Shown here piece by piece: positions 1 through 64,000 of a stretch of DNA of 64,000 nucleotides. Under the pieces are notes generated by a model. It had not been told where the DNA came from. It did not search any database and saw only the letters and a program-made list of their open reading frames with translations. The first letter of the stretch is position 1, and each line of letters opens with the position of its first letter. Position numbers and translations under genes: made by a program. The stretch comes from Henriciella sp. (GTDB lineage: Bacteria; Pseudomonadota; Alphaproteobacteria; Caulobacterales; Hyphomonadaceae), in NCBI RefSeq assembly GCF_029936995.1, contig NZ_JAPYRE010000003.1:372001-436000 (forward strand), read 5' to 3'.

Positions 1-99
1 ATCGGTATCGTGACCTCGGTGTTTACAGCATTCGTCATCACCCGCTGGTTCACCGCGATCTGGCTGAAGACCGTGAAGCCTCGCCGGCTGGCAATCTGA
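1..99 (+). CDS. secD: SecD C-terminal end (partial, 5' end outside window)
   Basis: The first 33 codons are the end of a reading frame that enters from outside the window and stops with TGA. The encoded tail (GIVTSVFTAFVITRW, then a basic end) matches the last transmembrane segment of SecD, the inner-membrane partner of SecF that helps translocated proteins leave the Sec channel using the proton motive force. Its position 12 bases before secF, on the same strand, fits the usual secD-secF operon. Only the final segment is visible. Confidence 0.85.
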   Translation: MGIVTSVFTAFVITRWFTAIWLKTVKPRRLAI

Positions 100-111
100 G
101 GAGACGACAAG

Positions 112-1077
112 ATGCTTTTGCAATACTGGCCTCAGAAGACGAACGTAAAGTTCATGTCCTTCCGGTTTCCGGCGATTGTGTTTTCCATGATCGTCATCGC
201 GTGCTCTTTTGCGCTGATCTTTACGAAGGGGCTGAATTTCGGGATCGACTTTGCCGGTGGTTCGGTCATCGAGATTGAACAGCCCGAAGGCGTGAATGAA
301 CAGGATGTGCGTCAGGTCGTGGGGGACCTTGGACTCGGTGACGTACAGGTAAATGCGGCCCGCGGAACCGGCGTTGAAGGGATTGAGGTCATCGTCATCC
401 GTTTCGCGACACAGGATCCCGAAAGCGGTGACCGTGAAGCAGCCCAGCAGACCGCTAACAATGAGGTTCGAGCTGCGCTCGAGGAAGCCTTTCCAGGCGT
501 AAATATACGAAGCAGTGCGGCCGTAGGTCCGAAAGTTTCAAGCGAGCTTCTGCAAAGCGGGCTGACGGCACTTGGCGTCGCGCTAGCGCTGATGATGCTG
601 TACATTTCTGTTCGCTTTCAGTGGCAGTATGCACTTGGAGCGGTTGGTGCGCTTTTCCACGATGTGGTCATCACGATGGGAATGTTCGCGTTCACGCAGT
701 TTGAGTTTAACCTGTCGACGATTGCAGCACTGCTGACTATCGTCGGTTACTCAATGAACGATACCGTCATCGTGTTTGACCGGATTCGCGAAGAGGCAAG
801 GAAATACAAGAAGTTGCAGCTTTCGCAGGTGATCAATCTTGCCGTAAACCAGACACTTTCGCGGACCTTGCTGACGTCTGGTACAACTCTTCTGGCTCTC
901 TTCAGCATTTACCTGTTTGGCGGGACAGTGCTGAGCGGAATGAGTTTCGCCCTGATCTTTGGTGTCATCATAGGTACCTATTCCTCAGTCTTTATTGCTT
1001 CCGCGATCGTGCTGCTGCTCGGGATCGATCGGGGAGACAAGCCAAAGCGTGAAGTGGTTGGCTTCCAGGGCGTCTGA
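112..1077 (+). CDS. secF: Protein translocase subunit SecF
   Basis: 321 residues, normal for SecF. There is an N-terminal membrane segment at about 20-40, the FGIDFAGG motif at about 43-50 that opens the periplasmic P1 domain, and five further membrane segments from about residue 150. SYSMNDTVIVFDRIRE at about 220 is the conserved SecF/SecD membrane signature. SecF works with SecD and YajC to complete Sec-dependent export with proton-driven energy. The ATG has an AGGAG box just upstream and follows the secD stop closely, so the two are co-transcribed. The gene abuts nadK tail to tail with no spacer. Confidence 0.97.
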   Translation: MLLQYWPQKTNVKFMSFRFPAIVFSMIVIACSFALIFTKGLNFGIDFAGGSVIEIEQPEGVNEQDVRQVVGDLGLGDVQVNAARGTGVEGIEVIVIRFATQDPESGDREAAQQTANNEVRAALEEAFPGVNIRSSAAVGPKVSSELLQSGLTALGVALALMMLYISVRFQWQYALGAVGALFHDVVITMGMFAFTQFEFNLSTIAALLTIVGYSMNDTVIVFDRIREEARKYKKLQLSQVINLAVNQTLSRTLLTSGTTLLALFSIYLFGGTVLSGMSFALIFGVIIGTYSSVFIASAIVLLLGIDRGDKPKREVVGFQGV

Positions 1078-1842
1078 TCAGAAAGCGAACTGTTCGCGCA
1101 GAATGCGTTCATCCAGGGCGTGCCCAGGATCAAATAGCATGGTCAGGGGCTTGGATCGGTCTTCCATGACCCTGACATGGGCGATGTCCCGGACTTCCTG
1201 ATTGTCAGCGGCAGCCGATACGGGGCGTCGATTCGGCTCAACGATTTCAAACTCCACTTTGGCGTCGTGGCGCAGTAGTGCGCCGCGCCAACGTCTCGGC
1301 CTGAAGGAGCTGACTGGCGTCAGCGCCATGAGGTTGGCGCCAATTGGCAGAATAGGGCCATGCGCAGACAGGTTATAAGCCGTCGAGCCCGCTGGCGTGG
1401 CCACCATGATGCCATCACACGTCAGCTCATTCATACGCTCGCGCTCATCGACGCGAATCCGCAGCTTCGTGCTCTGGGCTGTCTGCCTGAAGAGGGATAC
1501 TTCATTGATGGCAAGCCGCTCAAAATGTTCTCCATGAACGTCGGTGGCGACCATTCTCAAGGGCAGCAGAGTAGCTTTCGAGGCTTTGTCGATTCTTTCG
1601 AACAGATCATCTTCCTCGAAATCATTCATGAGGAAGCCCACGGTGCCGCGGTTCATGCCGTAGACGGGTTTGTGGTCGTCAAAGCGACGGCGCATCGCAT
1701 CCAGCATCGCGCCGTCTCCACCAAGGGCAACGACGACTTCAGCTTCAGCTTCAGGGCATTGGCCATAACGTTTAGTCAGGCGTTCCAGAGCTTCCTGCGC
1801 CTCGGGACGGCGTGATGCCGTGAATGCAATCTGTATCTTCAT
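1078..1842 (-). CDS. nadK: NAD kinase
   Basis: About 254 residues, a usual length for bacterial NAD kinase (ATP + NAD to NADP). The ATP-binding GGDGAML motif lies near residue 40, an NEV segment follows, and the second conserved block [21 protein letters not shown] is intact. The reading frame could start nine bases earlier (MGAMKIQ); I prefer the internal ATG because family members start close to MKIxFxAS. Neither start has a clear Shine-Dalgarno box. It stands alone on this strand; its stop directly touches that of secF. Confidence 0.93.
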
Positions 1843-1886
1843 CGCGCCCATTTCGTCGCCGCGCCGTCAAGGGTCAAGCATTGAGT

Positions 1887-1914
1887 TTGTGAACACTAGT
1901 GTCAGGTGTCACAA
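1887..1914. promoter_or_regulatory. Imperfect inverted repeat upstream of class II aldolase gene
   Basis: TTGTGA and TCACAA half-sites face each other across about 16 bases in the short region between nadK and the aldolase gene. They could be an operator or part of a promoter region. The match beyond six bases per arm is poor and no regulator can be named. Confidence 0.25.
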
Positions 1915-1952
1915 TTCATGTATGATGGGATGAAGACATAAAGGAGGAACAA

Positions 1953-2729
1953 ATGCCCGATGATATGAAGGCTCTGGACGTTAAAAACGCTGTTTCAGCT
2001 GAAGAGTGGCAGGCACGCGTTGATTGCGCCATGCTGTACCGGCTCGTCGCCCTGCATGGATGGGACGACATGATTTTTACGCACATTTCCCATCGTGTGC
2101 CGGGCCCGGAGCATCATTTTCTCATCAATCCGTATGGGATGTTCTTCGAGGAAATTACGGCATCATCACTGGTGAAAGTCGATCTCGACGGTAATATCGT
2201 CATGGACACACCTCATTTCATCAATCCGGCGGGGTTCACAATCCACTCGGCTATCCATGCCAATCGGGACGATGCGAATGTTGTGATACATGTGCATACC
2301 GATCAGGGCGTGGCAGTTTCAGCTCAGAAGGAAGGTCTGTTGCCGATAACGCAGACGGCCATGATTGTTCGTGAGGACCTTGCCTATCACGATTATGAAG
2401 GGATTGCGCTCGATCTTGATGAGCGGGAACGTCTAGTGGCCGACCTTGGCCCAGAAAAGTCCTCAATGATGCTGCGCAATCACGGGACGCTCACATGCGG
2501 CCCCACTGCAGCCATGGCCTTCACGAAGATGTTCTTCCTGGAACGGGCCTGCAAGATGCAAGTGCTCGCCCTTTCTGGCGGCCGGGAAAATGTACTGGAG
2601 GCGGGTCGCGATATTCAGGAGAAAGTCGCCGGGCAAGGCTCGGGAGGCATGGAAACTCTGACCGAAAAGCTTATCTGGCCGGGGCTTAAGCGCAAACTGG
2701 ACCGTAACATGCCGGGGTATGACAGCTGA
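1953..2729 (+). CDS. Class II aldolase/adducin family protein
   Basis: 258 residues with the class II aldolase/adducin fold. Metal ligands are visible as HVH (residues 113 and 115) and NHG (His177), so a zinc-dependent lyase or aldolase-like active site is likely. The substrate cannot be read from sequence: family members act on sugar phosphates such as fuculose or ribulose phosphate, and many proteobacterial copies are uncharacterised. A strong AGGAGG box precedes the ATG by six to seven bases. The gene seems monocistronic, separated from hemA by 113 bases. Confidence 0.88.
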   Translation: MPDDMKALDVKNAVSAEEWQARVDCAMLYRLVALHGWDDMIFTHISHRVPGPEHHFLINPYGMFFEEITASSLVKVDLDGNIVMDTPHFINPAGFTIHSAIHANRDDANVVIHVHTDQGVAVSAQKEGLLPITQTAMIVREDLAYHDYEGIALDLDERERLVADLGPEKSSMMLRNHGTLTCGPTAAMAFTKMFFLERACKMQVLALSGGRENVLEAGRDIQEKVAGQGSGGMETLTEKLIWPGLKRKLDRNMPGYDS

Positions 2730-2842
2730 CCAGACCCGGTGCGACATTTGGGGCGTACGGACAATCACCTATGGATACTTCATGTAGGCTTTGCCATATA
2801 CGCCCCAATTGAATTGCAACTGAATGCGGGGAAGCAAGCCGT

Positions 2843-4060
2843 ATGAAACATTTACAGGCATTCGAGGACGCCCTGTCAGCGATACGCGACGAGGGACGTT
2901 ACCGGGTATTTGTTGACCTGCAGCGTCATCGCGGCAACTTCCCCAAGGCGACGGCGCGATTCGAGGATGGCGAGCGGGAAATCACTGTCTGGTGCTCAAA
3001 TGACTATCTGGGCATGGGGCAGGACGAAGATGTTCTCTCCGCCATGCACGATGCGATCGACAGTTTCGGGGCCGGCTCCGGTGGGACGCGTAACATCTCA
3101 GGGACCACCCGCTATCATGTCGACCTCGAGCGTGAACTGGCCGAGCTCCATGGCAAGACGGGCGCGCTTCTTTTTACGTCAGGTTATGTCGCCAATGAGG
3201 CGACACTTTCCACCCTGGGCAAGATTTTACCTGGCCTGATCATCTATTCGGATGAACTGAACCATGCATCCATGATCGAGGGGATTCGCAGGTCTGGGGC
3301 TGACCGTCGTATTTTCAGGCATAACGATACTGAACACCTGCGTGCCCTGATTGAGAACGACGACCCCGAGCGACCTAAACTCATCGCCTTTGAGAGTGTT
3401 TACTCCATGGATGGTGATATCGGCCCGATCAAAAAGATCTGTGACATCGCCGATGAGTTTGATGCGCTTACCTACCTCGATGAAGTCCATGCCGTTGGCA
3501 TGTATGGCGACGAAGGTGCCGGAGTCGCCCAGCGTGATAGCTTGATGGACCGTGTCGATATTATCGAGGGGACCCTTGGTAAGGCATATGGCGTCATGGG
3601 CGGTTACATTGCCGCTCACGAGACGATGGTGGATGCCATCCGCTCAATGGCGTCCGGCTTTATTTTTACCACATCAACCTGTCCTGTGATGGCAGCGGGC
3701 GCGCTGCGCAGTATCCAGAAACTGCGCAGCGATGAAGGCCGCGATTTACGGGCCGATCATCAGGCGAAAGCTTCCCTTCTTAAAGACAAGTTTCGCGCCG
3801 CCGGCCTCCCGGTCATGGATAGCGTGACACATATCGTTCCGCTGCTCGTCGGAGACCCTGAGAAATGCAAGGCGCTTTCAGATACGCTTCTGTTTGACTT
3901 TGGCATCTATGTGCAGCCGATCAACTATCCCACCGTGCCGCGTGGAACAGAGCGTCTGCGCTTCACGCCAGGCCCTGTTCATGACGAGGCGATGATGGAC
4001 GAGCTTATCTCATCAATTCTTGCTGTCTGGAAGCAGCTAGGCCTTGAAGAGGCCGCTTGA
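2843..4060 (+). CDS. hemA: 5-aminolevulinate synthase (C4 pathway)
   Basis: 405 residues, the length typical of alphaproteobacterial ALAS. It condenses glycine and succinyl-CoA to 5-aminolevulinate, the first step of haem and other tetrapyrrole synthesis, with PLP bound to the lysine in [13 protein letters not shown] (about Lys247). [10 protein letters not shown] near residue 50 and [12 protein letters not shown] near 80-90 are family signatures distinguishing ALAS from other alpha-oxoamine synthases. The C4 pathway is a marker of Alphaproteobacteria. The neighbouring glyA makes or consumes glycine, its co-substrate, but the two genes are separated by a possible terminator. Confidence 0.96.
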
Positions 4061-4113
4061 GTGCTCCCAGTTGTCAGCTGATAGAAGTCACAATCGATAG
4101 TCAGTCTCTTTTT

Positions 4114-4131
4114 GCCTGCATGGCAGGTTTT
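4114..4131 (+). terminator. Possible weak terminator after hemA
   Basis: A five-pair hairpin, CCTGC and GCAGG around a three-base loop, is followed by four T residues. The stem is short, so termination may be partial. Confidence 0.35.
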
Positions 4132-4255
4132 CAGGATCTAGCTTTTGCGCGCTGCTGACAGAGGCAGCGTGCATGGCTTTTGTTCGTCCGTTCACCTTGC
4201 CGACAGGCTGGCAGACACGTAAAGACGCACCTGAGTTGTTAGGAGATAGTTGCCC

Positions 4256-5563
4256 ATGCCAGATACATTCCCCGCCACGCAATTCGAAGCCAGCCGGTTT
4301 TTCACGGCGACGCTTGAGGAGAGCGATCCCGCGGTGGCGGATGCGATCCGGAAAGAACAGCATCGCCAACAAAGTGAAATCGAGCTGATTGCATCGGAGA
4401 ATATTGTTTCACAGGCTGTGCTAGATGCGCAGGGCTCAATTCTTACAAACAAGTATGCCGAAGGCTATCCACGCAAGCGCTATTATGGCGGCTGCCAGTT
4501 TGTGGATATTGCTGAGGAACTGGCCATTGAGCGTGCCAAAGAGCTGTTCGATTGCGAGTTCGCAAATGTGCAGCCGAATTCTGGCAGCCAGGCTAACCAG
4601 GCTGTGTTTCAGGCACTAATCAAGCCAGGCGACACCATTCTTGGCATGAGCCTCGATGCTGGGGGGCACCTGACGCACGGGGCAAAGCCGAACCAGTCCG
4701 GTAAGTGGTTCAACGCGATCCAGTACGGTGTGCGCAAGGACGATCATCTGATCGATTTCGACCAGGTTCGCGATCTTGCCAAAGCGCACAAGCCAAAGCT
4801 GATAATCGCAGGCGGATCTGCATATCCGCGCCAGATCGACTTCAAGAAATTCCGGGAAATTGCCGATGAGGTGGGAGCCTGGTTCTTGGTGGACATGGCG
4901 CACTTTGCGGGGCTCGTCGCCGGTCAGGCGCACCCCAATCCGCTTGATTACTGCGATGTTGCGACAACCACCACGCACAAGACCCTCCGTGGCCCCCGTG
5001 GCGGCATGGTTCTGACCAATGACGAAACAATCGCGAAAAAGGTCAATTCAGCGGTGTTCCCCGGGCTTCAGGGCGGTCCGCTTATGCACGTTATCGCAGG
5101 CAAGGCTGTAGCATTTGGCGAAGCGCTGACGCCGGCGTTCAGGACTTACGCGGATGATGTCGTGAAGAATGCGCGCGCAATGGCGGGTGCCGCCAAGGAA
5201 TGCGGGCTGGACCTGGTGTCCGGCGGAACCGATACGCATGTCGCCCTGATTGACCTTCGCCCGAAGAGCGTCACGGGCAAGGATGCTGAGGCGGCACTGG
5301 GACGGGCCTTCATCACTTGTAACAAGAACGGCGTTCCGTTCGACCCAGAGAAGCCGATGATCACAAGCGGCATTCGCGTCGGTTCGCCAGCGGGTACGAC
5401 CCGCGGGTTCGGCGAGGAAGAATTCCGCCAGATCGGGCGCTGGATCGGCCAGGTCGTGGATGCCGTCGCACAGGGGGATTCCGAGGGCGTTGAAGCCCGC
5501 GTCCGCCAGGAAGTGCAAGACTTGACTAAAAAGTTCCAGATTTACGACGGGTTGGGGGCATAA
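4256..5563 (+). CDS. glyA: Serine hydroxymethyltransferase
   Basis: 435 residues, full length. It interconverts serine and glycine with tetrahydrofolate in the cytoplasm, supplying one-carbon units and glycine. The PLP-lysine motif [14 protein letters not shown] is intact (about Lys242) and the N-terminal [11 protein letters not shown] signature is present. A TTG six bases upstream is also in frame; ATG at 4256 is preferred by family alignment, with AGGAG ten bases ahead. It heads the glyA-nrdR-rib operon: nrdR begins two bases after the glyA stop. Confidence 0.96.
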
Positions 5564-5564
5564 G

Positions 5565-6035
5565 TTGAAGTGTCCATTCTGCACGGCAGATAATACGGCG
5601 GTTAAGGATTCCCGTCCCGCCGAGGACAATGTGGCAGTGCGCCGCCGCAGGGCCTGTGAGGTCTGCGGCGGTCGCTTTACGACGTTTGAACGTGTTCAGC
5701 TTCGTGAGATCATAGTCGTCAAGCGCGATGGTAAACGTGATCTCTTTGACCGGGACAAAGTCGCCAAATCGGTTACGATTGCACTGCGTAAGCGCGCCGT
5801 CGGAGATGAAAATGTCGAGAGGCTCGTTTCCGGTGTTGTCCGCAAACTTGAAAGCAGTGGGGAAACCGAAGTCACGTCAGAGGAGGTTGGCGATCTTGTC
5901 ATGGAGTCATTGAAGACGGTCGATCCGGTTGGATATGTCCGGTACGCAAGTGTCTATAAAGACTTCAAGGATCCGAGTGATTTCGCGCGCTTCATAGAAA
6001 CATCGGCGCTGGAGAAGGGAAATCTGGAAGATTGA
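5565..6035 (+). CDS. nrdR: Transcriptional repressor NrdR
   Basis: 156 residues. The N-terminal zinc ribbon has CPFC and CEVCGGRF; the ATP-cone domain follows from about residue 48 ([15 protein letters not shown]). NrdR binds ATP/dATP and represses ribonucleotide reductase genes through NrdR boxes. TTG is the only reasonable start because the family begins MKCPFC; GGGGG lies upstream inside the end of glyA. One base separates it from glyA and it overlaps ribD, so all three are translationally coupled. glyA-nrdR-ribD is a common arrangement in proteobacteria. Confidence 0.96.
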
Positions 6036-6691
6036 CCCAGCGCGCGTCGGTTACACTGAAGATTGCAACTTCACTCGACGGGCGTATTGCTCTCTCCAAT
6101 GGTGTAAGCCAGTGGATTACCGGCGAAAAATCCCGTGAACGCGTCCACGAGATGCGTGCACAACATGACGCGGTTCTCGTAGGGGTTGGCACTGTGCTTG
6201 CCGATGATCCGCTGCTCACGGCAAGAACAGTTCCGCTGCCCTCTGTGCAACCGACGCGCATCGTCGCTGACAGCCGTCTGCGAACACCAAGTGACAGTCG
6301 CCTCTGTCAGTCAGTCGGGGCAGGGCGTGTCGTCCTGGCTCATGCAGGCACTACGCCTGAGAGGCAGCAACAATACGACAACAGCATTGAATTCTGGAAT
6401 GCAGGTAACGCGTCAGGCCGGGTATCTCCTGTTGAGCTTCTCCGGCGCGCTCGCGCCGAATCCATGAACAGCATATTCCTGGAGGGCGGCGGACAACTGG
6501 CTGCCGGATTCATCAACGAACAGATGATTGACCGTATTGAATGGTTTCGCGCCCCTATAATCCTGGGAGGTGACGGGATACCAGCCATTGGTGGGCTGGG
6601 GCTTGAAGTTATAGCGCATGCCGGGCGCTGGTCTCTGGAACAGAGCGAGCGGATTGGGGAAGATATCCTGGAAACCTGGGTGATCGGATAA
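6032..6691 (+). CDS. ribD: RibD reductase domain only (5-amino-6-ribosylaminouracil-phosphate reductase)
   Basis: 219 residues matching only the C-terminal reductase half of RibD (SLDGRIA near the start, [16 protein letters not shown], then [15 protein letters not shown]). The product would reduce the deaminated pyrimidine phosphate in riboflavin synthesis with NADPH. Classical RibD is about 360 residues with an N-terminal deaminase containing HAE and PCxxxxxxxxC zinc motifs; none of that is present, and the region upstream is nrdR. Translation starts at a TTG overlapping the nrdR stop by four bases (TTGA). The deaminase step must be encoded elsewhere. Confidence 0.85.
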
Positions 6692-6772
6692 CAGGAAATA
6701 GCCGTCATTGACTTTGCGTGACTGATTGGCGCGACAAATACGCGTCTCTATATCAGGGGCAGGAGGTTACAC

Positions 6773-7402
6773 ATGTTTACAGGCCTGATAACTGACATCG
6801 GGAAGATACAATCTGTCGAAGACGCGAAAGGGTTACGCCGATTTCGCGTACAGGCGAGTTATGATCCTGCCGAGATAGAAACAGGGGACTCCGTCATGCA
6901 TTCAGGGGTCTGTCTCACAGTCGTCGATTATGGTTCATGGGAAGGTGGCTGCTGGATGGATGTCGAGGCTGTTCCCGAAACACTCTCGAGGTCCACGCTC
7001 GGCGACCTCGTTGTCGGAGCACAAGTGAACCTGGAGCAGTCACTTTGTCTTGGAGACAAGCTTGGCGGACATTTTGTTTTTGGCCACGTCGATGGCCTCG
7101 GCGAGGTCGTCGCAATAAGGGATGAGGGCGATAGCCACAGGGTAACCGTCCGTCCGCCTGAAGATATTGCACGCTATTTCGCGACCAAGGGCTCGGCAGC
7201 TATTGATGGTGTCTCCCTTACAGTTGCGCTCGCGCACGATAATGGCGACTTCGATGTCGCGATTATTCCACATACCTGGAACGTGACAACGCTTGGCCAA
7301 TTACAGGTCGGCAGCAAGGTCAATCTTGAGGTCGACATGCTTGCACGGTACGTGGGCCGCATGATCGGCACCGATATGCCGCAGCCTGAGGTGACCGAAT
7401 GA
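6773..7402 (+). CDS. ribE: Riboflavin synthase alpha chain
   Basis: 209 residues with the two tandem lumazine-binding barrels. MFTGLITDIGKI opens barrel one; QSLCLGDKLGGHFVFGHVDG bridges to barrel two, which contains GVSLTV. It dismutates two 6,7-dimethyl-8-ribityllumazine molecules to riboflavin and the pyrimidine substrate, working with RibH encoded downstream. A strong AGGAGG box lies before the ATG. The stop overlaps the ribBX start by four bases (ATGA), so coupling continues. The 81-base gap from ribD is the largest break within the rib genes. Confidence 0.96.
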   Translation: MFTGLITDIGKIQSVEDAKGLRRFRVQASYDPAEIETGDSVMHSGVCLTVVDYGSWEGGCWMDVEAVPETLSRSTLGDLVVGAQVNLEQSLCLGDKLGGHFVFGHVDGLGEVVAIRDEGDSHRVTVRPPEDIARYFATKGSAAIDGVSLTVALAHDNGDFDVAIIPHTWNVTTLGQLQVGSKVNLEVDMLARYVGRMIGTDMPQPEVTE

Positions 7403-8526
7403 GCGATGACATCCACGCAGCTATTTCATCCATAGACGAGATTATCGAAGATGCCCGCAATGGGCGCATGTTCATTCTCGTCGATGCTGAAGATCGCGAG
7501 AACGAAGGCGATCTTGTCATACCGGCTAGTTTCGCGACACCTGAAGCTGTGAATTTCATGGCTATGTACGGTCGTGGTCTCATATGCCTGTCCATGACGC
7601 GTGAGCGCGCCAAAACGCTCAATCTGGATATGATGGCTCGTGACAACCGAGAGAGCATGCAGACAGCCTTCACGGTGTCTATCGAAGCCAAGGATGGTGT
7701 AACGACAGGTATATCCGCGGCCGACAGAGCCAAAACGGTGTCGGTGGCGATCGACCCGACCAAGGACTCCAATGATATCGTTTCGCCGGGCCATGTGTTC
7801 CCGCTTGTTGCACGTGATGGGGGAACTCTCGTGCGTGCTGGCCATACCGAGGCTGCCGTAGACATATCGCGACTGGCCGGGCTTTTCCCTGCTGGTGTCA
7901 TCTGCGAAATCATGAACGATGACGGGACAATGGCTCGCCTGCCGGAGCTTATCTCATTTGCGCAACTTCATGGCCTCAAGATTGGCACGATCGCTGATCT
8001 TATTGCCTGGAGGCGCAAGAATGACCGTTATCTAGAACGCCGTGTCGAGGCGCCGCTTGAGAGCCAGTACGGCTCTGGCTTCAAGACAGTGGTTTTCCGG
8101 AATTCACTGGATAACTCCGAACACATTGCGATTGTACACGGAAAGATCGACCCTGCTGAAACCGTGCTGGTTCGCGTACATCGCACTGATGTACTCGCTG
8201 ACATACTTGGAGAGAAGGGGCCTCGCGCCAATCTGGTGGAGCGGGCCATGAACATTATCTCCGAAGCCCAGCAGGCTGGTGTCATTGTATTCGTCAACAC
8301 CATGCAGCCGAACTCTCTGGCCTCTCGCCTTGGTCTTAAAACGAATGAGGCTGAAGACACGCATCTTCCTCTTCGTGAGTACGGTGTAGGCGCGCAGATA
8401 CTCAGGGAGCTTGGCGTGCGGCGCATGACTTACCTGTCTGATACACAGCCAACCCGCGTTGCAGGCCTGGAGGGATACGGCCTGAGCATTGAGGGATGGC
8501 AGCCTTTAAGCAAGGAAAAGAACTGA
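7399..8526 (+). CDS. ribB: 3,4-dihydroxy-2-butanone-4-phosphate synthase with degenerate GTP cyclohydrolase II domain (RibBX type)
   Basis: 375 residues. Residues 1 to about 205 are a complete RibB domain (DAEDRENEGDLVIPA acidic motif, HTEAAVDISRLAG), making the four-carbon unit of riboflavin from ribulose 5-phosphate. Residues 210 to 372 resemble GTP cyclohydrolase II, but the zinc-binding cysteine motif and catalytic segment are missing: where RibA carries its cysteines this protein has VHRTDVLADILGEKGPR. The C-terminal TPTRVAGLEGYG segment is vestigially RibA-like. This agrees with the RibBX variant described in Proteobacteria, where only the RibB half is active. It abuts ribH with no spacer. 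Confidence 0.9.
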   Translation: MSDDIHAAISSIDEIIEDARNGRMFILVDAEDRENEGDLVIPASFATPEAVNFMAMYGRGLICLSMTRERAKTLNLDMMARDNRESMQTAFTVSIEAKDGVTTGISAADRAKTVSVAIDPTKDSNDIVSPGHVFPLVARDGGTLVRAGHTEAAVDISRLAGLFPAGVICEIMNDDGTMARLPELISFAQLHGLKIGTIADLIAWRRKNDRYLERRVEAPLESQYGSGFKTVVFRNSLDNSEHIAIVHGKIDPAETVLVRVHRTDVLADILGEKGPRANLVERAMNIISEAQQAGVIVFVNTMQPNSLASRLGLKTNEAEDTHLPLREYGVGAQILRELGVRRMTYLSDTQPTRVAGLEGYGLSIEGWQPLSKEKN

Positions 8527-8955
8527 ATGGCCCATCGAATACTGATTGCAACATCACGCTATTACGAACACATCTCAGCAGAACTTGAAGCTGGCGTAAT
8601 GGAGGCTCTGGAAGGCGAGGATGTCGTCACCGAGGTGGTTGAGGTTCCCGGAGCATTCGAGGTGCCTGGCATTATAGCAATGGCGGCCGATAGCGCACTC
8701 TATGATGGTTATATTGCGCTTGGGTGTGTTATTCGCGGTGAGACAAGCCATTATGACTATGTGTGCGGTGAGAGTGCGCGCGGACTGATGTCACTTGCTG
8801 TCGATCGGCGTCTTGCAATTGGTTACGGCATACTGACGGTCGAGAATGAGGCCCAGGCGATGGCACGAGCTGACCGCAAGCAGAAGAATAAGGGACGTGA
8901 TGCGGCAATCGCATGTCTCGAGATGCTGAAACTACGGAAGAAATTCGTCCGATGA
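8527..8955 (+). CDS. ribH: 6,7-dimethyl-8-ribityllumazine synthase
   Basis: 142 residues. The VPGAFEVP phosphate-binding segment, ALGCVIRGETSHYDYVCGE with the catalytic histidine, and GILTVEN are all present, as is NKGRDAA near the C-terminus. It joins the RibB product to the pyrimidine intermediate, forming the lumazine substrate of RibE; family members assemble into pentamers or icosahedral capsids. It starts immediately after the ribBX stop and overlaps nusB. Confidence 0.96.
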   Translation: MAHRILIATSRYYEHISAELEAGVMEALEGEDVVTEVVEVPGAFEVPGIIAMAADSALYDGYIALGCVIRGETSHYDYVCGESARGLMSLAVDRRLAIGYGILTVENEAQAMARADRKQKNKGRDAAIACLEMLKLRKKFVR

Positions 8956-9428
8956 TTGAAAGCCAGAAGCTGCCATTTGATGTCGTACGTGCGCGCCGCG
9001 CGGGTGCCCGGCTGGCTGCAGTACAGGCCCTGTATAAAATGGAGCAGACGGGTGAAAGCGCCAAGGCTGTAATACGGGAATTCATGGAAGATCGGCTCGG
9101 ATTTGGGCCGGATGAAGAGCCCATTGAAGAGGCGGACCCTGACCTTTTCAAGTCGGTTGTCAGGGCCGTGGTTGAGCATCAGACCCAGATTGACACCGTT
9201 CTGCTGGCAAGACTTTCCAAGGGCTGGAAGCTTTCCCGGCTTGATGCCACGACGCGTGCCATTCTGCGTGGCGCTGCTGCCGAGATGATCGAGCATCAGG
9301 AGCTGTCCAATGCCGTTATCCTCGATGAATACGTCTCGCTGGCGCATGATTTCTTTGAAACCACTGAAGCCAGTTTCGTAAACGCTGTCCTGGACAATGT
9401 TGCCAAGGATCTCAGAAAAGGCAGCTAG
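8952..9428 (+). CDS. nusB: Transcription antitermination factor NusB
   Basis: 158 residues from the ATG that overlaps the ribH stop (ATGA); an alternative in-frame ATG at 8913 lies deep inside ribH and is less likely. RARRAGARLAAVQALYKMEQ and the C-terminal ELSNAVILDEYVSLAHDFF...FVNAVLDNVA match the NusB fold. NusB with NusE binds boxA of rRNA leader transcripts to promote antitermination. ribH-nusB-thiL is a widely conserved order. Confidence 0.95.
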   Translation: MIESQKLPFDVVRARRAGARLAAVQALYKMEQTGESAKAVIREFMEDRLGFGPDEEPIEEADPDLFKSVVRAVVEHQTQIDTVLLARLSKGWKLSRLDATTRAILRGAAAEMIEHQELSNAVILDEYVSLAHDFFETTEASFVNAVLDNVAKDLRKGS

Positions 9429-10372
9429 TGACGGCCATGGCCGAGTTCGACTGGATCGATAAGTATCTAAGTCCTATCGCGACCAGTCCCGACGCCATGG
9501 GGTTGCGCGATGATGTAGCTCGCCTCTCAGGCGGTGAAACTGGAGCTACCAAAATCGTTACGATGGATACGCTTGTAGAAGCCATCCATTTCTTGCCCGA
9601 TGACCCTTTGTACAAGGTGGGTCAGAAGCTCGCGCGAGTAAATATTTCGGATGTCATATGCAAAGGTGCTTTGCCCCGTCAGGCACTGCTGTCAGTGGCC
9701 ATGCCCGCCTCCTTCACAGAAGAGAATTTCGAATCGCTTTGCGCAGGATTAGGACGTGACCTTGAAGTCTGGGACATAGACCTCCTCGGTGGTGATCTCG
9801 TTACAACGAACGGCCCGCTTGTGCTCACACTTGCCGTGACGGCGGAATGTCTTGGGGCAGGCCCGATCAAGCGCAGCGGGGCAAAGCCTGGGGATATCGT
9901 ATATGTCTCTGGCGTTGTCGGTGCAGGAAAAGCTGGTCTGGATGATGCGCGCACGAGAGTGGAAAGTTCAGCAGCCCGGCATTACCGTGTGCCCTCGATC
10001 CCGGGAAAGGGCATTGCCGACATGGTGTCGCGATTTGCGAATGCTTCTATCGATATCTCGGATGGCCTGATTGCCGAAGCCAGACATATAGGCAAGGCAA
10101 GCAAAGTCAGCCTTGAAATCGATCTGAATACCGTGCCGTGGTTCGAAACCGTCTATTCTCTGGAGCGCGCCCTGGAACTTGCGACGGGGGGTGACGACTA
10201 TCAGACCATGATGACCATACCAGCCAGTCTGGAAGAGGCGTTTTCAGAATCTCTGAAACGGCATGGGCTCAGTATGAGCCGAATCGGCAAAGTGGTTGAA
10301 GGTCAGGATGTCCGGGTTTTCTGGAACGGTGAAAACGTCCTTCTTTCGCGCGAAGCCGGTTACCAGCACTGA
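9428..10372 (+). CDS. thiL: Thiamine-monophosphate kinase
   Basis: 314 residues of the PurM/ThiL superfamily. The acidic metal-binding segments are visible: TMDTLVEAIHF near residue 45, NISDVICKGA near 75, and LGGD near 120. It phosphorylates thiamine phosphate to the cofactor thiamine diphosphate. The GTG overlaps the nusB stop by one base (TAGTG) with AAAGG upstream; an ATG three codons later is a second candidate. It is the last tightly coupled gene of the rib-nusB-thiL operon. Confidence 0.95.
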   Translation: MTAMAEFDWIDKYLSPIATSPDAMGLRDDVARLSGGETGATKIVTMDTLVEAIHFLPDDPLYKVGQKLARVNISDVICKGALPRQALLSVAMPASFTEENFESLCAGLGRDLEVWDIDLLGGDLVTTNGPLVLTLAVTAECLGAGPIKRSGAKPGDIVYVSGVVGAGKAGLDDARTRVESSAARHYRVPSIPGKGIADMVSRFANASIDISDGLIAEARHIGKASKVSLEIDLNTVPWFETVYSLERALELATGGDDYQTMMTIPASLEEAFSESLKRHGLSMSRIGKVVEGQDVRVFWNGENVLLSREAGYQH

Positions 10373-10510
10373 TTTTCCCAACATCAAGACCTGAAAACGC
10401 GAAGCTGCTTGCCTCAGACGATACCTTTTGGCAGTCATCAAGTCATTAGCAAACGAGCTTGATCCGTAATTTCGAAAGCGGAATCGGCCAAATGGGAGGA
10501 AGGGCAAAGA

Positions 10511-12661
10511 ATGACCCTATGGTTTTGGATTGCACTCGTCGCCGGTCTGGCGGCTGTAGTGTACGGCTGGATACAGTCGAATTCGATCATGAAGGCGGAC
10601 GCCGGCACTGATCGCATGAAGGAGATCGCCGCGGCGATCCAGGAAGGCGCTAATGCCTATCTCAACCGGCAATATACCACGATCGGCATAGTTGGTGCCG
10701 GTGTTGTGGTGTTGCTGTTCATCGCGTTCAGAAGCTGGGAAGTTCCGCTTGGTTTTGTCATCGGCGCCGTTCTTTCGGGGGCGGCTGGGTTTATTGGCAT
10801 GAAAGTGTCCGTGCAGGCGAACGTCCGGACGACCCAGGCGGCCAGCCAAAGCCTCGCAGGTGGTCTTTCCATGGCCTTCAAGTCGGGTGTCGTTACGGGC
10901 TTGCTCGTTGTCGGACTCGCCCTGATTGGTGTTGTTGCTTATTACGGCATTCTAACGGGCCTTGTCGGATACGCGCCGGATGCGCGTGCTGTCGTTGATG
11001 GTCTTGTCGCTCTCGGTTTCGGGGCTTCTCTCATTTCGATCTTTGCCCGTCTCGGCGGCGGTATCTTTACCAAGGGTGCCGACGTTGGTGGCGATATGGT
11101 CGGAAAGGTCGAAGCCGGTATTCCTGAGGATGATCCGCGAAACGCCGCAACGATTGCTGACAATGTTGGCGATAATGTTGGCGACTGTGCCGGTATGGCG
11201 GCCGACCTCTTCGAAACCTACGCTGTAACGATTGTTGCGACCATGGTTCTGGGCGCAATCTATTTCAGCGGTCTCGGCTATCTCGGGGCGATCATGATCC
11301 TGCCGCTGGCGATCTGTGCAGTCTGCATACTCTCGTCAATTGCCGGAAGCTGGTTCGTCCGTCTTGGCAAGGGCTCAACAAACATCATGGGGGCGCTCTA
11401 CAAGGGGCTCATAGCCACAGGCGTTTTCTCCGTGATTGGTCTGGCTATAGCGGTGAACTTTGCACTGCCGAATGGCTTTGGCCTTCTCGAGGGCGCTGGC
11501 GAGCGTCTTGGCAGCGTCAGTGAAGTTACAGGGCTCGACCTGTTTTTCTGTGGTGTTGCCGGTCTTGGCGTTACAGCATTGATTGTTGTCATTACCGAGT
11601 ATTACACCGGTACGGGATACCGGCCTGTCCGCTCGGTGGCGAAGTCGTCTGAATCCGGTCACGGCACGAATGTGATCCAGGGTTTGGCTGTTTCTCTTGA
11701 ATCGACTGCACTGCCAGCGATCACGATCATTGCAGGCATTCTCGTCACATTCAATTTTGCAGGACTTTACGGCATCGCCATCGCGACAACGACAATGCTT
11801 GCCCTTGCAGGCATGATCGTCGCCCTCGACGCATTTGGTCCGGTCACTGACAATGCCGGCGGCATCGCCGAGATGTCTGAATTGCCGGGTGAAGTGCGTG
11901 ACACAACAGATGCGCTCGATGCGGTCGGCAATACAACCAAGGCTGTAACGAAAGGCTACGCCATTGGCTCGGCCGGTTTGGGCGCACTCGTGCTTTTCGC
12001 CGCATACAATGAGGACTTGCAATACTTCAGTGAAAATGCGGAAGCTGGAAGCTTCTTTGCCAATGTTGGTGCTGTGAACTTCTCCATCGCCAACCCATAC
12101 GTTGTTGTTGGCCTGTTGTTTGGCGGCCTGTTGCCCTTCCTGTTTGGCGGCATGTCGATGATGGCTGTTGGTCGAGCTGCCCAGTCTGTTGTCGAGGAAG
12201 TTCGCCGTCAGTTCCGTGAAATGCCAGGCATCATGAAAGGTGAGGTCAAGCCGGACTACAGCAAGGCTGTCGACCTCCTGACAAAGGCGGCAATCCGCGA
12301 AATGGTCGTGCCTTCCATGCTTCCAGTGCTATCGCCAATTGTGCTGCTGCTTATCATCTGGCCGATTGGCGGAATCGCATCAGCTCTGGCGGCTGTCGGT
12401 GCCATGCTTCTTGGTGTGATCGTGACCGGTCTGTTCGTTGCCATTTCGATGACGTCTGGCGGTGGCGCCTGGGATAATGCCAAGAAGTATATTGAGGATG
12501 GCAATCATGGCGGTAAGGGCTCAGAAGCCCACAAAGCGGCCGTGACCGGTGACACAGTTGGTGATCCTTACAAGGACACTGCTGGTCCGGCGGTCAACCC
12601 GATGATCAAGATCACGAACATCGTTGCCCTGCTCATGCTGGCCGTTCTCGCACATATGTAA
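10511..12661 (+). CDS. hppA: Membrane-bound proton-translocating pyrophosphatase, K+-independent type
   Basis: 716 residues with about 16 hydrophobic segments. The substrate loop [20 protein letters not shown] (from about residue 191) and the [20 protein letters not shown] block are intact. At about residue 477 the motif is GNTTKA: lysine at this place is the known mark of K+-independent H+-pyrophosphatases, where K+-dependent forms have alanine. The protein couples pyrophosphate hydrolysis to proton export across the inner membrane. GAAGGG lies before the ATG, 138 bases after thiL; a strong terminator follows. Confidence 0.96.
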
Positions 12662-12685
12662 GAACAGTAAGTGTTCGCCAAAACA

Positions 12686-12716
12686 AAGCCCCGGCCAGAC
12701 TGGTCGGGGCTTTTTT
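12686..12716 (+). terminator. Rho-independent terminator of hppA
   Basis: An eleven-pair stem rich in G and C (AAGCCCCGGCC with GGTCGGGGCTT, one G-U pair) with a five-base loop runs into six T residues, 25 bases after the hppA stop. Confidence 0.93.
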
Positions 12717-12742
12717 GTGCGGATCAGTTCGCTGGCTAAAAA

Positions 12743-13222
12743 TCAGCGGCGCCCGGTCGGGTTGCCTGGGGTGCGTTCGTTCGTCGAGGGCAGGGCAACC
12801 TGTCCGACTGTGCCAAAGATCTGCTCCCAGAGACCAAGTTCACGACCGCGCGTGGGTGTCTCGCGCGAAGCATAATTAATGACGCGCCCGTCATCCTGAT
12901 TATACTTCAGGACTTCCTCAACTACGTCTTCATCGCTGAAACGTATCGCTGTGACGGTGCGCGAGGCAATTTTCGGGCGAAAGAACGCGAAGCGCTCCTG
13001 AATAGTCGTAATGTAGATCCAGGTATTTTCGTCGAATACGCTTTCAGTGCTCGGTGAGCCAAGCTGAGCCAGCACACTTGAACGGGTGTCTACACCGGGG
13101 CTGACGGCACTTGGCTGAACTTCATCCGGTGCGTAGCCATGATAGGCCTGAACCGAAGATACACATCCGGAGACCGCCACGCAGGCGAGTGCCAAGCTTG
13201 CAGCTATGAATGGTTTCTTCAT
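12743..13222 (-). CDS. bamE: Outer membrane assembly lipoprotein BamE (SmpA/OmlA)
   Basis: 159 residues. The N-terminus is a lipoprotein signal peptide ending in the lipobox VSGC (Cys20), so the mature protein is lipid-anchored in the envelope. The SmpA/OmlA core follows, with SVLAQLGSPSTESVFDENTWIYI (about 48-71) corresponding to the conserved GxP...W.Y segment. BamE is an accessory part of the BAM complex that inserts beta-barrel proteins. An AGGAAGGAT box precedes the ATG. It is divergent from the bc1-chaperone gene. Confidence 0.92.
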   Translation of the reverse strand: MKKPFIAASLALACVAVSGCVSSVQAYHGYAPDEVQPSAVSPGVDTRSSVLAQLGSPSTESVFDENTWIYITTIQERFAFFRPKIASRTVTAIRFSDEDVVEEVLKYNQDDGRVINYASRETPTRGRELGLWEQIFGTVGQVALPSTNERTPGNPTGRR

Positions 13223-13292
13223 GCGGGTATCCTTCCTCTTGTGTCTCGATTACAGGCCTGATGCCACGATTGGCAAGTTACGGAGAGCAGAT

Positions 13293-13829
13293 TTGGCTTG
13301 GCTGAAGCGTATTCTATTTCCTGAGCGCCATGAGCGTACAAAAGCTGCACGTAAGATCTTTAGCGCGATCGTGGCGCAGTCACGCCAGCCGCAGCTTTAT
13401 GCTGAGGTGGGGCTACCAGATACCCTGGAGGGACGTTTTCACGCTATTGCCCTCTATGCAGCACTTGTATTCCCGAGGCTTGAAAGCGCGGGCGCGACTG
13501 GGAAAAATATTTCGCACGAACTTAACAGGTACATATTCGACTCATTTGATTCTGCCCTTCGCGAAACCGGGGTGGGCGATGCCTCAATTGCCAGAAAAGT
13601 CCGCAAGATGGGCGAAACCTTCGCTGGTATCGGTAATGCCGTACAAGTGGCACTCCGTGAGGATGATCCCGTATCAGCCATATCGAATGTGCTGGAGCGA
13701 AACGCGATCACAGATTCACACGGGTCTACTCAGCTTTCCAAAGCCCTGATCGTGGATGCAGCCGTTTTATCGGGTGTTGCCGACGATGACCTGCTGGCAG
13801 GAGAAACAGGGTGGCAAGCACATGGATAA
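13293..13829 (+). CDS. Ubiquinol-cytochrome c chaperone family protein
   Basis: About 178 residues from a TTG preceded by CGGAG; the frame is open further upstream but that part would overlap bamE and has no similarity I recognise. The core (RFHAIALYAALVFPRLE, IFDSFDSALRETGVGDASIARKVRKMGETFAGI) matches the CBP3/ubiquinol-cytochrome c chaperone family, which assists assembly of the respiratory bc1 complex. bamE divergent from this gene upstream of plsX is typical of Alphaproteobacteria. The yceD/DUF177 gene that usually follows is not present. Confidence 0.88.
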   Translation: MAWLKRILFPERHERTKAARKIFSAIVAQSRQPQLYAEVGLPDTLEGRFHAIALYAALVFPRLESAGATGKNISHELNRYIFDSFDSALRETGVGDASIARKVRKMGETFAGIGNAVQVALREDDPVSAISNVLERNAITDSHGSTQLSKALIVDAAVLSGVADDDLLAGETGWQAHG

Positions 13830-13881
13830 AGCGCAGTCCACCAGCCCTTCACGAGTTGCGAACAGGGCACCGTGGGCATAG
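13822..13881 (+). CDS. 19-codon ORF between bc1 chaperone gene and plsX
   Basis: A short frame beginning with ATG inside the last codons of the chaperone gene, ending 34 bases before plsX (MDKAQSTSPSRVANRAPWA). No homology is recognisable and there is no good ribosome-binding site. It occupies the place where yceD normally starts, so it could be a deletion remnant, or chance. Confidence 0.2.
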   Translation: MDKAQSTSPSRVANRAPWA

Positions 13882-13915
13882 TGTCCGGCTATCCAAGGGC
13901 GGATAAGAGTAGCAG

Positions 13916-14953
13916 ATGTCCCCGATATCTTTATCAATTGATGCAATGGGTGGCGATGCTGGCCCCGAAGTCGTGGTCGAGGGCCTTGGGCTTTTCTGCA
14001 AACAGCGTGCAGATGTCGACTTCATACTGCATGGTCAGCCCGAGCGCATCGAGCCGTTGCTGAGGCAACACAAACTTTCTCACAGATGCACCATCATCGA
14101 TCACCCTGATGTTGTGAGCATGAGCGCTAAACCCTCATCAGCCTTGCGAAAGGCAAGGGGTACGAGCATGTGGGGCATGATCGAATCAGTGAAACAGGGC
14201 GATGCCGTAGCTGGCGTTTCCGCTGGTAATACCGGTGCCTTGATGGCGATGTCGATGCTGGCCCTGCGCAAGATGCCAGGTGTTCATCGGCCTGCCATGA
14301 CGGCTCTGTGGCCGACACTCGAGGGACGTTCCGTTGTTCTTGATGTCGGGGCCAACCTGGATGCCGATGCAGACCAGCTGGTTGAATTTGCCGTCATGGG
14401 CGAGGCTTATGCACGGGCCGTGTTCGGGATTGAGCGCCCAACAGTCGGTCTTCTCAATATTGGGGCCGAAGATGAAAAAGGGCCAGACGCCATCAAGTTT
14501 GCCGGCGAGATCATGCGCACCCGGGATACCGGCATAGATTTTTACGGCTATGTTGAGGGTAACGACATTTCCATGGGCGTCGTGGATGTCGTCGTTACGG
14601 ATGGTTTCACTGGAAATGTAGCTTTGAAGACTGCTGAGGGCACAGCCCGTCTGGTCTCCCGCTACGTCCGTGAAGCCCTGACATCCAGCCTACTGTCAAA
14701 AGCCGGGGCCGCGCTTGCCTCTTCAGGTATCCGTGACTTGCGCACAAAGCTGAATCCATCGAGCGTTAATGGCGGTGTGCTGCTTGGTCTCAACGGTGTT
14801 GTTGTCAAAAGCCATGGTGGTGCCGATGCAGAAGGCTACGCAACAGCTGTAAAACTCGCGGCAGATCTCGCAAACAGCCACTATATGGAAGAGGTATCTG
14901 CTGGTTTGAAACGTGTATCCCGACTGGGGATAACCCCGGAAACGGTTGAGTAA
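13916..14953 (+). CDS. plsX: Phosphate acyltransferase PlsX
   Basis: 345 residues. [17 protein letters not shown] is the canonical opening, and [21 protein letters not shown] and [17 protein letters not shown] are the other family blocks. PlsX converts acyl-ACP to acyl-phosphate, the donor for PlsY in phosphatidic acid synthesis, and associates peripherally with the membrane. The stop overlaps the fabH start (TAATG). The two are classically paired in one operon. Confidence 0.96.
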
Positions 14954-15921
14954 TGAACACCACGAAGAGCTTTATCAGAGGAACAGGCGCGTATCTCCCG
15001 CAGCGTGTTCTAAGCAATGACGATCTGGCCCAGATGGTCGACACATCGGATCAGTGGATCCGTGATCGCACCGGTATTCAGCAACGCCATATAGCGGCCG
15101 AAGGCGAGCTTACATCGGACCTGGCAGTCGCTTCGGCCAAGGAGGCGCTGAAAAACTCAGGGCTTGTCCCTGCCGATGTCGACCTCATCGTCCTCGCGAC
15201 AACAACGCCAGATCAGACATTCCCTGCGACGGCAACCGCCGTCCAATCAAAGCTGGGCATAACTGGCGGCGCAGCTTTTGATGTCCAGGCGGTCTGTTCC
15301 GGGTTTCTTTTCGCGCTTGCAACTGCCGATTCCATGCTGAGGCAGGGGCTTTTCTCGACGGCGCTGGTAATCGGTGCAGAGACATTCACCCGTATTTTGG
15401 ATTGGTCGGACCGCTCCACATGCGTGCTATTCGGCGATGGGAGTGGCGCTGCCGTTCTACAAGCAGCTCCCGGGGCCGAGAATGAGGGCGTGATTGCGCA
15501 CCATATCCGCACAGATGGCGCAAAAAGTGACCTGCTTTATGTTGATGGCGGTGTATCGTCTACCGGCACAATCGGGCATGTGCGGATGCAGGGAAACCAG
15601 GTTTTCCGTCATGCAGTCACGAACATCTCCAGCGCGATCGAAACCGTACTGGAGCAAACGGGGTACACGATTGCCGACGTAGACTGGTTTGTACCTCATC
15701 AAGCCAACCAGAGAATCCTGAGCGGAGTTGCGAAACGCCTGGGACTGGATGACGAGAAAGTCGTCTCCACGGTTTCGCATCACGGCAATACTTCAGCCGC
15801 ATCGATTCCTCTCGCCTTGCATACCGCAATAAGTGATGGAAGGATAAAGAAGGGCGATCTCGTCCTGAGCGAAGCAATGGGAGGTGGCTTCTCCTGGGGT
15901 GCCTCTCTCTTCAGGCTGTAA
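14953..15921 (+). CDS. fabH: 3-oxoacyl-[ACP] synthase III
   Basis: 322 residues with the full catalytic triad: Cys in AVCSGFLF (about Cys115), His in [11 protein letters not shown], and Asn in [11 protein letters not shown]. It starts fatty acid synthesis by condensing acetyl-CoA with malonyl-ACP. It overlaps plsX by one base, so the pair is coupled. The gap to ihfA is 50 bases and includes an ihfA ribosome-binding site. Confidence 0.97.
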
Positions 15922-15971
15922 TTCTTTCATTAAGAAATCAGCCATATCTGTTAACCAGAGGAGCTGATAAC

Positions 15972-16268
15972 GTGACTTCCAAGACGATCACCCGAGTAGA
16001 GCTTGCAGATGCCATCGTGCGTGAAGTCGGGCTGACGCGGCAGGAGTCGGGAGAAATTCTCGACCGGATGCTCGATCTTGTCGGCAAGAGCCTGGAACAT
16101 GAGAGCGAGGTAAAGCTCTCCCGTTTCGGTAATTTCGTCGTCAGAAAGAAGTCTGCCAGATCTGGCCGTAATCCAAAGACCGGCGTCGAGGCCAAGATTT
16201 CTGCCAGGCGTGTGGTTACGTTCAAGCCTTCGCCAATGTTGAAGAAAACCGTCGAAGAGAACGACTAA
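15972..16268 (+). CDS. ihfA: Integration host factor subunit alpha
   Basis: 98 residues from a GTG start with GAGGAG eight bases upstream. VKLSRFGNFVVRKKSARSGR and NPKTGVEAKISARRVVTFKPS are the DNA-bending arm of IHF-alpha, with the proline-containing tip that kinks the minor groove. The order fabH-ihfA-merR is conserved in Alphaproteobacteria. IHF-alpha pairs with IHF-beta, encoded elsewhere. Confidence 0.96.
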   Translation: MTSKTITRVELADAIVREVGLTRQESGEILDRMLDLVGKSLEHESEVKLSRFGNFVVRKKSARSGRNPKTGVEAKISARRVVTFKPSPMLKKTVEEND

Positions 16269-16282
16269 CCAGGAGATATCTC

Positions 16283-16774
16283 ATGGCAGCTGCCGCCAAG
16301 CGTGTTCGGAAATCTGCGGAGGCCTATCGCTCAATAGGTGAAGCTGCGAATGAACTGGGGCTGCAGCCACATGTCCTGAGATATTGGGAGCGCAAGTTCA
16401 CCAAACACCTAAAGCCACTGAAACGCCCGGATGGCCGGCGTATGTTCAGGCCAGAGGATTTGCTGGTGCTTAAGGCCATTCAGCTACTGGTCCATAATAG
16501 GGGCCTGACGCTCAAAGGTGCGCAGAAGCTGATTAGTGAGCAAGGAGTCGAGAGGATACTTAACGGGCAGGCCACCCTTACATGCGATCATCGTCAGGAA
16601 GCTTCGCAAAGTCCCGCCAAAGATCTGCAAAACAGCATTCGCACAGCGTTTGAGAGCACCCCTGAGCAGACAGTGGATGATAAGGCTTCACGTAATCGGC
16701 TTGAAACAGCGCTGGCAGACCTTGTGGATATAAAAGCCCGTCTCGATCGTCTCCGTCATGACAAGGCTGCGTGA
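16283..16774 (+). CDS. MerR-family transcriptional regulator
   Basis: 163 residues. The N-terminal winged helix-turn-helix is typical of MerR: AYRSIGEAANELGLQPHVLRYWERKF (about 14-39), then RMFRPEDLLVLKAIQLLVHNRGLTLKGAQKLI. The C-terminal part is short, polar and probably coiled, with no cysteines, so metal sensing is not indicated. An AGGAG box precedes the ATG, 14 bases after ihfA. The target is unknown; co-location with ihfA is a conserved feature rather than a functional clue. Confidence 0.88.
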   Translation: MAAAAKRVRKSAEAYRSIGEAANELGLQPHVLRYWERKFTKHLKPLKRPDGRRMFRPEDLLVLKAIQLLVHNRGLTLKGAQKLISEQGVERILNGQATLTCDHRQEASQSPAKDLQNSIRTAFESTPEQTVDDKASRNRLETALADLVDIKARLDRLRHDKAA

Positions 16775-16827
16775 CGCAGTAAGGGTGATTGCAATCCCAT
16801 AGTTGCGCATTTAAAGGACACCCGTGT

Positions 16828-16904
16828 CGGAGCGTAGCGCAGCCCGGTAGCGCACTTGTCTGGGGGACAAGGGGTCGTGGGTTCGAATCCCGCCGCTCCG
16901 ACCA
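16828..16904 (+). tRNA. tRNA-Pro (anticodon GGG)
   Basis: 77 bases folding into a cloverleaf: acceptor CGGAGCG with CGCTCCG, anticodon stem CTTGT/ACAAG around loop CTGGGGG giving anticodon GGG, T-loop TTCGAAT, and an encoded CCA end. It follows ihfA-merR as in many alphaproteobacterial genomes. Confidence 0.97.
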
Positions 16905-16936
16905 TTTCATAGTAATAAGGAAGGACTCTGGGCCTT

Positions 16937-18439
16937 TCAGTCGAGTGAGGCACGGAAGAGGGTGGTCTGAACGGCTTTCTCCCAACCGGAGAGATTCTTA
17001 TTGCGATCTCGTTCGGACATTTGAGAACCAAACGTTCTGTCAGCTTGCCAGAGAGTCTCCAGGGTCTCCACACTCTCGTAAACGCCGGCCTGCAACCCCG
17101 CCAGGAAGGCAGCACCCCTGGCCGTGCTTTCAATCGTGTCCGGCCTGTCGATTGGCGTGTTCACGGTGTCGGCCAGGAATTGCAGGAACCAGTCATTACT
17201 GACCATACCGCCGTCGACACGAATACGACCTGTTTCGAGCCCGTCGGATTTCAATGCTGTCAAAAGATCATGGGTCTGGTAGGCGACAGACTCCAGGGCT
17301 GCCCGGACCATAACTTTCCGGTCAGAATCCCGTGTCAGACCAAACACAGCGCCTCGAGCCGCCGGGTCCCAATGAGGCGCTCCCAGCCCCGTGAAGGCTG
17401 GTACCAGGTATACACCTGTATTATCTTTCATCCCGCCCGCGAGGGGCGCGATCTCGTTTACGTGCTCGATCAGTCCCAATTCGTCTCGCAGCCATTGCGA
17501 AACAGCGCCAGCAATAAAGATAGAGCCCTCAATCGCATACTGAGGTTCACTACCAGTACGGCATGCGACGGTGGATAGCAGGCCATTCGTTGAATAGATC
17601 AGCTCTTCACCGGTACTTGCCAGCAGGAAGCAGCCCGTCCCGTAAGTACTTTTAATCATCCCGGCATGCCAGCAGGCCTGACCGAATGCTGCAGCCTGCT
17701 GGTCTCCTGAAACACCAAGAATAGGAAGCGCGCGGCCGAACAATTCAGGCGATGTATGGCCAAACGCTGAAGCGCTCGGCTGAACCTCGGGGAGAACACT
17801 ATCAGGCACACCGAGCAACTCCAGTATTTCTGTGTCCCACACACCTTCAACTATGTTGTACATCATTGTACGGCTTGCATTAGTCTCGTCCGTGACATGC
17901 ACAGAACCGCCTGTAAGCCGGTTGATAAGAAACGTGTCCACTGTCCCGAAAGCTAACTGTCCCGAATCTGCCAGCCTCTGCGCTTCGGGAACGTTCCTGA
18001 GAATCCAGCGCAATTTCGTGCCTGAGAAATACGGGTCTATGGTCAGGCCGGTGCGATGGTTGATCTTTTCTTCAAGGTTGCGCGCTTGCAACTCGGCACA
18101 AAGATCGGCGGTACGTCGATCCTGCCAGACAATGGCTGGCGCAACAGTGCGACCCGTCCCACGTTCCCAGCAAAGCGTGGTCTCACGTTGATTGGTAATG
18201 CCAATGCAAACAACCTCACCAGCGCCGCCGCTTTCAGCTTCTTTCATGGCTTTCTGAGCGGACTTCAGGGTCGTGGACCAGATTTCTTCAGGGTCATGCT
18301 CCACCCAACCAGGGTTGGGGTAGTGTTGCTGAAATTCCTGCTGGGCGGACGTAACCGTACGTCCTTGCGAATCGAAAATCAGGGCGCGACTCGATGTCGT
18401 GCCCTGATCAATCGCCATGATTAGGGGTTCTTTGCTCAT
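16937..18439 (-). CDS. glpK: Glycerol kinase
   Basis: 500 residues of the FGGY kinase family. MAIDQGTTSSRALIFD is the first phosphate-binding block, WQDRRTADLC the substrate region, and STYGTGCFLLASTG the ATP-binding block. It makes glycerol 3-phosphate from glycerol. No glpD, glpF or glpR gene is next to it here, so it appears to be a solitary unit. The start has only a weak AGG box. Confidence 0.95.
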   Translation of the reverse strand: MSKEPLIMAIDQGTTSSRALIFDSQGRTVTSAQQEFQQHYPNPGWVEHDPEEIWSTTLKSAQKAMKEAESGGAGEVVCIGITNQRETTLCWERGTGRTVAPAIVWQDRRTADLCAELQARNLEEKINHRTGLTIDPYFSGTKLRWILRNVPEAQRLADSGQLAFGTVDTFLINRLTGGSVHVTDETNASRTMMYNIVEGVWDTEILELLGVPDSVLPEVQPSASAFGHTSPELFGRALPILGVSGDQQAAAFGQACWHAGMIKSTYGTGCFLLASTGEELIYSTNGLLSTVACRTGSEPQYAIEGSIFIAGAVSQWLRDELGLIEHVNEIAPLAGGMKDNTGVYLVPAFTGLGAPHWDPAARGAVFGLTRDSDRKVMVRAALESVAYQTHDLLTALKSDGLETGRIRVDGGMVSNDWFLQFLADTVNTPIDRPDTIESTARGAAFLAGLQAGVYESVETLETLWQADRTFGSQMSERDRNKNLSGWEKAVQTTLFRASLD

Positions 18440-18559
18440 GTCAGCAACCTAAACACTCAAGACGCCAACGACCAGATAGATCAAATTTTCTCTTTCTGGC
18501 TTCGTTGATGTTTAGTCTTTCCAAGTATCACTGATTTCAGGGATATGCGGGAGTGCCTG

Positions 18560-21004
18560 ATGCACAAACCTCTTCAGTTGCAAGAGTCAGATAGCAAATC
18601 GGTCGCCAGTCTGATCGGTCCTGTCGATGTGCCTGAAGATCAAGCTCCCATCATACGGGCAAAACAGCTGGAGAATGTTGGCAGGCTCACGCTGGTTATC
18701 GCACTGGCGAACCTGACAAATATCGCGGTTGTGATGCTCTCCTTCTGGAACACACCAGCCAACCGCCTGCTGGGCTTCTGGAGCGCAACGCTGATCCTCG
18801 CAACGCTGGTTGCAGTGGTTGGCAACTTCCAGGCGCAACGCAAACGAAACCGGAAGAGCAAGAATTACACGGTTTCAGAAGCAGGGTCCCAGCAAGGTAT
18901 TGAGCGCTATGCGCGTATTGCATCCCTAATGGGGGTGCTCTGGGGAATACTTCCGCTGCTGATTATGCCATTTACGGATAGTACGAGCCAGCTGGCTGTG
19001 AGTATTATCATTGGCGGCATGATGTTTGGCGGCGTCATTCTGATTGGCCGCATTCCAGAAGCTGCAATTGCATTTCTGGTTCCTATCACTGCAGGTTACG
19101 TGGTCGGCCTGCAGTTGAGCCAGGATCCAAGAAACGATTTCCTTTCTGTGCTCGCGTTGGTCTATGCCGCGGTACTCCTGATATCGACACGATGGTCTCA
19201 TCGACAATTCGTCGAGCAACATCTTAGTGGCGTTGCAGTCCAGCAGCAGGCCCAACTGATCGGACTACTTCTACGCGATTTTGAAGAAAGTACGTCCGAC
19301 TGGCTTTGGCAGACAGATTCGCGAGGCACGCTAGTTGAAATCCCGATGCCTACAATCAGCGAAAGCGCCGGTGTGGAAGCCATGGCCCGAGGCGTCAAGA
19401 TCGAATCTCTCTTCAAGCCTAACGACGCCCGGGCCACATTGGTCAAATGCCTGCAACGCCATCAGGGGTTCAGGGATCTCGTCGTTAATGTAGCGGAAAG
19501 TGATGAGGCCTGGTGGTCTCTGACCGGTAAGCCGATTTATGATTCAGTTGGAAATTTCCTGGGGTTCAGAGGGGTTGCTTCCGACATCACACAATCCAAA
19601 GCGATCGAAGACCGAATTGCCTTCATGGCTCATTATGATCCGCTGACGTCGCTTCCAAATCGCGCCTTTTTGCACGAACATCTTGAGAAGGCAGCACTCC
19701 GTCCAATTCCCGACCGTCATGTCCGGGCGCTTCTGTGGCTGGATCTTGATAATTTCAAATGGGTCAACGACACGCTTGGCCACCCCGCTGGTGACGAACT
19801 TCTCGTTCAGGTGGCGGATCGTCTGAATGAAAGCGCAACATCGGCGCAAGTGATCTCTCGCTTGGGCGGCGATGAATTTGCCGTGCTGATCGAATGCGAG
19901 GGCCATGATGTCCTGATGGAAACCGTTAGCGGCATCAGCGAGCATCTGAATGCCCCGTATGAAATCTGGGGCTCTACCGTACACTGTGGCGCGAGTATTG
20001 GGGTACGTGTAATCGATCAGCACAATATCGAGCTGCAGACATTGCTGAAGCATGCAGACCTGGCGCTTTACCAGGCCAAGGAAGCCGGCAAACGCACCTG
20101 GTGCGTCTTTACAGACGAGCTGGCTGATAAAGCGAAACTCCGCCGTGACATCGAAGTCGACCTGCATCGCGCCCTGGAAAACAATGAACTACTCCTATTT
20201 TTCCAACCGCAGATGTGCACTCGCTCGGGTGAAATTACCGGCTGTGAAACACTTCTGCGTTGGAAGCATCCAACGAAAGGACTTATCGGACCAGGGAATT
20301 TCATTCAGCATGCCGAGGACAGCGGCATCATTACACGTCTTGGCGACTGGGCGCTCAGGGAGGCTCTGGAAGCCGCACGCCGTCTGCCTGAAAATATGAG
20401 AATTGCTGTAAATATTTCGCCATTGCAGATTCACAGCTCCAGTCTTCTGACAACAATCGTAAATGGGCTTGCGGCAACACAGGTCGACCCATCACGCCTG
20501 GAGTTGGAAATTACAGAATCTGTCCTCATGACTGATACTGACTTCACGCTTGAGCGTCTGAAACAGCTCAAGGACGTCGGTATGCGCATATCCCTGGATG
20601 ATTTCGGAACGGGCTTTTCCTCGCTGAACTATCTTCGCCGCTTCCCGTTCGACAAGCTCAAGATCGACAAGAGCTTTGTCGAAGATATTGATTACAGCGA
20701 TGATAGCCGGGCCATAACGAAGGCGACACTGGAGCTGGCAAAGGCCCTCAACATGAGCTGCACAGCAGAAGGTGTAGAAACAGAAAGCCAGAAACAGTTC
20801 CTGACGGAAATCGGCTGTGATGAACTCCAGGGCTTTTTGATTAGCCGTCCGCAACCGCTGGACAAGCTCACGCATCTTTTTGAAGTTAAATCAGTAGAAG
20901 CCGTTGGGGGACCGCGTGAAGTGAGCTTTACACGCGCGGCCCCATCTAGTCGGGACACTGATAGCGGGCAGGAAGAGGGAGCCCGAAAGCGAGCCGCAGG
21001 TTAG
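18560..21004 (+). CDS. Membrane GGDEF-EAL cyclic-di-GMP protein with PAS-like domain
   Basis: 814 residues from an ATG preceded by GGGAG; an upstream ATG at 18545 is possible. Six hydrophobic segments (about 41-62, 70-90, 122-143, 149-167, 172-190, 198-214) form an N-terminal membrane sensor I cannot assign to a named MASE class. A PAS-like domain (about 245-345), GGDEF (signature GGDEF at about 436-440, intact) and EAL domains follow. The EAL signature reads ETL at 563-565, which is tolerated in active enzymes; LEITES, DDFGTGFSSL and KIDKSFV are intact. No RxxD inhibitory site is visible before GGDEF. Either activity, or both, may operate. Confidence 0.92.
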   Translation: MHKPLQLQESDSKSVASLIGPVDVPEDQAPIIRAKQLENVGRLTLVIALANLTNIAVVMLSFWNTPANRLLGFWSATLILATLVAVVGNFQAQRKRNRKSKNYTVSEAGSQQGIERYARIASLMGVLWGILPLLIMPFTDSTSQLAVSIIIGGMMFGGVILIGRIPEAAIAFLVPITAGYVVGLQLSQDPRNDFLSVLALVYAAVLLISTRWSHRQFVEQHLSGVAVQQQAQLIGLLLRDFEESTSDWLWQTDSRGTLVEIPMPTISESAGVEAMARGVKIESLFKPNDARATLVKCLQRHQGFRDLVVNVAESDEAWWSLTGKPIYDSVGNFLGFRGVASDITQSKAIEDRIAFMAHYDPLTSLPNRAFLHEHLEKAALRPIPDRHVRALLWLDLDNFKWVNDTLGHPAGDELLVQVADRLNESATSAQVISRLGGDEFAVLIECEGHDVLMETVSGISEHLNAPYEIWGSTVHCGASIGVRVIDQHNIELQTLLKHADLALYQAKEAGKRTWCVFTDELADKAKLRRDIEVDLHRALENNELLLFFQPQMCTRSGEITGCETLLRWKHPTKGLIGPGNFIQHAEDSGIITRLGDWALREALEAARRLPENMRIAVNISPLQIHSSSLLTTIVNGLAATQVDPSRLELEITESVLMTDTDFTLERLKQLKDVGMRISLDDFGTGFSSLNYLRRFPFDKLKIDKSFVEDIDYSDDSRAITKATLELAKALNMSCTAEGVETESQKQFLTEIGCDELQGFLISRPQPLDKLTHLFEVKSVEAVGGPREVSFTRAAPSSRDTDSGQEEGARKRAAG

Positions 21005-21012
21005 AGGTCTCC

Positions 21013-23505
21013 CTAGTTCGGACCGAATATTGAGCCAAGCATGTCGTCTACAGCTCTTTCGGTGGGATTCATTTCCGATTTGTTGTCCTGGGTCTCCTGC
21101 TGATCAGTTTCCGGTCCGCTTTCGGTTTCAGTTGCCTGCTCCTTGTCACCGGATATGATTGTCCTGATGTTCCCGCCGAGTTGCTGCCTTAGCTTGTCGG
21201 TTGCGCTCTTAGTAAGTGCGGACTGAAGACCTGAAATATCTGGAGCGAAACGGGGGGAACCCCACGAGCCGGTCACGCGCAAGGGCACGGGGATGCCATT
21301 AAGTTGTATCGCTGAAGTATTGCCCTGACCGGAGCTATCAACAGCCGGTGTCAGCTTCATGTCCAGTGTCCGGTCGCCAAGGTCAATCTGCCCGTCCCCT
21401 GTTACGCTAAAAACTGGATTGGTGAGTATCAGCCGCTCGATATTTGCAGCGCCATCCTGAACATTAAGGGTGCTTGCAAAGGTCGAAAAATCTGTTTCGG
21501 CCTGCGGTGATACAATGTTTGCGAGATCGGTTATGGGGCTGTCGCCGGAGGACAGTGCATCTTTCAACGAAGATACCGACCTGACCAGCTGACCCAGATT
21601 AATCCCAGATAGCATGCCATCGTCTAGGCTGAGCTCTACTCGTCCATCCAGCTGATTGACGACCTCCCGGATGCTCATACCCGTGGATTCGAGCTTGGTG
21701 GAAAAGCGGCCCGAACCGCTTAAGCGGTCGAAGCCTGCTAGAGATTGCAGGAGCTGTTCGGCCTGCACGCCATCCGATAAGAGTGAAAAGGCGAAGGAGG
21801 GCTTAGAGCCCGAAGCATCGATAATCGTCTCTCCCTGCCAGTCTCCGTCAAAGAGGATGAATTGATTCATATCGGCAACAAGGCGGCCTTCGCTCAGAGT
21901 GGCATCCAGGTCGGCCTGGCGCAGGATTATCTGTCCGATCTCTATTGTTTCGGCCTGTATCTGGATATCGGCGTCCAAAAGGCTTAGCCCCTGAAGATCG
22001 AACTGTGCGTCACTCCAGGCTCCCTCGCCACTTGTGCTTTTCTTTGACTTGCCAAGGAAAGGCGTCAGGTCGAGAACGGACATAATCAAATCGGCCCTGA
22101 TCTGGGGGACCGCACCGCCGAGGTCTATAGATGCTGAACCCGTCGCTTCGGTATTATCGAGTTTGTAGACTCCGTCTTTAATTCCCGGAGAGGTAAGCGT
22201 TCCGTTTAGTAAGCCTGAGAGGCTTGCGTTCTTTAGGCCATTCTCTTCACTGCTGGCGCCGCCTAGGTGGCTCAGAAGGGTGCCTAACTGTGTTGTGCTG
22301 GCAGAAATGTCGCCTTCAATTGAGCCTTCGCCATCTAGTGATATGTCGCCTTTGTAGGAGGCTGTCAGCGTCGGACTACTTGTCCTCGCGTCCATGCCCT
22401 TGAAAGTGAGCGCGTCCAGCGGCCCGGACAGCTTTGTGGCAAGTGAGACCTGCCTGATCGGCCTTAGACTGTCGAGCCCCAAGCCAAGTTGCTCACTCAT
22501 TGCATGGGTGTCTCTTAGTGACAGGTTGATGTTGCCACTCACTTCAGGGGACGCGCCGAAAAGCACATTGCCGTCAAAATTGGCATTCAGCCCATCACCT
22601 GAAACAGATAGCTCATCAACCGTCACGTTCAAAGCCGTTAGCGGGCCGGTAAGCGCTCCCCTTGTGCGAAGGCCGCCTATTGGTTCCAGGTTGACTGGCA
22701 GTTGGATGTTCAGGAATTCGGGTATCGCTCCGATTCGCGGTAGATTAGCCTGAAAACGACCAGATATCTCCATCTGGCCTTGCGGCGTAAGCGTTCCTTC
22801 GAAGCCCAAATTTCCAAGGTTCGAGCCAAACTGTATGTCCACGCTCGTCGCATTTTGGGAAAGATAGGCCCGTGGCGATGTAACCGTAGCCGCAAAGTCG
22901 AAACGTTCCGTCTGGAATATGCCGTTCGCGCGCAACGTCATAGGCTTGGTGGGGTCACGAAGTGTGACTTCTGCATCAAGTTCACTCAGGATATATCGTT
23001 TGTCCGTCTGCTGGTCTGCATAGACAAGTGTGGCGTTGCTCAGGCTCGCGCGGTCGACAGTTGTGGAAAAGGGATTGCCAGCCGTATCTGGTGTCTCTTT
23101 TGTCTCAGGCGTAGAGGGGGTGCCAATTTCCCAGTTCACCTTTCCGTCTTCACGCTTAAGCAAGCTGACAGAAGCATTTTCGAAAGATAACTCGCTGACT
23201 TCCACACGTCGTGAAAGCAATGGCCATATCCTTACAGAGCCGCGAAGTACGCCAGCTTCAATCATATACGGTTCTTCGAAGCCTTCCGGATTGGCTACGG
23301 AAACGTTTTCTACTGACGCAGAAATCGTCGGGAGCAGGGAAATACGGGCCGCGCCACCAACACTCACTTCGCGTCCCAAAGCGCTAGTCGCAGCTTCTTC
23401 GATTTTCGCCCTGTAGACAGAAGAAGGTATGAGAAATGGCAGAACCGCCAGCAGGATAAGAACGATTCCCACAACGGTGACTGCACTTATGAGAATACGT
23501 TTCAT
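21013..23505 (-). CDS. AsmA family protein
   Basis: About 830 residues from MKRILISA; the frame extends 29 codons further upstream without a better start. One N-terminal membrane anchor (about 5-25) is followed by a long beta-rich periplasmic domain with the AsmA N-terminal pattern (REVSVGGAARISLLPTISASVENVSVANPEGF) and the C-terminal AsmA block (GSGRFSTKLESTGMSIREVVNQLDG...NLGQLVRSV). AsmA-like proteins are thought to form bridges for phospholipid transport or to affect outer membrane assembly. The end is acidic. It meets the GGDEF-EAL gene tail to tail. Confidence 0.88.
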   Translation of the reverse strand: MKRILISAVTVVGIVLILLAVLPFLIPSSVYRAKIEEAATSALGREVSVGGAARISLLPTISASVENVSVANPEGFEEPYMIEAGVLRGSVRIWPLLSRRVEVSELSFENASVSLLKREDGKVNWEIGTPSTPETKETPDTAGNPFSTTVDRASLSNATLVYADQQTDKRYILSELDAEVTLRDPTKPMTLRANGIFQTERFDFAATVTSPRAYLSQNATSVDIQFGSNLGNLGFEGTLTPQGQMEISGRFQANLPRIGAIPEFLNIQLPVNLEPIGGLRTRGALTGPLTALNVTVDELSVSGDGLNANFDGNVLFGASPEVSGNINLSLRDTHAMSEQLGLGLDSLRPIRQVSLATKLSGPLDALTFKGMDARTSSPTLTASYKGDISLDGEGSIEGDISASTTQLGTLLSHLGGASSEENGLKNASLSGLLNGTLTSPGIKDGVYKLDNTEATGSASIDLGGAVPQIRADLIMSVLDLTPFLGKSKKSTSGEGAWSDAQFDLQGLSLLDADIQIQAETIEIGQIILRQADLDATLSEGRLVADMNQFILFDGDWQGETIIDASGSKPSFAFSLLSDGVQAEQLLQSLAGFDRLSGSGRFSTKLESTGMSIREVVNQLDGRVELSLDDGMLSGINLGQLVRSVSSLKDALSSGDSPITDLANIVSPQAETDFSTFASTLNVQDGAANIERLILTNPVFSVTGDGQIDLGDRTLDMKLTPAVDSSGQGNTSAIQLNGIPVPLRVTGSWGSPRFAPDISGLQSALTKSATDKLRQQLGGNIRTIISGDKEQATETESGPETDQQETQDNKSEMNPTERAVDDMLGSIFGPN

Positions 23506-23644
23506 GATACCCGATACTGAAGCTATTGGTCCTGAGCATGGGGCTAGCTGCAACTCATGGCAATCTGATGGCAGTTCCGTCTTGACCGGCACGGCGCGCT
23601 TGTCTAATCAGGCGCCTCACCGCGAAATGCGGTGGCCGATCTGT

Positions 23645-23721
23645 GCGGGTGTAGCTCAGTTGGTTAGAGTGCCGGCCTGTCACGCCGGAGGTCGCGGGTT
23701 CGAGCCCCGTCACTCGCGCCA
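23645..23721 (+). tRNA. tRNA-Asp (anticodon GTC)
   Basis: 77 bases, acceptor GCGGGTG with CACTCGC (one G-U pair), anticodon stem CCGGC/GCCGG around CTGTCAC giving GTC, T-loop TTCGAGC, encoded CCA. Confidence 0.97.
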
Positions 23722-23732
23722 GATCAGCCAGT

Positions 23733-23764
23733 AAAAAAGCCGAGGCTCAGGCCTCGGCTTTTTT
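23733..23764. terminator. Bidirectional terminator between tRNA-Asp and crotonase gene
   Basis: A perfect eight-pair GC stem (GCCGAGGC with GCCTCGGC, four-base loop) flanked by six A residues on the left and six T residues on the right. It can end transcription of the tRNA on the + strand and of the crotonase gene on the - strand. Confidence 0.93.
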
Positions 23765-23786
23765 GTTATAATGGCTCTAGTTGGGC

Positions 23787-24599
23787 CTACTTATCGCTGA
23801 AAGCTGCCGGGCGCTTCTCAAGTTCTGCCATTACGGCCTCGATCTGGTTCTTAGAGCCGATAATTTCATCCTGAAGCACCGATTCCTGCATAAGCGCGTC
23901 CCCGTCACTCATCTGTCTGACGGAGTTGAAGATCTTCTTGTTGGCACGAATCGCGTCTGGGTTTTTTGATGCGATGGTGGTGGCAAGCTCCATGGCCCTT
24001 TCATATGGCTTGTCCGAAACCTCTGTTGCGAAACCGTAGCTTTGCGCGTCAGCACCAGAGAAGATGCGGCCCGTATAAGTAAGCTCCCGGAGTATATCGT
24101 CACGGCAGAGATGCTTCATTATGGCAGTGCCGGCCATGTCGGGAACGAGGCCCCACTTGATCTCCATAACGGAAAGCTTTGTTTCCGGATGAACTATGCG
24201 AATGTCTGAACCCAGCATCACCTGGAACCCGCCACCGAGAGCGACTCCGTGTACAGCAGCAATGACTGGGACGGGAAGGTCATGCCACCCCCAGACCGCC
24301 TGCTGGGCGCGATTGGCTATTCCGTGTGTTCGCTCAGCAAGTGGGCTGCGCCCGCCAGGCGAGCCGCTGCTGCCGCCCTCAGCCATCTTTCCGAAATTCC
24401 CCATGTCGAGACCCGCGCAGAAGGCGCGGCCTTCACCGGAGAGCACGACACATCGCACCGAGCGATCTTTTGCCAGGGCTTCCGATGTCTCGATAAGGGC
24501 TGAAAACATGGCGTCATCCAACGCATTCATCTTGTCTGACCGGACAAGCTTCACATCTGCGACGCCATTCGACTTAGTAACCTGTATCCGCTCGCTCAT
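23787..24599 (-). CDS. Crotonase/enoyl-CoA hydratase family protein
   Basis: 270 residues of the crotonase fold. The two oxyanion-hole segments are GRAFCAGLD (about 56-64) and GVALGGGFQ (about 117-125). The active-site region reads MEIKWGLVPDMAGT, with aspartate where typical enoyl-CoA hydratases have glutamate, so a hydratase, isomerase or other acyl-CoA reaction cannot be chosen from sequence. A glycine/serine-rich insertion (about 72-84) is present. It has its own terminator and probably its own promoter. Confidence 0.88.
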   Translation of the reverse strand: MSERIQVTKSNGVADVKLVRSDKMNALDDAMFSALIETSEALAKDRSVRCVVLSGEGRAFCAGLDMGNFGKMAEGGSSGSPGGRSPLAERTHGIANRAQQAVWGWHDLPVPVIAAVHGVALGGGFQVMLGSDIRIVHPETKLSVMEIKWGLVPDMAGTAIMKHLCRDDILRELTYTGRIFSGADAQSYGFATEVSDKPYERAMELATTIASKNPDAIRANKKIFNSVRQMSDGDALMQESVLQDEIIGSKNQIEAVMAELEKRPAAFSDK

Positions 24600-24651
24600 G
24601 CGGGTCTCCTGAATAGTGCGTGTTGCTTGCAGCTAAAGTGCAGAAAGCAAA

Positions 24652-24678
24652 ACGCCGGGACAATAGATGTCCCGGCGT
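24652..24678 (-). terminator. Terminator of the polyamine operon
   Basis: A perfect eleven-pair stem (ACGCCGGGACA with TGTCCCGGCGT, five-base loop) located 30 bases past the stop of the deoxyhypusine-synthase-like gene. On the - strand it is followed by T residues. Confidence 0.82.
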
Positions 24679-24708
24679 CATGGCGTTCCCTGAAGGAGGA
24701 AAAGCGGA

Positions 24709-25740
24709 TTAGAGAAATAGCTTCGTGAACTCACGTGGCTTGCGCTTCTTCCATTCCCCCTTATGCCAGGAAGCAGACGCCAGCAGTGGTATAACCGTAC
24801 TGGCTTCCGCAAAGACCATCTGCTCATGCACAGTCTGTACCTTACCCCAGCTCGCGGCCTCCTTGAGCGTGGAAGACGAGCAGGCCCCGTCGCGCGTATC
24901 CGCTACAGTGACCTGTACGGCATATTTGTGCATCTCAACTTCCTTGCCCAGGATCTCGGCACAGACCACGGTGTCCTGAACGAAGTTCTTGGGTACGCCA
25001 CCACCAACCATCAGCAATCCGGTCGCGCCAGCCTCGATCTTGATCTCGGTCAGTTCCCGGAAATCGGCGACGCTGTCGATGGACATGGAGTTGCCGGGGT
25101 TCTCCACCTGGTGCTTCACAAGGCCAAACCCAGCAGAACAGTCGGAAAAAGCCGGCACGAAGATCGGAACATTATGATCGTAGCAGGTCTCGATCAGCGA
25201 GTCGTGCTTCCTGGCATTCTGCTTTAACCATTTGCCCATCTCCCAGATGAATTCCCGGGAAGAATAGGGACGCCGTTCAAGGCTGTCGGCGATGTCCTTG
25301 ATGACATGATCGCAGGCCTGCAGCTCTTCTTCATCAATGAAGGTGTCGTAGATGCGATCAATGTAGAGATCGCGCAGAATATTGTCGTCGACCTGCTCGG
25401 GGGCCTGATAGTGCTTGTAGCCAAGGGCCTCAAAGAAATCCATGTCGACGATAGATGCGCCCGTCGCAACAATTGCATCCACCAGGCCATACTTTACCAG
25501 GTCACGGTAGACATGCATGCAGCCACCCGCAGACGTTGAGCCTGCAAGTGTCAGGATGATCGAGCAATCCTGATCCTCAAGCGCCATGTTGAAAATGTCT
25601 GTGGCACGCGCAAGGTCTCGTGAAGAGAATGACATCTTGCCCATAGCCTCGACAATCGGCCGGGCATCGAAGGATGTAATGTCAACATGCTCGACGGGCT
25701 TGCTGAGAAGCTCCGCCTTGCGGTTGGTGGTTTCAGCCAT
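24709..25740 (-). CDS. Deoxyhypusine synthase-like protein (probable homospermidine or related aminobutyl transferase)
   Basis: 343 residues from an ATG with GGAG nine bases upstream; MEFFP five codons earlier is the alternative. It carries deoxyhypusine-synthase blocks: ILTLAGSTSAGGC (NAD site), IVATGASIVDMDFFEALG, and the catalytic-lysine motif EAASWGKVQ (about Lys300). In eukaryotes and archaea this enzyme modifies eIF5A/aIF5A with the aminobutyl group of spermidine. Bacteria lack that substrate, so a free polyamine such as putrescine is the likely acceptor, giving homospermidine or spermidine. It lies 118 bases behind the ornithine decarboxylase gene and shares its terminator, which supports a polyamine role. 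Confidence 0.88.
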   Translation of the reverse strand: MAETTNRKAELLSKPVEHVDITSFDARPIVEAMGKMSFSSRDLARATDIFNMALEDQDCSIILTLAGSTSAGGCMHVYRDLVKYGLVDAIVATGASIVDMDFFEALGYKHYQAPEQVDDNILRDLYIDRIYDTFIDEEELQACDHVIKDIADSLERRPYSSREFIWEMGKWLKQNARKHDSLIETCYDHNVPIFVPAFSDCSAGFGLVKHQVENPGNSMSIDSVADFRELTEIKIEAGATGLLMVGGGVPKNFVQDTVVCAEILGKEVEMHKYAVQVTVADTRDGACSSSTLKEAASWGKVQTVHEQMVFAEASTVIPLLASASWHKGEWKKRKPREFTKLFL

Positions 25741-25858
25741 TGGGAAGAACTCCATATTCTGTGCAGGCCCTTCTAACGGGCGTCAGTAGAACGGTCCAGC
25801 CGACGTATCCAAGCCTGCTGGGCATCGAATTTTGCATTAAAGGATTATAGCTGGAGGC

Positions 25859-27046
25859 TTACGCCATGACAGCAACTGTGGTCTCGGACTGGAAGCCATT
25901 GAATTTGGATGCCAGCGCCTGACCGTAAGCACCGAGATGACAGATCTCGACCCAGTCGCCTTCAGAAATATCATCCGGAAGCTCAAACGGGCCTTCCATC
26001 ACATCCAGGCTATCACAGGTAGGTCCGAAGAAACGGAATGGTGTGCATTTTCCCACTTGGCGGGGAGTTGTGCGGTGCAGCTTCACGGGGAATTTCCAGG
26101 CGCACTGTGCGGCATCAAAAAGCGACCCATAACTGCCGTCATTGAGATAGAGGTCTGAGCCTTTGCGAAGCTCGACCCGTGCAAGAGTGGAGCCTCCCTG
26201 AGCACATAGCGCGCGGCCTGGCTCACCGAGAACCTGGATACCGTCAAAACCGTAATCAGCCAGTGATGAGCGTATGGCCGAGAAATAGTCTCCCATCGGC
26301 TGCGGACGCATGCCGGGATAGGCAACCGGAAAACCGCCACCGCAATCGATGGAATCAATGTCTACACCTGCGTCATTCACGATAGTGCGTGCCCAGGCGA
26401 GGGCCCGGCCATATTCCGTCGTGTTCAGGCATTGAGAACCAACATGAAAGGTGAGGCCGAGCATGGCGACATGCGGACGTGCGGCTTTTATGAGGTCAGT
26501 GGCTTCATCACGGCTCGCACCGAACTTCCCAGAGAGCGGCATAACGGCATCTCCCTTCGGAAGGGCCAACCGGACATGCAGGTTCAGGTCACGTGCATAA
26601 CCGGTTTCTTCCAGCAGCTTGTAGAGCTCGTCAGCACAATCGAATGAGAAATCACGTACACCTTCGGCATAGGCATGGCGAATAGCAGCGCGTGATTTGA
26701 CCGGATGCATGAAATACAGCTCAGCGGAAGGAAGTATGGATTTGACCAGATCAACCTCACGCGTAGAGGCCACATCGAAACAACGAACGCCTGATGTCCA
26801 CAGTGTCATGAGGACGGCCGGATGTGGGTTCGCCTTTACTGCGTAGAGGACTTTACCGGGAAAGCCTGTCAGAAAGGTGCGGGCCGCCGCGGCGATCCGT
26901 TTTGGATACAGGACATAGATCGCATCATCGCCCTCATAGGCCTGCAGCACGTCATCAATGCTGACAAAAGCCGGCAAGCCGGAGCGCGTTGTTGAATCTG
27001 GAAGAATGGCGGGCCGCGCAAGGAGCGCGTGATCTGACTTGAACAT
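25859..27046 (-). CDS. Ornithine decarboxylase (alanine-racemase-fold, group IV)
   Basis: 395 residues. VLYAVKANPHP holds the PLP lysine (about Lys71), GGGFPVAYPG and EPGRALCA bind the cofactor phosphate, and FGPTCDSLDVM near residue 335 contains the active-site cysteine. Ornithine or lysine decarboxylation is the family reaction; ornithine to putrescine is most likely given the polyamine-type neighbour. The ATG has no Shine-Dalgarno sequence within the expected distance, and in-frame TAA seven codons upstream leaves no other normal start. A long structured leader with a small ORF precedes it, implying regulated translation or transcription. Confidence 0.92.
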   Translation of the reverse strand: MFKSDHALLARPAILPDSTTRSGLPAFVSIDDVLQAYEGDDAIYVLYPKRIAAAARTFLTGFPGKVLYAVKANPHPAVLMTLWTSGVRCFDVASTREVDLVKSILPSAELYFMHPVKSRAAIRHAYAEGVRDFSFDCADELYKLLEETGYARDLNLHVRLALPKGDAVMPLSGKFGASRDEATDLIKAARPHVAMLGLTFHVGSQCLNTTEYGRALAWARTIVNDAGVDIDSIDCGGGFPVAYPGMRPQPMGDYFSAIRSSLADYGFDGIQVLGEPGRALCAQGGSTLARVELRKGSDLYLNDGSYGSLFDAAQCAWKFPVKLHRTTPRQVGKCTPFRFFGPTCDSLDVMEGPFELPDDISEGDWVEICHLGAYGQALASKFNGFQSETTVAVMA

Positions 27047-27068
27047 GGCGGGAATTCGATTGACTTAT

Positions 27069-27084
27069 CTGACCTTTCGGTCAG
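27069..27084 (-). repeat. GNRA-type hairpin ahead of ornithine decarboxylase
   Basis: Six-pair stem CTGACC/GGTCAG closed by GAAA, a stable tetraloop, ending 22 bases before the decarboxylase ATG. Its arms duplicate those of the hairpin at 27307-27323. Confidence 0.8.
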
Positions 27085-27149
27085 TGAACTCATTGACTGC
27101 GTAGTCCACTAACGAACTACACGCGGCAGGGTTCGGCGGGCAATGCCCG

Positions 27150-27305
27150 CTACGGCCTTATGAGTTCCGCAATAGCGGCCAGGTAATCCCCGAACTTGCG
27201 GTCATAGTAGTTGTAAAGGCCAGTATCAGACGCAACGTCCTTACAGACCCGCGGCCTCGCGGGAGCGAACTTGTTCGGTGTCATCCAAGTATCCTCGGCA
27301 TGCAT
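27150..27305 (-). CDS. Leader ORF upstream of ornithine decarboxylase (51 residues)
   Basis: ATG with GGAGG six bases upstream, an ideal ribosome-binding site. The product has a tyrosine-rich middle (GLYNYYDRKFGDY, about 29-41) and ends AELIRP followed by TAG. It matches no family I recognise. Position, strand, strong translation signals and a hairpin starting at the stop codon suggest a regulatory leader peptide sensing ornithine or a polyamine, analogous in role (not sequence) to the SpeFL and TnaC arrest peptides; a C-terminal proline at the stop is a feature of TnaC. An independent small protein is the alternative. Confidence 0.6.
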   Translation of the reverse strand: MHAEDTWMTPNKFAPARPRVCKDVASDTGLYNYYDRKFGDYLAAIAELIRP

Positions 27306-27306
27306 A

Positions 27307-27323
27307 ACTGACCTCCGGTCAGT
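27307..27323 (-). repeat. Hairpin containing the leader-ORF ribosome-binding site
   Basis: Perfect seven-pair ACTGACC/GGTCAGT with loop GGA. GGAGG, the Shine-Dalgarno box of the leader ORF, occupies the loop and the start of the descending arm, so folding would hide it. Confidence 0.75.
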
Positions 27324-27425
27324 GATGAAGTGAAGACAGTTGGGCTCACCCGTACTAACGCCGCTAAGGCGCGTCGTAGCTCGCTTACTTGTCGAGCTGC
27401 GAAATATGCAAATATGTCCCTTGGA

Positions 27426-28586
27426 TCAAGAGTTTTTTTTGCGGTTTAGTGCATCGAAGCCCTGTTCAAGGTCTGCTCGAAGATCTTCAACATTCTCAAG
27501 CCCGGCGTGAAGTCTGATCAAGCGTCCCTGTTTCTGTTTCGTCCAGTCAGAAGAAAGTCTTGTCAGTTGTTCATCACAAGGAATGAGGAGGCTCTCAAAA
27601 CCTCCCCATGAAAAGCCGAGCTTGAAGAGCTCCAGCGCATCGATAAAGGCGTCGACATGCTCTTCTTCAGGTGCGTCCAGAATGAATGCGAAAAGACCGG
27701 AACTGCCTGAAAAATCCCGTCTCCATAAGGCATGGTCGGGATGTGAGGACAGGGCGGGGTGAATAACGGCGTTGACTGCCGCATGATCTTCAAGCCACTG
27801 TGCAAGGCTTATTGCGCTCGCTTCATGTTGAGTAAGCCGCGTAAAAAGGGTCCGTGTGCCTCTCAGGGCACTATACGCTTCTTCTGGACCGATCGAGATA
27901 CCCCAGTCATCTGTGAGCTCGCCTATCTCTCGCGCAACGTCAGGGTCGTTGCTCATGACAGCTCCGCCAAAAGCATCAGCGTGTCCTACAACATATTTTG
28001 TGAGCGCCTGAACCGACACATCCACACCGATGTTGAGCGGCTGGTGGAATATGCCTGCCGACCAGGTATTGTCCATAATTGTGCGGACACCTTGGTTTTG
28101 CGCCAAGTCTACTATTGCCGGAGTGTCGCTAATTTCAAATGTGAGCGAGCCGGGCGCTTCCAGGAATAGGGCCTTCACCGTTTCATCCAGCCTGTCCTCA
28201 ATATCTGTAATGTTCCTGGGGTCGAAGCGCACACAATCGACTCCCATGCGCTTTAGGCGGCGTTCGCAAAAACGGCGGGTCGGACCGTAGACAGAATCGG
28301 AGATCAGGACCTTGTCTCCTGCCTTTACGAGAGAAGCGACCGCCACTGCGCAAGCGCTAAGGCCAGAGGGGGTTAGCGTCGCATACTTTGCGCCTTCCAG
28401 ATCGCAGAGCGCTGCTTCTAGCTCTCTCTGTACCGATAAACCCATACGCCCATAACCAGGTTTGCGGGAATATAAGGCTTCACGATCGGGCAGGATAACA
28501 GTTGAGGCCCGCTCTACAGGAGGATTCACAGTCCTGCGGCCCGGCGATCCGGCCCGGTTATGTATGAGGCGTGTATTTCGCTTCAT
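27426..28586 (-). CDS. metC: Cystathionine beta-lyase (Cys/Met metabolism PLP enzyme)
   Basis: 386 residues from the ATG overlapping the sseA stop (ATGA); an upstream ATG at 28637 lies within sseA. RPGYGRMGLSVQRELE-like N-terminal segment, MDNTWSAGIFHQPL, and the PLP-lysine motif VQALTKYVVGHADAFGG identify the Cys/Met PLP family. Proteobacterial MetC cleaves cystathionine to homocysteine, pyruvate and ammonia. The start VNPPVERASTVILPD fits MetC better than gamma-synthases. Last gene of the cysK-sseA-metC sulfur operon. Confidence 0.9.
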   Translation of the reverse strand: MKRNTRLIHNRAGSPGRRTVNPPVERASTVILPDREALYSRKPGYGRMGLSVQRELEAALCDLEGAKYATLTPSGLSACAVAVASLVKAGDKVLISDSVYGPTRRFCERRLKRMGVDCVRFDPRNITDIEDRLDETVKALFLEAPGSLTFEISDTPAIVDLAQNQGVRTIMDNTWSAGIFHQPLNIGVDVSVQALTKYVVGHADAFGGAVMSNDPDVAREIGELTDDWGISIGPEEAYSALRGTRTLFTRLTQHEASAISLAQWLEDHAAVNAVIHPALSSHPDHALWRRDFSGSSGLFAFILDAPEEEHVDAFIDALELFKLGFSWGGFESLLIPCDEQLTRLSSDWTKQKQGRLIRLHAGLENVEDLRADLEQGFDALNRKKNS

Positions 28587-29428
28587 GTCTTCCAAACTTC
28601 TACCGGGTTTTTCTCTCCACGCCCCCATTCGGACCATGATCCATCATAGATGGCCACCTCCCAGTTCCCGAGCTCCGCCAATGCAAGGGCAATTATCGCA
28701 GCAGACACACCCGAGCCGCAGCTCGCGATTGCTGGAGAAGAGGCATAGGGCCTAACGATCCCATCCAAATGAACCTTATCAAGCAATCTGCCGTCCTCAC
28801 GGACGAGCTCGCTTGCAGGCACATTCATGCTGCCCGGAATATGTCCCGGTTTCAACTCTCGCCGGGGCTCCGGTTTTCGGCCGGCGAAACGGTCAGCTGG
28901 CCGTGCATCCAGGACAGGGGGGCGCTTCATTGTAAGCGTGTCAGCAACCTGATCAGCAGATACAACAAGCTCGGGCTTTGGGGCCGCAGTGAAATGAGCT
29001 GCGGCCTCAGGGGCGGTTGCCCCGGATTCAGTTTCACCTCCTGACTCCAGCCAAGCCTGTAAACCGCCGTTCAGCACAGACACGTTTTCATGTCCCATTG
29101 TCCGGAACATCCACCAGACACGCGCTGAAGCAAAAAAGTTATTGCAATCATAGACAACTACATGCGTGTCGCCGCCAATTCCCATCTCCTCAACTGAGGC
29201 AGTAAATATCTCTGGTCCTGGCATCATGTGAGGCAGATCACTGCTACTGTCTGCAATCACATCTATGTCAAAAAACTGCGCGCCCGGAATATGGCGACGG
29301 TCATATGCAGCACGGCCAGCATCGGGCTCGGCAACCCAGGCTGGAAACCAGCTTCCATCGAGAATGCGCACGTCACTGGCTGACTTGTTGGCTTGTAGCC
29401 AGTCTGCTGAAACGAGCGGCGAGGGCAT
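28583..29428 (-). CDS. sseA: 3-mercaptopyruvate sulfurtransferase (tandem rhodanese)
   Basis: 281 residues with two rhodanese domains. The first is non-catalytic (VVYDCNNFFASARVWWMFR, about 92-110); the second carries the active-site loop CGSGVSA (about 239-245), typical of mercaptopyruvate sulfurtransferase rather than thiosulfate:cyanide rhodanese (CRxGx). It transfers sulfane sulfur from 3-mercaptopyruvate to thiol acceptors. It starts four bases after cysK and overlaps metC. Confidence 0.94.
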   Translation of the reverse strand: MPSPLVSADWLQANKSASDVRILDGSWFPAWVAEPDAGRAAYDRRHIPGAQFFDIDVIADSSSDLPHMMPGPEIFTASVEEMGIGGDTHVVVYDCNNFFASARVWWMFRTMGHENVSVLNGGLQAWLESGGETESGATAPEAAAHFTAAPKPELVVSADQVADTLTMKRPPVLDARPADRFAGRKPEPRRELKPGHIPGSMNVPASELVREDGRLLDKVHLDGIVRPYASSPAIASCGSGVSAAIIALALAELGNWEVAIYDGSWSEWGRGEKNPVEVWKT

Positions 29429-29432
29429 AAAC

Positions 29433-30434
29433 TCACACTTCCATCCATGGAGGAACGGGAAGGTCCTTGGTTTGCAGGAACTCAGGGTTGAACAGCTTTG
29501 ATTGATACCGGTTACCGTAGTCGCAGAGAATGGTCACTATTGTGTGGCCGGGGCCAAGCTCCTCAGCGAGCTTCACTGCGCCAGCAATATTGATACCCGA
29601 GGAACCCCCGAGGCACAGGCCTTCATGCATGATCAGATCATAGATGATGTTCAACGCTTCAGGGTCTTCACAACGATAGGCATGGTCAATCTCGAGTTCT
29701 TCGATATTCCTGGTGATCCGACCTTGTCCGATGCCCTCTGTTATAGATGTCCCTTCGGCTTTAAGTTCCCCATTCTTGTAATATTCATAGAGTGCAGCAC
29801 CACCAGGGTCGGCGAGCCCGATCTTTATGCGACTGTTCTTCTCTTTAAGGGCCTGCGCCACACCGGCAAGCGTTCCGCCAGAGCCGACCGCGCAAATGAA
29901 CCCATCGACCTTGCCATCTGTTTGTTCCCAGATTTCCTGGCCAGTGGTCTGATAATGGGCATCGCGATTGGCGACATTATCGAACTGGTTGGCCCAGATA
30001 GCGCCGTTCGGTTCGGTCTCGGCGAGCTCTTCGGCAAGCCGTCCTGAATAACGCGCATAGTGGTTGGGATTGGAGTAGGGCACAGCATCCACTTCAATGA
30101 GCTCGGCACCAAAGAGTTTTACCGCGTTTTTCTTTTCCGCACTCTGCGTGCGCGGCATGACAATGACCACGCGATAGCCAAGTGCACTGCCGACCAATGC
30201 CAGGCCAATGCCGGTGTTGCCGGCAGTCCCTTCAACAATAGTCCCACCAGGCTTCAGCAGACCTGAGGCTTCGGCATCCCGGACAATACCGAGCGCTGCT
30301 CTGTCTTTGACCGATTGTCCCGGATTCAGGAATTCCGCTTTGCCCAGAATTGTACAGCCGGTCTCTTCGGAGACGCGCTTGAGCTTGATGAGTGGTGTAT
30401 TCCCGATGGCATCGAGTACCGAATTGAGCACCAT
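29433..30434 (-). CDS. cysK: Cysteine synthase A
   Basis: 333 residues of fold-type II PLP enzymes. PGQSVKDRAA holds the PLP lysine (about Lys43); EGTAGNTGIG (about 68-77) is the substrate loop, with alanine where many CysK have serine; GSGGTLAG binds PLP phosphate. It makes cysteine from O-acetylserine and sulfide. First gene of a three-gene sulfur unit: the sequence of functions (make cysteine, move sulfur, cleave cystathionine) is consistent. It is divergent from the chrR-like gene. Confidence 0.92.
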   Translation of the reverse strand: MVLNSVLDAIGNTPLIKLKRVSEETGCTILGKAEFLNPGQSVKDRAALGIVRDAEASGLLKPGGTIVEGTAGNTGIGLALVGSALGYRVVIVMPRTQSAEKKNAVKLFGAELIEVDAVPYSNPNHYARYSGRLAEELAETEPNGAIWANQFDNVANRDAHYQTTGQEIWEQTDGKVDGFICAVGSGGTLAGVAQALKEKNSRIKIGLADPGGAALYEYYKNGELKAEGTSITEGIGQGRITRNIEELEIDHAYRCEDPEALNIIYDLIMHEGLCLGGSSGINIAGAVKLAEELGPGHTIVTILCDYGNRYQSKLFNPEFLQTKDLPVPPWMEV

Positions 30435-30500
30435 GACAGAAGTCTCCAGTCAAATGAGCCATTTAGCGTTGCGAACAGGCGGTGACAACACCGCCGTAAG

Positions 30501-30531
30501 TGATCCGCAAGTGTGGGCCGGACGTATAAGA
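30501..30531 (+). promoter_or_regulatory. ECF-type promoter of the chrR-like operon
   Basis: TGATCC (30501-30506), an 18-base spacer, then TATAAGA (30525-30531), 31 bases before the chrR-like start. TGATCC is the -35 element recalled for RpoE/ChrR (singlet-oxygen) promoters in Rhodobacter, with TAAGA-like -10 elements. The same architecture recurs upstream of phrB. Confidence 0.72.
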
Positions 30532-30562
30532 GATATAACACAGGAACTGGAGCTTCAGCCCC

Positions 30563-31093
30563 ATGACTTCATCGGAGATCTATTCGGCATTCATGCTCGA
30601 CCATGTCGCGGGCAATCTTTCTCCCGCGATGCATCTCGCTGCTGATATCCACCGGCTCATGTCCAGTCATGGAGAGGATGCAAGCACACTCTGGGAAGCA
30701 GTCAGAATGGCGCTGATGGAAAAGGATAGTCTTGAGACTTATCTATCTTCGCAGAACAGGCAGATCGCTCTGGCACTGGATGTTATTCATTCGGATTTTG
30801 ACAGGATTCGGTGGCGGCGTGGCCTGTCCGGCGTCTTATATGCCAAAGGCGCTGTGAAACATGGCCAGCTCATGAGGCTTCGGCCAAATCAGAGCGCATA
30901 TTCGCATGGGCACTCCAAACTGGAAGCGACCGTTGTTCTCGAGGGGGCACTGGATGATGGAATCGGCAGGTATTATCCGGGAGACATTCTGCTCGCTGAG
31001 CCCGGTATCAAGCATAAACCAGCATCATACGGGAACAATGCATGCACGTGCTTTGTTGCTCGTACACCCAAACCGTTCTGGAGGTTTACATGA
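30563..31093 (+). CDS. ChrR-like cupin protein with degenerate zinc-finger domain
   Basis: 176 residues aligning over full length with ChrR, the zinc anti-sigma factor of RpoE. In the N-terminal domain (MLDHVAGNLSPAMHLAADIHRL) one histidine is kept, but the two cysteines of the HxxxCxxC zinc site are absent (IHRLMSSHG). The C-terminal cupin is intact: HGHSKLEATVVLEG gives His, His and Glu ligands, and IKHKP gives the fourth. This suggests a protein that keeps a sensing cupin but may not hold a sigma factor by the standard zinc fold. No sigma gene adjoins it. It overlaps the DUF6134 gene (ATGA). Confidence 0.82.
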   Translation: MTSSEIYSAFMLDHVAGNLSPAMHLAADIHRLMSSHGEDASTLWEAVRMALMEKDSLETYLSSQNRQIALALDVIHSDFDRIRWRRGLSGVLYAKGAVKHGQLMRLRPNQSAYSHGHSKLEATVVLEGALDDGIGRYYPGDILLAEPGIKHKPASYGNNACTCFVARTPKPFWRFT

Positions 31094-31797
31094 TCCGCAT
31101 ATCAATAGCCGCAGTCACAGCGAGTGTGTTGACGTACGGTGTTCACGCGGACACCAGCGACCAGCCAGATGACCAAGGACCTGTGTCCACAGAAGCCCCA
31201 CAGGCATGGAAACCACAGGATGGCGATACAATTAGGTTTAATGTGTATCGAAAGGGCGACACGAAATTCGGCTCTCATACAGTGAATTTCAATGTTGAAT
31301 CTGATGGCAACTTTACTGCGACATCGGAGGTAGACCTGAAGGCAGGGCTCGGCCCTATTACGGTATTCAGGTACACCTTGAATGCAACGGAGACATGGGA
31401 GGACGGCAAGCTCGTGCAGCTTGACGGAAATACCAACGATGATGGAGACAACGAGCAGGTCTCTGCATCACTAGAGGGCGGTGCCCTTCAGGTCGACGGA
31501 TCAGGCTATACAGGAAAAGCACCATTGGGTGTGATCCCCTCCAGTCACTGGAATATCCAGCAAGTTTTCAGCTCAGAAATTCTTTCCACGGAATCAGGTC
31601 AACTTCTTGAAACCAAGGCGACGCGCATAGGTGAAGAAACCCTGGAGATTGATGGCCAGAGCGTCGACACGGTTCATTATCGTCTTGTCTCGGATCTGAC
31701 GGTGGACCTCTGGTACGATGAGCAGAATCGCTGGGTACAGCTCAGCTTTGAAGCTCGGGGACAGAAAATCGACTACAGGCTGGCATCCCTCTACTGA
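31090..31797 (+). CDS. Exported DUF6134-like protein
   Basis: 235 residues with a signal peptide (MIRISIAAVTASVLTYGVHA). The mature part, beta-rich with FRYTLNATETWEDGKLVQLDGNTNDDG near 95-120, resembles DUF6134 proteins, a periplasmic family of unknown function often found in Alphaproteobacteria. TGGAGG lies five bases before the ATG, which overlaps the chrR-like stop. Association with cfa, DUF1365 and photolyase genes hints at an envelope or membrane-lipid role under photo-oxidative stress. It ends exactly where cfa ends on the other strand. Confidence 0.75.
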   Translation: MIRISIAAVTASVLTYGVHADTSDQPDDQGPVSTEAPQAWKPQDGDTIRFNVYRKGDTKFGSHTVNFNVESDGNFTATSEVDLKAGLGPITVFRYTLNATETWEDGKLVQLDGNTNDDGDNEQVSASLEGGALQVDGSGYTGKAPLGVIPSSHWNIQQVFSSEILSTESGQLLETKATRIGEETLEIDGQSVDTVHYRLVSDLTVDLWYDEQNRWVQLSFEARGQKIDYRLASLY

Positions 31798-33018
31798 TCA
31801 GGCTTTTGCCAGCTGGAACTGACCCACATTTATACGCTCATTACGAAAACCGGCTTCACAGTAACTCAGATAGAAGCGCCACAGACGACGAAACCGCTCG
31901 TCGAAGTCTAGTGTTTGAATATGGTGCCACGCTTCTTCAAAGCGCTCAGCCCATAGTTTTAGCGTTCTTGCATAGTCCTGGCCAAAATAGTGAACGCCTT
32001 TGTAGCTCAGTCCTGCCCCAGAAAAGGATGACTTCAGTGCATTTTCACTGGGCAACATGCCGCCTGGAAAGATGTAACGTTGTATGAAATCAGCACGTTT
32101 GCGGTAGCGCCGGAAGAGGTCATCATCGATTGTAATAATCTGCAGAACCGCTCTGCCCCCATCCTTGAGGCTATTATGGACCTTGTCGAAATAGCTTGGC
32201 CAGTATGCTTCACCGACAGCCTCAAACATCTCGATTGAAGCAACGCCATCATATTGGCCTTCATGGTCACGATAGTCTTCAAGTCTGACCTCGACCCGGT
32301 CGGCCAATCCGGCTCTGGCAACGCGCTCCATGGCATATGCGCGCTGGGCCTCCGAAATGGTCAGACAAGTCACTTTTGATCCGCATGAGCGTGCAACATG
32401 CTCGGCGAAGCCTCCCCAACCGCAACCGATTTCGAGAATATGACTATCCGGCCCGGCTCCCAGGGTTTCGGCGATCTGTTGGTATTTGGCGGTCTGTCCC
32501 TGTTCAAGCGACATGTTTGGCCGGTCAAAGAGCGCAGAGGAATACGTCATCGTTTCATCCAGCCAGGCGGAATAGAAATCATTGCCCAGATCATAGTGGG
32601 CCATGATGTTCCTGCGCGCACCGGCCTTGCTGTTGCGATTGAAGAAGTGACGGACATTATTGATCGCCTTGACCAGAGATCCCCCTACAGCAAGTTTTCC
32701 TGCGGCCTCAAAGTTTGCGGAGAAGAATTCGAGTACAGCCGTAAGGTCTGGTGTAGACCATTCGCCATCCATGTAGCTTTCTGCAAACCCTATATCGCCG
32801 CCTGCCAGGGCGCGTTTGGCAAAGCCATATTGATGAACTTCCACAACGGCTGACGGGCCTGGCTGCCCCTGATCGAAGAGGACCGAGCGCCCATCTGGAA
32901 GGTCAAAACGTAGTGAACCGGATTCTGCTCTCAGCAAGATCAACCCGGCAAGACGAAAGCTCGCCGGGACATTCTGGAGCGTCCTCAGATTTGAAACGCT
33001 TGCTTCTATCACTGCCAT
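31798..33018 (-). CDS. cfa: Cyclopropane-fatty-acyl-phospholipid synthase family methyltransferase
   Basis: 406 residues; an upstream ATG at 33060 also exists but lies before the DUF1365 stop. The N-terminal lipid-binding region (about 60-150) precedes the SAM methyltransferase core: YDLGNDFYSAWLDETMTYSSALF, VLEIGCGWGGFAEH-like HILEIGCGWGGFAEHVA, SIEMFEAVGEAYW. It transfers a methylene or methyl group from SAM to unsaturated phospholipid acyl chains. Homologues in the Rhodobacter RpoE regulon act in light/singlet-oxygen stress. Last gene of the phrB operon. Confidence 0.93.
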   Translation of the reverse strand: MAVIEASVSNLRTLQNVPASFRLAGLILLRAESGSLRFDLPDGRSVLFDQGQPGPSAVVEVHQYGFAKRALAGGDIGFAESYMDGEWSTPDLTAVLEFFSANFEAAGKLAVGGSLVKAINNVRHFFNRNSKAGARRNIMAHYDLGNDFYSAWLDETMTYSSALFDRPNMSLEQGQTAKYQQIAETLGAGPDSHILEIGCGWGGFAEHVARSCGSKVTCLTISEAQRAYAMERVARAGLADRVEVRLEDYRDHEGQYDGVASIEMFEAVGEAYWPSYFDKVHNSLKDGGRAVLQIITIDDDLFRRYRKRADFIQRYIFPGGMLPSENALKSSFSGAGLSYKGVHYFGQDYARTLKLWAERFEEAWHHIQTLDFDERFRRLWRFYLSYCEAGFRNERINVGQFQLAKA

Positions 33019-33037
33019 ATCCAGACTGTTCCTCGCT

Positions 33038-33826
33038 TTATGTCGTCTGATGACCGTCATGCGCGACGGTTGGACTATCTACCTGTTTACGGGGCTTGCG
33101 ATGATAGCGCGCCCCCTTGACCCAGAGTTTCAGGGCCTCCCAGTGGATACCCAGACTAACACCAATTGTTGAAAACGGCATCTTCAGGGCCGTGGTGGCC
33201 AAGGCCGAGGTCGTGGCTGGTTCAGCCCGGGTAACCAGCGTTGCCGAATGTACGGGCTTTCCCTCTTTCAGCGTGGTCACACCGAGGCGCAACGCTTCCG
33301 GATTGTATTGCAGGGAGAAGGCGTAACGTCCCGACACGTCGAAGAACGGCGAGACATGAAATGATTTCGGCGCTTCATGTCTGCTCCAGCGGCCATCCAG
33401 AGAAGCTGCATAAGCATGCTTTTCCCCGAATGTATTGCGGACCTCGTACAGTATTGCTTGAGGCTCGTTCGCGTCATTCATGGCGATCCAGAGCGACAGG
33501 GGGGCAAACTTATAGAACATGTGCCGGGGAAATGTGACGAGCCTGATCGCTCCATCGGGAATATCGATTCCAGCCTTCTTGAATTCGTTTTCTGCCCACG
33601 GGCGAAGAGGCTGCCTCTTGAGTGCACCATGATCGCGCTGCCGAAATGAAAACAGGGCAGGTTTCTCGATGCTGAAGAGGCTCGACACCATGCCGGCATC
33701 GTCAAGCCGATCTATGTCGATATCCACCATGGCGATACGATAGCGAAATGACGATTGGAATGGCGTAAAACGCCTGTGAACCGTCTCGCCACGCTGCAGG
33801 AGGAGGGGAGCGGCTGACAAACTCAC
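33038..33826 (-). CDS. DUF1365 family protein
   Basis: 262 residues from a GTG overlapping the stop of the FAD gene (GTGA). VHRRFTPFQSSFRYRIAMVDIDID, FGEKHAYAA, and MNVSPFFDVSGRYAF-like FHVSPFFDVSGRYAFSLQ are DUF1365 patterns. The family's biochemical role is unknown, but it is nearly always found between an FAD amine-oxidase-like gene and cfa, as here, and is part of singlet-oxygen regulons, which suggests fatty acyl modification. Confidence 0.88.
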   Translation of the reverse strand: MSLSAAPLLLQRGETVHRRFTPFQSSFRYRIAMVDIDIDRLDDAGMVSSLFSIEKPALFSFRQRDHGALKRQPLRPWAENEFKKAGIDIPDGAIRLVTFPRHMFYKFAPLSLWIAMNDANEPQAILYEVRNTFGEKHAYAASLDGRWSRHEAPKSFHVSPFFDVSGRYAFSLQYNPEALRLGVTTLKEGKPVHSATLVTRAEPATTSALATTALKMPFSTIGVSLGIHWEALKLWVKGARYHRKPRKQVDSPTVAHDGHQTT

Positions 33827-35151
33827 GATACAATGTTCGAACTGGCCGGCCGCACAGGATACAGCGGGATTGAGCGTTGTTCCACGAGGTCCACTCCCGA
33901 AGCGGCCCACTCCACCTGTCCACCCAGGGACAAGGCTGCTCGCAACCCGCTTTTCAAGCCATCCTCATGAAAGCCATTGCCTAACCATGCACCTGAAAAC
34001 CAGACATTGTCCCGGCCCTGTCGACGCTCAAGAGAGCGCACGGCTGCATAGGCAGCTCCGTCGAACTGAGGATGGTCGAAAACAAACGTGTCAAATGTAT
34101 CCGCTTCAGCTGGCGGAACGGCAGGGTTCAGCGTTACGAAAAGAGGGCACTGTGCCGGAAGCGACTGAAGGCGGTTCATCCAGTAGCTCAGGCAGATGTC
34201 ATTTCCCGTCGAATGCTTATCCAGAACATTCCAGCTTGCCCATGCAGACCTACGTTTGGGCATATAGCGGGGATCCTTATGGAGGTAGACAGTGTTCGGC
34301 CTGTAGCGCACTGAATTGAGCAGGAATTTCTCTTCACTGAAACTGTCATCCAGAATCTTGCGTGCCGTATCTGAGTGTGTAGCAAGAATCACTTCATCAA
34401 AAATTTCACTCGGACGGCTATCAAAATCGAGTCTCACACGCTCGCCGAAACTGCTGACCTGCCGAACTCCGCAGCCGAGTTTCAGCCTGTTGCCAAGCTG
34501 GGCCGCCACACGGTTTACATAGGCCTGAGAGCCGCCCGATACAGTACGCCATTTCGGGCGTTCCTTATGCATCAGGCGATGATTGTCGAAAAACTGGAAG
34601 AAGCTTTTTGCTGGATAATCCATGATCTCCCCTGGCGGGGTAGACCAGATCGCCCCCCCCATTGGGAGAATATAATTGTTGCAGAAATCGCGGCTGAAGC
34701 CGTGATGCTTCAACCACACGCCGAGACTTTCTTCTGTGACGACGCCATTCGCAAGTTCAGCACGTGCGATGTCATTGAATTTCAGGATCGTGCGCCAGAA
34801 CCTGTGAAATCTCGGCCTGAAGAGGTTGCGCTTGCTCGCAAACATCCCTCGCGCTGTAGAAGCCCATTCGAAACCTTCCGGGTTAGAAACGGCAAAACTC
34901 ATATCGCTTTGCTGCGTCTCCACACCTAGCGCCCGAAAGAAGCCCGTGAGGTTCGGGTAGTTCTCGCCGTTATAAACGATGAAGCCCACATCGACATTTA
35001 CCGGGGTGCCATCATAGTCGATCGAGACAGTATGAGCATGACCGCCGGCGCGGTTGCGCGCCTCGAACACGCTCACGTTCGCAGTGTCTTTCAAAGCATA
35101 TGCAGCACCCAGGCCGCTTATGCCGGAGCCAATTACTGCGATCTTTCTCAT
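33823..35151 (-). CDS. FAD-dependent amine oxidase-like protein (COG2907 type)
   Basis: 442 residues. The N-terminal dinucleotide fold reads GSGISGLGAA (about 8-17), with FEARNRAGGHAHT shortly after. A second FAD contact is near the end (NVWFSGAWLGNGFHEDGLKSG). This type, predicted NAD/FAD-binding, accompanies DUF1365 and Cfa and may carry out desaturation or oxidation of lipid chains; direct evidence is lacking. It overlaps phrB by four bases (ATGA) and the DUF1365 gene by four bases (GTGA). Confidence 0.88.
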   Translation of the reverse strand: MRKIAVIGSGISGLGAAYALKDTANVSVFEARNRAGGHAHTVSIDYDGTPVNVDVGFIVYNGENYPNLTGFFRALGVETQQSDMSFAVSNPEGFEWASTARGMFASKRNLFRPRFHRFWRTILKFNDIARAELANGVVTEESLGVWLKHHGFSRDFCNNYILPMGGAIWSTPPGEIMDYPAKSFFQFFDNHRLMHKERPKWRTVSGGSQAYVNRVAAQLGNRLKLGCGVRQVSSFGERVRLDFDSRPSEIFDEVILATHSDTARKILDDSFSEEKFLLNSVRYRPNTVYLHKDPRYMPKRRSAWASWNVLDKHSTGNDICLSYWMNRLQSLPAQCPLFVTLNPAVPPAEADTFDTFVFDHPQFDGAAYAAVRSLERRQGRDNVWFSGAWLGNGFHEDGLKSGLRAALSLGGQVEWAASGVDLVEQRSIPLYPVRPASSNIVS

Positions 35152-36617
35152 GCCGCGTCCTGTCTTTTCTTGAGAGTCTCCCAGGCATTCAGTGCGCGTT
35201 CACGCCCTTCGGCATGGTCAATGATTGGCCGGGGATAAGTTTCGCCGAGCGATACGCCTGCCTTGGCCAATGTTTGGTCGTCAGCCTTCCAGGGCGCATG
35301 CAGATATTTATCCGGCAGGTTTTTCAGCTCGGGACACCACTTGCGGACATACGCGCCGGTCTTGTCGAATTTCTCACCCTGCGTGATCGGATTGAATATC
35401 CGGAAATATGGTGATGCGTCAGCGCCCGAGCCTGCCACCCATTGCCATCCTGATGTATTTGAGGCCGGATCAGCATCGACGAGCGTATCCCAGAACCAGG
35501 CCTCGCCATCCCGCCAGTGTATAAGCAAGTGCTTGGTCAGAAATGAGGCCACGATCATGCGTACACGATTGTGCATCCAGCCCGATTCCCAAAGCTGTCG
35601 CATGCCAGCATCGACAACCGGATAACCTGTTTTGCCATCCGTCCATGCCTTAAACACCCGCTTATCCGACTTCCACGGCATGTCATCGAATTTGCGATTG
35701 TAATTTTCCCAGTCCATATCAGGATTGTGGTAGAGCAGGACGTAGGAAAATTCGCGCCAGACAACCTCTGAAAGAAAGGACCAGGCGCTTGTATCTTCCT
35801 TAAGCCCTGCATCTATCCGGGATTTCACGGCTCGCCAGACCTGTGCCGGGCCGATTTCGCCGAAATGAAGATGCGGAGACAGACCGGATGTTCCATCACG
35901 GTCTGGGCGGTTTCTCATCTCGTCATACGTGCGCAGATCCTGATCTAGAAAATCGGCCAGACGCTCTTTGGCGCCATCTTCACCAGGCATCCACCACTCT
36001 TCAAACCCTGTAGACCAATCCGGCTTTTCAGGATGCAAGCCCCAGTCCTCAATCCGTTCACCATCAATTCCCTGACCTTTCAGGGCCGTCGGGCGCGCCA
36101 AGGCAGTTGGTGGAGTGTATACGTCTCGGACCGCGCGCCAGTAAGGTGTGAAAACCTTATAATAGCCCCCGTCTTTCGTTTCTACGGTCCAGGGCTCTGT
36201 TAATAGGGTTGTATTGAAGCTCTTCGCTTCAATATCATTATCCTTCAGTTCGGCCTTGAGCTCTGTATCAATATCCCTGCCTGCCTTGTCATAGCGCCGC
36301 CCCCAGTAGACACCATCTGCACCTGTTTCCTCGACAAGTTTCGGGATTATGTCACGGGCTTTCCCTTTCCTGCAGATGAGTTTGCCGCCAAGCTCAGCGA
36401 TATCAGAGCGTAGAGATTTCAGAGACTTGTCGAGCCACCAGCGCGATGCTCCTCCCGGTGCGCGCAAGGCCTCATCCTGTTCGAGAATATAGACGCAGAT
36501 AACATCTGATCCTTTAGACACCGCCGCATGAATGGCAGCGTTGTCGTCCAGGCGAAGGTCATTCCGCATCCACACGATTGTCGGTTTCTGTCCAGTTTCA
36601 GCCAGGGTCATCTCCAT
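35148..36617 (-). CDS. phrB: Deoxyribodipyrimidine photolyase (CPD class I)
   Basis: 489 residues. The N-terminal antenna domain starts IVWMRNDLRLDDN; the FAD domain contains LSPHLHFGEIGPAQVW, TGYPVVDAGMRQL, WMHNRVRMIVASFL, and DADPASNTSGWQWVAGSG. These match class I CPD photolyases that repair pyrimidine dimers with blue light. Residue choices at WQWVAGSGADASPYFRIFNP favour photolyase over cryptochrome. It is first in the phrB-FAD-DUF1365-cfa chain, which is translationally coupled throughout. Confidence 0.95.
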   Translation of the reverse strand: MEMTLAETGQKPTIVWMRNDLRLDDNAAIHAAVSKGSDVICVYILEQDEALRAPGGASRWWLDKSLKSLRSDIAELGGKLICRKGKARDIIPKLVEETGADGVYWGRRYDKAGRDIDTELKAELKDNDIEAKSFNTTLLTEPWTVETKDGGYYKVFTPYWRAVRDVYTPPTALARPTALKGQGIDGERIEDWGLHPEKPDWSTGFEEWWMPGEDGAKERLADFLDQDLRTYDEMRNRPDRDGTSGLSPHLHFGEIGPAQVWRAVKSRIDAGLKEDTSAWSFLSEVVWREFSYVLLYHNPDMDWENYNRKFDDMPWKSDKRVFKAWTDGKTGYPVVDAGMRQLWESGWMHNRVRMIVASFLTKHLLIHWRDGEAWFWDTLVDADPASNTSGWQWVAGSGADASPYFRIFNPITQGEKFDKTGAYVRKWCPELKNLPDKYLHAPWKADDQTLAKAGVSLGETYPRPIIDHAEGRERALNAWETLKKRQDAA

Positions 36618-36639
36618 GACGCGATGTTTACTCTTCTAG

Positions 36640-36666
36640 ATACGCCAGGTCTGCTGGAGTGGATCA
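36640..36666 (-). promoter_or_regulatory. ECF-type promoter of the phrB operon
   Basis: On the - strand TGATCC (36666-36661), an 18-base spacer ending in CG, then TAT (36642-36640) and CTAGA. Spacing and bases match the chrR-like promoter at 30501, which also has CG before TAT. The expected transcript start lies about 13 bases before the phrB ATG. Confidence 0.62.
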
Positions 36667-36761
36667 AAATCATATGAGTTCAATGCAGTGCTGGCAGAAC
36701 GCTGCCGAATTGACTAGGGAATAAGAGGATCCTGGCGAAGCGATAGCGAGTGGAGAGGGCC

Positions 36762-38213
36762 ATGAAGCAGCACCTTACCGAGCTGATCGGCAAAGCTGAA
36801 AATCAGCATGTTCTATGCGTCGGCGATCTTATGCTCGACCGCTTTGTTTATGGCGTGGTTGACCGGGTATCACCGGAATCGCCTGTGCCGGTGCTTCGCA
36901 AGACACAGACACTCGAAATGCCAGGCGGTGCTGGCAACGTGGCGCGCAACTTGGCCGCGATGGGCCTAAATGTAATCATGGTCGGTTGTGTCGGTGAGGA
37001 TGATGAAGGTCGTCGGCTGGAAACCCTTCTGGATACCCAGACAGGCATAGAAACTCGTCTTGCTAAAAACTCTGCATGCGGGACAGTTGTTAAAAGCCGC
37101 TTTGTCGCGAGCAACCAGCAGCTTCTGCGTGTCGACACAGAACAGTCTTCGCCATCCCTGGGTATCGCTGAAGCAGTGGTGTGCAGCGCAATCGAAAAAG
37201 CCGCTCGGCAGTGCAGGGCGATAGTCGTATCAGACTATGCCAAGGGCACGATAACACCTGCCACTTTCTCTGCTTGCCTGAAGGCGGCAGACGAAAATGA
37301 TATTCCTCTTCTGGTCGACCCGAAATCACTTGACCTGTCGGTGTATGCCGGCGCGAGCCTGGTGAAACCCAATGCCACGGAGCTTTCAAGCGCGACTGGC
37401 CTGCCAACACTGACGGACGCAGATGTCGAAACAGCTCTGCATCAGGCGTCAAGAAGACTTCCCGGAAGCAAGATCGTTGTTACCCGGGCCGGCAAAGGGA
37501 TGTCATGGTTTGAGGCTGACCGTGTGTCGCACAGGCACGGCGAAGCGAAACAGGTATTCGATGTTTCCGGGGCAGGGGACACAAGCATGGCCGCCATCGC
37601 GCTTGGAATTGTCGCCGGTGCCAGCCTGACAGATGCTGTGTCACTTGCTGTAACGGCATCCGGCCTGGCTGTTGCCAAGACAGGTACAGCTACGGTGGAT
37701 GCGGATGAAATTCGCACTGCACTGGACCCGGTGCATAATCATAGGCGCGCCCTCGTACTCGATGAGACGGCAGCCCAAAACTTATGTCGTGAATGGAGGA
37801 CCGCAGGCCTGAAGGTAGGCTTCACAAATGGCTGCTTTGACATACTTCACCCGGGGCATCTCAGCCTTCTGGAGGAGGCGCGGGCACGTTGTGACCGGTT
37901 GATTGTTGCCATCAACACCGACGCGTCAGTCAAACGCCTCAAAGGAGAGAGCCGACCTGTTAACACGGAAGCTGATCGCGCTCGAATGCTCGCGGGGCTG
38001 GGGGCAGTAGATGCCGTGACGATCTTTACCGAAGACACTCCGCTAAGAGTCATTGAAGCTGTGCAGCCGGATCTTCTTGTAAAAGGCGGTGATTATACAC
38101 TCGAGACAATCGTTGGTGCGGATTTCGTGCGCGCCAATGGTGGCGAGGTTCATATTGTCAGCCTGCTGGATGGCCATTCCACAAGCGCCATCCTGGAAAA
38201 GTCACGCGTTTAG
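36762..38213 (+). CDS. hldE: Bifunctional heptose 7-phosphate kinase/heptose 1-phosphate adenylyltransferase
   Basis: 483 residues from an ATG behind GGAGAGG; a GTG at 36750 is less likely. Residues to about 325 form the PfkB-type kinase (MPGGAGNVARNLAAMG, DVSGAGDTSMAAIALG). From about 350 the nucleotidyltransferase contains GFTNGCFDILHPGH and LVKGGDYT. Both steps build ADP-heptose for the lipopolysaccharide core. It overlaps the stop of the next gene on the opposite strand by four bases. Confidence 0.95.
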   Translation: MKQHLTELIGKAENQHVLCVGDLMLDRFVYGVVDRVSPESPVPVLRKTQTLEMPGGAGNVARNLAAMGLNVIMVGCVGEDDEGRRLETLLDTQTGIETRLAKNSACGTVVKSRFVASNQQLLRVDTEQSSPSLGIAEAVVCSAIEKAARQCRAIVVSDYAKGTITPATFSACLKAADENDIPLLVDPKSLDLSVYAGASLVKPNATELSSATGLPTLTDADVETALHQASRRLPGSKIVVTRAGKGMSWFEADRVSHRHGEAKQVFDVSGAGDTSMAAIALGIVAGASLTDAVSLAVTASGLAVAKTGTATVDADEIRTALDPVHNHRRALVLDETAAQNLCREWRTAGLKVGFTNGCFDILHPGHLSLLEEARARCDRLIVAINTDASVKRLKGESRPVNTEADRARMLAGLGAVDAVTIFTEDTPLRVIEAVQPDLLVKGGDYTLETIVGADFVRANGGEVHIVSLLDGHSTSAILEKSRV

Positions 38214-39106
38214 TTCCCACGCTCGCCTGAAATGTCCTCTTCGGCGTTTGGCCGGCGAATTGGAGCCACGTCAACGACCTCATCGGCCGCCCATGTATCG
38301 AATGGCTCAGCAGGCTTATCTGCATTGAGCTCAAGCCAGTTCGAAAGAGTCTCAATACGTGTATCTACTGTCGCCAGAAAACCCTCCTCCACAGAGTAGG
38401 TACGCGGCGAACGCGCCAGGTTTGGCTTGATCCAGGAGAGCATGCCACTTTCTGCGTTCAGTGTTGTCTTCACCGCGCATCCATCAAATGCAGGGCTACA
38501 TGCCCCCGCCGGTTCGGACCAACGGCTAAGATTCTTGCCTTCAGGCAGCAATATGCCTCCGAAGCGTTGGCGGAACGTCTCATCTTCAGGCAATTGTTGA
38601 AGTGCGGCGGCAACCAGCGGCTCACTATCCGGGGAGGCAACTATGATAAGTCCTCGAAGACGGTTTTCCGCTGAGACGTAGCGTTTCATGGCTTCGGCAA
38701 CGTCCTTCTTGGCTGTTTCCATTTCTGCAGCACGCATTGAGCCGGTGGATGCCGGAGAAGGGGACCTCAGGCCGGGCGCATAGATCATGTAGCTGTCGTC
38801 CGATAACCCACTTGATTCCAGCATCTTGGCGAACTCGGATTTCAGTAAATCGCTACTTGCAGGAATCAGGCCCGCTCTTGTCGGGGTCGAAACCGGTGGC
38901 GGGATCACGAACAGATCTACACCCCAGGGCTCTTCCCAGCCACCCGGAGGTGTTTCACCGGGGCGTTCCAGCCAAACCTCATCATAGTAATAATCCGGAG
39001 TTTCCGGTGTTGTTTCAGCAGTGCCCACAACAAAGCCGTATGCCCAGTCCTTCAGTGCAAACCATCCAATCAGGATAATGGCTGCGGCTATCAGGATGCG
39101 GCGCAT
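38210..39106 (-). CDS. Membrane-anchored protein, divergent DUF3089-like
   Basis: 298 residues from an ATG with AAGGAG five bases before it. A short membrane anchor (about 3-19) precedes YYYDEVWLERPGETPPGGW and a region (VDLFVIPPPVS, then MIYAPGLRSPSP) reminiscent of DUF3089 hydrolases. The usual GHSQG nucleophile elbow is replaced by LIIVASPDSEP, so it should not be catalytic in that way. Assignment is from pattern memory and tentative. Last gene of a three-gene unit with the kinase-like gene and DUF6285. Confidence 0.5.
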   Translation of the reverse strand: MRRILIAAAIILIGWFALKDWAYGFVVGTAETTPETPDYYYDEVWLERPGETPPGGWEEPWGVDLFVIPPPVSTPTRAGLIPASSDLLKSEFAKMLESSGLSDDSYMIYAPGLRSPSPASTGSMRAAEMETAKKDVAEAMKRYVSAENRLRGLIIVASPDSEPLVAAALQQLPEDETFRQRFGGILLPEGKNLSRWSEPAGACSPAFDGCAVKTTLNAESGMLSWIKPNLARSPRTYSVEEGFLATVDTRIETLSNWLELNADKPAEPFDTWAADEVVDVAPIRRPNAEEDISGERGN

Positions 39107-39108
39107 GT

Positions 39109-39489
39109 TCACTCCTTCAGAGCTGTGGCAAGAGCAGAATAGTTTGGCTGGTCTACCTTTAGCTGTGCAATTGCGGTCTTTTTTAGATGTTCCATAAGAG
39201 GCACTGAATCAATTCCGAAGTCACCACTACGGATTTTCTCCTGCAACTGGCTGTTCAGTTCTGACAGATCTTCACTCACCGCTTCATTCTTCAAAAGACG
39301 CAAAAGCCGGGTCTTTTCTTGCTCGTCATTATCCGTCCGTGCCTCAAGATCCCTCAAGATGGTGGCCAGGACATTGGAAGCTACGCGTGCATGGAAGCCC
39401 GCGCGTCCTTCAAGTTGCGGCATCGCTGTCTCATCCACGAAATTTTTCACCGCCTGGACAAGCTCGCTGACGCTTGGCTGATCATGCAT
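39109..39489 (-). CDS. DUF6285 family protein
   Basis: 126 residues from an ATG with GAGGAG eight bases upstream, overlapping the preceding gene's stop. Short, helical and acidic; PSVSELVQAVKNFVDETAMPQLEGRAGFHARVASNVL is the conserved start of DUF6285. Function unknown. The family is regularly encoded beside APH-type phosphotransferases of acyl-CoA catabolism, as here. Confidence 0.82.
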   Translation of the reverse strand: MHDQPSVSELVQAVKNFVDETAMPQLEGRAGFHARVASNVLATILRDLEARTDNDEQEKTRLLRLLKNEAVSEDLSELNSQLQEKIRSGDFGIDSVPLMEHLKKTAIAQLKVDQPNYSALATALKE

Positions 39490-40489
39490 GGCTTTGCTCC
39501 TCAAGCAGATTGATGAGATCGAGTTCCGTCTCAGAAACCCGGCGACCGATCGCTGCCCGTTCGACACTTGGGTCAGCGCCAGATCGAAACGATTCGTACA
39601 TCAGCATGCACATCACACCCCACTTCATGCTTCCGAGAATCTCCCACCAGTCAATATCGCGTGCCGTAAGACGCTGGCCGCCGGCCCGTTCATATGCAGT
39701 CAGCAATGGCTCCACATCGCCAAATCCCCCCAGGCGCTTGTCCGTATGGCCAAAGCGCCAGGAGTTTGTGCACATCCATGCAATATCCTCACGCGGATCC
39801 CCAAGATGACAGAGCTCCCAATCGAGGACAGCTGCCAGGCCAGCTTCATCGACCATTATATTGCCAAGCCTGAAGTCACCATGAACAAGTACCGGCTCCA
39901 GGGGAGCGGGCGCGTTCTCGCGCAACCATACCATTGCCAGGTCGAATATTGGCCGGCACCCTCCGGTAGACTTGTAGATATCCTCATAGTAGCTCAACTG
40001 ATCGAGGCCAGAACTTTCCTTTAGCTCCGGATCTCCCGCCAGCTGAATGGAGTGGATGCCTGCCAGCGCCTTTCCACACTGTTCAGGCAACGCGTCACGT
40101 GCGGCAGCGAACTCATCGTTGCGAAGAATCCGTCTGGCAATCGTCTCTCCCATGATCTGCGTCATGAAGAAGCCCTCACCAACATCGTCGGAGTCTTCAA
40201 GAACCCTTACGACTCTCGGCACTGGCACGCCGGCAGCCTCCGCCTTGCGTATCAGCCTGGCTTCATTGGGAAGTCCGATAGCTGCAGAATCAAAGGATTT
40301 CTCGCCACCCTGTGGTGCCCGCCGAAGAATCAGCGTTGCAGGCACATCTTCTCCTGAAAGTCTGACCAGCCATGTTTCCTGGCTGGCCCCTCCGGAAAGC
40401 CGATCAGCTGAAGCAACTGACAGGCTCTCGCCATACACACCTTGCAGCACCGTTTGGAGCTTGTGTTGGAATTCTTGCGTTTCACTCAT
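39482..40489 (-). CDS. Phosphotransferase family protein (APH/FadE36-like)
   Basis: 335 residues from an ATG with weak GGCAAAG upstream. The kinase-like fold shows VHGDFRLGNIMVD (Brenner motif, about 215-227) and VLDWELCHLGDPREDIAW (metal-binding Asp). ATP-dependent phosphorylation is likely. Despite the aminoglycoside-phosphotransferase fold, close relatives sit with acyl-CoA dehydrogenases (FadE36/ACAD10 type) in lipid or hydroxy-acyl-CoA catabolism, and resistance is not implied. First gene of the unit with DUF6285. Confidence 0.87.
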   Translation of the reverse strand: MSETQEFQHKLQTVLQGVYGESLSVASADRLSGGASQETWLVRLSGEDVPATLILRRAPQGGEKSFDSAAIGLPNEARLIRKAEAAGVPVPRVVRVLEDSDDVGEGFFMTQIMGETIARRILRNDEFAAARDALPEQCGKALAGIHSIQLAGDPELKESSGLDQLSYYEDIYKSTGGCRPIFDLAMVWLRENAPAPLEPVLVHGDFRLGNIMVDEAGLAAVLDWELCHLGDPREDIAWMCTNSWRFGHTDKRLGGFGDVEPLLTAYERAGGQRLTARDIDWWEILGSMKWGVMCMLMYESFRSGADPSVERAAIGRRVSETELDLINLLEEQSHA

Positions 40490-40567
40490 CTTTGCCACAA
40501 TTAACCGAAAGCTTAGCGACTCCAAGCCATACTCCAACGTAAACCCGATCCTCCCAGGAGCGCCTTG

Positions 40568-41317
40568 ATGGCCAAGAATAAACCCAGACAGGATGATGCT
40601 AACGACCTCATGAACCCGCAGCCGAAGCAGAAACCAAGCCTATGGGCCTGGTTACGTGCACGCTTTCTGGCGGGGATGGTCATTGCAGCACCGATCGCAG
40701 TGACTTTCTATGTCCTGCAGTTCCTGATCAACTTCATCGACAACAGGGTTAAACCCCTTCTGCCACCGCTTCTGCAGCCGGAGACCTATACCAACTACGC
40801 CGTTCCAGGGTTTGGTGTGCTGGTCATGATCATAGCGCTCACAATCCTCGGTGCTGTGGCGACAAACCTTATTGGCCGGTCCATCATCAGGACGGCTGAC
40901 CGTATCCTGTCAGGCGTGCCGATTGTACGAAACGTTTATGCCGCGTTCAAACAGCTTACGGACGTTATCGCGAACAATCAGCAATCTTCCTATGACCGCG
41001 TTGTGCTGATCGAGTATCCCAAACTCGGTTCATGGTGCATCGGCTTTGTATCCAGCAATGCCAAAGGCGAAATCCGTACCCGTCTGAGTTCTGAGTACAT
41101 TGGCGTGTTCGTCCCGACGACACCTAACCCCACATCCGGTTTTCTCATGTATGTCAAAGAGACCGAATGCATCGAACTCGATATGTCCATCGAGGAGGGA
41201 GCCAAGATGATCCTTTCTGCTGGCCTGGTGGTGCCAGAACATGTGCCAGAAGAAGGTACCCAGCGTTCACTCCCGCTCCCGGATGAGGGGGCTGAGAAGC
41301 TCACGGAGAAGGCTTAG
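40568..41317 (+). CDS. DUF502 family membrane protein
   Basis: 249 residues; AGGAG seven bases before the ATG. Two membrane segments (about 30-50 and 72-95) precede a conserved cytosolic or periplasmic domain with RTADRILSGVPIVRNVYAAFKQLTD, VVLIEYPKLGSWCIGFVSS and VFVPTTPNPTSGF, hallmarks of DUF502. The family's role is unknown, with links to recG in many alphaproteobacterial genomes. The last 51 bases overlap recG on the other strand. Confidence 0.93.
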   Translation: MAKNKPRQDDANDLMNPQPKQKPSLWAWLRARFLAGMVIAAPIAVTFYVLQFLINFIDNRVKPLLPPLLQPETYTNYAVPGFGVLVMIIALTILGAVATNLIGRSIIRTADRILSGVPIVRNVYAAFKQLTDVIANNQQSSYDRVVLIEYPKLGSWCIGFVSSNAKGEIRTRLSSEYIGVFVPTTPNPTSGFLMYVKETECIELDMSIEEGAKMILSAGLVVPEHVPEEGTQRSLPLPDEGAEKLTEKA

Positions 41318-43333
41318 GGCTTTTCCGCGCTCTGCTGTGAGGCCGGGATCCCGCTCGATCGTATAGCGGGCATCCTGTCGGGCAACGGAAATCAGGTCGG
41401 CGTGCTGGGCCAGGTCCAGGATCCGGTAATCGACCGCGCCGGACTGGCGCACACCAAGCAAGTCACCGGGACCTCGCAAACGAAAATCGGCCTCAGCGAT
41501 CTCAAAACCATCCTCGCTGCGGCGCAGTGTTTCCAGGCGCTCCTTTGCAAGCTCTCCAAGCGGGGGGCGATAGAGAAGCAGGCAATAAGACTTCTTGGAT
41601 CCACGCCCAACACGTCCGCGCAACTGATGTAGTTGCGCAAGCCCGAAGCCTTCGGCGCGCTCAATCACCATGATAGTCGCTTCGGGCACGTCCACGCCGA
41701 CCTCAATAACAGTGGTGGCAACCAGTACCTTCGTTTCGCCTGTGCGGAAGGCTTCAAGGGCAGCATCTTTCTCTTCACCCCGCAATCGTCCGTGGACAAG
41801 GCCTATTGGTACTTTCAGCCAGTCTTGCAACATGGCGGCTCTCTGGACGGCAGATCCGGCATCATCGTCAGTATCGACTCGCGGGCAGACCCAGAAGACA
41901 CGCTCATCACGCGCGATCGCACGTCCGACGGCATCAACTATGTCTTCCATTCGCGTGTCAGCAATGGCTCGTGTTTCGATAGGCTGGCGGCCAGCCGGCT
42001 TCTCATCGAGAATGGAGATATCGAGATCCCCATGAACCGCCTGGGCCAATGTACGGGGTATTGGCGTTGCGCTCATCACCAGCATATGCGGCGCCTCTGC
42101 TTTCCCAGCGAGCCGCATCCTGTCCATCACGCCGAAGCGATGCTGTTCGTCGACGACGACAAGCCCAAGCTTTTTGAACCGGACATCTTCCTGAAAGAGC
42201 GCCTGCGTGCCGACAGCAATCTGTACCGAACCATCGGCCAGCGCCATCAGGATCGCTTCCCTTGCGCGGCCCTTGTTTCGTCCAGTGAGCGCGGCGACTT
42301 CATATCCCAGTGGTCCGAGCAAGCTCGCTACGCTCTCATACTGCTGCCGGGCGAGAACTTCAGTCGGTGCCATGAACGCAGCCTGATAACCTGCGCCAAC
42401 AGCCTTAACGGCCGACAGGATGGCGACCAGCGTCTTGCCCGCACCGACATCGCCCTGGAGCATCCTGCGCATGGGATGGTCCAGGGCGAGGTCTGTCGAA
42501 ATATCTTTTACCGCTCGTATCTGCGCAGATGTCATCTTGTAAGGCAGTGTCGATGCGACTTTATTCAGCTGCGTGTTGTCTGTCACAAGTGGCGGGGCTG
42601 ACTTCTGGGCGCGTGAGAGGCGCGCAAACGCAAACACGGTTTCGCGCGCCAATGCCTCATCATAAGCCAGACGCGCGCGGCATCTGGAAAAACTCTCTTC
42701 ATCATATGTATCGGGAGCGTGCAGCCCAGTGAGCGCTGTCTTGAAGCCCGGCCAACCGCGTTCCTGGAGGAGGCTTTCTTCCAACCATTCCGGAAGGTCA
42801 TCAACAATATGCTCCAGCGCAGCGGTTGCCGCCGTGTGAACTCTCTTGTTGGTCAGTCCCGCTGTTAGCCCGTAGATCGGCTCAACTGCCGGGGGGCGTT
42901 CCTTCTTTGCCGGATCAAGCACATGATCTGGGTGCGACATCTGGCGCTCCCCCTGATACTCTGTGACGAGACCGGAGACGATTCGTTCTTTGCCGATTGG
43001 GAATTGCCCTTGCAACCAGCGCGGCTCGGCCCTGAAAAATGTGAGTGTCAGGAACCCTGTACCATCGAAAAGCTGGATACGGTGCGGGGCGCGCTCGGAA
43101 TAGGGTGCCTTATAAGACTGAACTTCACCCTGAACGGTCACAACCTCTCCAGGAACGATTGCCTCGAAAGAGGGTTTGATCCGCCTGTCGAGCCATCTTT
43201 CAGGCAAGTGAAGCAGCAAGTCCCAGATCGTATCGCCATCCACGAGACGTTCAAAGACCGGCTTCAGTTTCGGCCCTATGCCCGGAAGGGTGTCTAGAGG
43301 CTGGAAAAGAGGAAAGAGTCGCTCATCGCGCAT
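41267..43333 (-). CDS. recG: ATP-dependent DNA helicase RecG
   Basis: 688 residues. The N-terminal OB-fold wedge (about 50-160) is followed by helicase motifs: [45 protein letters not shown], and in the second half TKVLVATTVIEVGVDVPEA and [15 protein letters not shown]. RecG drives branch migration and regression of stalled forks. Convergent with, and overlapping, DUF502 by 51 bases. Divergent from sdhE. Confidence 0.97.
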   Translation of the reverse strand: MRDERLFPLFQPLDTLPGIGPKLKPVFERLVDGDTIWDLLLHLPERWLDRRIKPSFEAIVPGEVVTVQGEVQSYKAPYSERAPHRIQLFDGTGFLTLTFFRAEPRWLQGQFPIGKERIVSGLVTEYQGERQMSHPDHVLDPAKKERPPAVEPIYGLTAGLTNKRVHTAATAALEHIVDDLPEWLEESLLQERGWPGFKTALTGLHAPDTYDEESFSRCRARLAYDEALARETVFAFARLSRAQKSAPPLVTDNTQLNKVASTLPYKMTSAQIRAVKDISTDLALDHPMRRMLQGDVGAGKTLVAILSAVKAVGAGYQAAFMAPTEVLARQQYESVASLLGPLGYEVAALTGRNKGRAREAILMALADGSVQIAVGTQALFQEDVRFKKLGLVVVDEQHRFGVMDRMRLAGKAEAPHMLVMSATPIPRTLAQAVHGDLDISILDEKPAGRQPIETRAIADTRMEDIVDAVGRAIARDERVFWVCPRVDTDDDAGSAVQRAAMLQDWLKVPIGLVHGRLRGEEKDAALEAFRTGETKVLVATTVIEVGVDVPEATIMVIERAEGFGLAQLHQLRGRVGRGSKKSYCLLLYRPPLGELAKERLETLRRSEDGFEIAEADFRLRGPGDLLGVRQSGAVDYRILDLAQHADLISVARQDARYTIERDPGLTAERGKALSLLRELLSPLIRERE

Positions 43334-43444
43334 GATGAGGTGACATTAACGCAAGTCGCCAAGCGGGCAATTGTAGATGAGGACTGGGCAGCAACTTCTC
43401 AGGGGCCTATGTGACGCCCGAACACTGTGACAGGGATAGGCGAA

Positions 43445-43702
43445 ATGGAAGACAGACGCCGTAAACTTAATTTCCGGGCCTGGCGCCGCGGCTTCAAGGA
43501 AATGGATCTTCTTATGGGGCAGTTTGCTGATGCCCATCTTGCCGGCATGAGTGACGCTGAGCTTGATGAATTCGAAAGGCTCCTCGCCACCCCCGATTGG
43601 GAGGTCTATGCATGGCTTGTTGGAAATGAGCCTGTACCGGCAGAATCTTCAGGCCCGGTTCTGGACCGCTTGCTACGCTTCAAGTACGACCCACGCGCCT
43701 GA
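43445..43702 (+). CDS. sdhE: FAD assembly factor SdhE
   Basis: 85 residues from MEDRRRK; a GTG at 43427 gives a six-residue longer form. RRRKLNFRAWRRGFKEMD contains the RGxxE motif (RGFKE) needed to promote covalent FAD attachment to succinate dehydrogenase. WEVYAWLVGNEPVP is also conserved. recG-sdhE-mfd is a common alphaproteobacterial order. Confidence 0.95.
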   Translation: MEDRRRKLNFRAWRRGFKEMDLLMGQFADAHLAGMSDAELDEFERLLATPDWEVYAWLVGNEPVPAESSGPVLDRLLRFKYDPRA

Positions 43703-43746
43703 TGCCTCCCTCCAGCTTCATCCGGTAAAAGCCGGTCTATCCCGTC

Positions 43747-46700
43747 ATGCCGAAGTCTGATTTCCTTCAATCATTGTCTGCGCCCACAATCGTGTCCGGT
43801 GCCCCCTTTGGCTATGATCTGCTTGCCATGCAGGAAGCCCTGGAAGCAAAAGGTGGGGTCGGCCTCTATGTCGCGAGAGACGACAAGACTGCGGCGACAG
43901 CTCTGAAACTGGCAGAGTTCAACCGGCCAGCCATGGACCGGGTTTTACTGCCCGGCTGGGATATTCTTCCATACGACCGGATGAGCCCCAGTCCCGCTAT
44001 TGCTTCCCAGAGATGCGCAGCCCTGGCACGCATGGCTCAAGGGGCCGCATCGGGCAAGCCGATGCTCGTAATCACGACGGGTTCCTCACTCATCCAGCGT
44101 GTCCCCCCACGTGAGACAATGCGCACGGCGAGTTTTGCAATGTCCGTGGGAGAAACAGTCGATGAACAAGCGCTGGTCGATTACCTGACGATCAATGGCT
44201 ATGTGCGAACGAGTACGGTTCGCGAAGCCGGCGACTATTCCATTCGCGGCGGAATTATCGACATTTTCCCGCCGACCGGCAGCGAGCCGATCCGGCTTGA
44301 CCTTTTTGGGGATACGCTTGAACAGCTTAAAGCCTTCGACCCGGAAACGCAGATATCCTCCCGCAACCTGACGTCGGCCACGCTCGCGCCAGTCTCGGAA
44401 ATCCTGTTCTCCGATGAAACGCTCAGCCTCTTCCGCGAAAAGTATCTGAGCCATATCGGCTCACCTTCTGGTGACACGATGTACGAAGCTGCTCGTGCCA
44501 GGATCAGGCGGCAAGGACTGGAAAACTGGCTTCCCCTCTTTCACGAGCATGTTGAAACCCTGTTCGATTATATCGGAGATGAAGCTCTTCTTGCACTGGG
44601 CTATCTATCCGCCGAAGCAGCTAGCGAACGCCGGTCTCAGGCGGAAGACTATCATGCTGCACGGCTCGAGGCGGCCACAGAAGACAGGCCTGCCCGCGTA
44701 TTGGAACCTGACTGGCTTTACCTTGGCCCGGCAGAACTCGAATCGATACTGACCAATCGGGGTGTTGCCCGGTTTCAGCCTACGCCCGGGGATGGCGGAC
44801 TTGACCTTGACGGCAAACCCGGTCGGGATTTTGCACCTGAACGCGCGCGTCCCGATATTAACGTTTTCGAGGAAGCGTCCGCCCATGCAAAAGCGTTGCG
44901 GGAAACAGGACGTACTGTTGTTCTCGGCGCATGGACAACAGGTTCGGCGGACCGGTTGGTCAACGTCATGGAAGATCATGGTCTCGGAACCCTGCCGCGG
45001 ACCTATTCTCTCGAAGCCGCAGGCAAGGCTGGCTTGTCGATCTGCGAACTCCCGCTCGAGCAAGGGCTCGAGGCCGATGACCTTGCCATTATCGCCGAGC
45101 CGGACATGCTTGGTGACCGGCTTGCCGCGCCGCGCCGTAAGCGTAAAGCTGCGAATTTCATTGCCGAAGCATCGTCGTTAAACACCGGTGACCTCGTAGT
45201 CCATGTCGATCATGGGGTCGGCCAGTATGAAGGGCTCAAGACCCTGGAACTCACGGGTGCACCGCATGACTGCCTCGAGCTTACCTATTCCGGCGGCGAC
45301 CGGATCTATCTCCCCGTCGAAAACATCGACCTTATCAGCCGTTACGGCAGCGAGGATGCGGAAGGTGCGATAGACAAGCTTGGTGGTGTCAGCTGGCAAC
45401 AACGCAAGGCGCGGGCAAAGAAACGCATTCTCGAAATGGCGGCCGAGCTTCTGGATATCGCGGCTGCCCGCGAACTCAAACGCGCCGATCCCACAACAAC
45501 AGGGCAGGGGCTATATGAGGAATTTGCTGCCCGTTTTCCTTATGAAGAAACCGATGATCAGCTGAATGCCATTGAGGATACGCTGGAAGACCTCGCCAGC
45601 GGGAAGCCCATGGACCGCCTCGTATGCGGCGATGTCGGTTTCGGTAAGACAGAAGTTGCTTTACGTGCTGCCTTCGTGGCAGCGATGAGCGGCATGCAGG
45701 TCGCCGTAATTGCGCCAACGACACTCCTTGCCCGTCAACATTTCAACTCCTTCGTCGCCCGGTTTGCCAACTGGCCAGTGAAAGTGCGCCACCTATCCCG
45801 CATGGTGAGCCAGGCTGAGGCTAACAAGACCCGCGAAGGCCTTGCATCGGGTGATGTCGACATCGTGGTCGGCACGCACGCGCTATTGTCCAAATCAATT
45901 GAGCTGAAACGCCTCGGGCTGCTGATCGTGGATGAAGAACAGCGCTTTGGTGTGAAGCACAAGGAACAGCTGAAAGAGCTCAAGGCCGATGTTCATGTCC
46001 TGACGCTCTCCGCGACGCCGATCCCGCGTACATTGCAAATGTCGCTGACAGGAATTCGTGATCTTTCGATTATCGCGACGCCGCCTGTAGACCGGCTTTC
46101 CGTACGCACTTACGTCACGGAGTTCGACACAGTGACGATCCGGGAGGCCCTGCTCAGGGAAAAGTATCGCGGTGGCCAGGCCTTCTTTGTTGCTCCGCGT
46201 ATTTCCGATCTGGATGGGCTCGAAGCATTCATGCGGGACAACGTGCCCGAGGTCAGTTTCATCGTTGCTCACGGTCAGATGCCGCCGACAGAACTGGAAG
46301 ATATCATGACGGCCTTTTATGAAGGTCAGTACGATGTTCTCCTGTCGACAACTATTGTTGAAAGCGGCCTCGACATTCCCCGTGCAAATACACTGATTAT
46401 CCACCGCGCTGACAGGTTCGGCCTGGCACAGCTTTACCAGCTTCGCGGACGTGTGGGTCGCTCCAAATTACGCGCTTACGCGTACATGACGACTCCACAA
46501 GACCAGGTCATGACGTCGGGGGCTGAACGCCGGCTTCGTATCCTTCAGTCTCTCGATAGCCTTGGAGCAGGATTTCAGCTCGCCAGTCACGATCTCGACA
46601 TGCGTGGCTCTGGTAATCTGCTGGGGGATCAGCAGTCCGGCCATGTCCGGGAAGTGGGCGTGGAGCTTTACCAGTCGATGCTGGAAGACGCCGTTAATGC

Positions 46701-47199
46701 TCTGAAATCTGGTATGGGAGAAGATGCGGAAGAAGTTGCCGACGAATGGTCGCCCCAGATCAATCTGGGCGTCGCAGTGCTGATACCGGAAGATTATGTC
46801 GAAGACCTGAGCGTACGTCTTGGCCTCTACCGGCGGTTGGCTGATATTGACACTGAGGAAGGCCGAGAGGGCTTTGCCGCCAAACTCATTGACCGGTTCG
46901 GACCACTTCCTGAGGAAACACGCCAGCTAATGGAAATCACTGCCATCAAGGCAGCATGCAAGCAGCTTGGCATTTCGAAACTCGACGCTGGTCCGAAAGG
47001 GATTGTCATGGCGTTCCGGGAAGATACGCCAGTAGATCCGGGCCAATTGATGACTCTTGTCCGGTCACGTCCGAACCAGTTCAGGCTTCGGCCTGACTCA
47101 AAACTCGTCATCAATCAGTCACCTGAAGCAAATGACAAGCGCATCAAACTCGTCCGGAACGTACTGAAGGAAATTGCCGGGCTTTCTGCCTCAGCCTGA
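43747..47199 (+). CDS. mfd: Transcription-repair coupling factor Mfd
   Basis: 1150 residues, full length. The UvrB-like N-terminus runs to about 450; the RNA-polymerase-interacting domain starts at [17 protein letters not shown] (about 480); the translocase has [15 protein letters not shown] (about 630), [12 protein letters not shown], and [17 protein letters not shown]. The C-terminal TRCF domain ends the protein. Mfd moves stalled RNA polymerase off lesions and recruits UvrA. No clear Shine-Dalgarno box precedes the ATG. Confidence 0.97.
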
Positions 47200-47219
47200 A
47201 CTACCCACTCGCACCAGCG

Positions 47220-47235
47220 GACGTTGGGGAACGTC
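47220..47235 (+). other. Hairpin downstream of mfd
   Basis: GACGTT and AACGTC flank GGGG, a perfect six-pair hairpin 21 bases after the mfd stop. There is no T run after it, so simple intrinsic termination is doubtful. Confidence 0.35.
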
Positions 47236-47325
47236 TTGGCAGAGCTAGTGGCTTGCCTATTGTTTGCCACGTTAAGTCATTCAGACTGCGTGCCCAATCG
47301 CGCGGACAATCGAGGGAGATGAAAC

Positions 47326-48420
47326 ATGGCCAGCGGACCACTCAACGGAATCAGGATCGTGGAATTTCAAGGGATCGGGCCGGGGCCGTTCTGCGGTATG
47401 CTGATGTCCGACCTTGGTGCTGATGTAATCCGGATTGACAGGGCTTCGGGCGGGCGGCCCGCTACGCCAGCGAACGTTGAGTCGCGTGGGCGCCGGTCGA
47501 TTGCGCTTGATCTCAAAAATCCTGACGACATTGAGAAAGCACTCAAGCTGATCGAAAAAGCAGATGGCCTTATTGAAGGCTTTCGGCCTGGAGTCATGGA
47601 GCGGCTTGGCCTTGGCCCGGATGTTGCGCTCGAACGTAATCCGAAGCTCGCCTATGGCCGCATGACGGGTTGGGGCCAGACCGGCACGCTGTCACACGCG
47701 GCAGGCCACGACTTGAACTACATCGCCCTGACTGGCGCACTCGGCGCGATGGGCCGCAAGGGGGAAGCACCTTATCCTCCGCTCAACCTTATCGGCGACT
47801 ATGGTGGCGGTGCGCTATATCTCGCTTTTGGCCTGCTGGCCGCAATCCTCAGTTCCCGGTCTACTGGTGAAGGACAGGTAATAGATGTTGCCATGACGGA
47901 CGGCGCTGCCTCTCTCGCCTCGATGTTCTACGGCATGCGCGCCATGGGCGTTTGGGACGATGAGCGTGAGTCGAACCTCCTGGATGGCGGCGCGCACTTC
48001 TATGACTGCTACGAAACCAGCGATGGCAAGTATGTCTCTCTCGGCTCGATTGAACCTCAATTCTATGCGCTTTTGGTCGAGAAGGCCGGGCTGACCGATC
48101 CCGACTTCGAAAAGCAGATGGACCGCAAGAAGTGGCCAGAGCTGAAAGAAAAAATCTCAGCTGTCATGAAGACAAAAACACGCGACGAGTGGTGCGAGCT
48201 GATGGAAGGTACAGATGTATGCTTTGCCCCTGTGCTCAGCATGGAAGAAGCCCCCCATCATCCGCACAATGCCGCCCGCAAGACGTTTGTCGACTATGAA
48301 GGCGTGATGCAGCCCGCTCCGGCTCCACGTTTTTCTAAAACACCAGGTGAAATCCAGCGCCCGCCTGCCAGTCCCGGCACACATACGGATGAAATCCTCA
48401 AGGACTGGGGCGTTTCATAG
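47326..48420 (+). CDS. Class III CoA-transferase/alpha-methylacyl-CoA racemase
   Basis: 364 residues. GPGPFCGMLMSDLGADVIRIDR is the family opening; GWGQTGTLSHAAGHDLNYIALTGALG includes the His and Asp pair (AGHD...) used by alpha-methylacyl-CoA racemases. The length and pattern favour racemase over formyl-CoA transferase. It would epimerise 2-methylacyl-CoA for beta-oxidation of branched chains or sterols. GAGGGAG precedes the ATG. It appears monocistronic, with a terminator at 48568. Confidence 0.9.
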   Translation: MASGPLNGIRIVEFQGIGPGPFCGMLMSDLGADVIRIDRASGGRPATPANVESRGRRSIALDLKNPDDIEKALKLIEKADGLIEGFRPGVMERLGLGPDVALERNPKLAYGRMTGWGQTGTLSHAAGHDLNYIALTGALGAMGRKGEAPYPPLNLIGDYGGGALYLAFGLLAAILSSRSTGEGQVIDVAMTDGAASLASMFYGMRAMGVWDDERESNLLDGGAHFYDCYETSDGKYVSLGSIEPQFYALLVEKAGLTDPDFEKQMDRKKWPELKEKISAVMKTKTRDEWCELMEGTDVCFAPVLSMEEAPHHPHNAARKTFVDYEGVMQPAPAPRFSKTPGEIQRPPASPGTHTDEILKDWGVS

Positions 48421-48740
48421 TCTGCAATTCGGGTCGGTCGTTCATGATGAACAGGGCATAACAAACTGTCCGCCATCCTGTTCAGACGGAGACTGTTACA
48501 CATCAATCGTCAGCCCTGAGTGCGAACATATTCGGGCTCAGGGTTTGACGTCCTTCTTGCTGTACCTCGGCCGCCTTAACAGGCGGCCGTTTTTTACTGG
48601 CCTAAAAAAGAAACAAATTGGCCCGAACGGCTTACGAGCATATACATTTTTGTAATACACCCCCATCTTGCTCTAACGCGATCACAGGTCGAAAAGGTAA
48701 GACCTTAAAGATATCAAACTATGGTTGCAGCGAGGACAGC
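48421..48740 (+). other. 320-base intergenic region
   Basis: Between the racemase and the XRE gene. It holds a terminator (48568-48595) and, closer to the XRE gene, AAGGT-AAG-ACCTT (48694-48706), a small inverted repeat 35 bases before the XRE start that could be its operator. Two short frames reading through it have no support as genes. Nothing else is evident. Confidence 0.5.
48568..48595 (+). terminator. Rho-independent terminator after racemase gene
   Basis: Perfect eight-pair stem CGGCCGCC with GGCGGCCG, six-base loop TTAACA, then six T residues. It is 148 bases after the racemase stop, leaving a fairly long 3' untranslated region. Confidence 0.93.
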
Positions 48741-49112
48741 ATGGTTACGGCATTATCAGCATCCCCCCGGAAGGTCAGCGATGCGGACAGGGGAATTGGA
48801 AAGCTCGTACGGGAGTCGCGACGCCGGGTAGGCATGACTCTGGATGACCTGGCAAAGAAGCTTGGCCTGTCATATCAGCAGGTTCACAAGTATGAGAATG
48901 GCACGAACCGCATCAGCGCGGGTACTTTGGCAGCGATTGCAAATATCCTGGCTGTTCCTGTTGAACACCTTTTTCCGGAAGAAGTCCTCGCTTCAAGCGC
49001 CAGCGGCGATAGTGAAGTTGACAGGATGAGAGCTGAAATTGCGCGCCTGGTCCGCACAATTGATGATCACAAGAAGTTGGAAGCGATCGTTACCATCCTC
49101 AAAACCGTCTAA
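48741..49112 (+). CDS. XRE-family transcriptional regulator
   Basis: 123 residues from an ATG with GAGG six bases upstream. The helix-turn-helix (about 18-75) reads IGKLVRESRRRVGMTLDDLAKKLGLSYQQVHKYENGTNRIS. The C-terminal tail (EVDRMRAEIARLVRTIDDHKKLEAIVTILKTV) may be a coiled dimerisation helix. Single-domain regulators of this form are widespread in Alphaproteobacteria; no target is evident. A small inverted repeat lies 35 bases upstream. Confidence 0.88.
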   Translation: MVTALSASPRKVSDADRGIGKLVRESRRRVGMTLDDLAKKLGLSYQQVHKYENGTNRISAGTLAAIANILAVPVEHLFPEEVLASSASGDSEVDRMRAEIARLVRTIDDHKKLEAIVTILKTV

Positions 49113-49132
49113 AGTCAGGGGAGCCCAGACCA

Positions 49133-50089
49133 TCAGGCGGTATCGCGTTTGCTCACGTCCAGATACTTGTTGGGATGTACGAAGCTGTCCATGAACCATG
49201 GGTGCTTGTCCTGGCTGAACTGCTTGCGGATCCAGTCAATGACGATACGACCGCGCGACAACCTCTGAAGCCTTTGAGTATAGACCAGCCAGAATTTCGC
49301 TGGAGCAAGTTCTGGAAGGGAAAGCGGCACCAGACGTGAATCGAGCGCCGCGACATAGGATGGCATTACAGCGATACCGCCGCCCTGGGCACAGACCTCG
49401 CGGAGAATCGTTCCTGAATTCGTTGTGACAGCGAAATGGACGAGCTTCTGGAGTTCGTGCACCCTTGGCGACCAGTTGTCGACCTGGTGCACATATGAAG
49501 AATGCATCAGCGAGCGATGGCCTTGGAAGTCATACAGGCTTTCAGGCTCCCCGTATTTATCGAGATAGTCCTGTGACGCGAAGCACATATAGTGAAGCAT
49601 GCCGAGCCGCAGCGAGATGAGGTCTCTCTGGCGGGGCTCTTCGAAGGCCAATGTAAGGTCAGCTTCACCTGACAGAAGATTTACATCGTCCTCGGTAACC
49701 GTCATTTCGAGCTCGATGCCGGGGTGATATTCCTGAAATTCAGGTATGGCTTGCGTGAGCCAGTGCGCCATGACGCCATCACCTGCCGCCATCCTGATCC
49801 GCCCAGTCCCCTCGATGTCGAGCGCACACACATCATTCCAGATGGAGTTCGCTTTCTCATTCATGGTCTGGGTATGGAGTTCGACCAGGCGCCCGGCTTC
49901 GGTCAGCTCAACACCGCGAGGTGTGCGTACAAGCAGTTCGCAATTCAGTTTTCTTTCAAGATCATCGATTTTCCGGCTGACCGTCGGTGTGGACTCGCCG
50001 AGCCGCTTTGCAGCCGATGTCAGGCTTTTCAATTCTGCGACAGCGCTGAACACACGCAGCTTGTCCCAGTCGAGGTGATCTACGCGCAT
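49133..50089 (-). CDS. LysR-family transcriptional regulator
   Basis: 318 residues from MRVDHLDWDKLRVF; the frame extends 36 codons upstream, but LysR proteins begin near W/L-F at this distance. The N-terminal helix-turn-helix is LTSAAKRLGESTPTVSRKIDDLERKL (about 20-45), and the C-terminal part is the LysR ligand-binding fold. It is divergent from a two-gene GNAT-like operon and a 39-base dyad lies between, so regulation of that operon and of itself is likely. Confidence 0.9.
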   Translation of the reverse strand: MRVDHLDWDKLRVFSAVAELKSLTSAAKRLGESTPTVSRKIDDLERKLNCELLVRTPRGVELTEAGRLVELHTQTMNEKANSIWNDVCALDIEGTGRIRMAAGDGVMAHWLTQAIPEFQEYHPGIELEMTVTEDDVNLLSGEADLTLAFEEPRQRDLISLRLGMLHYMCFASQDYLDKYGEPESLYDFQGHRSLMHSSYVHQVDNWSPRVHELQKLVHFAVTTNSGTILREVCAQGGGIAVMPSYVAALDSRLVPLSLPELAPAKFWLVYTQRLQRLSRGRIVIDWIRKQFSQDKHPWFMDSFVHPNKYLDVSKRDTA

Positions 50090-50144
50090 GAGAGGTATCT
50101 CCGAAGGTATCCCTATGCAGGTTTCTGTACTGTTCTCCAAAAAA

Positions 50145-50183
50145 TGTAAAATCTCGTGTTGACAACTTACACGCGAGTTTACA
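50145..50183. promoter_or_regulatory. Long dyad operator candidate between LysR gene and GNAT pair
   Basis: Two 15-base arms, TGTAAAATCTCGTGT (50145-50159) and ACACGCGAGTTTACA (50169-50183), pair at 13 of 15 positions around a nine-base centre. TTGACA (50159-50164) inside it looks like a -35 element for the GNAT operon, so a bound protein would touch the promoter. The adjacent LysR protein is the natural candidate. Confidence 0.7.
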
Positions 50184-50210
50184 GATTTCTCCCGCAAAGG
50201 GAGATTTTCA

Positions 50211-50792
50211 ATGGCGATTCCCCAATCGGTTGTATCAAGACCTGGTAAATCTTATTGCCTTGTCTCACCTGAAGAAATGCGCCGGGCAATGGCGCCATAT
50301 GGCGTACGCAAGTGTAAACCGTCAGAAATCGTGCCTGCACTGAAACTCGGAGAGTCGCTCGTCGGCCGCAAACTTGCACGCGCAGAAGTTGTGTATACGC
50401 TGGATACGATAACGGGAATGTCCATCTGGGTTACGGGGCAGCCCATCAGCGGCCTCTATGTATCAGTTCCGCTTACTTACGAGGGTAGGGTGGCGGCTGA
50501 AAAAGGACAATTCATCCCGGAGGACCCGGTTCTCAGTCACGTGGCTCCTGCGCGGACGCCAATACACGGATCCTATCTGGGCGTATATGCCGGCGCGACG
50601 AAAGAGGCGAGACGCGCCATTATGAAGGCATCCATCACCGCAAGAGAAACACATTTTTCCGGCGTTCCGTCTTATGCGCGTGCGGCTACGCAAGAGGGGG
50701 AGCGCGCCATGCTTGAGATGGGCTTTCGCAGGTTGGATGAAACTGCGCCCGGCATGTTTGTCCTCGACCCGCTTACAGGGTGGAGGCAATAA
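50211..50792 (+). CDS. Uncharacterised GNAT-fold-like protein
   Basis: 193 residues; AAGGGAG precedes the ATG by seven bases. I recognise no named family. The C-terminal part (THFSGVPSYARAATQEGERAMLEMGFRRLDE) has the shape of the last helix and strand of GNAT acetyltransferases (aa..eG..am..MGFr), and the middle (MSIWVTGQPISGLYVSVPLTYEGRVAA) fits their central strands. It overlaps the next gene by one base. Acetyltransferase activity is a suggestion only. Confidence 0.55.
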   Translation: MAIPQSVVSRPGKSYCLVSPEEMRRAMAPYGVRKCKPSEIVPALKLGESLVGRKLARAEVVYTLDTITGMSIWVTGQPISGLYVSVPLTYEGRVAAEKGQFIPEDPVLSHVAPARTPIHGSYLGVYAGATKEARRAIMKASITARETHFSGVPSYARAATQEGERAMLEMGFRRLDETAPGMFVLDPLTGWRQ

Positions 50793-51421
50793 TGCTTTCG
50801 TACCCGGACACAGGCATAGCGGCACTAAGGCGCATTCCTTCAAGGGCACACTTTGAAGCGGTCAAAGTCTCAGTTGTACGAAACCTCGATGATCTGCAGA
50901 AAGTCTTCGCCATCAGGGCAGCTGTTTTTCTCGTCGAACAGGATTGTCCATATGCAGAAGAATATGACGGTAACGACCTGACGAGCCTGCATCTTGTTGC
51001 TTCTGTGGCAGGAGAGCCTGTCGCGACATTGCGTCTACGCTGGTTTGCAGATTTTGGAAAAGTCGAACGTGTCTGCGTGCGGCCACAAGCGCGCGCAAGA
51101 AATCTTGACCGAATTCTCCTCGCTCATGCATTCGAGATTGCTGCCAGAAAGGGCTATCGCCTCATGATCGGGCAAATACAGGCACGCTTATGGCCATTAT
51201 GGTCTCGTGTTCTGAAGTGCAGCCTGCGTGACGACCGACCCAGATTCGCCTTTTCCGGGTATGACTATTTCGAGATTGAGATACCCGTACCCGCACATCG
51301 TGAGGCACTCACCTCACAAAGTGATCCATACATACTGATAAGACCTGAGGGGTCCTGGAACGAACCCGGAATCCTGGAGGCAGAACGCGACGGTGATAAA
51401 TATCCTCACCGTGCGGCGTGA
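50792..51421 (+). CDS. GNAT family N-acyltransferase
   Basis: 209 residues from an ATG overlapping the upstream stop (TAATG) with GGAGG five bases before; a GTG four codons earlier is the alternative. VATLRLRWFADFGKVERVCVRP, with RNLDRILLAHAFEIAARKGY after it, is a GNAT core (strand 4 and the CoA-binding helix, loosely matching the usual R/QxxGxG/A). FLVEQDCPYAEEYDGNDLTSLHLVA resembles the start of N-acyl-amino-acid or autoinducer-type synthases, but that is not decisive. It ends 60 bases from the M3 peptidase stop, with a shared terminator between. Confidence 0.72.
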   Translation: MLSYPDTGIAALRRIPSRAHFEAVKVSVVRNLDDLQKVFAIRAAVFLVEQDCPYAEEYDGNDLTSLHLVASVAGEPVATLRLRWFADFGKVERVCVRPQARARNLDRILLAHAFEIAARKGYRLMIGQIQARLWPLWSRVLKCSLRDDRPRFAFSGYDYFEIEIPVPAHREALTSQSDPYILIRPEGSWNEPGILEAERDGDKYPHRAA

Positions 51422-51424
51422 CAC

Positions 51425-51460
51425 AAAAAAGCAGGCCGGACCGTTCGCCCAGCCTGCTTT
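51425..51460. terminator. Bidirectional terminator between GNAT operon and M3 peptidase
   Basis: GCAGGC and GCCTGC form a six-pair stem around a 15-base loop; there are six A residues on the left, reading as six T residues after the stem on the - strand, and three T residues on the right. It is a good terminator for the peptidase gene and a weak one for the GNAT operon. Confidence 0.72.
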
Positions 51461-51481
51461 GATCGTCATGCGAGTTTATAT

Positions 51482-53743
51482 TTACTCGCCAGGTGCAACG
51501 TCGGTTACAGTCTCGCTTTCACCAGTGCTCCCAGCGGACTCTCCAGCGACACCGAATCCACGATCCCGCATGAGCGCATCGGTATCCGGAGCACGGCCCC
51601 TGAATTCTTCGTAGGCGGCAGACGGGTCCATGGTATTCCCGACTGAGAGAATCCATTTCTGGAACGCATTAGCGGTTTCCTCATCATAAGGCCCGCCGGC
51701 TTCCTCGAAGGCCTCCCAGGCATCCGCACTGAACGTATCTGCCCAGAGATAGGCGTAATAGCCCGCCGCATACCCTTCACCAGAAAATACGTGCGCAAAT
51801 TGTGGCGTGCGATGACGCATCGGCAGCTCTTCGGGCATGCCAAGGCTTTCCAGCGTTTCCCGCTCGAAACTGTCGGCATCAAAGTCGGAGAAATCGGTCT
51901 TGGTGTGCAGCTTCATATCCACGAGAGCGCTTGCAAGATACTCTGTCGTGTCAAAGCCCTGGCGCGCATTGGCCGCTTCCTGGATCTTGTCGACCAGTTC
52001 CTGTGGAATCGGCTCTCCGGTTTCGACATGCAACGCATACTTGTTAAGCACTTCCGGCGTCGGCAACCAGTTTTCATGAACCTGGCTCGGGAATTCGACA
52101 TAGTCACGAGGTACGGCCGTTCCGGAGAGGGTAGGGTAGGTCACTTCGGAATTGAGGCCGTGTAGCGCATGGCCGAATTCATGGAACAGCGTGGAAGCGT
52201 CATCCCAGGAAATAAGCACCGGCTCACCTTCGCCTCCCTTCACGAAGTTGGAATTGTTGGAAACAATCGGTGTGGTGTAGCCGTTGAGATCATCCTGCGG
52301 GCGATAGGCATTCATCCAGGCGCCTGACCGTTTGCCCGAGCGGGCATAAGGATCAAAGTACCAAAGCCCGAGATGCTCACCATCGCGCGTGACCTCCCAG
52401 ACCCGCACGTCTTCGTGAAACACCGGTACATCCTCGATCTGGCTGAACTCCATGCCGTAAAGTTCGCCGGCCATCCAGAACATGCCTTCTCGGAGGTTTT
52501 CTAGCTGGAGGTACTGTTTTACCTCTTCTGAATCAAAGTCATACTCCGCCTGACGAACTTTCTCGGCATAATAGCGATAGTCCCAGGGCGCGATCTTGAT
52601 CCAGGCGTCTTCCTCATCCGCGATGGCCTGCATAGCGGCCACCTCCTGATCGACCTTGTCCTTTGCCGCCGGCCACACCTTCATCATCAGTTCCATTGCG
52701 GCTTCAGGTTTGGCTGCGACCTGCTTCTCGATCGACCAAGCGGCATAGCTCTCATAGCCAAGGATCTCGGAACGTTCGGCGCGCAGTTTCATGATGTCAG
52801 CGATAATGGCGTTATTATCATACTGACCGCCATTGTCGCCGCGGCTGTAATAAGTCCGCCAGACCTTTTCGCGCAGAGCGCGGTCATTCGAATATGTCAG
52901 GAACGGATCCATGGATGAGCGCGTGTTGAGGATTGCATAGTCCCCGCCCTCATTGTCGCGCGATGCAGCCGCAGATTTCGCAGCGTTGATAACCGAGTCC
53001 GGAAGCCCACTCAGATCATCCTCGGACAGCCATGTGACATAGGACTCTTCATCGTGGAGGAGGTTGTTGGAGAATTCGGTATAGAGTGAGGCGAGCTTCT
53101 GGTTAATCTCGGCTACCCGCGCCTTTTCCTGATCATCCAGCCCCGCACCAGCCCGCACGAAGTCGGTATGATAATCCCAGACCAGACGCTGCTGCTCGGT
53201 ATCCAGCTCGTCATAGGCATCACTGTTGTAGATTGTATCAATCCGCTCGAAGAGCTCTGCATTCTGGAACATCTCATCACGGAATGCGGCGAGTTTCGGG
53301 GCCATCTCACGCTGAACGGCCTGAACATCAGGGCCGTTGAGCCCCGAAGCCCAGACACCATAAACAGCGTTTACACGTTGCAGGGCGCTTCCAGCTTCTT
53401 CCATGGCAAGGATGGTGTTTTCAAAAGTCGGCTCAGTGTCCTGTGCAGCGATCGCATCTATGTCGGCACGGGCCTGCGCCATAGCCTCTTCCAGCGCAGG
53501 CTGAAACATCGAGACCTGGACTGCATCGAAAGGTGGCACACCGCCATATGGCCCGGCCCACTCAGCCAGAAGCACCCGCCAGTCTTCGGCCTGCGCCGTT
53601 TCTGTGTCCGGTGTGGTTTCACCTGATTCTGCCTGAACGGCTTCTGGCGACCCCGCGGAGCTCTCAGTTGCGTCCTGTGCAAAAGCCGGGCTCATCGCCC
53701 CCAGGGTCAGCGCAGAAACGCCAGCTAGTAGAAACAGTTTCAT
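51482..53743 (-). CDS. Exported M3 family metallopeptidase (oligopeptidase/Dcp type)
   Basis: 753 residues from MKLFLLAG with GGAGG six bases before the ATG. A signal peptide (residues 1 to about 21, cleavage after AFA) is followed by an acidic serine-rich linker and the thimet/Dcp domain. The zinc motif is HEFGH (FHEFGHALHG, near residue 510) with a downstream glutamate. Dcp removes C-terminal dipeptides and oligopeptidase A cuts short peptides. The signal peptide points to a periplasmic enzyme; the specificity is not readable. Confidence 0.93.
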   Translation of the reverse strand: MKLFLLAGVSALTLGAMSPAFAQDATESSAGSPEAVQAESGETTPDTETAQAEDWRVLLAEWAGPYGGVPPFDAVQVSMFQPALEEAMAQARADIDAIAAQDTEPTFENTILAMEEAGSALQRVNAVYGVWASGLNGPDVQAVQREMAPKLAAFRDEMFQNAELFERIDTIYNSDAYDELDTEQQRLVWDYHTDFVRAGAGLDDQEKARVAEINQKLASLYTEFSNNLLHDEESYVTWLSEDDLSGLPDSVINAAKSAAASRDNEGGDYAILNTRSSMDPFLTYSNDRALREKVWRTYYSRGDNGGQYDNNAIIADIMKLRAERSEILGYESYAAWSIEKQVAAKPEAAMELMMKVWPAAKDKVDQEVAAMQAIADEEDAWIKIAPWDYRYYAEKVRQAEYDFDSEEVKQYLQLENLREGMFWMAGELYGMEFSQIEDVPVFHEDVRVWEVTRDGEHLGLWYFDPYARSGKRSGAWMNAYRPQDDLNGYTTPIVSNNSNFVKGGEGEPVLISWDDASTLFHEFGHALHGLNSEVTYPTLSGTAVPRDYVEFPSQVHENWLPTPEVLNKYALHVETGEPIPQELVDKIQEAANARQGFDTTEYLASALVDMKLHTKTDFSDFDADSFERETLESLGMPEELPMRHRTPQFAHVFSGEGYAAGYYAYLWADTFSADAWEAFEEAGGPYDEETANAFQKWILSVGNTMDPSAAYEEFRGRAPDTDALMRDRGFGVAGESAGSTGESETVTDVAPGE

Positions 53744-53936
53744 CTTCAGCCTCCAGTATCCCGTTCTCATGATGCGGAGCAGACCCGCAGCGGAATGATT
53801 TCAATAACAACTTTTCAGGGCTTAGCATTCAAGAACCGCCTGCGTCCAATACAACGCTGGCAAGATTTTCAATTCGTAGAAACATGAATGAGGCGGACAG
53901 GCTGCGTCGTTGGCTTTGCCATAACACCTGCATGGG

Positions 53937-54026
<90 letters not shown>

Positions 54027-54258
54027 GTGGCCCGGCGAACTGTGTGGTCGATTGGAGCATGGATTGCAAGACTGCAGCTGAACCTCATTTTCGCCTTATT
54101 CATGCGAAAATTAACCGTGCCTTTCGGTATCGGCTGAAATTCCTTTTTGACGTTCACGATGTGTCTACCAGAACATGGTAGGCAGAGATCACAGGGAATT
54201 CGTTCCACCAGCCGGCAGAATGGTCGGATTGGGTTAGTGACCACAGAATGAGGTTCTC

Positions 54259-55674
54259 ATGGCACGTCCGCTTGCGTCTTTTCTTCCCCCAGCGCTACTG
54301 GTCGCAATCGCCGCGACAACAGCCCCCAACGCAATAGCAGGCAAGAAATCTCCCGCCCCAATAGAATATGCGAGTTATGACAGCAACTCGACGCGAGGGC
54401 AGGGGACACAGACGCAGCGTCGTGGCGTGCCACAACCCAACAGCTCTGCCAGTAATGACGCCTGGCGTGGCCCGGTTACCCGTACAGGATCGGCAAAACT
54501 GCCAGAGACGCGCGCAAAAATCAGCTTTTCCTATCCAGGCGCTGCTTCCCCGGCAAAGCAGGACACAATGTCCCGGCAGTTGGCGAGCGTCGAAAAGTCG
54601 CCGCATGCGGGATCTTCGCATAATGCCGCGCAACTCTGGCCGGCCAGGGCCAACGTACCAGCAACCGGCAAAGCCAATCCCCTTAGCCTGAACACGCTGA
54701 CACTCGGCGCCGACACACCCGAGGCTTCTTCACTGCCACGCACGGAGCCCCTCCAGCCACTTTCCGCCAGCATTGAGCACGAAGAGCGCGGCCTGGCCTC
54801 ATTCTATGGCAAGGCATTCCATGGCCGTACAACGGCGAATGGCGAAATCTTTGACATGACGGCGATGACTGCCGCACACCGCACCCTTCCACTGCCCAGC
54901 CTTGTTCAGGTTGTAAACGAGGAGAATGGCAAGGAGGTTGTCGTGAGAGTCAATGATCGTGGGCCGTTTGCCGACAACAGGATCATTGATCTTTCCCGCA
55001 AGGCCGCCACAGTGCTCGACATTGTCGATGACGGTGTAGCCCCCGTCTCGGTTCGCTATCTCGGGCCCGCGCCAGACCTTTCTGAAGGAAAGGTTCAGCT
55101 TGCCAGCGCTGATAGTTCCATGCCGGTGAGCGCTGCTTTGCAGACGGCGCAGGTGACTGCCGCAGTGGATAGACCGAACCTCTACGGAAACATGTTCATG
55201 GATGGGGTCGAACCTTCTCTAGGCGTTCCGGATCCTGGGGCAAATGTCGCCACACCCGCCCGCATTGAAACACTGAGCGAAGCTTCCCTGAAGTATAGTG
55301 ACAAGCTCGCCGGTGGCGTTGAGGATGATGTACAGTCCACGCCTCTGGAGCCAGTCAAGCAGCAAACAGAGCCGGCCGCCCGGACAATATATGCCGCTGC
55401 ATCGCCGGCCAAGAACACGAGCAAAGACCTGTCTGACGGGTTTACGCCCGGCATTTATGTTCAGGCGGGTGCCTTCAGCAATATCGGCAATGCCCAGGAT
55501 GTGCACCAGCAGATTGGCAGCGGCTTTTCTGTGAAGGTGGAAGATGCCGTGGTGAACGGGTCTGATTTTTTCCGCGTCCTTGTCGGGCCATACCCGACAC
55601 GGGCAGCCGCTGAGAAAGCCAAACGCCAACTAGGCACCCGTGGTATTTCAGAGAGTTTCGTCACACTGCGGTGA
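54259..55674 (+). CDS. rlpA: Septal ring lytic transglycosylase RlpA with SPOR domain
   Basis: 471 residues. A signal peptide (cleavage near AIAG, about residue 27) without a lipobox cysteine implies a soluble periplasmic form. A low-complexity, proline/serine-rich region runs to about 170; the double-psi barrel ([23 protein letters not shown] to VSVRYLG, about 177-270) contains the catalytic-type VNDRGPF; a linker leads to a SPOR domain (about 397-470), which binds denuded septal peptidoglycan. GAGG lies before the ATG. It fits cell-division wall cleavage. Confidence 0.93.
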
Positions 55675-55727
55675 AATCTGCTGCGGCATTGACGCCTGTC
55701 TCAAAGCAGCCCTTTTTCTGGAACATA

Positions 55728-55750
55728 TTACACGCTTCTATAGTGTGTAA
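55728..55750. promoter_or_regulatory. Inverted repeat upstream of the DD-carboxypeptidase gene
   Basis: TTACAC and GTGTAA arms with 11 bases between, 23 bases before the gene's start region. The TTACACGC segment is also found in the dyad at 50145-50183, which might mean a shared regulator; six bases per arm is near chance level. Confidence 0.35.
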
Positions 55751-55772
55751 GTTCTGAAGGAGAGCTGCCTTG

Positions 55773-56927
55773 ATGCCTGCAAAGAAGATTCTTGCTTTCA
55801 TGATGATCGGTGTGGGGCTTTGCCTGCCAGCCCATGCCCAGCTTCTTGAGACACAAGCCGACCACGCAGTCATAATGGACTACGAGACACAGGACGTCCT
55901 TTATTCCAAGAACGGCACTACGCCGATGATTCCGGCCTCCATGACGAAAATCATGACGGCACATGTTGTTTATGAGGCCATCGACAGGGGAGAGATTTCT
56001 CTGGACGATCGTCTGCCAGTCAGCGAACGCGCATGGCGAGAGGGAGGCTGGGCAACCGGTGGCTCCACAATGGGTCTTGAAATAGGGGAGACCCCTACTG
56101 TCGAGGAATTACTGAGGGGTGTTATTATCCTGTCTGGTAATGATGCCTGCATTGTGCTCGCAGAAGGCCTGGCCGGTTCCGAGGAAGCTTTTGCCCGCCG
56201 TATGACCGAGCTTGCGAGAGAAATGGGCCTTGAGTCAGCGACATTCAAAAATGCCAGTGGTCTGTATGCTGAAGGTCACGAGATTTCGGCTATCGACCTG
56301 GCAAAACTTGCCCGCTTTGAGATCAACAAATTCCCACAATACTATGCGTACTACTCAGAACGCGAGATGAGCTGGAACGGCATAACCCAGCAAAATCGCA
56401 ATCCACTTCTTGGGCGTATGGAAGGTGCTGACGGCCTTAAAACCGGCCACCTTGAAGCTTCCGGGTATGGTCTTACCGCCTCAGCTGTACGTGACGGGGA
56501 ACGTCGGATCCTGGTCATTAATGGCCTGCCGAGTTCACAAGCGCGCGCCGAAGAGGCCGACAGGCTCATGCGTCTCGCCTTTACGGCTTTTGATACACGC
56601 ACTGTCGAACCCGGAGAGGAAGCAATCGCGAATCTGCCCGTCTGGAACGGTGAAGCCCGCTCAGTGGGTGTAAGGCTTGATCGTGCCATACAGGCTTCTG
56701 CCCATCGCAGTGCGTTTGAGAATGCCACCACAGAGGTTGTCTATGACGGCCCTCTGAAGGCACCGATCCAGGAAGGTCAGCAGATTGCGAAACTCGTGAT
56801 TTCAATGGAAGGCAAGTCTGAACCGGTAACAGCCCCTCTGATTGCAACCGAAAACGTCGCGAAACTCGGTTTTGTCGGCCGGGCTATTGAAGGCCTTGCT
56901 CTCAAGCTCACTGGCGAGGACGCATAG
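55773..56927 (+). CDS. D-alanyl-D-alanine carboxypeptidase (class A low-molecular-mass PBP)
   Basis: About 384 residues; AAGGAG precedes both a TTG and this ATG. Signal peptide to AHA (about residue 23). The penicillin-binding triads are SMTK (SxxK, near residue 57), SGN (ILSGNDACI, near 120) and KTG (DGLKTGHLEASG, near 224). A C-terminal beta-domain and an amphipathic helix (residues about 365-384) anchor it to the membrane, as in DacA/DacC. It removes terminal D-alanine from peptidoglycan stems. tmk follows three bases after. Confidence 0.94.
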   Translation: MPAKKILAFMMIGVGLCLPAHAQLLETQADHAVIMDYETQDVLYSKNGTTPMIPASMTKIMTAHVVYEAIDRGEISLDDRLPVSERAWREGGWATGGSTMGLEIGETPTVEELLRGVIILSGNDACIVLAEGLAGSEEAFARRMTELAREMGLESATFKNASGLYAEGHEISAIDLAKLARFEINKFPQYYAYYSEREMSWNGITQQNRNPLLGRMEGADGLKTGHLEASGYGLTASAVRDGERRILVINGLPSSQARAEEADRLMRLAFTAFDTRTVEPGEEAIANLPVWNGEARSVGVRLDRAIQASAHRSAFENATTEVVYDGPLKAPIQEGQQIAKLVISMEGKSEPVTAPLIATENVAKLGFVGRAIEGLALKLTGEDA

Positions 56928-56930
56928 GTC

Positions 56931-57560
56931 GTGGCGCGAGGGCGCTTCATAACGATCGAAGGCGGCGAAGGCTGTGGAAAATCTACGCTTCTTCGCGGTA
57001 TTGCCGAGAAGCTGAAGACGGCCGGCATTCCTGCCATCATGACCCGTGAACCAGGTGGTACGCGATTGGCAGAAGCTGCTCGGCAGCTTGTCCTGTCGCC
57101 TCCAGACCAGCAGGCTTGGAGCCCACTCGGGGAAGCACTGCTGATGAATGCTGCCCGTAGCGATCATGTCGACCGCCTCATAGAGCCCACACTACAGGCC
57201 GGTGAGTGGGTACTCTGTGACAGGTTTATCGACTCGACACGCGTCTATCAGGGGCTTTCCGGTGTTTCCGGCGCGCTGCTTCAGACGCTTCATGATGAAA
57301 TCACACGTCATACCCAGCCGGATCTTACCATTGTGCTCGATGCGCCGGCTGAAGCCCTCATCTCACGCCGGTCATCACGCGGCACATCAGATGTATTTGA
57401 GAGCAGGCCGATTGAATTCCATAAGCAGGTCCGCCAGGCCTTTCTGAGCATAGCCGAGCGGGAACCAGAGCGCTGTATCGTTATTGACGCTCAGCAGCCT
57501 CCCTCGAGCCTCGTGTCTCAGGCGTTGGATGTCATCCACCGTAAACTGGTGCCAGCATGA
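56931..57560 (+). CDS. tmk: Thymidylate kinase
   Basis: 209 residues from a GTG three bases after the carboxypeptidase stop. P-loop EGGEGCGKST (about 9-18), DR of the substrate site (CDRFIDSTRVYQG), and LDAPAEALISRRSSRG. It phosphorylates dTMP to dTDP. Its stop overlaps holB, forming tmk-holB-tatD-MBL, a widespread gene order. Confidence 0.95.
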   Translation: MARGRFITIEGGEGCGKSTLLRGIAEKLKTAGIPAIMTREPGGTRLAEAARQLVLSPPDQQAWSPLGEALLMNAARSDHVDRLIEPTLQAGEWVLCDRFIDSTRVYQGLSGVSGALLQTLHDEITRHTQPDLTIVLDAPAEALISRRSSRGTSDVFESRPIEFHKQVRQAFLSIAEREPERCIVIDAQQPPSSLVSQALDVIHRKLVPA

Positions 57561-58507
57561 GCGTTACAACAGCAGCCTTGCCGCTATACGGCCATCAGCA
57601 GGCACAGGAGGAGTTTCTCCACGCTGCGGATAGCGGGCGTCTTCATCATGCCTGGATCATCGAAGGACCTTCGGGGATCGGCAAGGCAAGGTTTACCATA
57701 AGGCTGGCATCCCGTCTTCTGGGGGCTGAACCTGTCGCGGGAGATCCTGCCGGGGCCTCATCCGAGGACGCCGTCATGCAGAAAATCCTTGCGAATGCTC
57801 ATCCTGATCTCAAGCATGTCCAGCGGGAGACCAATGACAAGGGCGTCCTGAAGCAGGACATTTCCGTTGAGCAAGTCCGCGCCCTGAACAATTTTTTCAC
57901 GTTGAAGCCTGCGCTGGGAGGTTGGCGCATAGGCCTGCTCGATTCTCTCGATAACATGAATGCAAGCAGCCTTAACGCGGTTCTCAAGACACTTGAGGAA
58001 CCGCCTGCGCGGGCAATGCTCTTCCTTATCTCGCACTCAACTGCGCCGGTCCTGCCAACAATAAGATCGCGTTGCCAGACGCTGCGCCTGAAAGCTCTTT
58101 CAGACAGCGACACAACTGCTGTACTGGAAACAATGGATTTGGAAGCACCGGCGAGTATGGCCGAACTGGTCAAAGGCCGCCCGGGCCGTGCAACCGATCT
58201 GTCAGGACAGAAGGTGCTGGCGGCCGCCAGTGCCGCGCAGTCATTGCTCAAGTCCATGCCCTCGGCAAATGATGCGCAGATTTCGCAGGCGATACTGAGT
58301 GCTGGCGAAGATGAGCAGGCCTTTAGCATTTTTGCTGAGGAGGTGCTTTCCTGGGTGAGCGCGAAAGCGGAGAAGACGCCCGACTGGGCATCCGTCTGGT
58401 TTGAAGGCCAGCAGATTGTGGCTTCGCAGCGTGGATTGCACATGCCGCCGGCCCAGGCAGCGGCAAAACTGGTCTCATCTCTTCAAACCGCGTTCGCGAC
58501 CCGCTAG
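57557..58507 (+). CDS. holB: DNA polymerase III subunit delta'
   Basis: 316 residues. The N-terminal AAA+ region shows GPSGIGKARF (about 36-45): the threonine/serine of the P-loop is replaced by alanine, as is common in delta' subunits that bind no ATP. HPDLKHV, ISVEQVRALNNFF and LKTLEEPPARAMLFL follow, and IRSRCQTL marks the arginine-finger (SRC) motif. As part of the clamp loader it helps place the sliding clamp. It overlaps tmk by four bases. Confidence 0.93.
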   Translation: MSVTTAALPLYGHQQAQEEFLHAADSGRLHHAWIIEGPSGIGKARFTIRLASRLLGAEPVAGDPAGASSEDAVMQKILANAHPDLKHVQRETNDKGVLKQDISVEQVRALNNFFTLKPALGGWRIGLLDSLDNMNASSLNAVLKTLEEPPARAMLFLISHSTAPVLPTIRSRCQTLRLKALSDSDTTAVLETMDLEAPASMAELVKGRPGRATDLSGQKVLAAASAAQSLLKSMPSANDAQISQAILSAGEDEQAFSIFAEEVLSWVSAKAEKTPDWASVWFEGQQIVASQRGLHMPPAQAAAKLVSSLQTAFATR

Positions 58508-58517
58508 ACGCTCTGTC

Positions 58518-59294
58518 ATGTTTGATACACATGTTAATCTTCACGCTGAGGCTTTCGAGAGTGATCTTGAAGACGTGCTCTCACGCGCGCGTGACTCTGG
58601 CGTCTCACGCTTTCTCGCTATCTGCGACCGGCTGGATAACTATCCGCGTGTAAAAGCAATCGCGGAAGCGAATGCCGATATCTGGAATACCGCAGGCGTT
58701 CACCCTCACCACGCCAAGGATTTCACCGGACTTGAAGCATCATCACTGCTGCAAGCCGCAAATGATCCGCGCACAGTCGCCATTGGTGAAACGGGGCTGG
58801 ATTTTCATTATGGATACTCGGCTGAGGATGACCAGATTGCCAACTTCCGCAGGCATATAGAAGCTGCGCGCGAAACAGGGTTGCCAGTTGTGGTTCATAC
58901 CCGTGACGCCGATGAGATGACAGCAAGTATTCTCGAAGAGGAATACGCGCGTGGAGCCTTCGGCATACTGCTGCATTGCTACACAGGCGGGCAGGATCTG
59001 GCAGACAGGGGCCTGGCACTAGGAGCGTATTTTTCCGTGTCCGGTATACTATCTTTCAAGAATGCCCACGACGTACGCAAGGTAATGGCGACCATACCGC
59101 TGGAACGGATTATACTTGAAACTGACTGTCCATATCTTGCACCCGTGCCATATCGGGGGCGGCGCAATGAGCCTGCTTATCTGGTTCATGTAGCTGAAGC
59201 TCTCGCAAACCTGCATGGACGAACCGCCAAAGAAATTACCTCAATATGCGAAAATAATGCCTTGACTTTATTCAAGAAAATCGATACCATATAA
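58518..59294 (+). CDS. tatD: TatD family metal-dependent hydrolase
   Basis: 258 residues. Start MFDTHVNLHAEAF is close to E. coli TatD (MFDxxVNL) instead of the usual DSHCHLD of YcfH-type proteins, so the second metal histidine is Asn. Other ligands are kept: AGVHPHHA, GETGLDFHYGYS, VHTRDADE, LHCYTGG, ETDCPYLAP. TatD enzymes are 3'-5' exonucleases acting on DNA or RNA. An open frame extends upstream into holB, but no start there is credible. Confidence 0.93.
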   Translation: MFDTHVNLHAEAFESDLEDVLSRARDSGVSRFLAICDRLDNYPRVKAIAEANADIWNTAGVHPHHAKDFTGLEASSLLQAANDPRTVAIGETGLDFHYGYSAEDDQIANFRRHIEAARETGLPVVVHTRDADEMTASILEEEYARGAFGILLHCYTGGQDLADRGLALGAYFSVSGILSFKNAHDVRKVMATIPLERIILETDCPYLAPVPYRGRRNEPAYLVHVAEALANLHGRTAKEITSICENNALTLFKKIDTI

Positions 59295-60100
59295 TGGAGG
59301 GACGTTTTACCTTTCTCGGAAGCGGCTCATCCGGTGGCGTACCCCGTGTCGGAAATGACTGGGGGAATTGCGACCCACAGGAGCCAAGAAACCGGCGCCG
59401 AAGGTGCTGTGTGCTCATTGATGCGGGCGAAGTTACAGCTCCTGATGAATGTACGCGCATACTCATCGATTCCTCTCCGGATCTGAGAGAGCAGCTACTT
59501 GATCAGAATGTCCAGCATCTGGATGCGCTCGTATATACACACGACCATGCAGACCAGTCTCACGGCATAGACGACGTACGTGCACTGGCCCTGCGAATGC
59601 GTCGTACGATTCCGACTTATCTCGATGCTCCCACAGCAGCTTCACTGACGTCCCGTTTTGAATACTGCTTCAAGGGGAAGGGCGGCTATCCGGCAATCCT
59701 GGACCAACAGCCACTCATTGAAGTGGGCAAAACCTTCACTGTGCCAGGGCGGGGTCCGGATGTTCATCTCACCCCGTTCGACCAGGAACATGGGCGTATC
59801 CGGAGCCTCGGGTTCCGTATCGGTCAGCTGACATACTGCAATGACCTCAGCGATTTGCCAGAAGAGAGCCTGAGCGTGATGGAGGGCAGCGACATCCTGA
59901 TCATGGACGCGCTGCGCTACACACCGCACCCAAGCCATGCGAATCTCGAGCAGGCGCTAAAGTGGATCGAACGCATTGCACCTCGCGAAGCGTACCTCAC
60001 AAACCTGCATGTCGACATGGACTATAAGACCCTTTGTAAAGAGCTTCCGCCGCATATACGGCCGGCTTATGATGGTCTCAGCCTCGACTTCTCAACCTGA
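59294..60100 (+). CDS. MBL-fold metallohydrolase (PhnP/lipoate-metabolism-like)
   Basis: 268 residues overlapping tatD by one base (TAATG). LGSGSSGGVPRVG opens the domain; metal motif THDHADQSHG (HxHxDH type, near 80) and later HVDMDYKTL; FEYCFKGKGGYPAIL is a PhnP-like segment. Family members hydrolyse cyclic phosphodiesters or similar. Encoded behind tatD in many genomes. The substrate is unknown here. Confidence 0.85.
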   Translation: MEGRFTFLGSGSSGGVPRVGNDWGNCDPQEPRNRRRRCCVLIDAGEVTAPDECTRILIDSSPDLREQLLDQNVQHLDALVYTHDHADQSHGIDDVRALALRMRRTIPTYLDAPTAASLTSRFEYCFKGKGGYPAILDQQPLIEVGKTFTVPGRGPDVHLTPFDQEHGRIRSLGFRIGQLTYCNDLSDLPEESLSVMEGSDILIMDALRYTPHPSHANLEQALKWIERIAPREAYLTNLHVDMDYKTLCKELPPHIRPAYDGLSLDFST

Positions 60101-60283
60101 ACCGCTGACCATTATTTCCCATAATATTGATTATGCAATTTCTATGTGACTGGAAAGCCGACAAAGATTGTCAGAAAGACATAGCAATCATAGCCTCAGG
60201 CACATACCGCCCTGAATCGTGAATGTGCCGGTCTTCTTGCTGCACACTATCTGTTTGTTCCCGTCTGGATATAGGACGCACAC

Positions 60284-61090
60284 ATGCCCCCTTCCCCGCA
60301 AAGTGAGTTCGATCGTCTCCGGAGCATCATGGCTCAGCTACGTGATCCTGAGACTGGCTGTCCTTGGGATATCGAACAGGATTTCGCGTCAATTGCGCCA
60401 TATACGATAGAAGAAGCTTATGAAGTTGCTGACGCGATTGAACGTCAGGATTTCCCGGATCTGAGAGACGAACTTGGCGACCTGTTGTTACAGGTCGTAT
60501 TTCACAGCCAGATGGCCGCGGAAGCCAGTCATTTTGATATCGAGGATGTTGCGCGGTCTATTAATGACAAGATGATCCGGCGGCACCCGCACGTATTCGA
60601 GGCCGACGACGGGCGCGATGCCAATGGTCAGACTGAAGCCTGGGAGACTATCAAGGCCCGCGAACGGGCAGAAAAAAAGGATAAAAACGACACGCCAGTC
60701 TCGGCCATGGACGGTGTCGCAAAAGCCCTCCCGGCCCTGATGCGCGCAGAGAAGTTACAGAAACGAGCCGCCCGCACAGGTTTCGACTGGACAGAGCCTC
60801 GCGACATACTCGAAAAACTTGATGAAGAGACCCGTGAAGTCACCGAAGCCATAGATTCGGGCGATCTTGAGCACATTGAAGAAGAAATCGGGGATCTGCT
60901 CTTCGTTGCCGCCAATCTGGCGCGGCGCTTCAAGATTGATCCGGAAATCGCCCTGCGTGGTGCCAATGCTAAATTCGAACGCCGTTTCAGGTCGATGGAG
61001 AGACTGGCCGAAAGTCGCGGCCAGTCATTTTCAGGTCTGAACCTGGATGAACAGGACAAGCTATGGCGTGACGTTAAGGCTGGAAAATAA
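60284..61090 (+). CDS. mazG: Nucleoside triphosphate pyrophosphohydrolase MazG
   Basis: 268 residues with two MazG domains. The first has CPWD and EEAYEVADAIE with DELGDLLLQVVFHSQ (EExxE-12-ExxD metal motif); the second repeats EEIGDLLFVAANLARRF. It hydrolyses nucleoside triphosphates to monophosphates and pyrophosphate, limiting aberrant nucleotides. The 183 bases upstream contain a small AT-rich palindrome, CATAAT and ATTATG, at 60120-60135. Confidence 0.95.
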   Translation: MPPSPQSEFDRLRSIMAQLRDPETGCPWDIEQDFASIAPYTIEEAYEVADAIERQDFPDLRDELGDLLLQVVFHSQMAAEASHFDIEDVARSINDKMIRRHPHVFEADDGRDANGQTEAWETIKARERAEKKDKNDTPVSAMDGVAKALPALMRAEKLQKRAARTGFDWTEPRDILEKLDEETREVTEAIDSGDLEHIEEEIGDLLFVAANLARRFKIDPEIALRGANAKFERRFRSMERLAESRGQSFSGLNLDEQDKLWRDVKAGK

Positions 61091-61108
61091 AAGCCCGTTT
61101 AAATGAAC

Positions 61109-64000
61109 TCAGTTCTCCACACCCGGCGCAGACTCGATAAATTCCGAATCCGGCATCGGTGGCGCTGGTGGCGTCCTGTCTGGATCAACCGGCAGCCCTT
61201 CCGGGATTGATGTATCGGCCGGATTTTCAAAGATTCGCCGCAGGATACCGGGCGTCACGGCCGAAAGCGGGTTGATCGCGACCTGGGCCCTGTTGAGGGT
61301 CCCCTCAACCGAGTATGTTAGCGAGAATATGCCCTCGCCATCACGGCCAACGAAAAGATCACCGATGATTGGCACTCCACCAAGCATGGAGTTGGTGCCA
61401 AAGCTCGGGACAAGAACACCGCTCAGGCTCAGATCGTCGCTCGATTGCCCGATCCAGCCGTTGAGCGTCAGACCGAGCGCCGGACCGTTGGCGCGCGCCC
61501 CATCAATGATAAAGCGATCACCCGCGATCGTGATCGGAACCCCGACACTGGTGAACAGGACCCCCTCACCGGAAAGCGTATCCGAAAGCCCTCTCAATGA
61601 TGCCAGTGACAGGATCTGTGTCAGGAGCGGTGCATCGCGCATACGCACCTGCTCCAGTGTGAGATTTAGCTGCGCGGGCGTGTCGCCGCGCGCCAGCGTC
61701 CCGTTAAGCGCCATCGTTCCTCCAGAGAGAAAATCCTGCCCCAGCAGCCCCCTCATGAAGAAGCCCGCATCATCACTCTCGAGACTTACGCGCGCAGCTC
61801 TTTGCGCTGTCGGCCCCTTGTAGACGGCTACAAGATTTCCGCCTCCGTCAATAATGCCGCGAGCGGCAACTTCGCGGACACCAGCTCTGGCGCTTTCAAA
61901 GCGAAGAGTTGCCTGGTTGAGGTCAAGTCCTTCGCGAAGGCGCAATGTATCGATACTCGCATCAAGTTCGATCGGAACGCTGAAGCTCGCCACATCGCTG
62001 TCCACACCCCCAAAATCACCAAAGAAGGCACTAGTATTGAGGAATGCTCCATTCATCTCGCTCGTGAAGGTGTCATCCTCCTGACGCTGAATTTCGCCGC
62101 CTGCCTCAATCAGGTCTTCGATATAGATTTCCCGGACGTTCAAATCCTCCAGCCTGCCATTCCCGGAAAGACTTATATCCCCGTCAAATCGTGCATCCTC
62201 ACTCCGGAATACGAAGGTTGAATTGCTCATGCTTTCATCGCTGCCATAGGACAGCGTGGCGCGTGCCGGCTCGCCGGACGGCTTGATCCAGCCCAACTCG
62301 GAAATATCTATCCGCGCCTCCTGAAGATCGAAGCTTACATCAAGATCCTGCATACCCTTTGTCGCGACACGGGACTGGACTTCGACCGGAATATCTCCGC
62401 TCACATAGGCGCGGCCAACGATCCCGAAGCGGTTGAGAAAATCAGGTGATATGAACGAACTCGCAGACAGGTTCGCAGGAGCGCCATCATCATCGAGTTC
62501 ATCGCGCCATGTGAACTGTACCGGCGCCGGGCCCAGATCCCCCTGACCGGTCAGCACCAGCAGGTTGCTGGAAAGGTCGACATCAACAGTCCCACCAGAA
62601 AAATCGAGCCCGGGCACAGCATTTGCCACACCGCCTTCAGACACACTGCCCGTTACCGTGATTTCGTAATCCTCCAACGGAACATCATCCCTGAGCGGAC
62701 GGAAAAGTTCGATTGCCAGCTCGGCTTCACCAGAGAACCTTTCCGGATCGAGGCCGCCTTTGTCTTCTGGCTCCAGGGCATCAGTACGTACGATGTTACG
62801 CATCACATTGACCAGAGGCCCCTGCCCTTTGGCGTAAACACGCAGCCTGTCTTCCTTGGAGTCGAAGCTGGGAATGTTCACACTCCCTTCATTCAAGGCC
62901 CAACCGCCGTACTCGCCGCTATCCAGCTGGACGGAAAAACCGTTCCCTGTAAGCCTCGCCGTACCGATCCCCTGCGTGACTGGCGGAAGGTCTTCCATGA
63001 ACTTCACTGCCGCCTCATCCACAAAGAAGCGGACCTCCAGCGCATCGTCGCGCAATCTATCGCCCGTAATATTCTCTGATCGCAGGTCCAGCCGCACAGT
63101 CGCCGCGGTCGCCCTGACAGCCTGCACGCGTTTCTCGGCGAACTCTCGTGCACTGTCACCAAGAGTTTCCGGCCAGAAACGGAGGACGTCGGTCTTGGTG
63201 ACTTCGCCTTCCATTTCGGCTTGTACAGTCAGCGCGAATGGCAATGACCCGTCATGCTCGGCGTCGCGTGCAGAAAGTTGGGCCTCCCCAGTGAGTGTCG
63301 CCTTTCCCGTATCGAAGGCGAAGTCCGCAAACGAGATATCCTGGCCAGCATAATCAACTGTTCCGCTGAGTGAGACATTCCTGATCTGCCACGCCTGGGG
63401 GAAGTAAGGCCTGAAATCGAATTCCAGATTGTCTGATTCAAGAGTAAAATTATTCGCCCCCCCGTCCCCCGGATACTCAAGGGTTCCGCTCCACGCGCCA
63501 CTGAAACTCTCAGAAGCAAGATCCAGCTGGTTGATTTCAAGCGTGTCTGTCTCGGGAATATAGACAGTATCAAACACCAGGCGGTCTATATCCCGCGGTG
63601 TGCTGGCAAAGCTCACTTGGCCCTGCCCCGCTTCCGCGCTCAGGGCGACCTGCTGGATACCCTCCCCCGCCTTGAACGCGACACCAAGACCAATATCTGC
63701 CGGAAACCCCGCGATACGGTCTTCGGAAAGACCCAGCCTTGCGGCCAGGTCGCCAACGCTCCATGCGCCGATCCTGGCATCTAGAGCAAGTGTATCAAAC
63801 GCTTCCGGTACCGTGAGATCTGCTTCGATATCTCCTGGAAGCCCGAGGCCCGCGCCACTGCCCGCAAGTTCTGCACGCAGGCCATCGTCATCGCTTATCA
63901 GCGCACCAGCCGCATTCGTCATGGTGCCCAGGCTATCTCCATCAGGCCCGAAGAACCTTAACTCCATAGCCTCGAAGGACGCAGCCTCAAGGCTGCTCTC
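61109..64000 (-). CDS. Large AsmA/YhdP-like envelope protein (partial, N-terminal part outside window)
   Basis: At least 963 residues; the frame is open past ATG 63967 to the window edge (ESSLEAASFEA) so the real start is outside. It is a repetitive beta-rich protein. The C-terminal part (LTQILSLASLRGLSDTLSGEGVLF, ANGPALGLTLNGWIG, then NPLSAVTPGILRRIF) matches the AsmA-like C-terminal domain of YhdP-type proteins. These are implicated in moving phospholipid to the outer membrane. It is a second AsmA-superfamily member in this window, unlike the one at 21013. The last residues are proline-rich and acidic. Confidence 0.85.
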   Translation of the reverse strand, partial: ESSLEAASFEAMELRFFGPDGDSLGTMTNAAGALISDDDGLRAELAGSGAGLGLPGDIEADLTVPEAFDTLALDARIGAWSVGDLAARLGLSEDRIAGFPADIGLGVAFKAGEGIQQVALSAEAGQGQVSFASTPRDIDRLVFDTVYIPETDTLEINQLDLASESFSGAWSGTLEYPGDGGANNFTLESDNLEFDFRPYFPQAWQIRNVSLSGTVDYAGQDISFADFAFDTGKATLTGEAQLSARDAEHDGSLPFALTVQAEMEGEVTKTDVLRFWPETLGDSAREFAEKRVQAVRATAATVRLDLRSENITGDRLRDDALEVRFFVDEAAVKFMEDLPPVTQGIGTARLTGNGFSVQLDSGEYGGWALNEGSVNIPSFDSKEDRLRVYAKGQGPLVNVMRNIVRTDALEPEDKGGLDPERFSGEAELAIELFRPLRDDVPLEDYEITVTGSVSEGGVANAVPGLDFSGGTVDVDLSSNLLVLTGQGDLGPAPVQFTWRDELDDDGAPANLSASSFISPDFLNRFGIVGRAYVSGDIPVEVQSRVATKGMQDLDVSFDLQEARIDISELGWIKPSGEPARATLSYGSDESMSNSTFVFRSEDARFDGDISLSGNGRLEDLNVREIYIEDLIEAGGEIQRQEDDTFTSEMNGAFLNTSAFFGDFGGVDSDVASFSVPIELDASIDTLRLREGLDLNQATLRFESARAGVREVAARGIIDGGGNLVAVYKGPTAQRAARVSLESDDAGFFMRGLLGQDFLSGGTMALNGTLARGDTPAQLNLTLEQVRMRDAPLLTQILSLASLRGLSDTLSGEGVLFTSVGVPITIAGDRFIIDGARANGPALGLTLNGWIGQSSDDLSLSGVLVPSFGTNSMLGGVPIIGDLFVGRDGEGIFSLTYSVEGTLNRAQVAINPLSAVTPGILRRIFENPADTSIPEGLPVDPDRTPPAPPMPDSEFIESAPGVEN

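Follow-up and report, generated by a model that had tools for sequence, protein, structure and literature searches.

The window, a 64,000-nt stretch of the genome of a Henriciella species from a group of marine bacteria, carries on its minus strand a decarboxylase gene (ODC; 25859-27046) whose product contains the Pfam domains PF02784 and PF00278. The solved structures nearest to it are lysine/ornithine and ornithine decarboxylases, and its substrate would accordingly be ornithine or lysine/ornithine. Decarboxylases of this Henriciella type have the alanine-racemase fold and are not of the enterobacterial type. Downstream of the ODC follows, likewise on the minus strand, a deoxyhypusine-synthase-like gene (24709-25755; NCBIfam NF002699 above cut-off, PF01916). 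Judged from spacing and strand, it likely encodes a polyamine enzyme within the same operon, and its position beside the ODC fits polyamine synthesis. The NCBIfam name of this gene is 1,9-bis(guanidino)-5-aza-nonane synthase, and its product may yield homospermidine or another polyamine. A cystathionine beta-lyase-like gene (27426-28637) lies on the other flank. The interval in between (27047-27425) is occupied by a leader which extends from the -35 region to just ahead of the ODC start and whose features are all on the minus strand. Its putative promoter (27401-27429) consists of a -35 element TTGATC (27429-27424), a spacer of 17 nt and a -10 element TATTTC (27406-27401). In our comparison, CTTGA and the -10 region are kept in 20 leaders. 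A strict sigma-70 scan did not report this promoter; both the promoter and the transcript start, placed near GACA at about 27393, are thus proposed on the basis of conservation.

The transcript would begin with a 5' RNA domain (GACAAGTAAGCGAGCTACGACG..CGTTAGTACGGGTGAGC; 27344-27393, minus strand; core AAGCGAGCUAC) that is nearly invariant among 27 Henriciella genomes, with a mean pairwise difference of 0.065-0.095 compared to 0.48 in the 8 nt just upstream. Over the conserved parts between transcript start and leader ATG, genomes differ by 0.03 to 0.10 per site, the comparison value at third codon positions of the peptide core described below being 0.41. The domain includes a hairpin (27378-27353) with both-sided changes at four pairs. 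It is followed by a strand, CCAACTGTCTTC (27332-27343, minus strand; helix 4 of A3), whose partner in 25 of 25 distinct leaders is the segment 27296-27285, which comprises the Shine-Dalgarno sequence (SD) of a leader open reading frame together with its spacer (GAGGATACTTGG; minus strand). RNAalifold accordingly predicts a stem, CCAAcUGUCUUC/GAGGAUAcUUGG, which buries the leader SD and carries at its tip a further hairpin, hairpin 1 (27303-27327, minus strand; CTGACCGGAGGTCAG at 27308-27322), in addition to the upstream hairpin. In the 25 distinct leaders 98.8% of the cells are paired, a count that leans towards this structure since the alignment was fitted to it; when the partners are slid by 1-3 columns, pairing falls to 24-43%. 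Compensatory changes occur at ten pairs, four in the upstream hairpin and six of nine in hairpin 1 (98.7% of cells paired), a number matched by none of 500 shuffles. The SD-hiding stem itself is 100% paired and nearly invariant in Henriciella, 9 of its 11 pairs never varying, so that covariation within the genus neither proves nor refutes it; it is probable on grounds of invariance and predicted energy rather than covariation. The anti-SD energy of the leader SD is -5.6 to -5.9 in all 27 genomes, and its predicted unpaired probability is 0.01-0.07 in most leaders (about 0.04-0.12 averaged). A convincingly conserved alternative fold that would free the leader SD was not found. In summary, a conserved and covarying structured RNA in the 5' untranslated region overlaps an SD, as is expected of riboswitches.

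The leader ORF (MTPNKFAPARPRVCKDVASDTGLYNYYDRKFGDYLAAIAELIRP; 27150-27284, minus strand) comprises 44 codons in the window and 42 to 49 codons across Henriciella. The original prediction had described a 51-codon ORF; this frame is indeed present (27150-27305) and encodes a conserved peptide, but the conserved start codon lies seven codons further inside and in frame. The motif GAGGATACTTGGATG, invariant in 24 of 27 leaders (variants occur in L085, L087 and L088), provides the SD GAGGA 7 nt before the ATG at 27284-27282 and thereby marks 27284 as the conserved start. The outer start codon was considered as the conserved one and rejected: an NTG is kept at this position in relatives, which is explained by hairpin 1 pairing, as the first base of the NTG covaries with its hairpin partner (pair 82-104). 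In the window species the outer ATG is preceded by a strong SD, GGAGG, with an anti-SD pairing of -10.2 kcal/mol, the maximum of the genus (genus average -3.4). This ATG may thus be used too, although its strong SD is exceptional and peculiar to this species. The same GGAGG, located within hairpin 1, had been predicted to be the site hidden by that hairpin. Hairpin 1 does covary and forms part of the hiding structure, but the hidden SD is the GAGGA just outside it, with the upstream UGUCUUC strand as its partner.

The leader ORF is real and under coding selection, judged from dN/dS values of 0.19 and 0.12 in two subtypes compared to values above 1.3 in the other two frames, and is presumably translated. 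Amino-acid conservation is found in the C-terminal half, where a core of about 12 residues around DYxAAxAE is found in every leader of the family, while the N-terminal half is variable. The conserved core suggests slowing or stalling by the nascent chain in response to ornithine or a polyamine. We also considered that the ORF product is a small protein acting after its release, for example by binding the ODC. The amino-acid conservation of the C-terminal half would suit such a protein, as would the strict linkage to the ODC described below; given a variable N-terminal half, an SD embedded in a regulatory stem, and a position and structure more in keeping with a leader ORF, we regard this as very unlikely. 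A pause at rare codons was rejected as well, as the codons in question, AUA-AGG, are just moderately uncommon (8.3 and 6.2 per 1000).

Between the leader ORF and the ODC start, a second set of pairings connects the two cistrons. The sequence GTTCGG in the codons for KFG (27190-27195, minus strand) pairs with 27059-27054 beside the ODC start; in the 13 genomes of subtype A the partner of the corresponding AUUCGG is CCGAAU, some 8 nt ahead of the ODC AUG, with 98.7% of the cells paired and no double changes. Likewise, GAACTCAT in the last codons (AELI; 27160-27167, minus strand) pairs with ATGAGTTC at 27093-27086. The subtype A consensus of this helix, GAACUYAU with AURAGUUC, is 96.2% paired and includes one pair with a C-G to U-A double change. 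The final base of the leader stop codon is also the first of a GC hairpin (GCGGGCATTGCCCGC; 27136-27150, minus strand), five of whose six pairs are invariant in subtype A. This hairpin lacks a U-run and is thus not an intrinsic terminator; a terminator search found none in the leader. Hairpin 2 (CTGACCGAAAGGTCAG; 27069-27084, minus strand) follows, showing compensatory changes at three of five aligned pairs in subtype A; as originally described, it is capped by GAAA and stops precisely 22 nt short of the ODC ATG (27046). The absence of a ribosome-binding site at this ATG was also correctly predicted: its SD energy is +0.1 in the window, compared to an average of -2.0 at random positions. Most ODC genes of subtype A lack an SD, and in subtype B the complementarity is near-random. 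From leader stop to ODC AUG the distance is 74-116 nt. In subtype A the ODC start is predicted to be folded back on the leader ORF, and occupation of the ORF by ribosomes would raise the predicted unpaired fraction of its surroundings from 0.42 to 0.63; in subtype B the ODC start is hardly opened (0.39 to 0.46). Taken together, the pairing and openness of the ODC start, the absent SD and the lack of a terminator make coupling at the level of translation the likely second step of control.

A different role had been assigned to the two hairpins, namely that of a switch in which they swap partners, thereby freeing or trapping the sites of the leader ORF and the ODC. In the window, hairpin 2 and the inner part of hairpin 1 (27308-27322, loop GGA) do share identical CTGACC/GGTCAG arms, 238 nt apart from start to start. 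Cross-pairing between them is possible at -8.5 and -8.6 kcal/mol, and only 1 of 2000 leader shuffles produces a pair of hairpins with shared 6-nt arms, so that chance identity is rare. Across the genus, however, the exchange is not conserved. Cross-complementarity is kept in only 4 of 27 genomes, and the mean cross energy (-6.8 kcal/mol; self -15.8) is barely stronger than that between arms of different genomes (-5.7). The original prediction had named an alignment of homologous leaders as a check. Such an alignment confirms the conserved peptide and reveals arms that diverge independently among the 27 genomes, each hairpin covarying within itself. The identical arms in the window thus represent a local coincidence or a short-lived similarity, and we consider a switch by arm exchange hardly credible.

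The distribution of the leader was assessed with a DNA pattern derived from the 5' block and with a covariance model, R1, that spans transcript start to leader ATG (5' domain and following stem). Scanned over 84,980 named genomes, the pattern matched 20 records, named Henriciella, Hyphomonas or Hyphomonadaceae MAGs. Of 29 Henriciella genomes R1 matches 27, at scores from 78 to 139 bits, matches elsewhere being at noise level, and these 27 are exactly the genomes in which this ODC was found. By this comparison the leader is strictly associated with this ODC clade. A literature search found no published work on this leader in Hyphomonadaceae.

The peptide core also precedes related ODC genes (56-65% identical) from other genera of the order. 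Thirteen other genomes of the order, comprising other genera and families, have before the related ODC a leader ORF whose C-terminal core is related, e.g. SLQAQLGDTFLSSKHQDYQAAIAEPSSAKRA; in one of them (G432) two ATGs overlap at the ORF start, and the second was taken on grounds of similarity (MDFLVSL..SSKQQDYQANIAEHSSGKRA). Nine of these 13 sister leaders share the Henriciella 5' core (GACGAUAAAGCGAGCUAC vs GACAAGYAAGCGAGCUAC), 17 of 22 consensus positions being identical in register (0 of 20000 shuffles), and three of the nine show weak R1 matches at this spot. An SD-hiding stem of other sequence, GCCGGUAACGUCUUGG / GAUUGAGAGUU.UGGU, is predicted in all ten aligned sister leaders and shows weak covariation there. 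Two genomes (G044 and G038) have the peptide, and the 5' core is not seen in them. The leader L178 of G440, a divergent member of the 13, contains GCUACGACG..GUCAGUACGAGYGA as in Henriciella and a peptide nearer to other families; it is perhaps an intermediate form, and the peptide profile recognises it only because this sequence was included in the profile. The peptide profiles detected no convincing short ORF in two samples of the class (289 and 270 genomes); within the alphaproteobacterial samples searched they match only this ODC clade.

These data bear on the possibility that the 5' RNA is a metabolite-binding riboswitch which alone controls leader ORF and ODC, the peptide being a passive vehicle for the ribosome. 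The very low divergence of the 5' domain (the 0.065-0.095 given above), its conservation from the likely transcript start, the sequestered SD and a 5' core common to several families would all be expected of such an element. The peptide, however, is under amino-acid selection, and its core is kept in G044 and G038 where the 5' core is not seen, which argues that the peptide sequence matters; we therefore regard control by the RNA alone as unlikely.

Several known leaders resemble the one described here in part. The original prediction had pointed to the speF RNA motif. Like the speF RNA (RF00518) with ar45 (PMC1273637), the leader is long and structured, is conserved from near the transcription start and lies upstream of a COG0019-type decarboxylase in an alphaproteobacterium. 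A limited likeness to the canonical speF/ar45 sequence is apparent (AGCAACGACGGUGAG vs AGCUACGACG..GGUGAG). The speF covariance model, however, gave no match up to E=10 in the region 26980-27480 and none in the whole genome, although the same Rfam search finds speF in known carriers, and identity with speF was therefore rejected; no other Rfam family matched the leader either. Conversely, R1 yields nothing convincing at speF loci, and the peptide profiles detect no leader peptide of this family there. With R1 lacking a convincing match at speF/ar45, the relation is left as a resemblance. As a side observation, Rfam ar45, listed as a small RNA, immediately precedes the speF element in each of the three leaders inspected (L022, L023 and L025) and ends in a GGGCUUUUUU run in L023; ar45 may not be a gene of its own but the 5' portion of the speF leader, perhaps in the form of an attenuated transcript.

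The odc1 motif (uORF-25-1, PMC8632094) likewise precedes a decarboxylase gene in alphaproteobacteria, and it too hides a ribosome-binding site and contains a conserved upstream ORF. Its uORF comprises 11 codons and starts with a UUG 2 nt before the UUG of the ODC, one site being shared (PMC8632094), whereas the Henriciella leader ORF has 42-49 codons, an AUG and its own SD, and ends about 100 nt before the ODC. Given these differences in uORF length, start codons and spacing, the leader is not odc1 as described (PMC8632094). Apart from this, another type of conserved leader, CCGGCGGAC...GUACUAACGCCGGAUUGGGUU, precedes ODC homologs of about 45-53% identity in the same order (L126-L140); after it come a GGGG SD and start codons separated by 2 nt, e.g. 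GUG AA UUG. This other leader has no Rfam match and resembles the odc1 motif as published.

Similar in its mode of action would be the SpeFL/orf34 leader of enterobacterial speF, in which a short leader ORF likewise precedes an ornithine decarboxylase. In Salmonella, an inhibitory structure that covers speF is opened when orf34 is translated (PMC6386406), and SpeFL is described as an ornithine-sensing arrest peptide (PMC8429421). The Henriciella leader similarly places a conserved and, judged from selection, translated peptide before an ornithine decarboxylase. Unlike in SpeFL/orf34, the SD of its leader ORF is buried by the conserved 5' RNA, the decarboxylase lacks an SD, and the host is alphaproteobacterial; no likeness between the two peptides was noticed. 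Arrest during termination is described for SpeFL and TnaC (PMC8429421), and by this precedent the leader peptide might act on its own, stalling in response to ornithine or a polyamine at a fixed stop, with the 5' RNA tuning initiation. The C-terminal core is conserved in every leader of the family and many leaders end in Arg-Pro-stop or Arg-Ala-stop, the former being reminiscent of the TnaC leader of tnaCAB (PMC8429421), another case of control by a leader peptide. The Arg-Pro-stop ending is, however, not conserved in the family, and the resemblance to TnaC extends no further. The residues at the stop vary (IRP, IRA, IRR, EPI or RA before the stop codon), and so does the spacing between core and stop. 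Arrest at a single fixed terminal codon is therefore disfavored, and the specific case of Arg-Pro-stop was rejected because the endings differ. Since this explanation also leaves the strongest conservation, that of the 5' RNA, unaccounted for, we consider arrest alone possible but doubtful.

The best reading of the leader is a two-step control like that of SpeFL/orf34, which would represent a further family beside the known ODC leaders. We favor, with some reservation, a translational attenuator in which the RNA controls translation of the leader peptide and the translating, perhaps stalled, ribosome controls the ODC. In the first step, the 5' RNA and the stem CCAAcUGUCUUC/GAGGAUAcUUGG would hide the ribosome-binding site of the 44-codon leader peptide until a change in the 5' RNA, brought about by a ligand, a protein or folding kinetics, frees it. 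In the second step, a ribosome on the leader ORF would unfold the structure at the ORF end and between the cistrons beside the SD-less ODC start, so that synthesis of the ODC is coupled to that of the leader peptide. The nascent peptide might slow or stall this ribosome on ornithine or a polyamine and thus tune the second step. This two-step attenuator builds on features that emerge from genome comparison, namely selection on the leader ORF, covarying hairpins, an invariant stem, the association with one ODC clade and the absent ODC SD; to these it adds, conditionally, stem release, coupling, stalling, a ligand and a direction of control. The prediction of a clear opening of the ODC start in subtype A only speaks against it, as do the scant covariation of the sequestering stem, the failure to find a convincingly conserved fold that frees the leader SD, and the variable residues at the leader stop.

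More tentatively, the leader could be a tandem sensor, in which a new riboswitch-like class of RNA gates a new family of leader peptides that sense ornithine or a polyamine, and the stalled ribosome decides on ODC translation. Should this be true, two different sensors would act in series on one enzyme, and the RNA class would be present in several families of the order. As parts of the leader are compact and strongly conserved (an RNA core of 50 nt and a peptide core of about 12 residues), direct ligand tests are feasible, and since the family spans several genera, natural variants are available. SpeFL, odc1, the speF RNA and eukaryotic uORFs present the leaders of ornithine decarboxylases as a repeated evolutionary invention of translational sensors, to which the leader described here would add a further family, one that combines a conserved leader peptide with a conserved 5' RNA as its gate.
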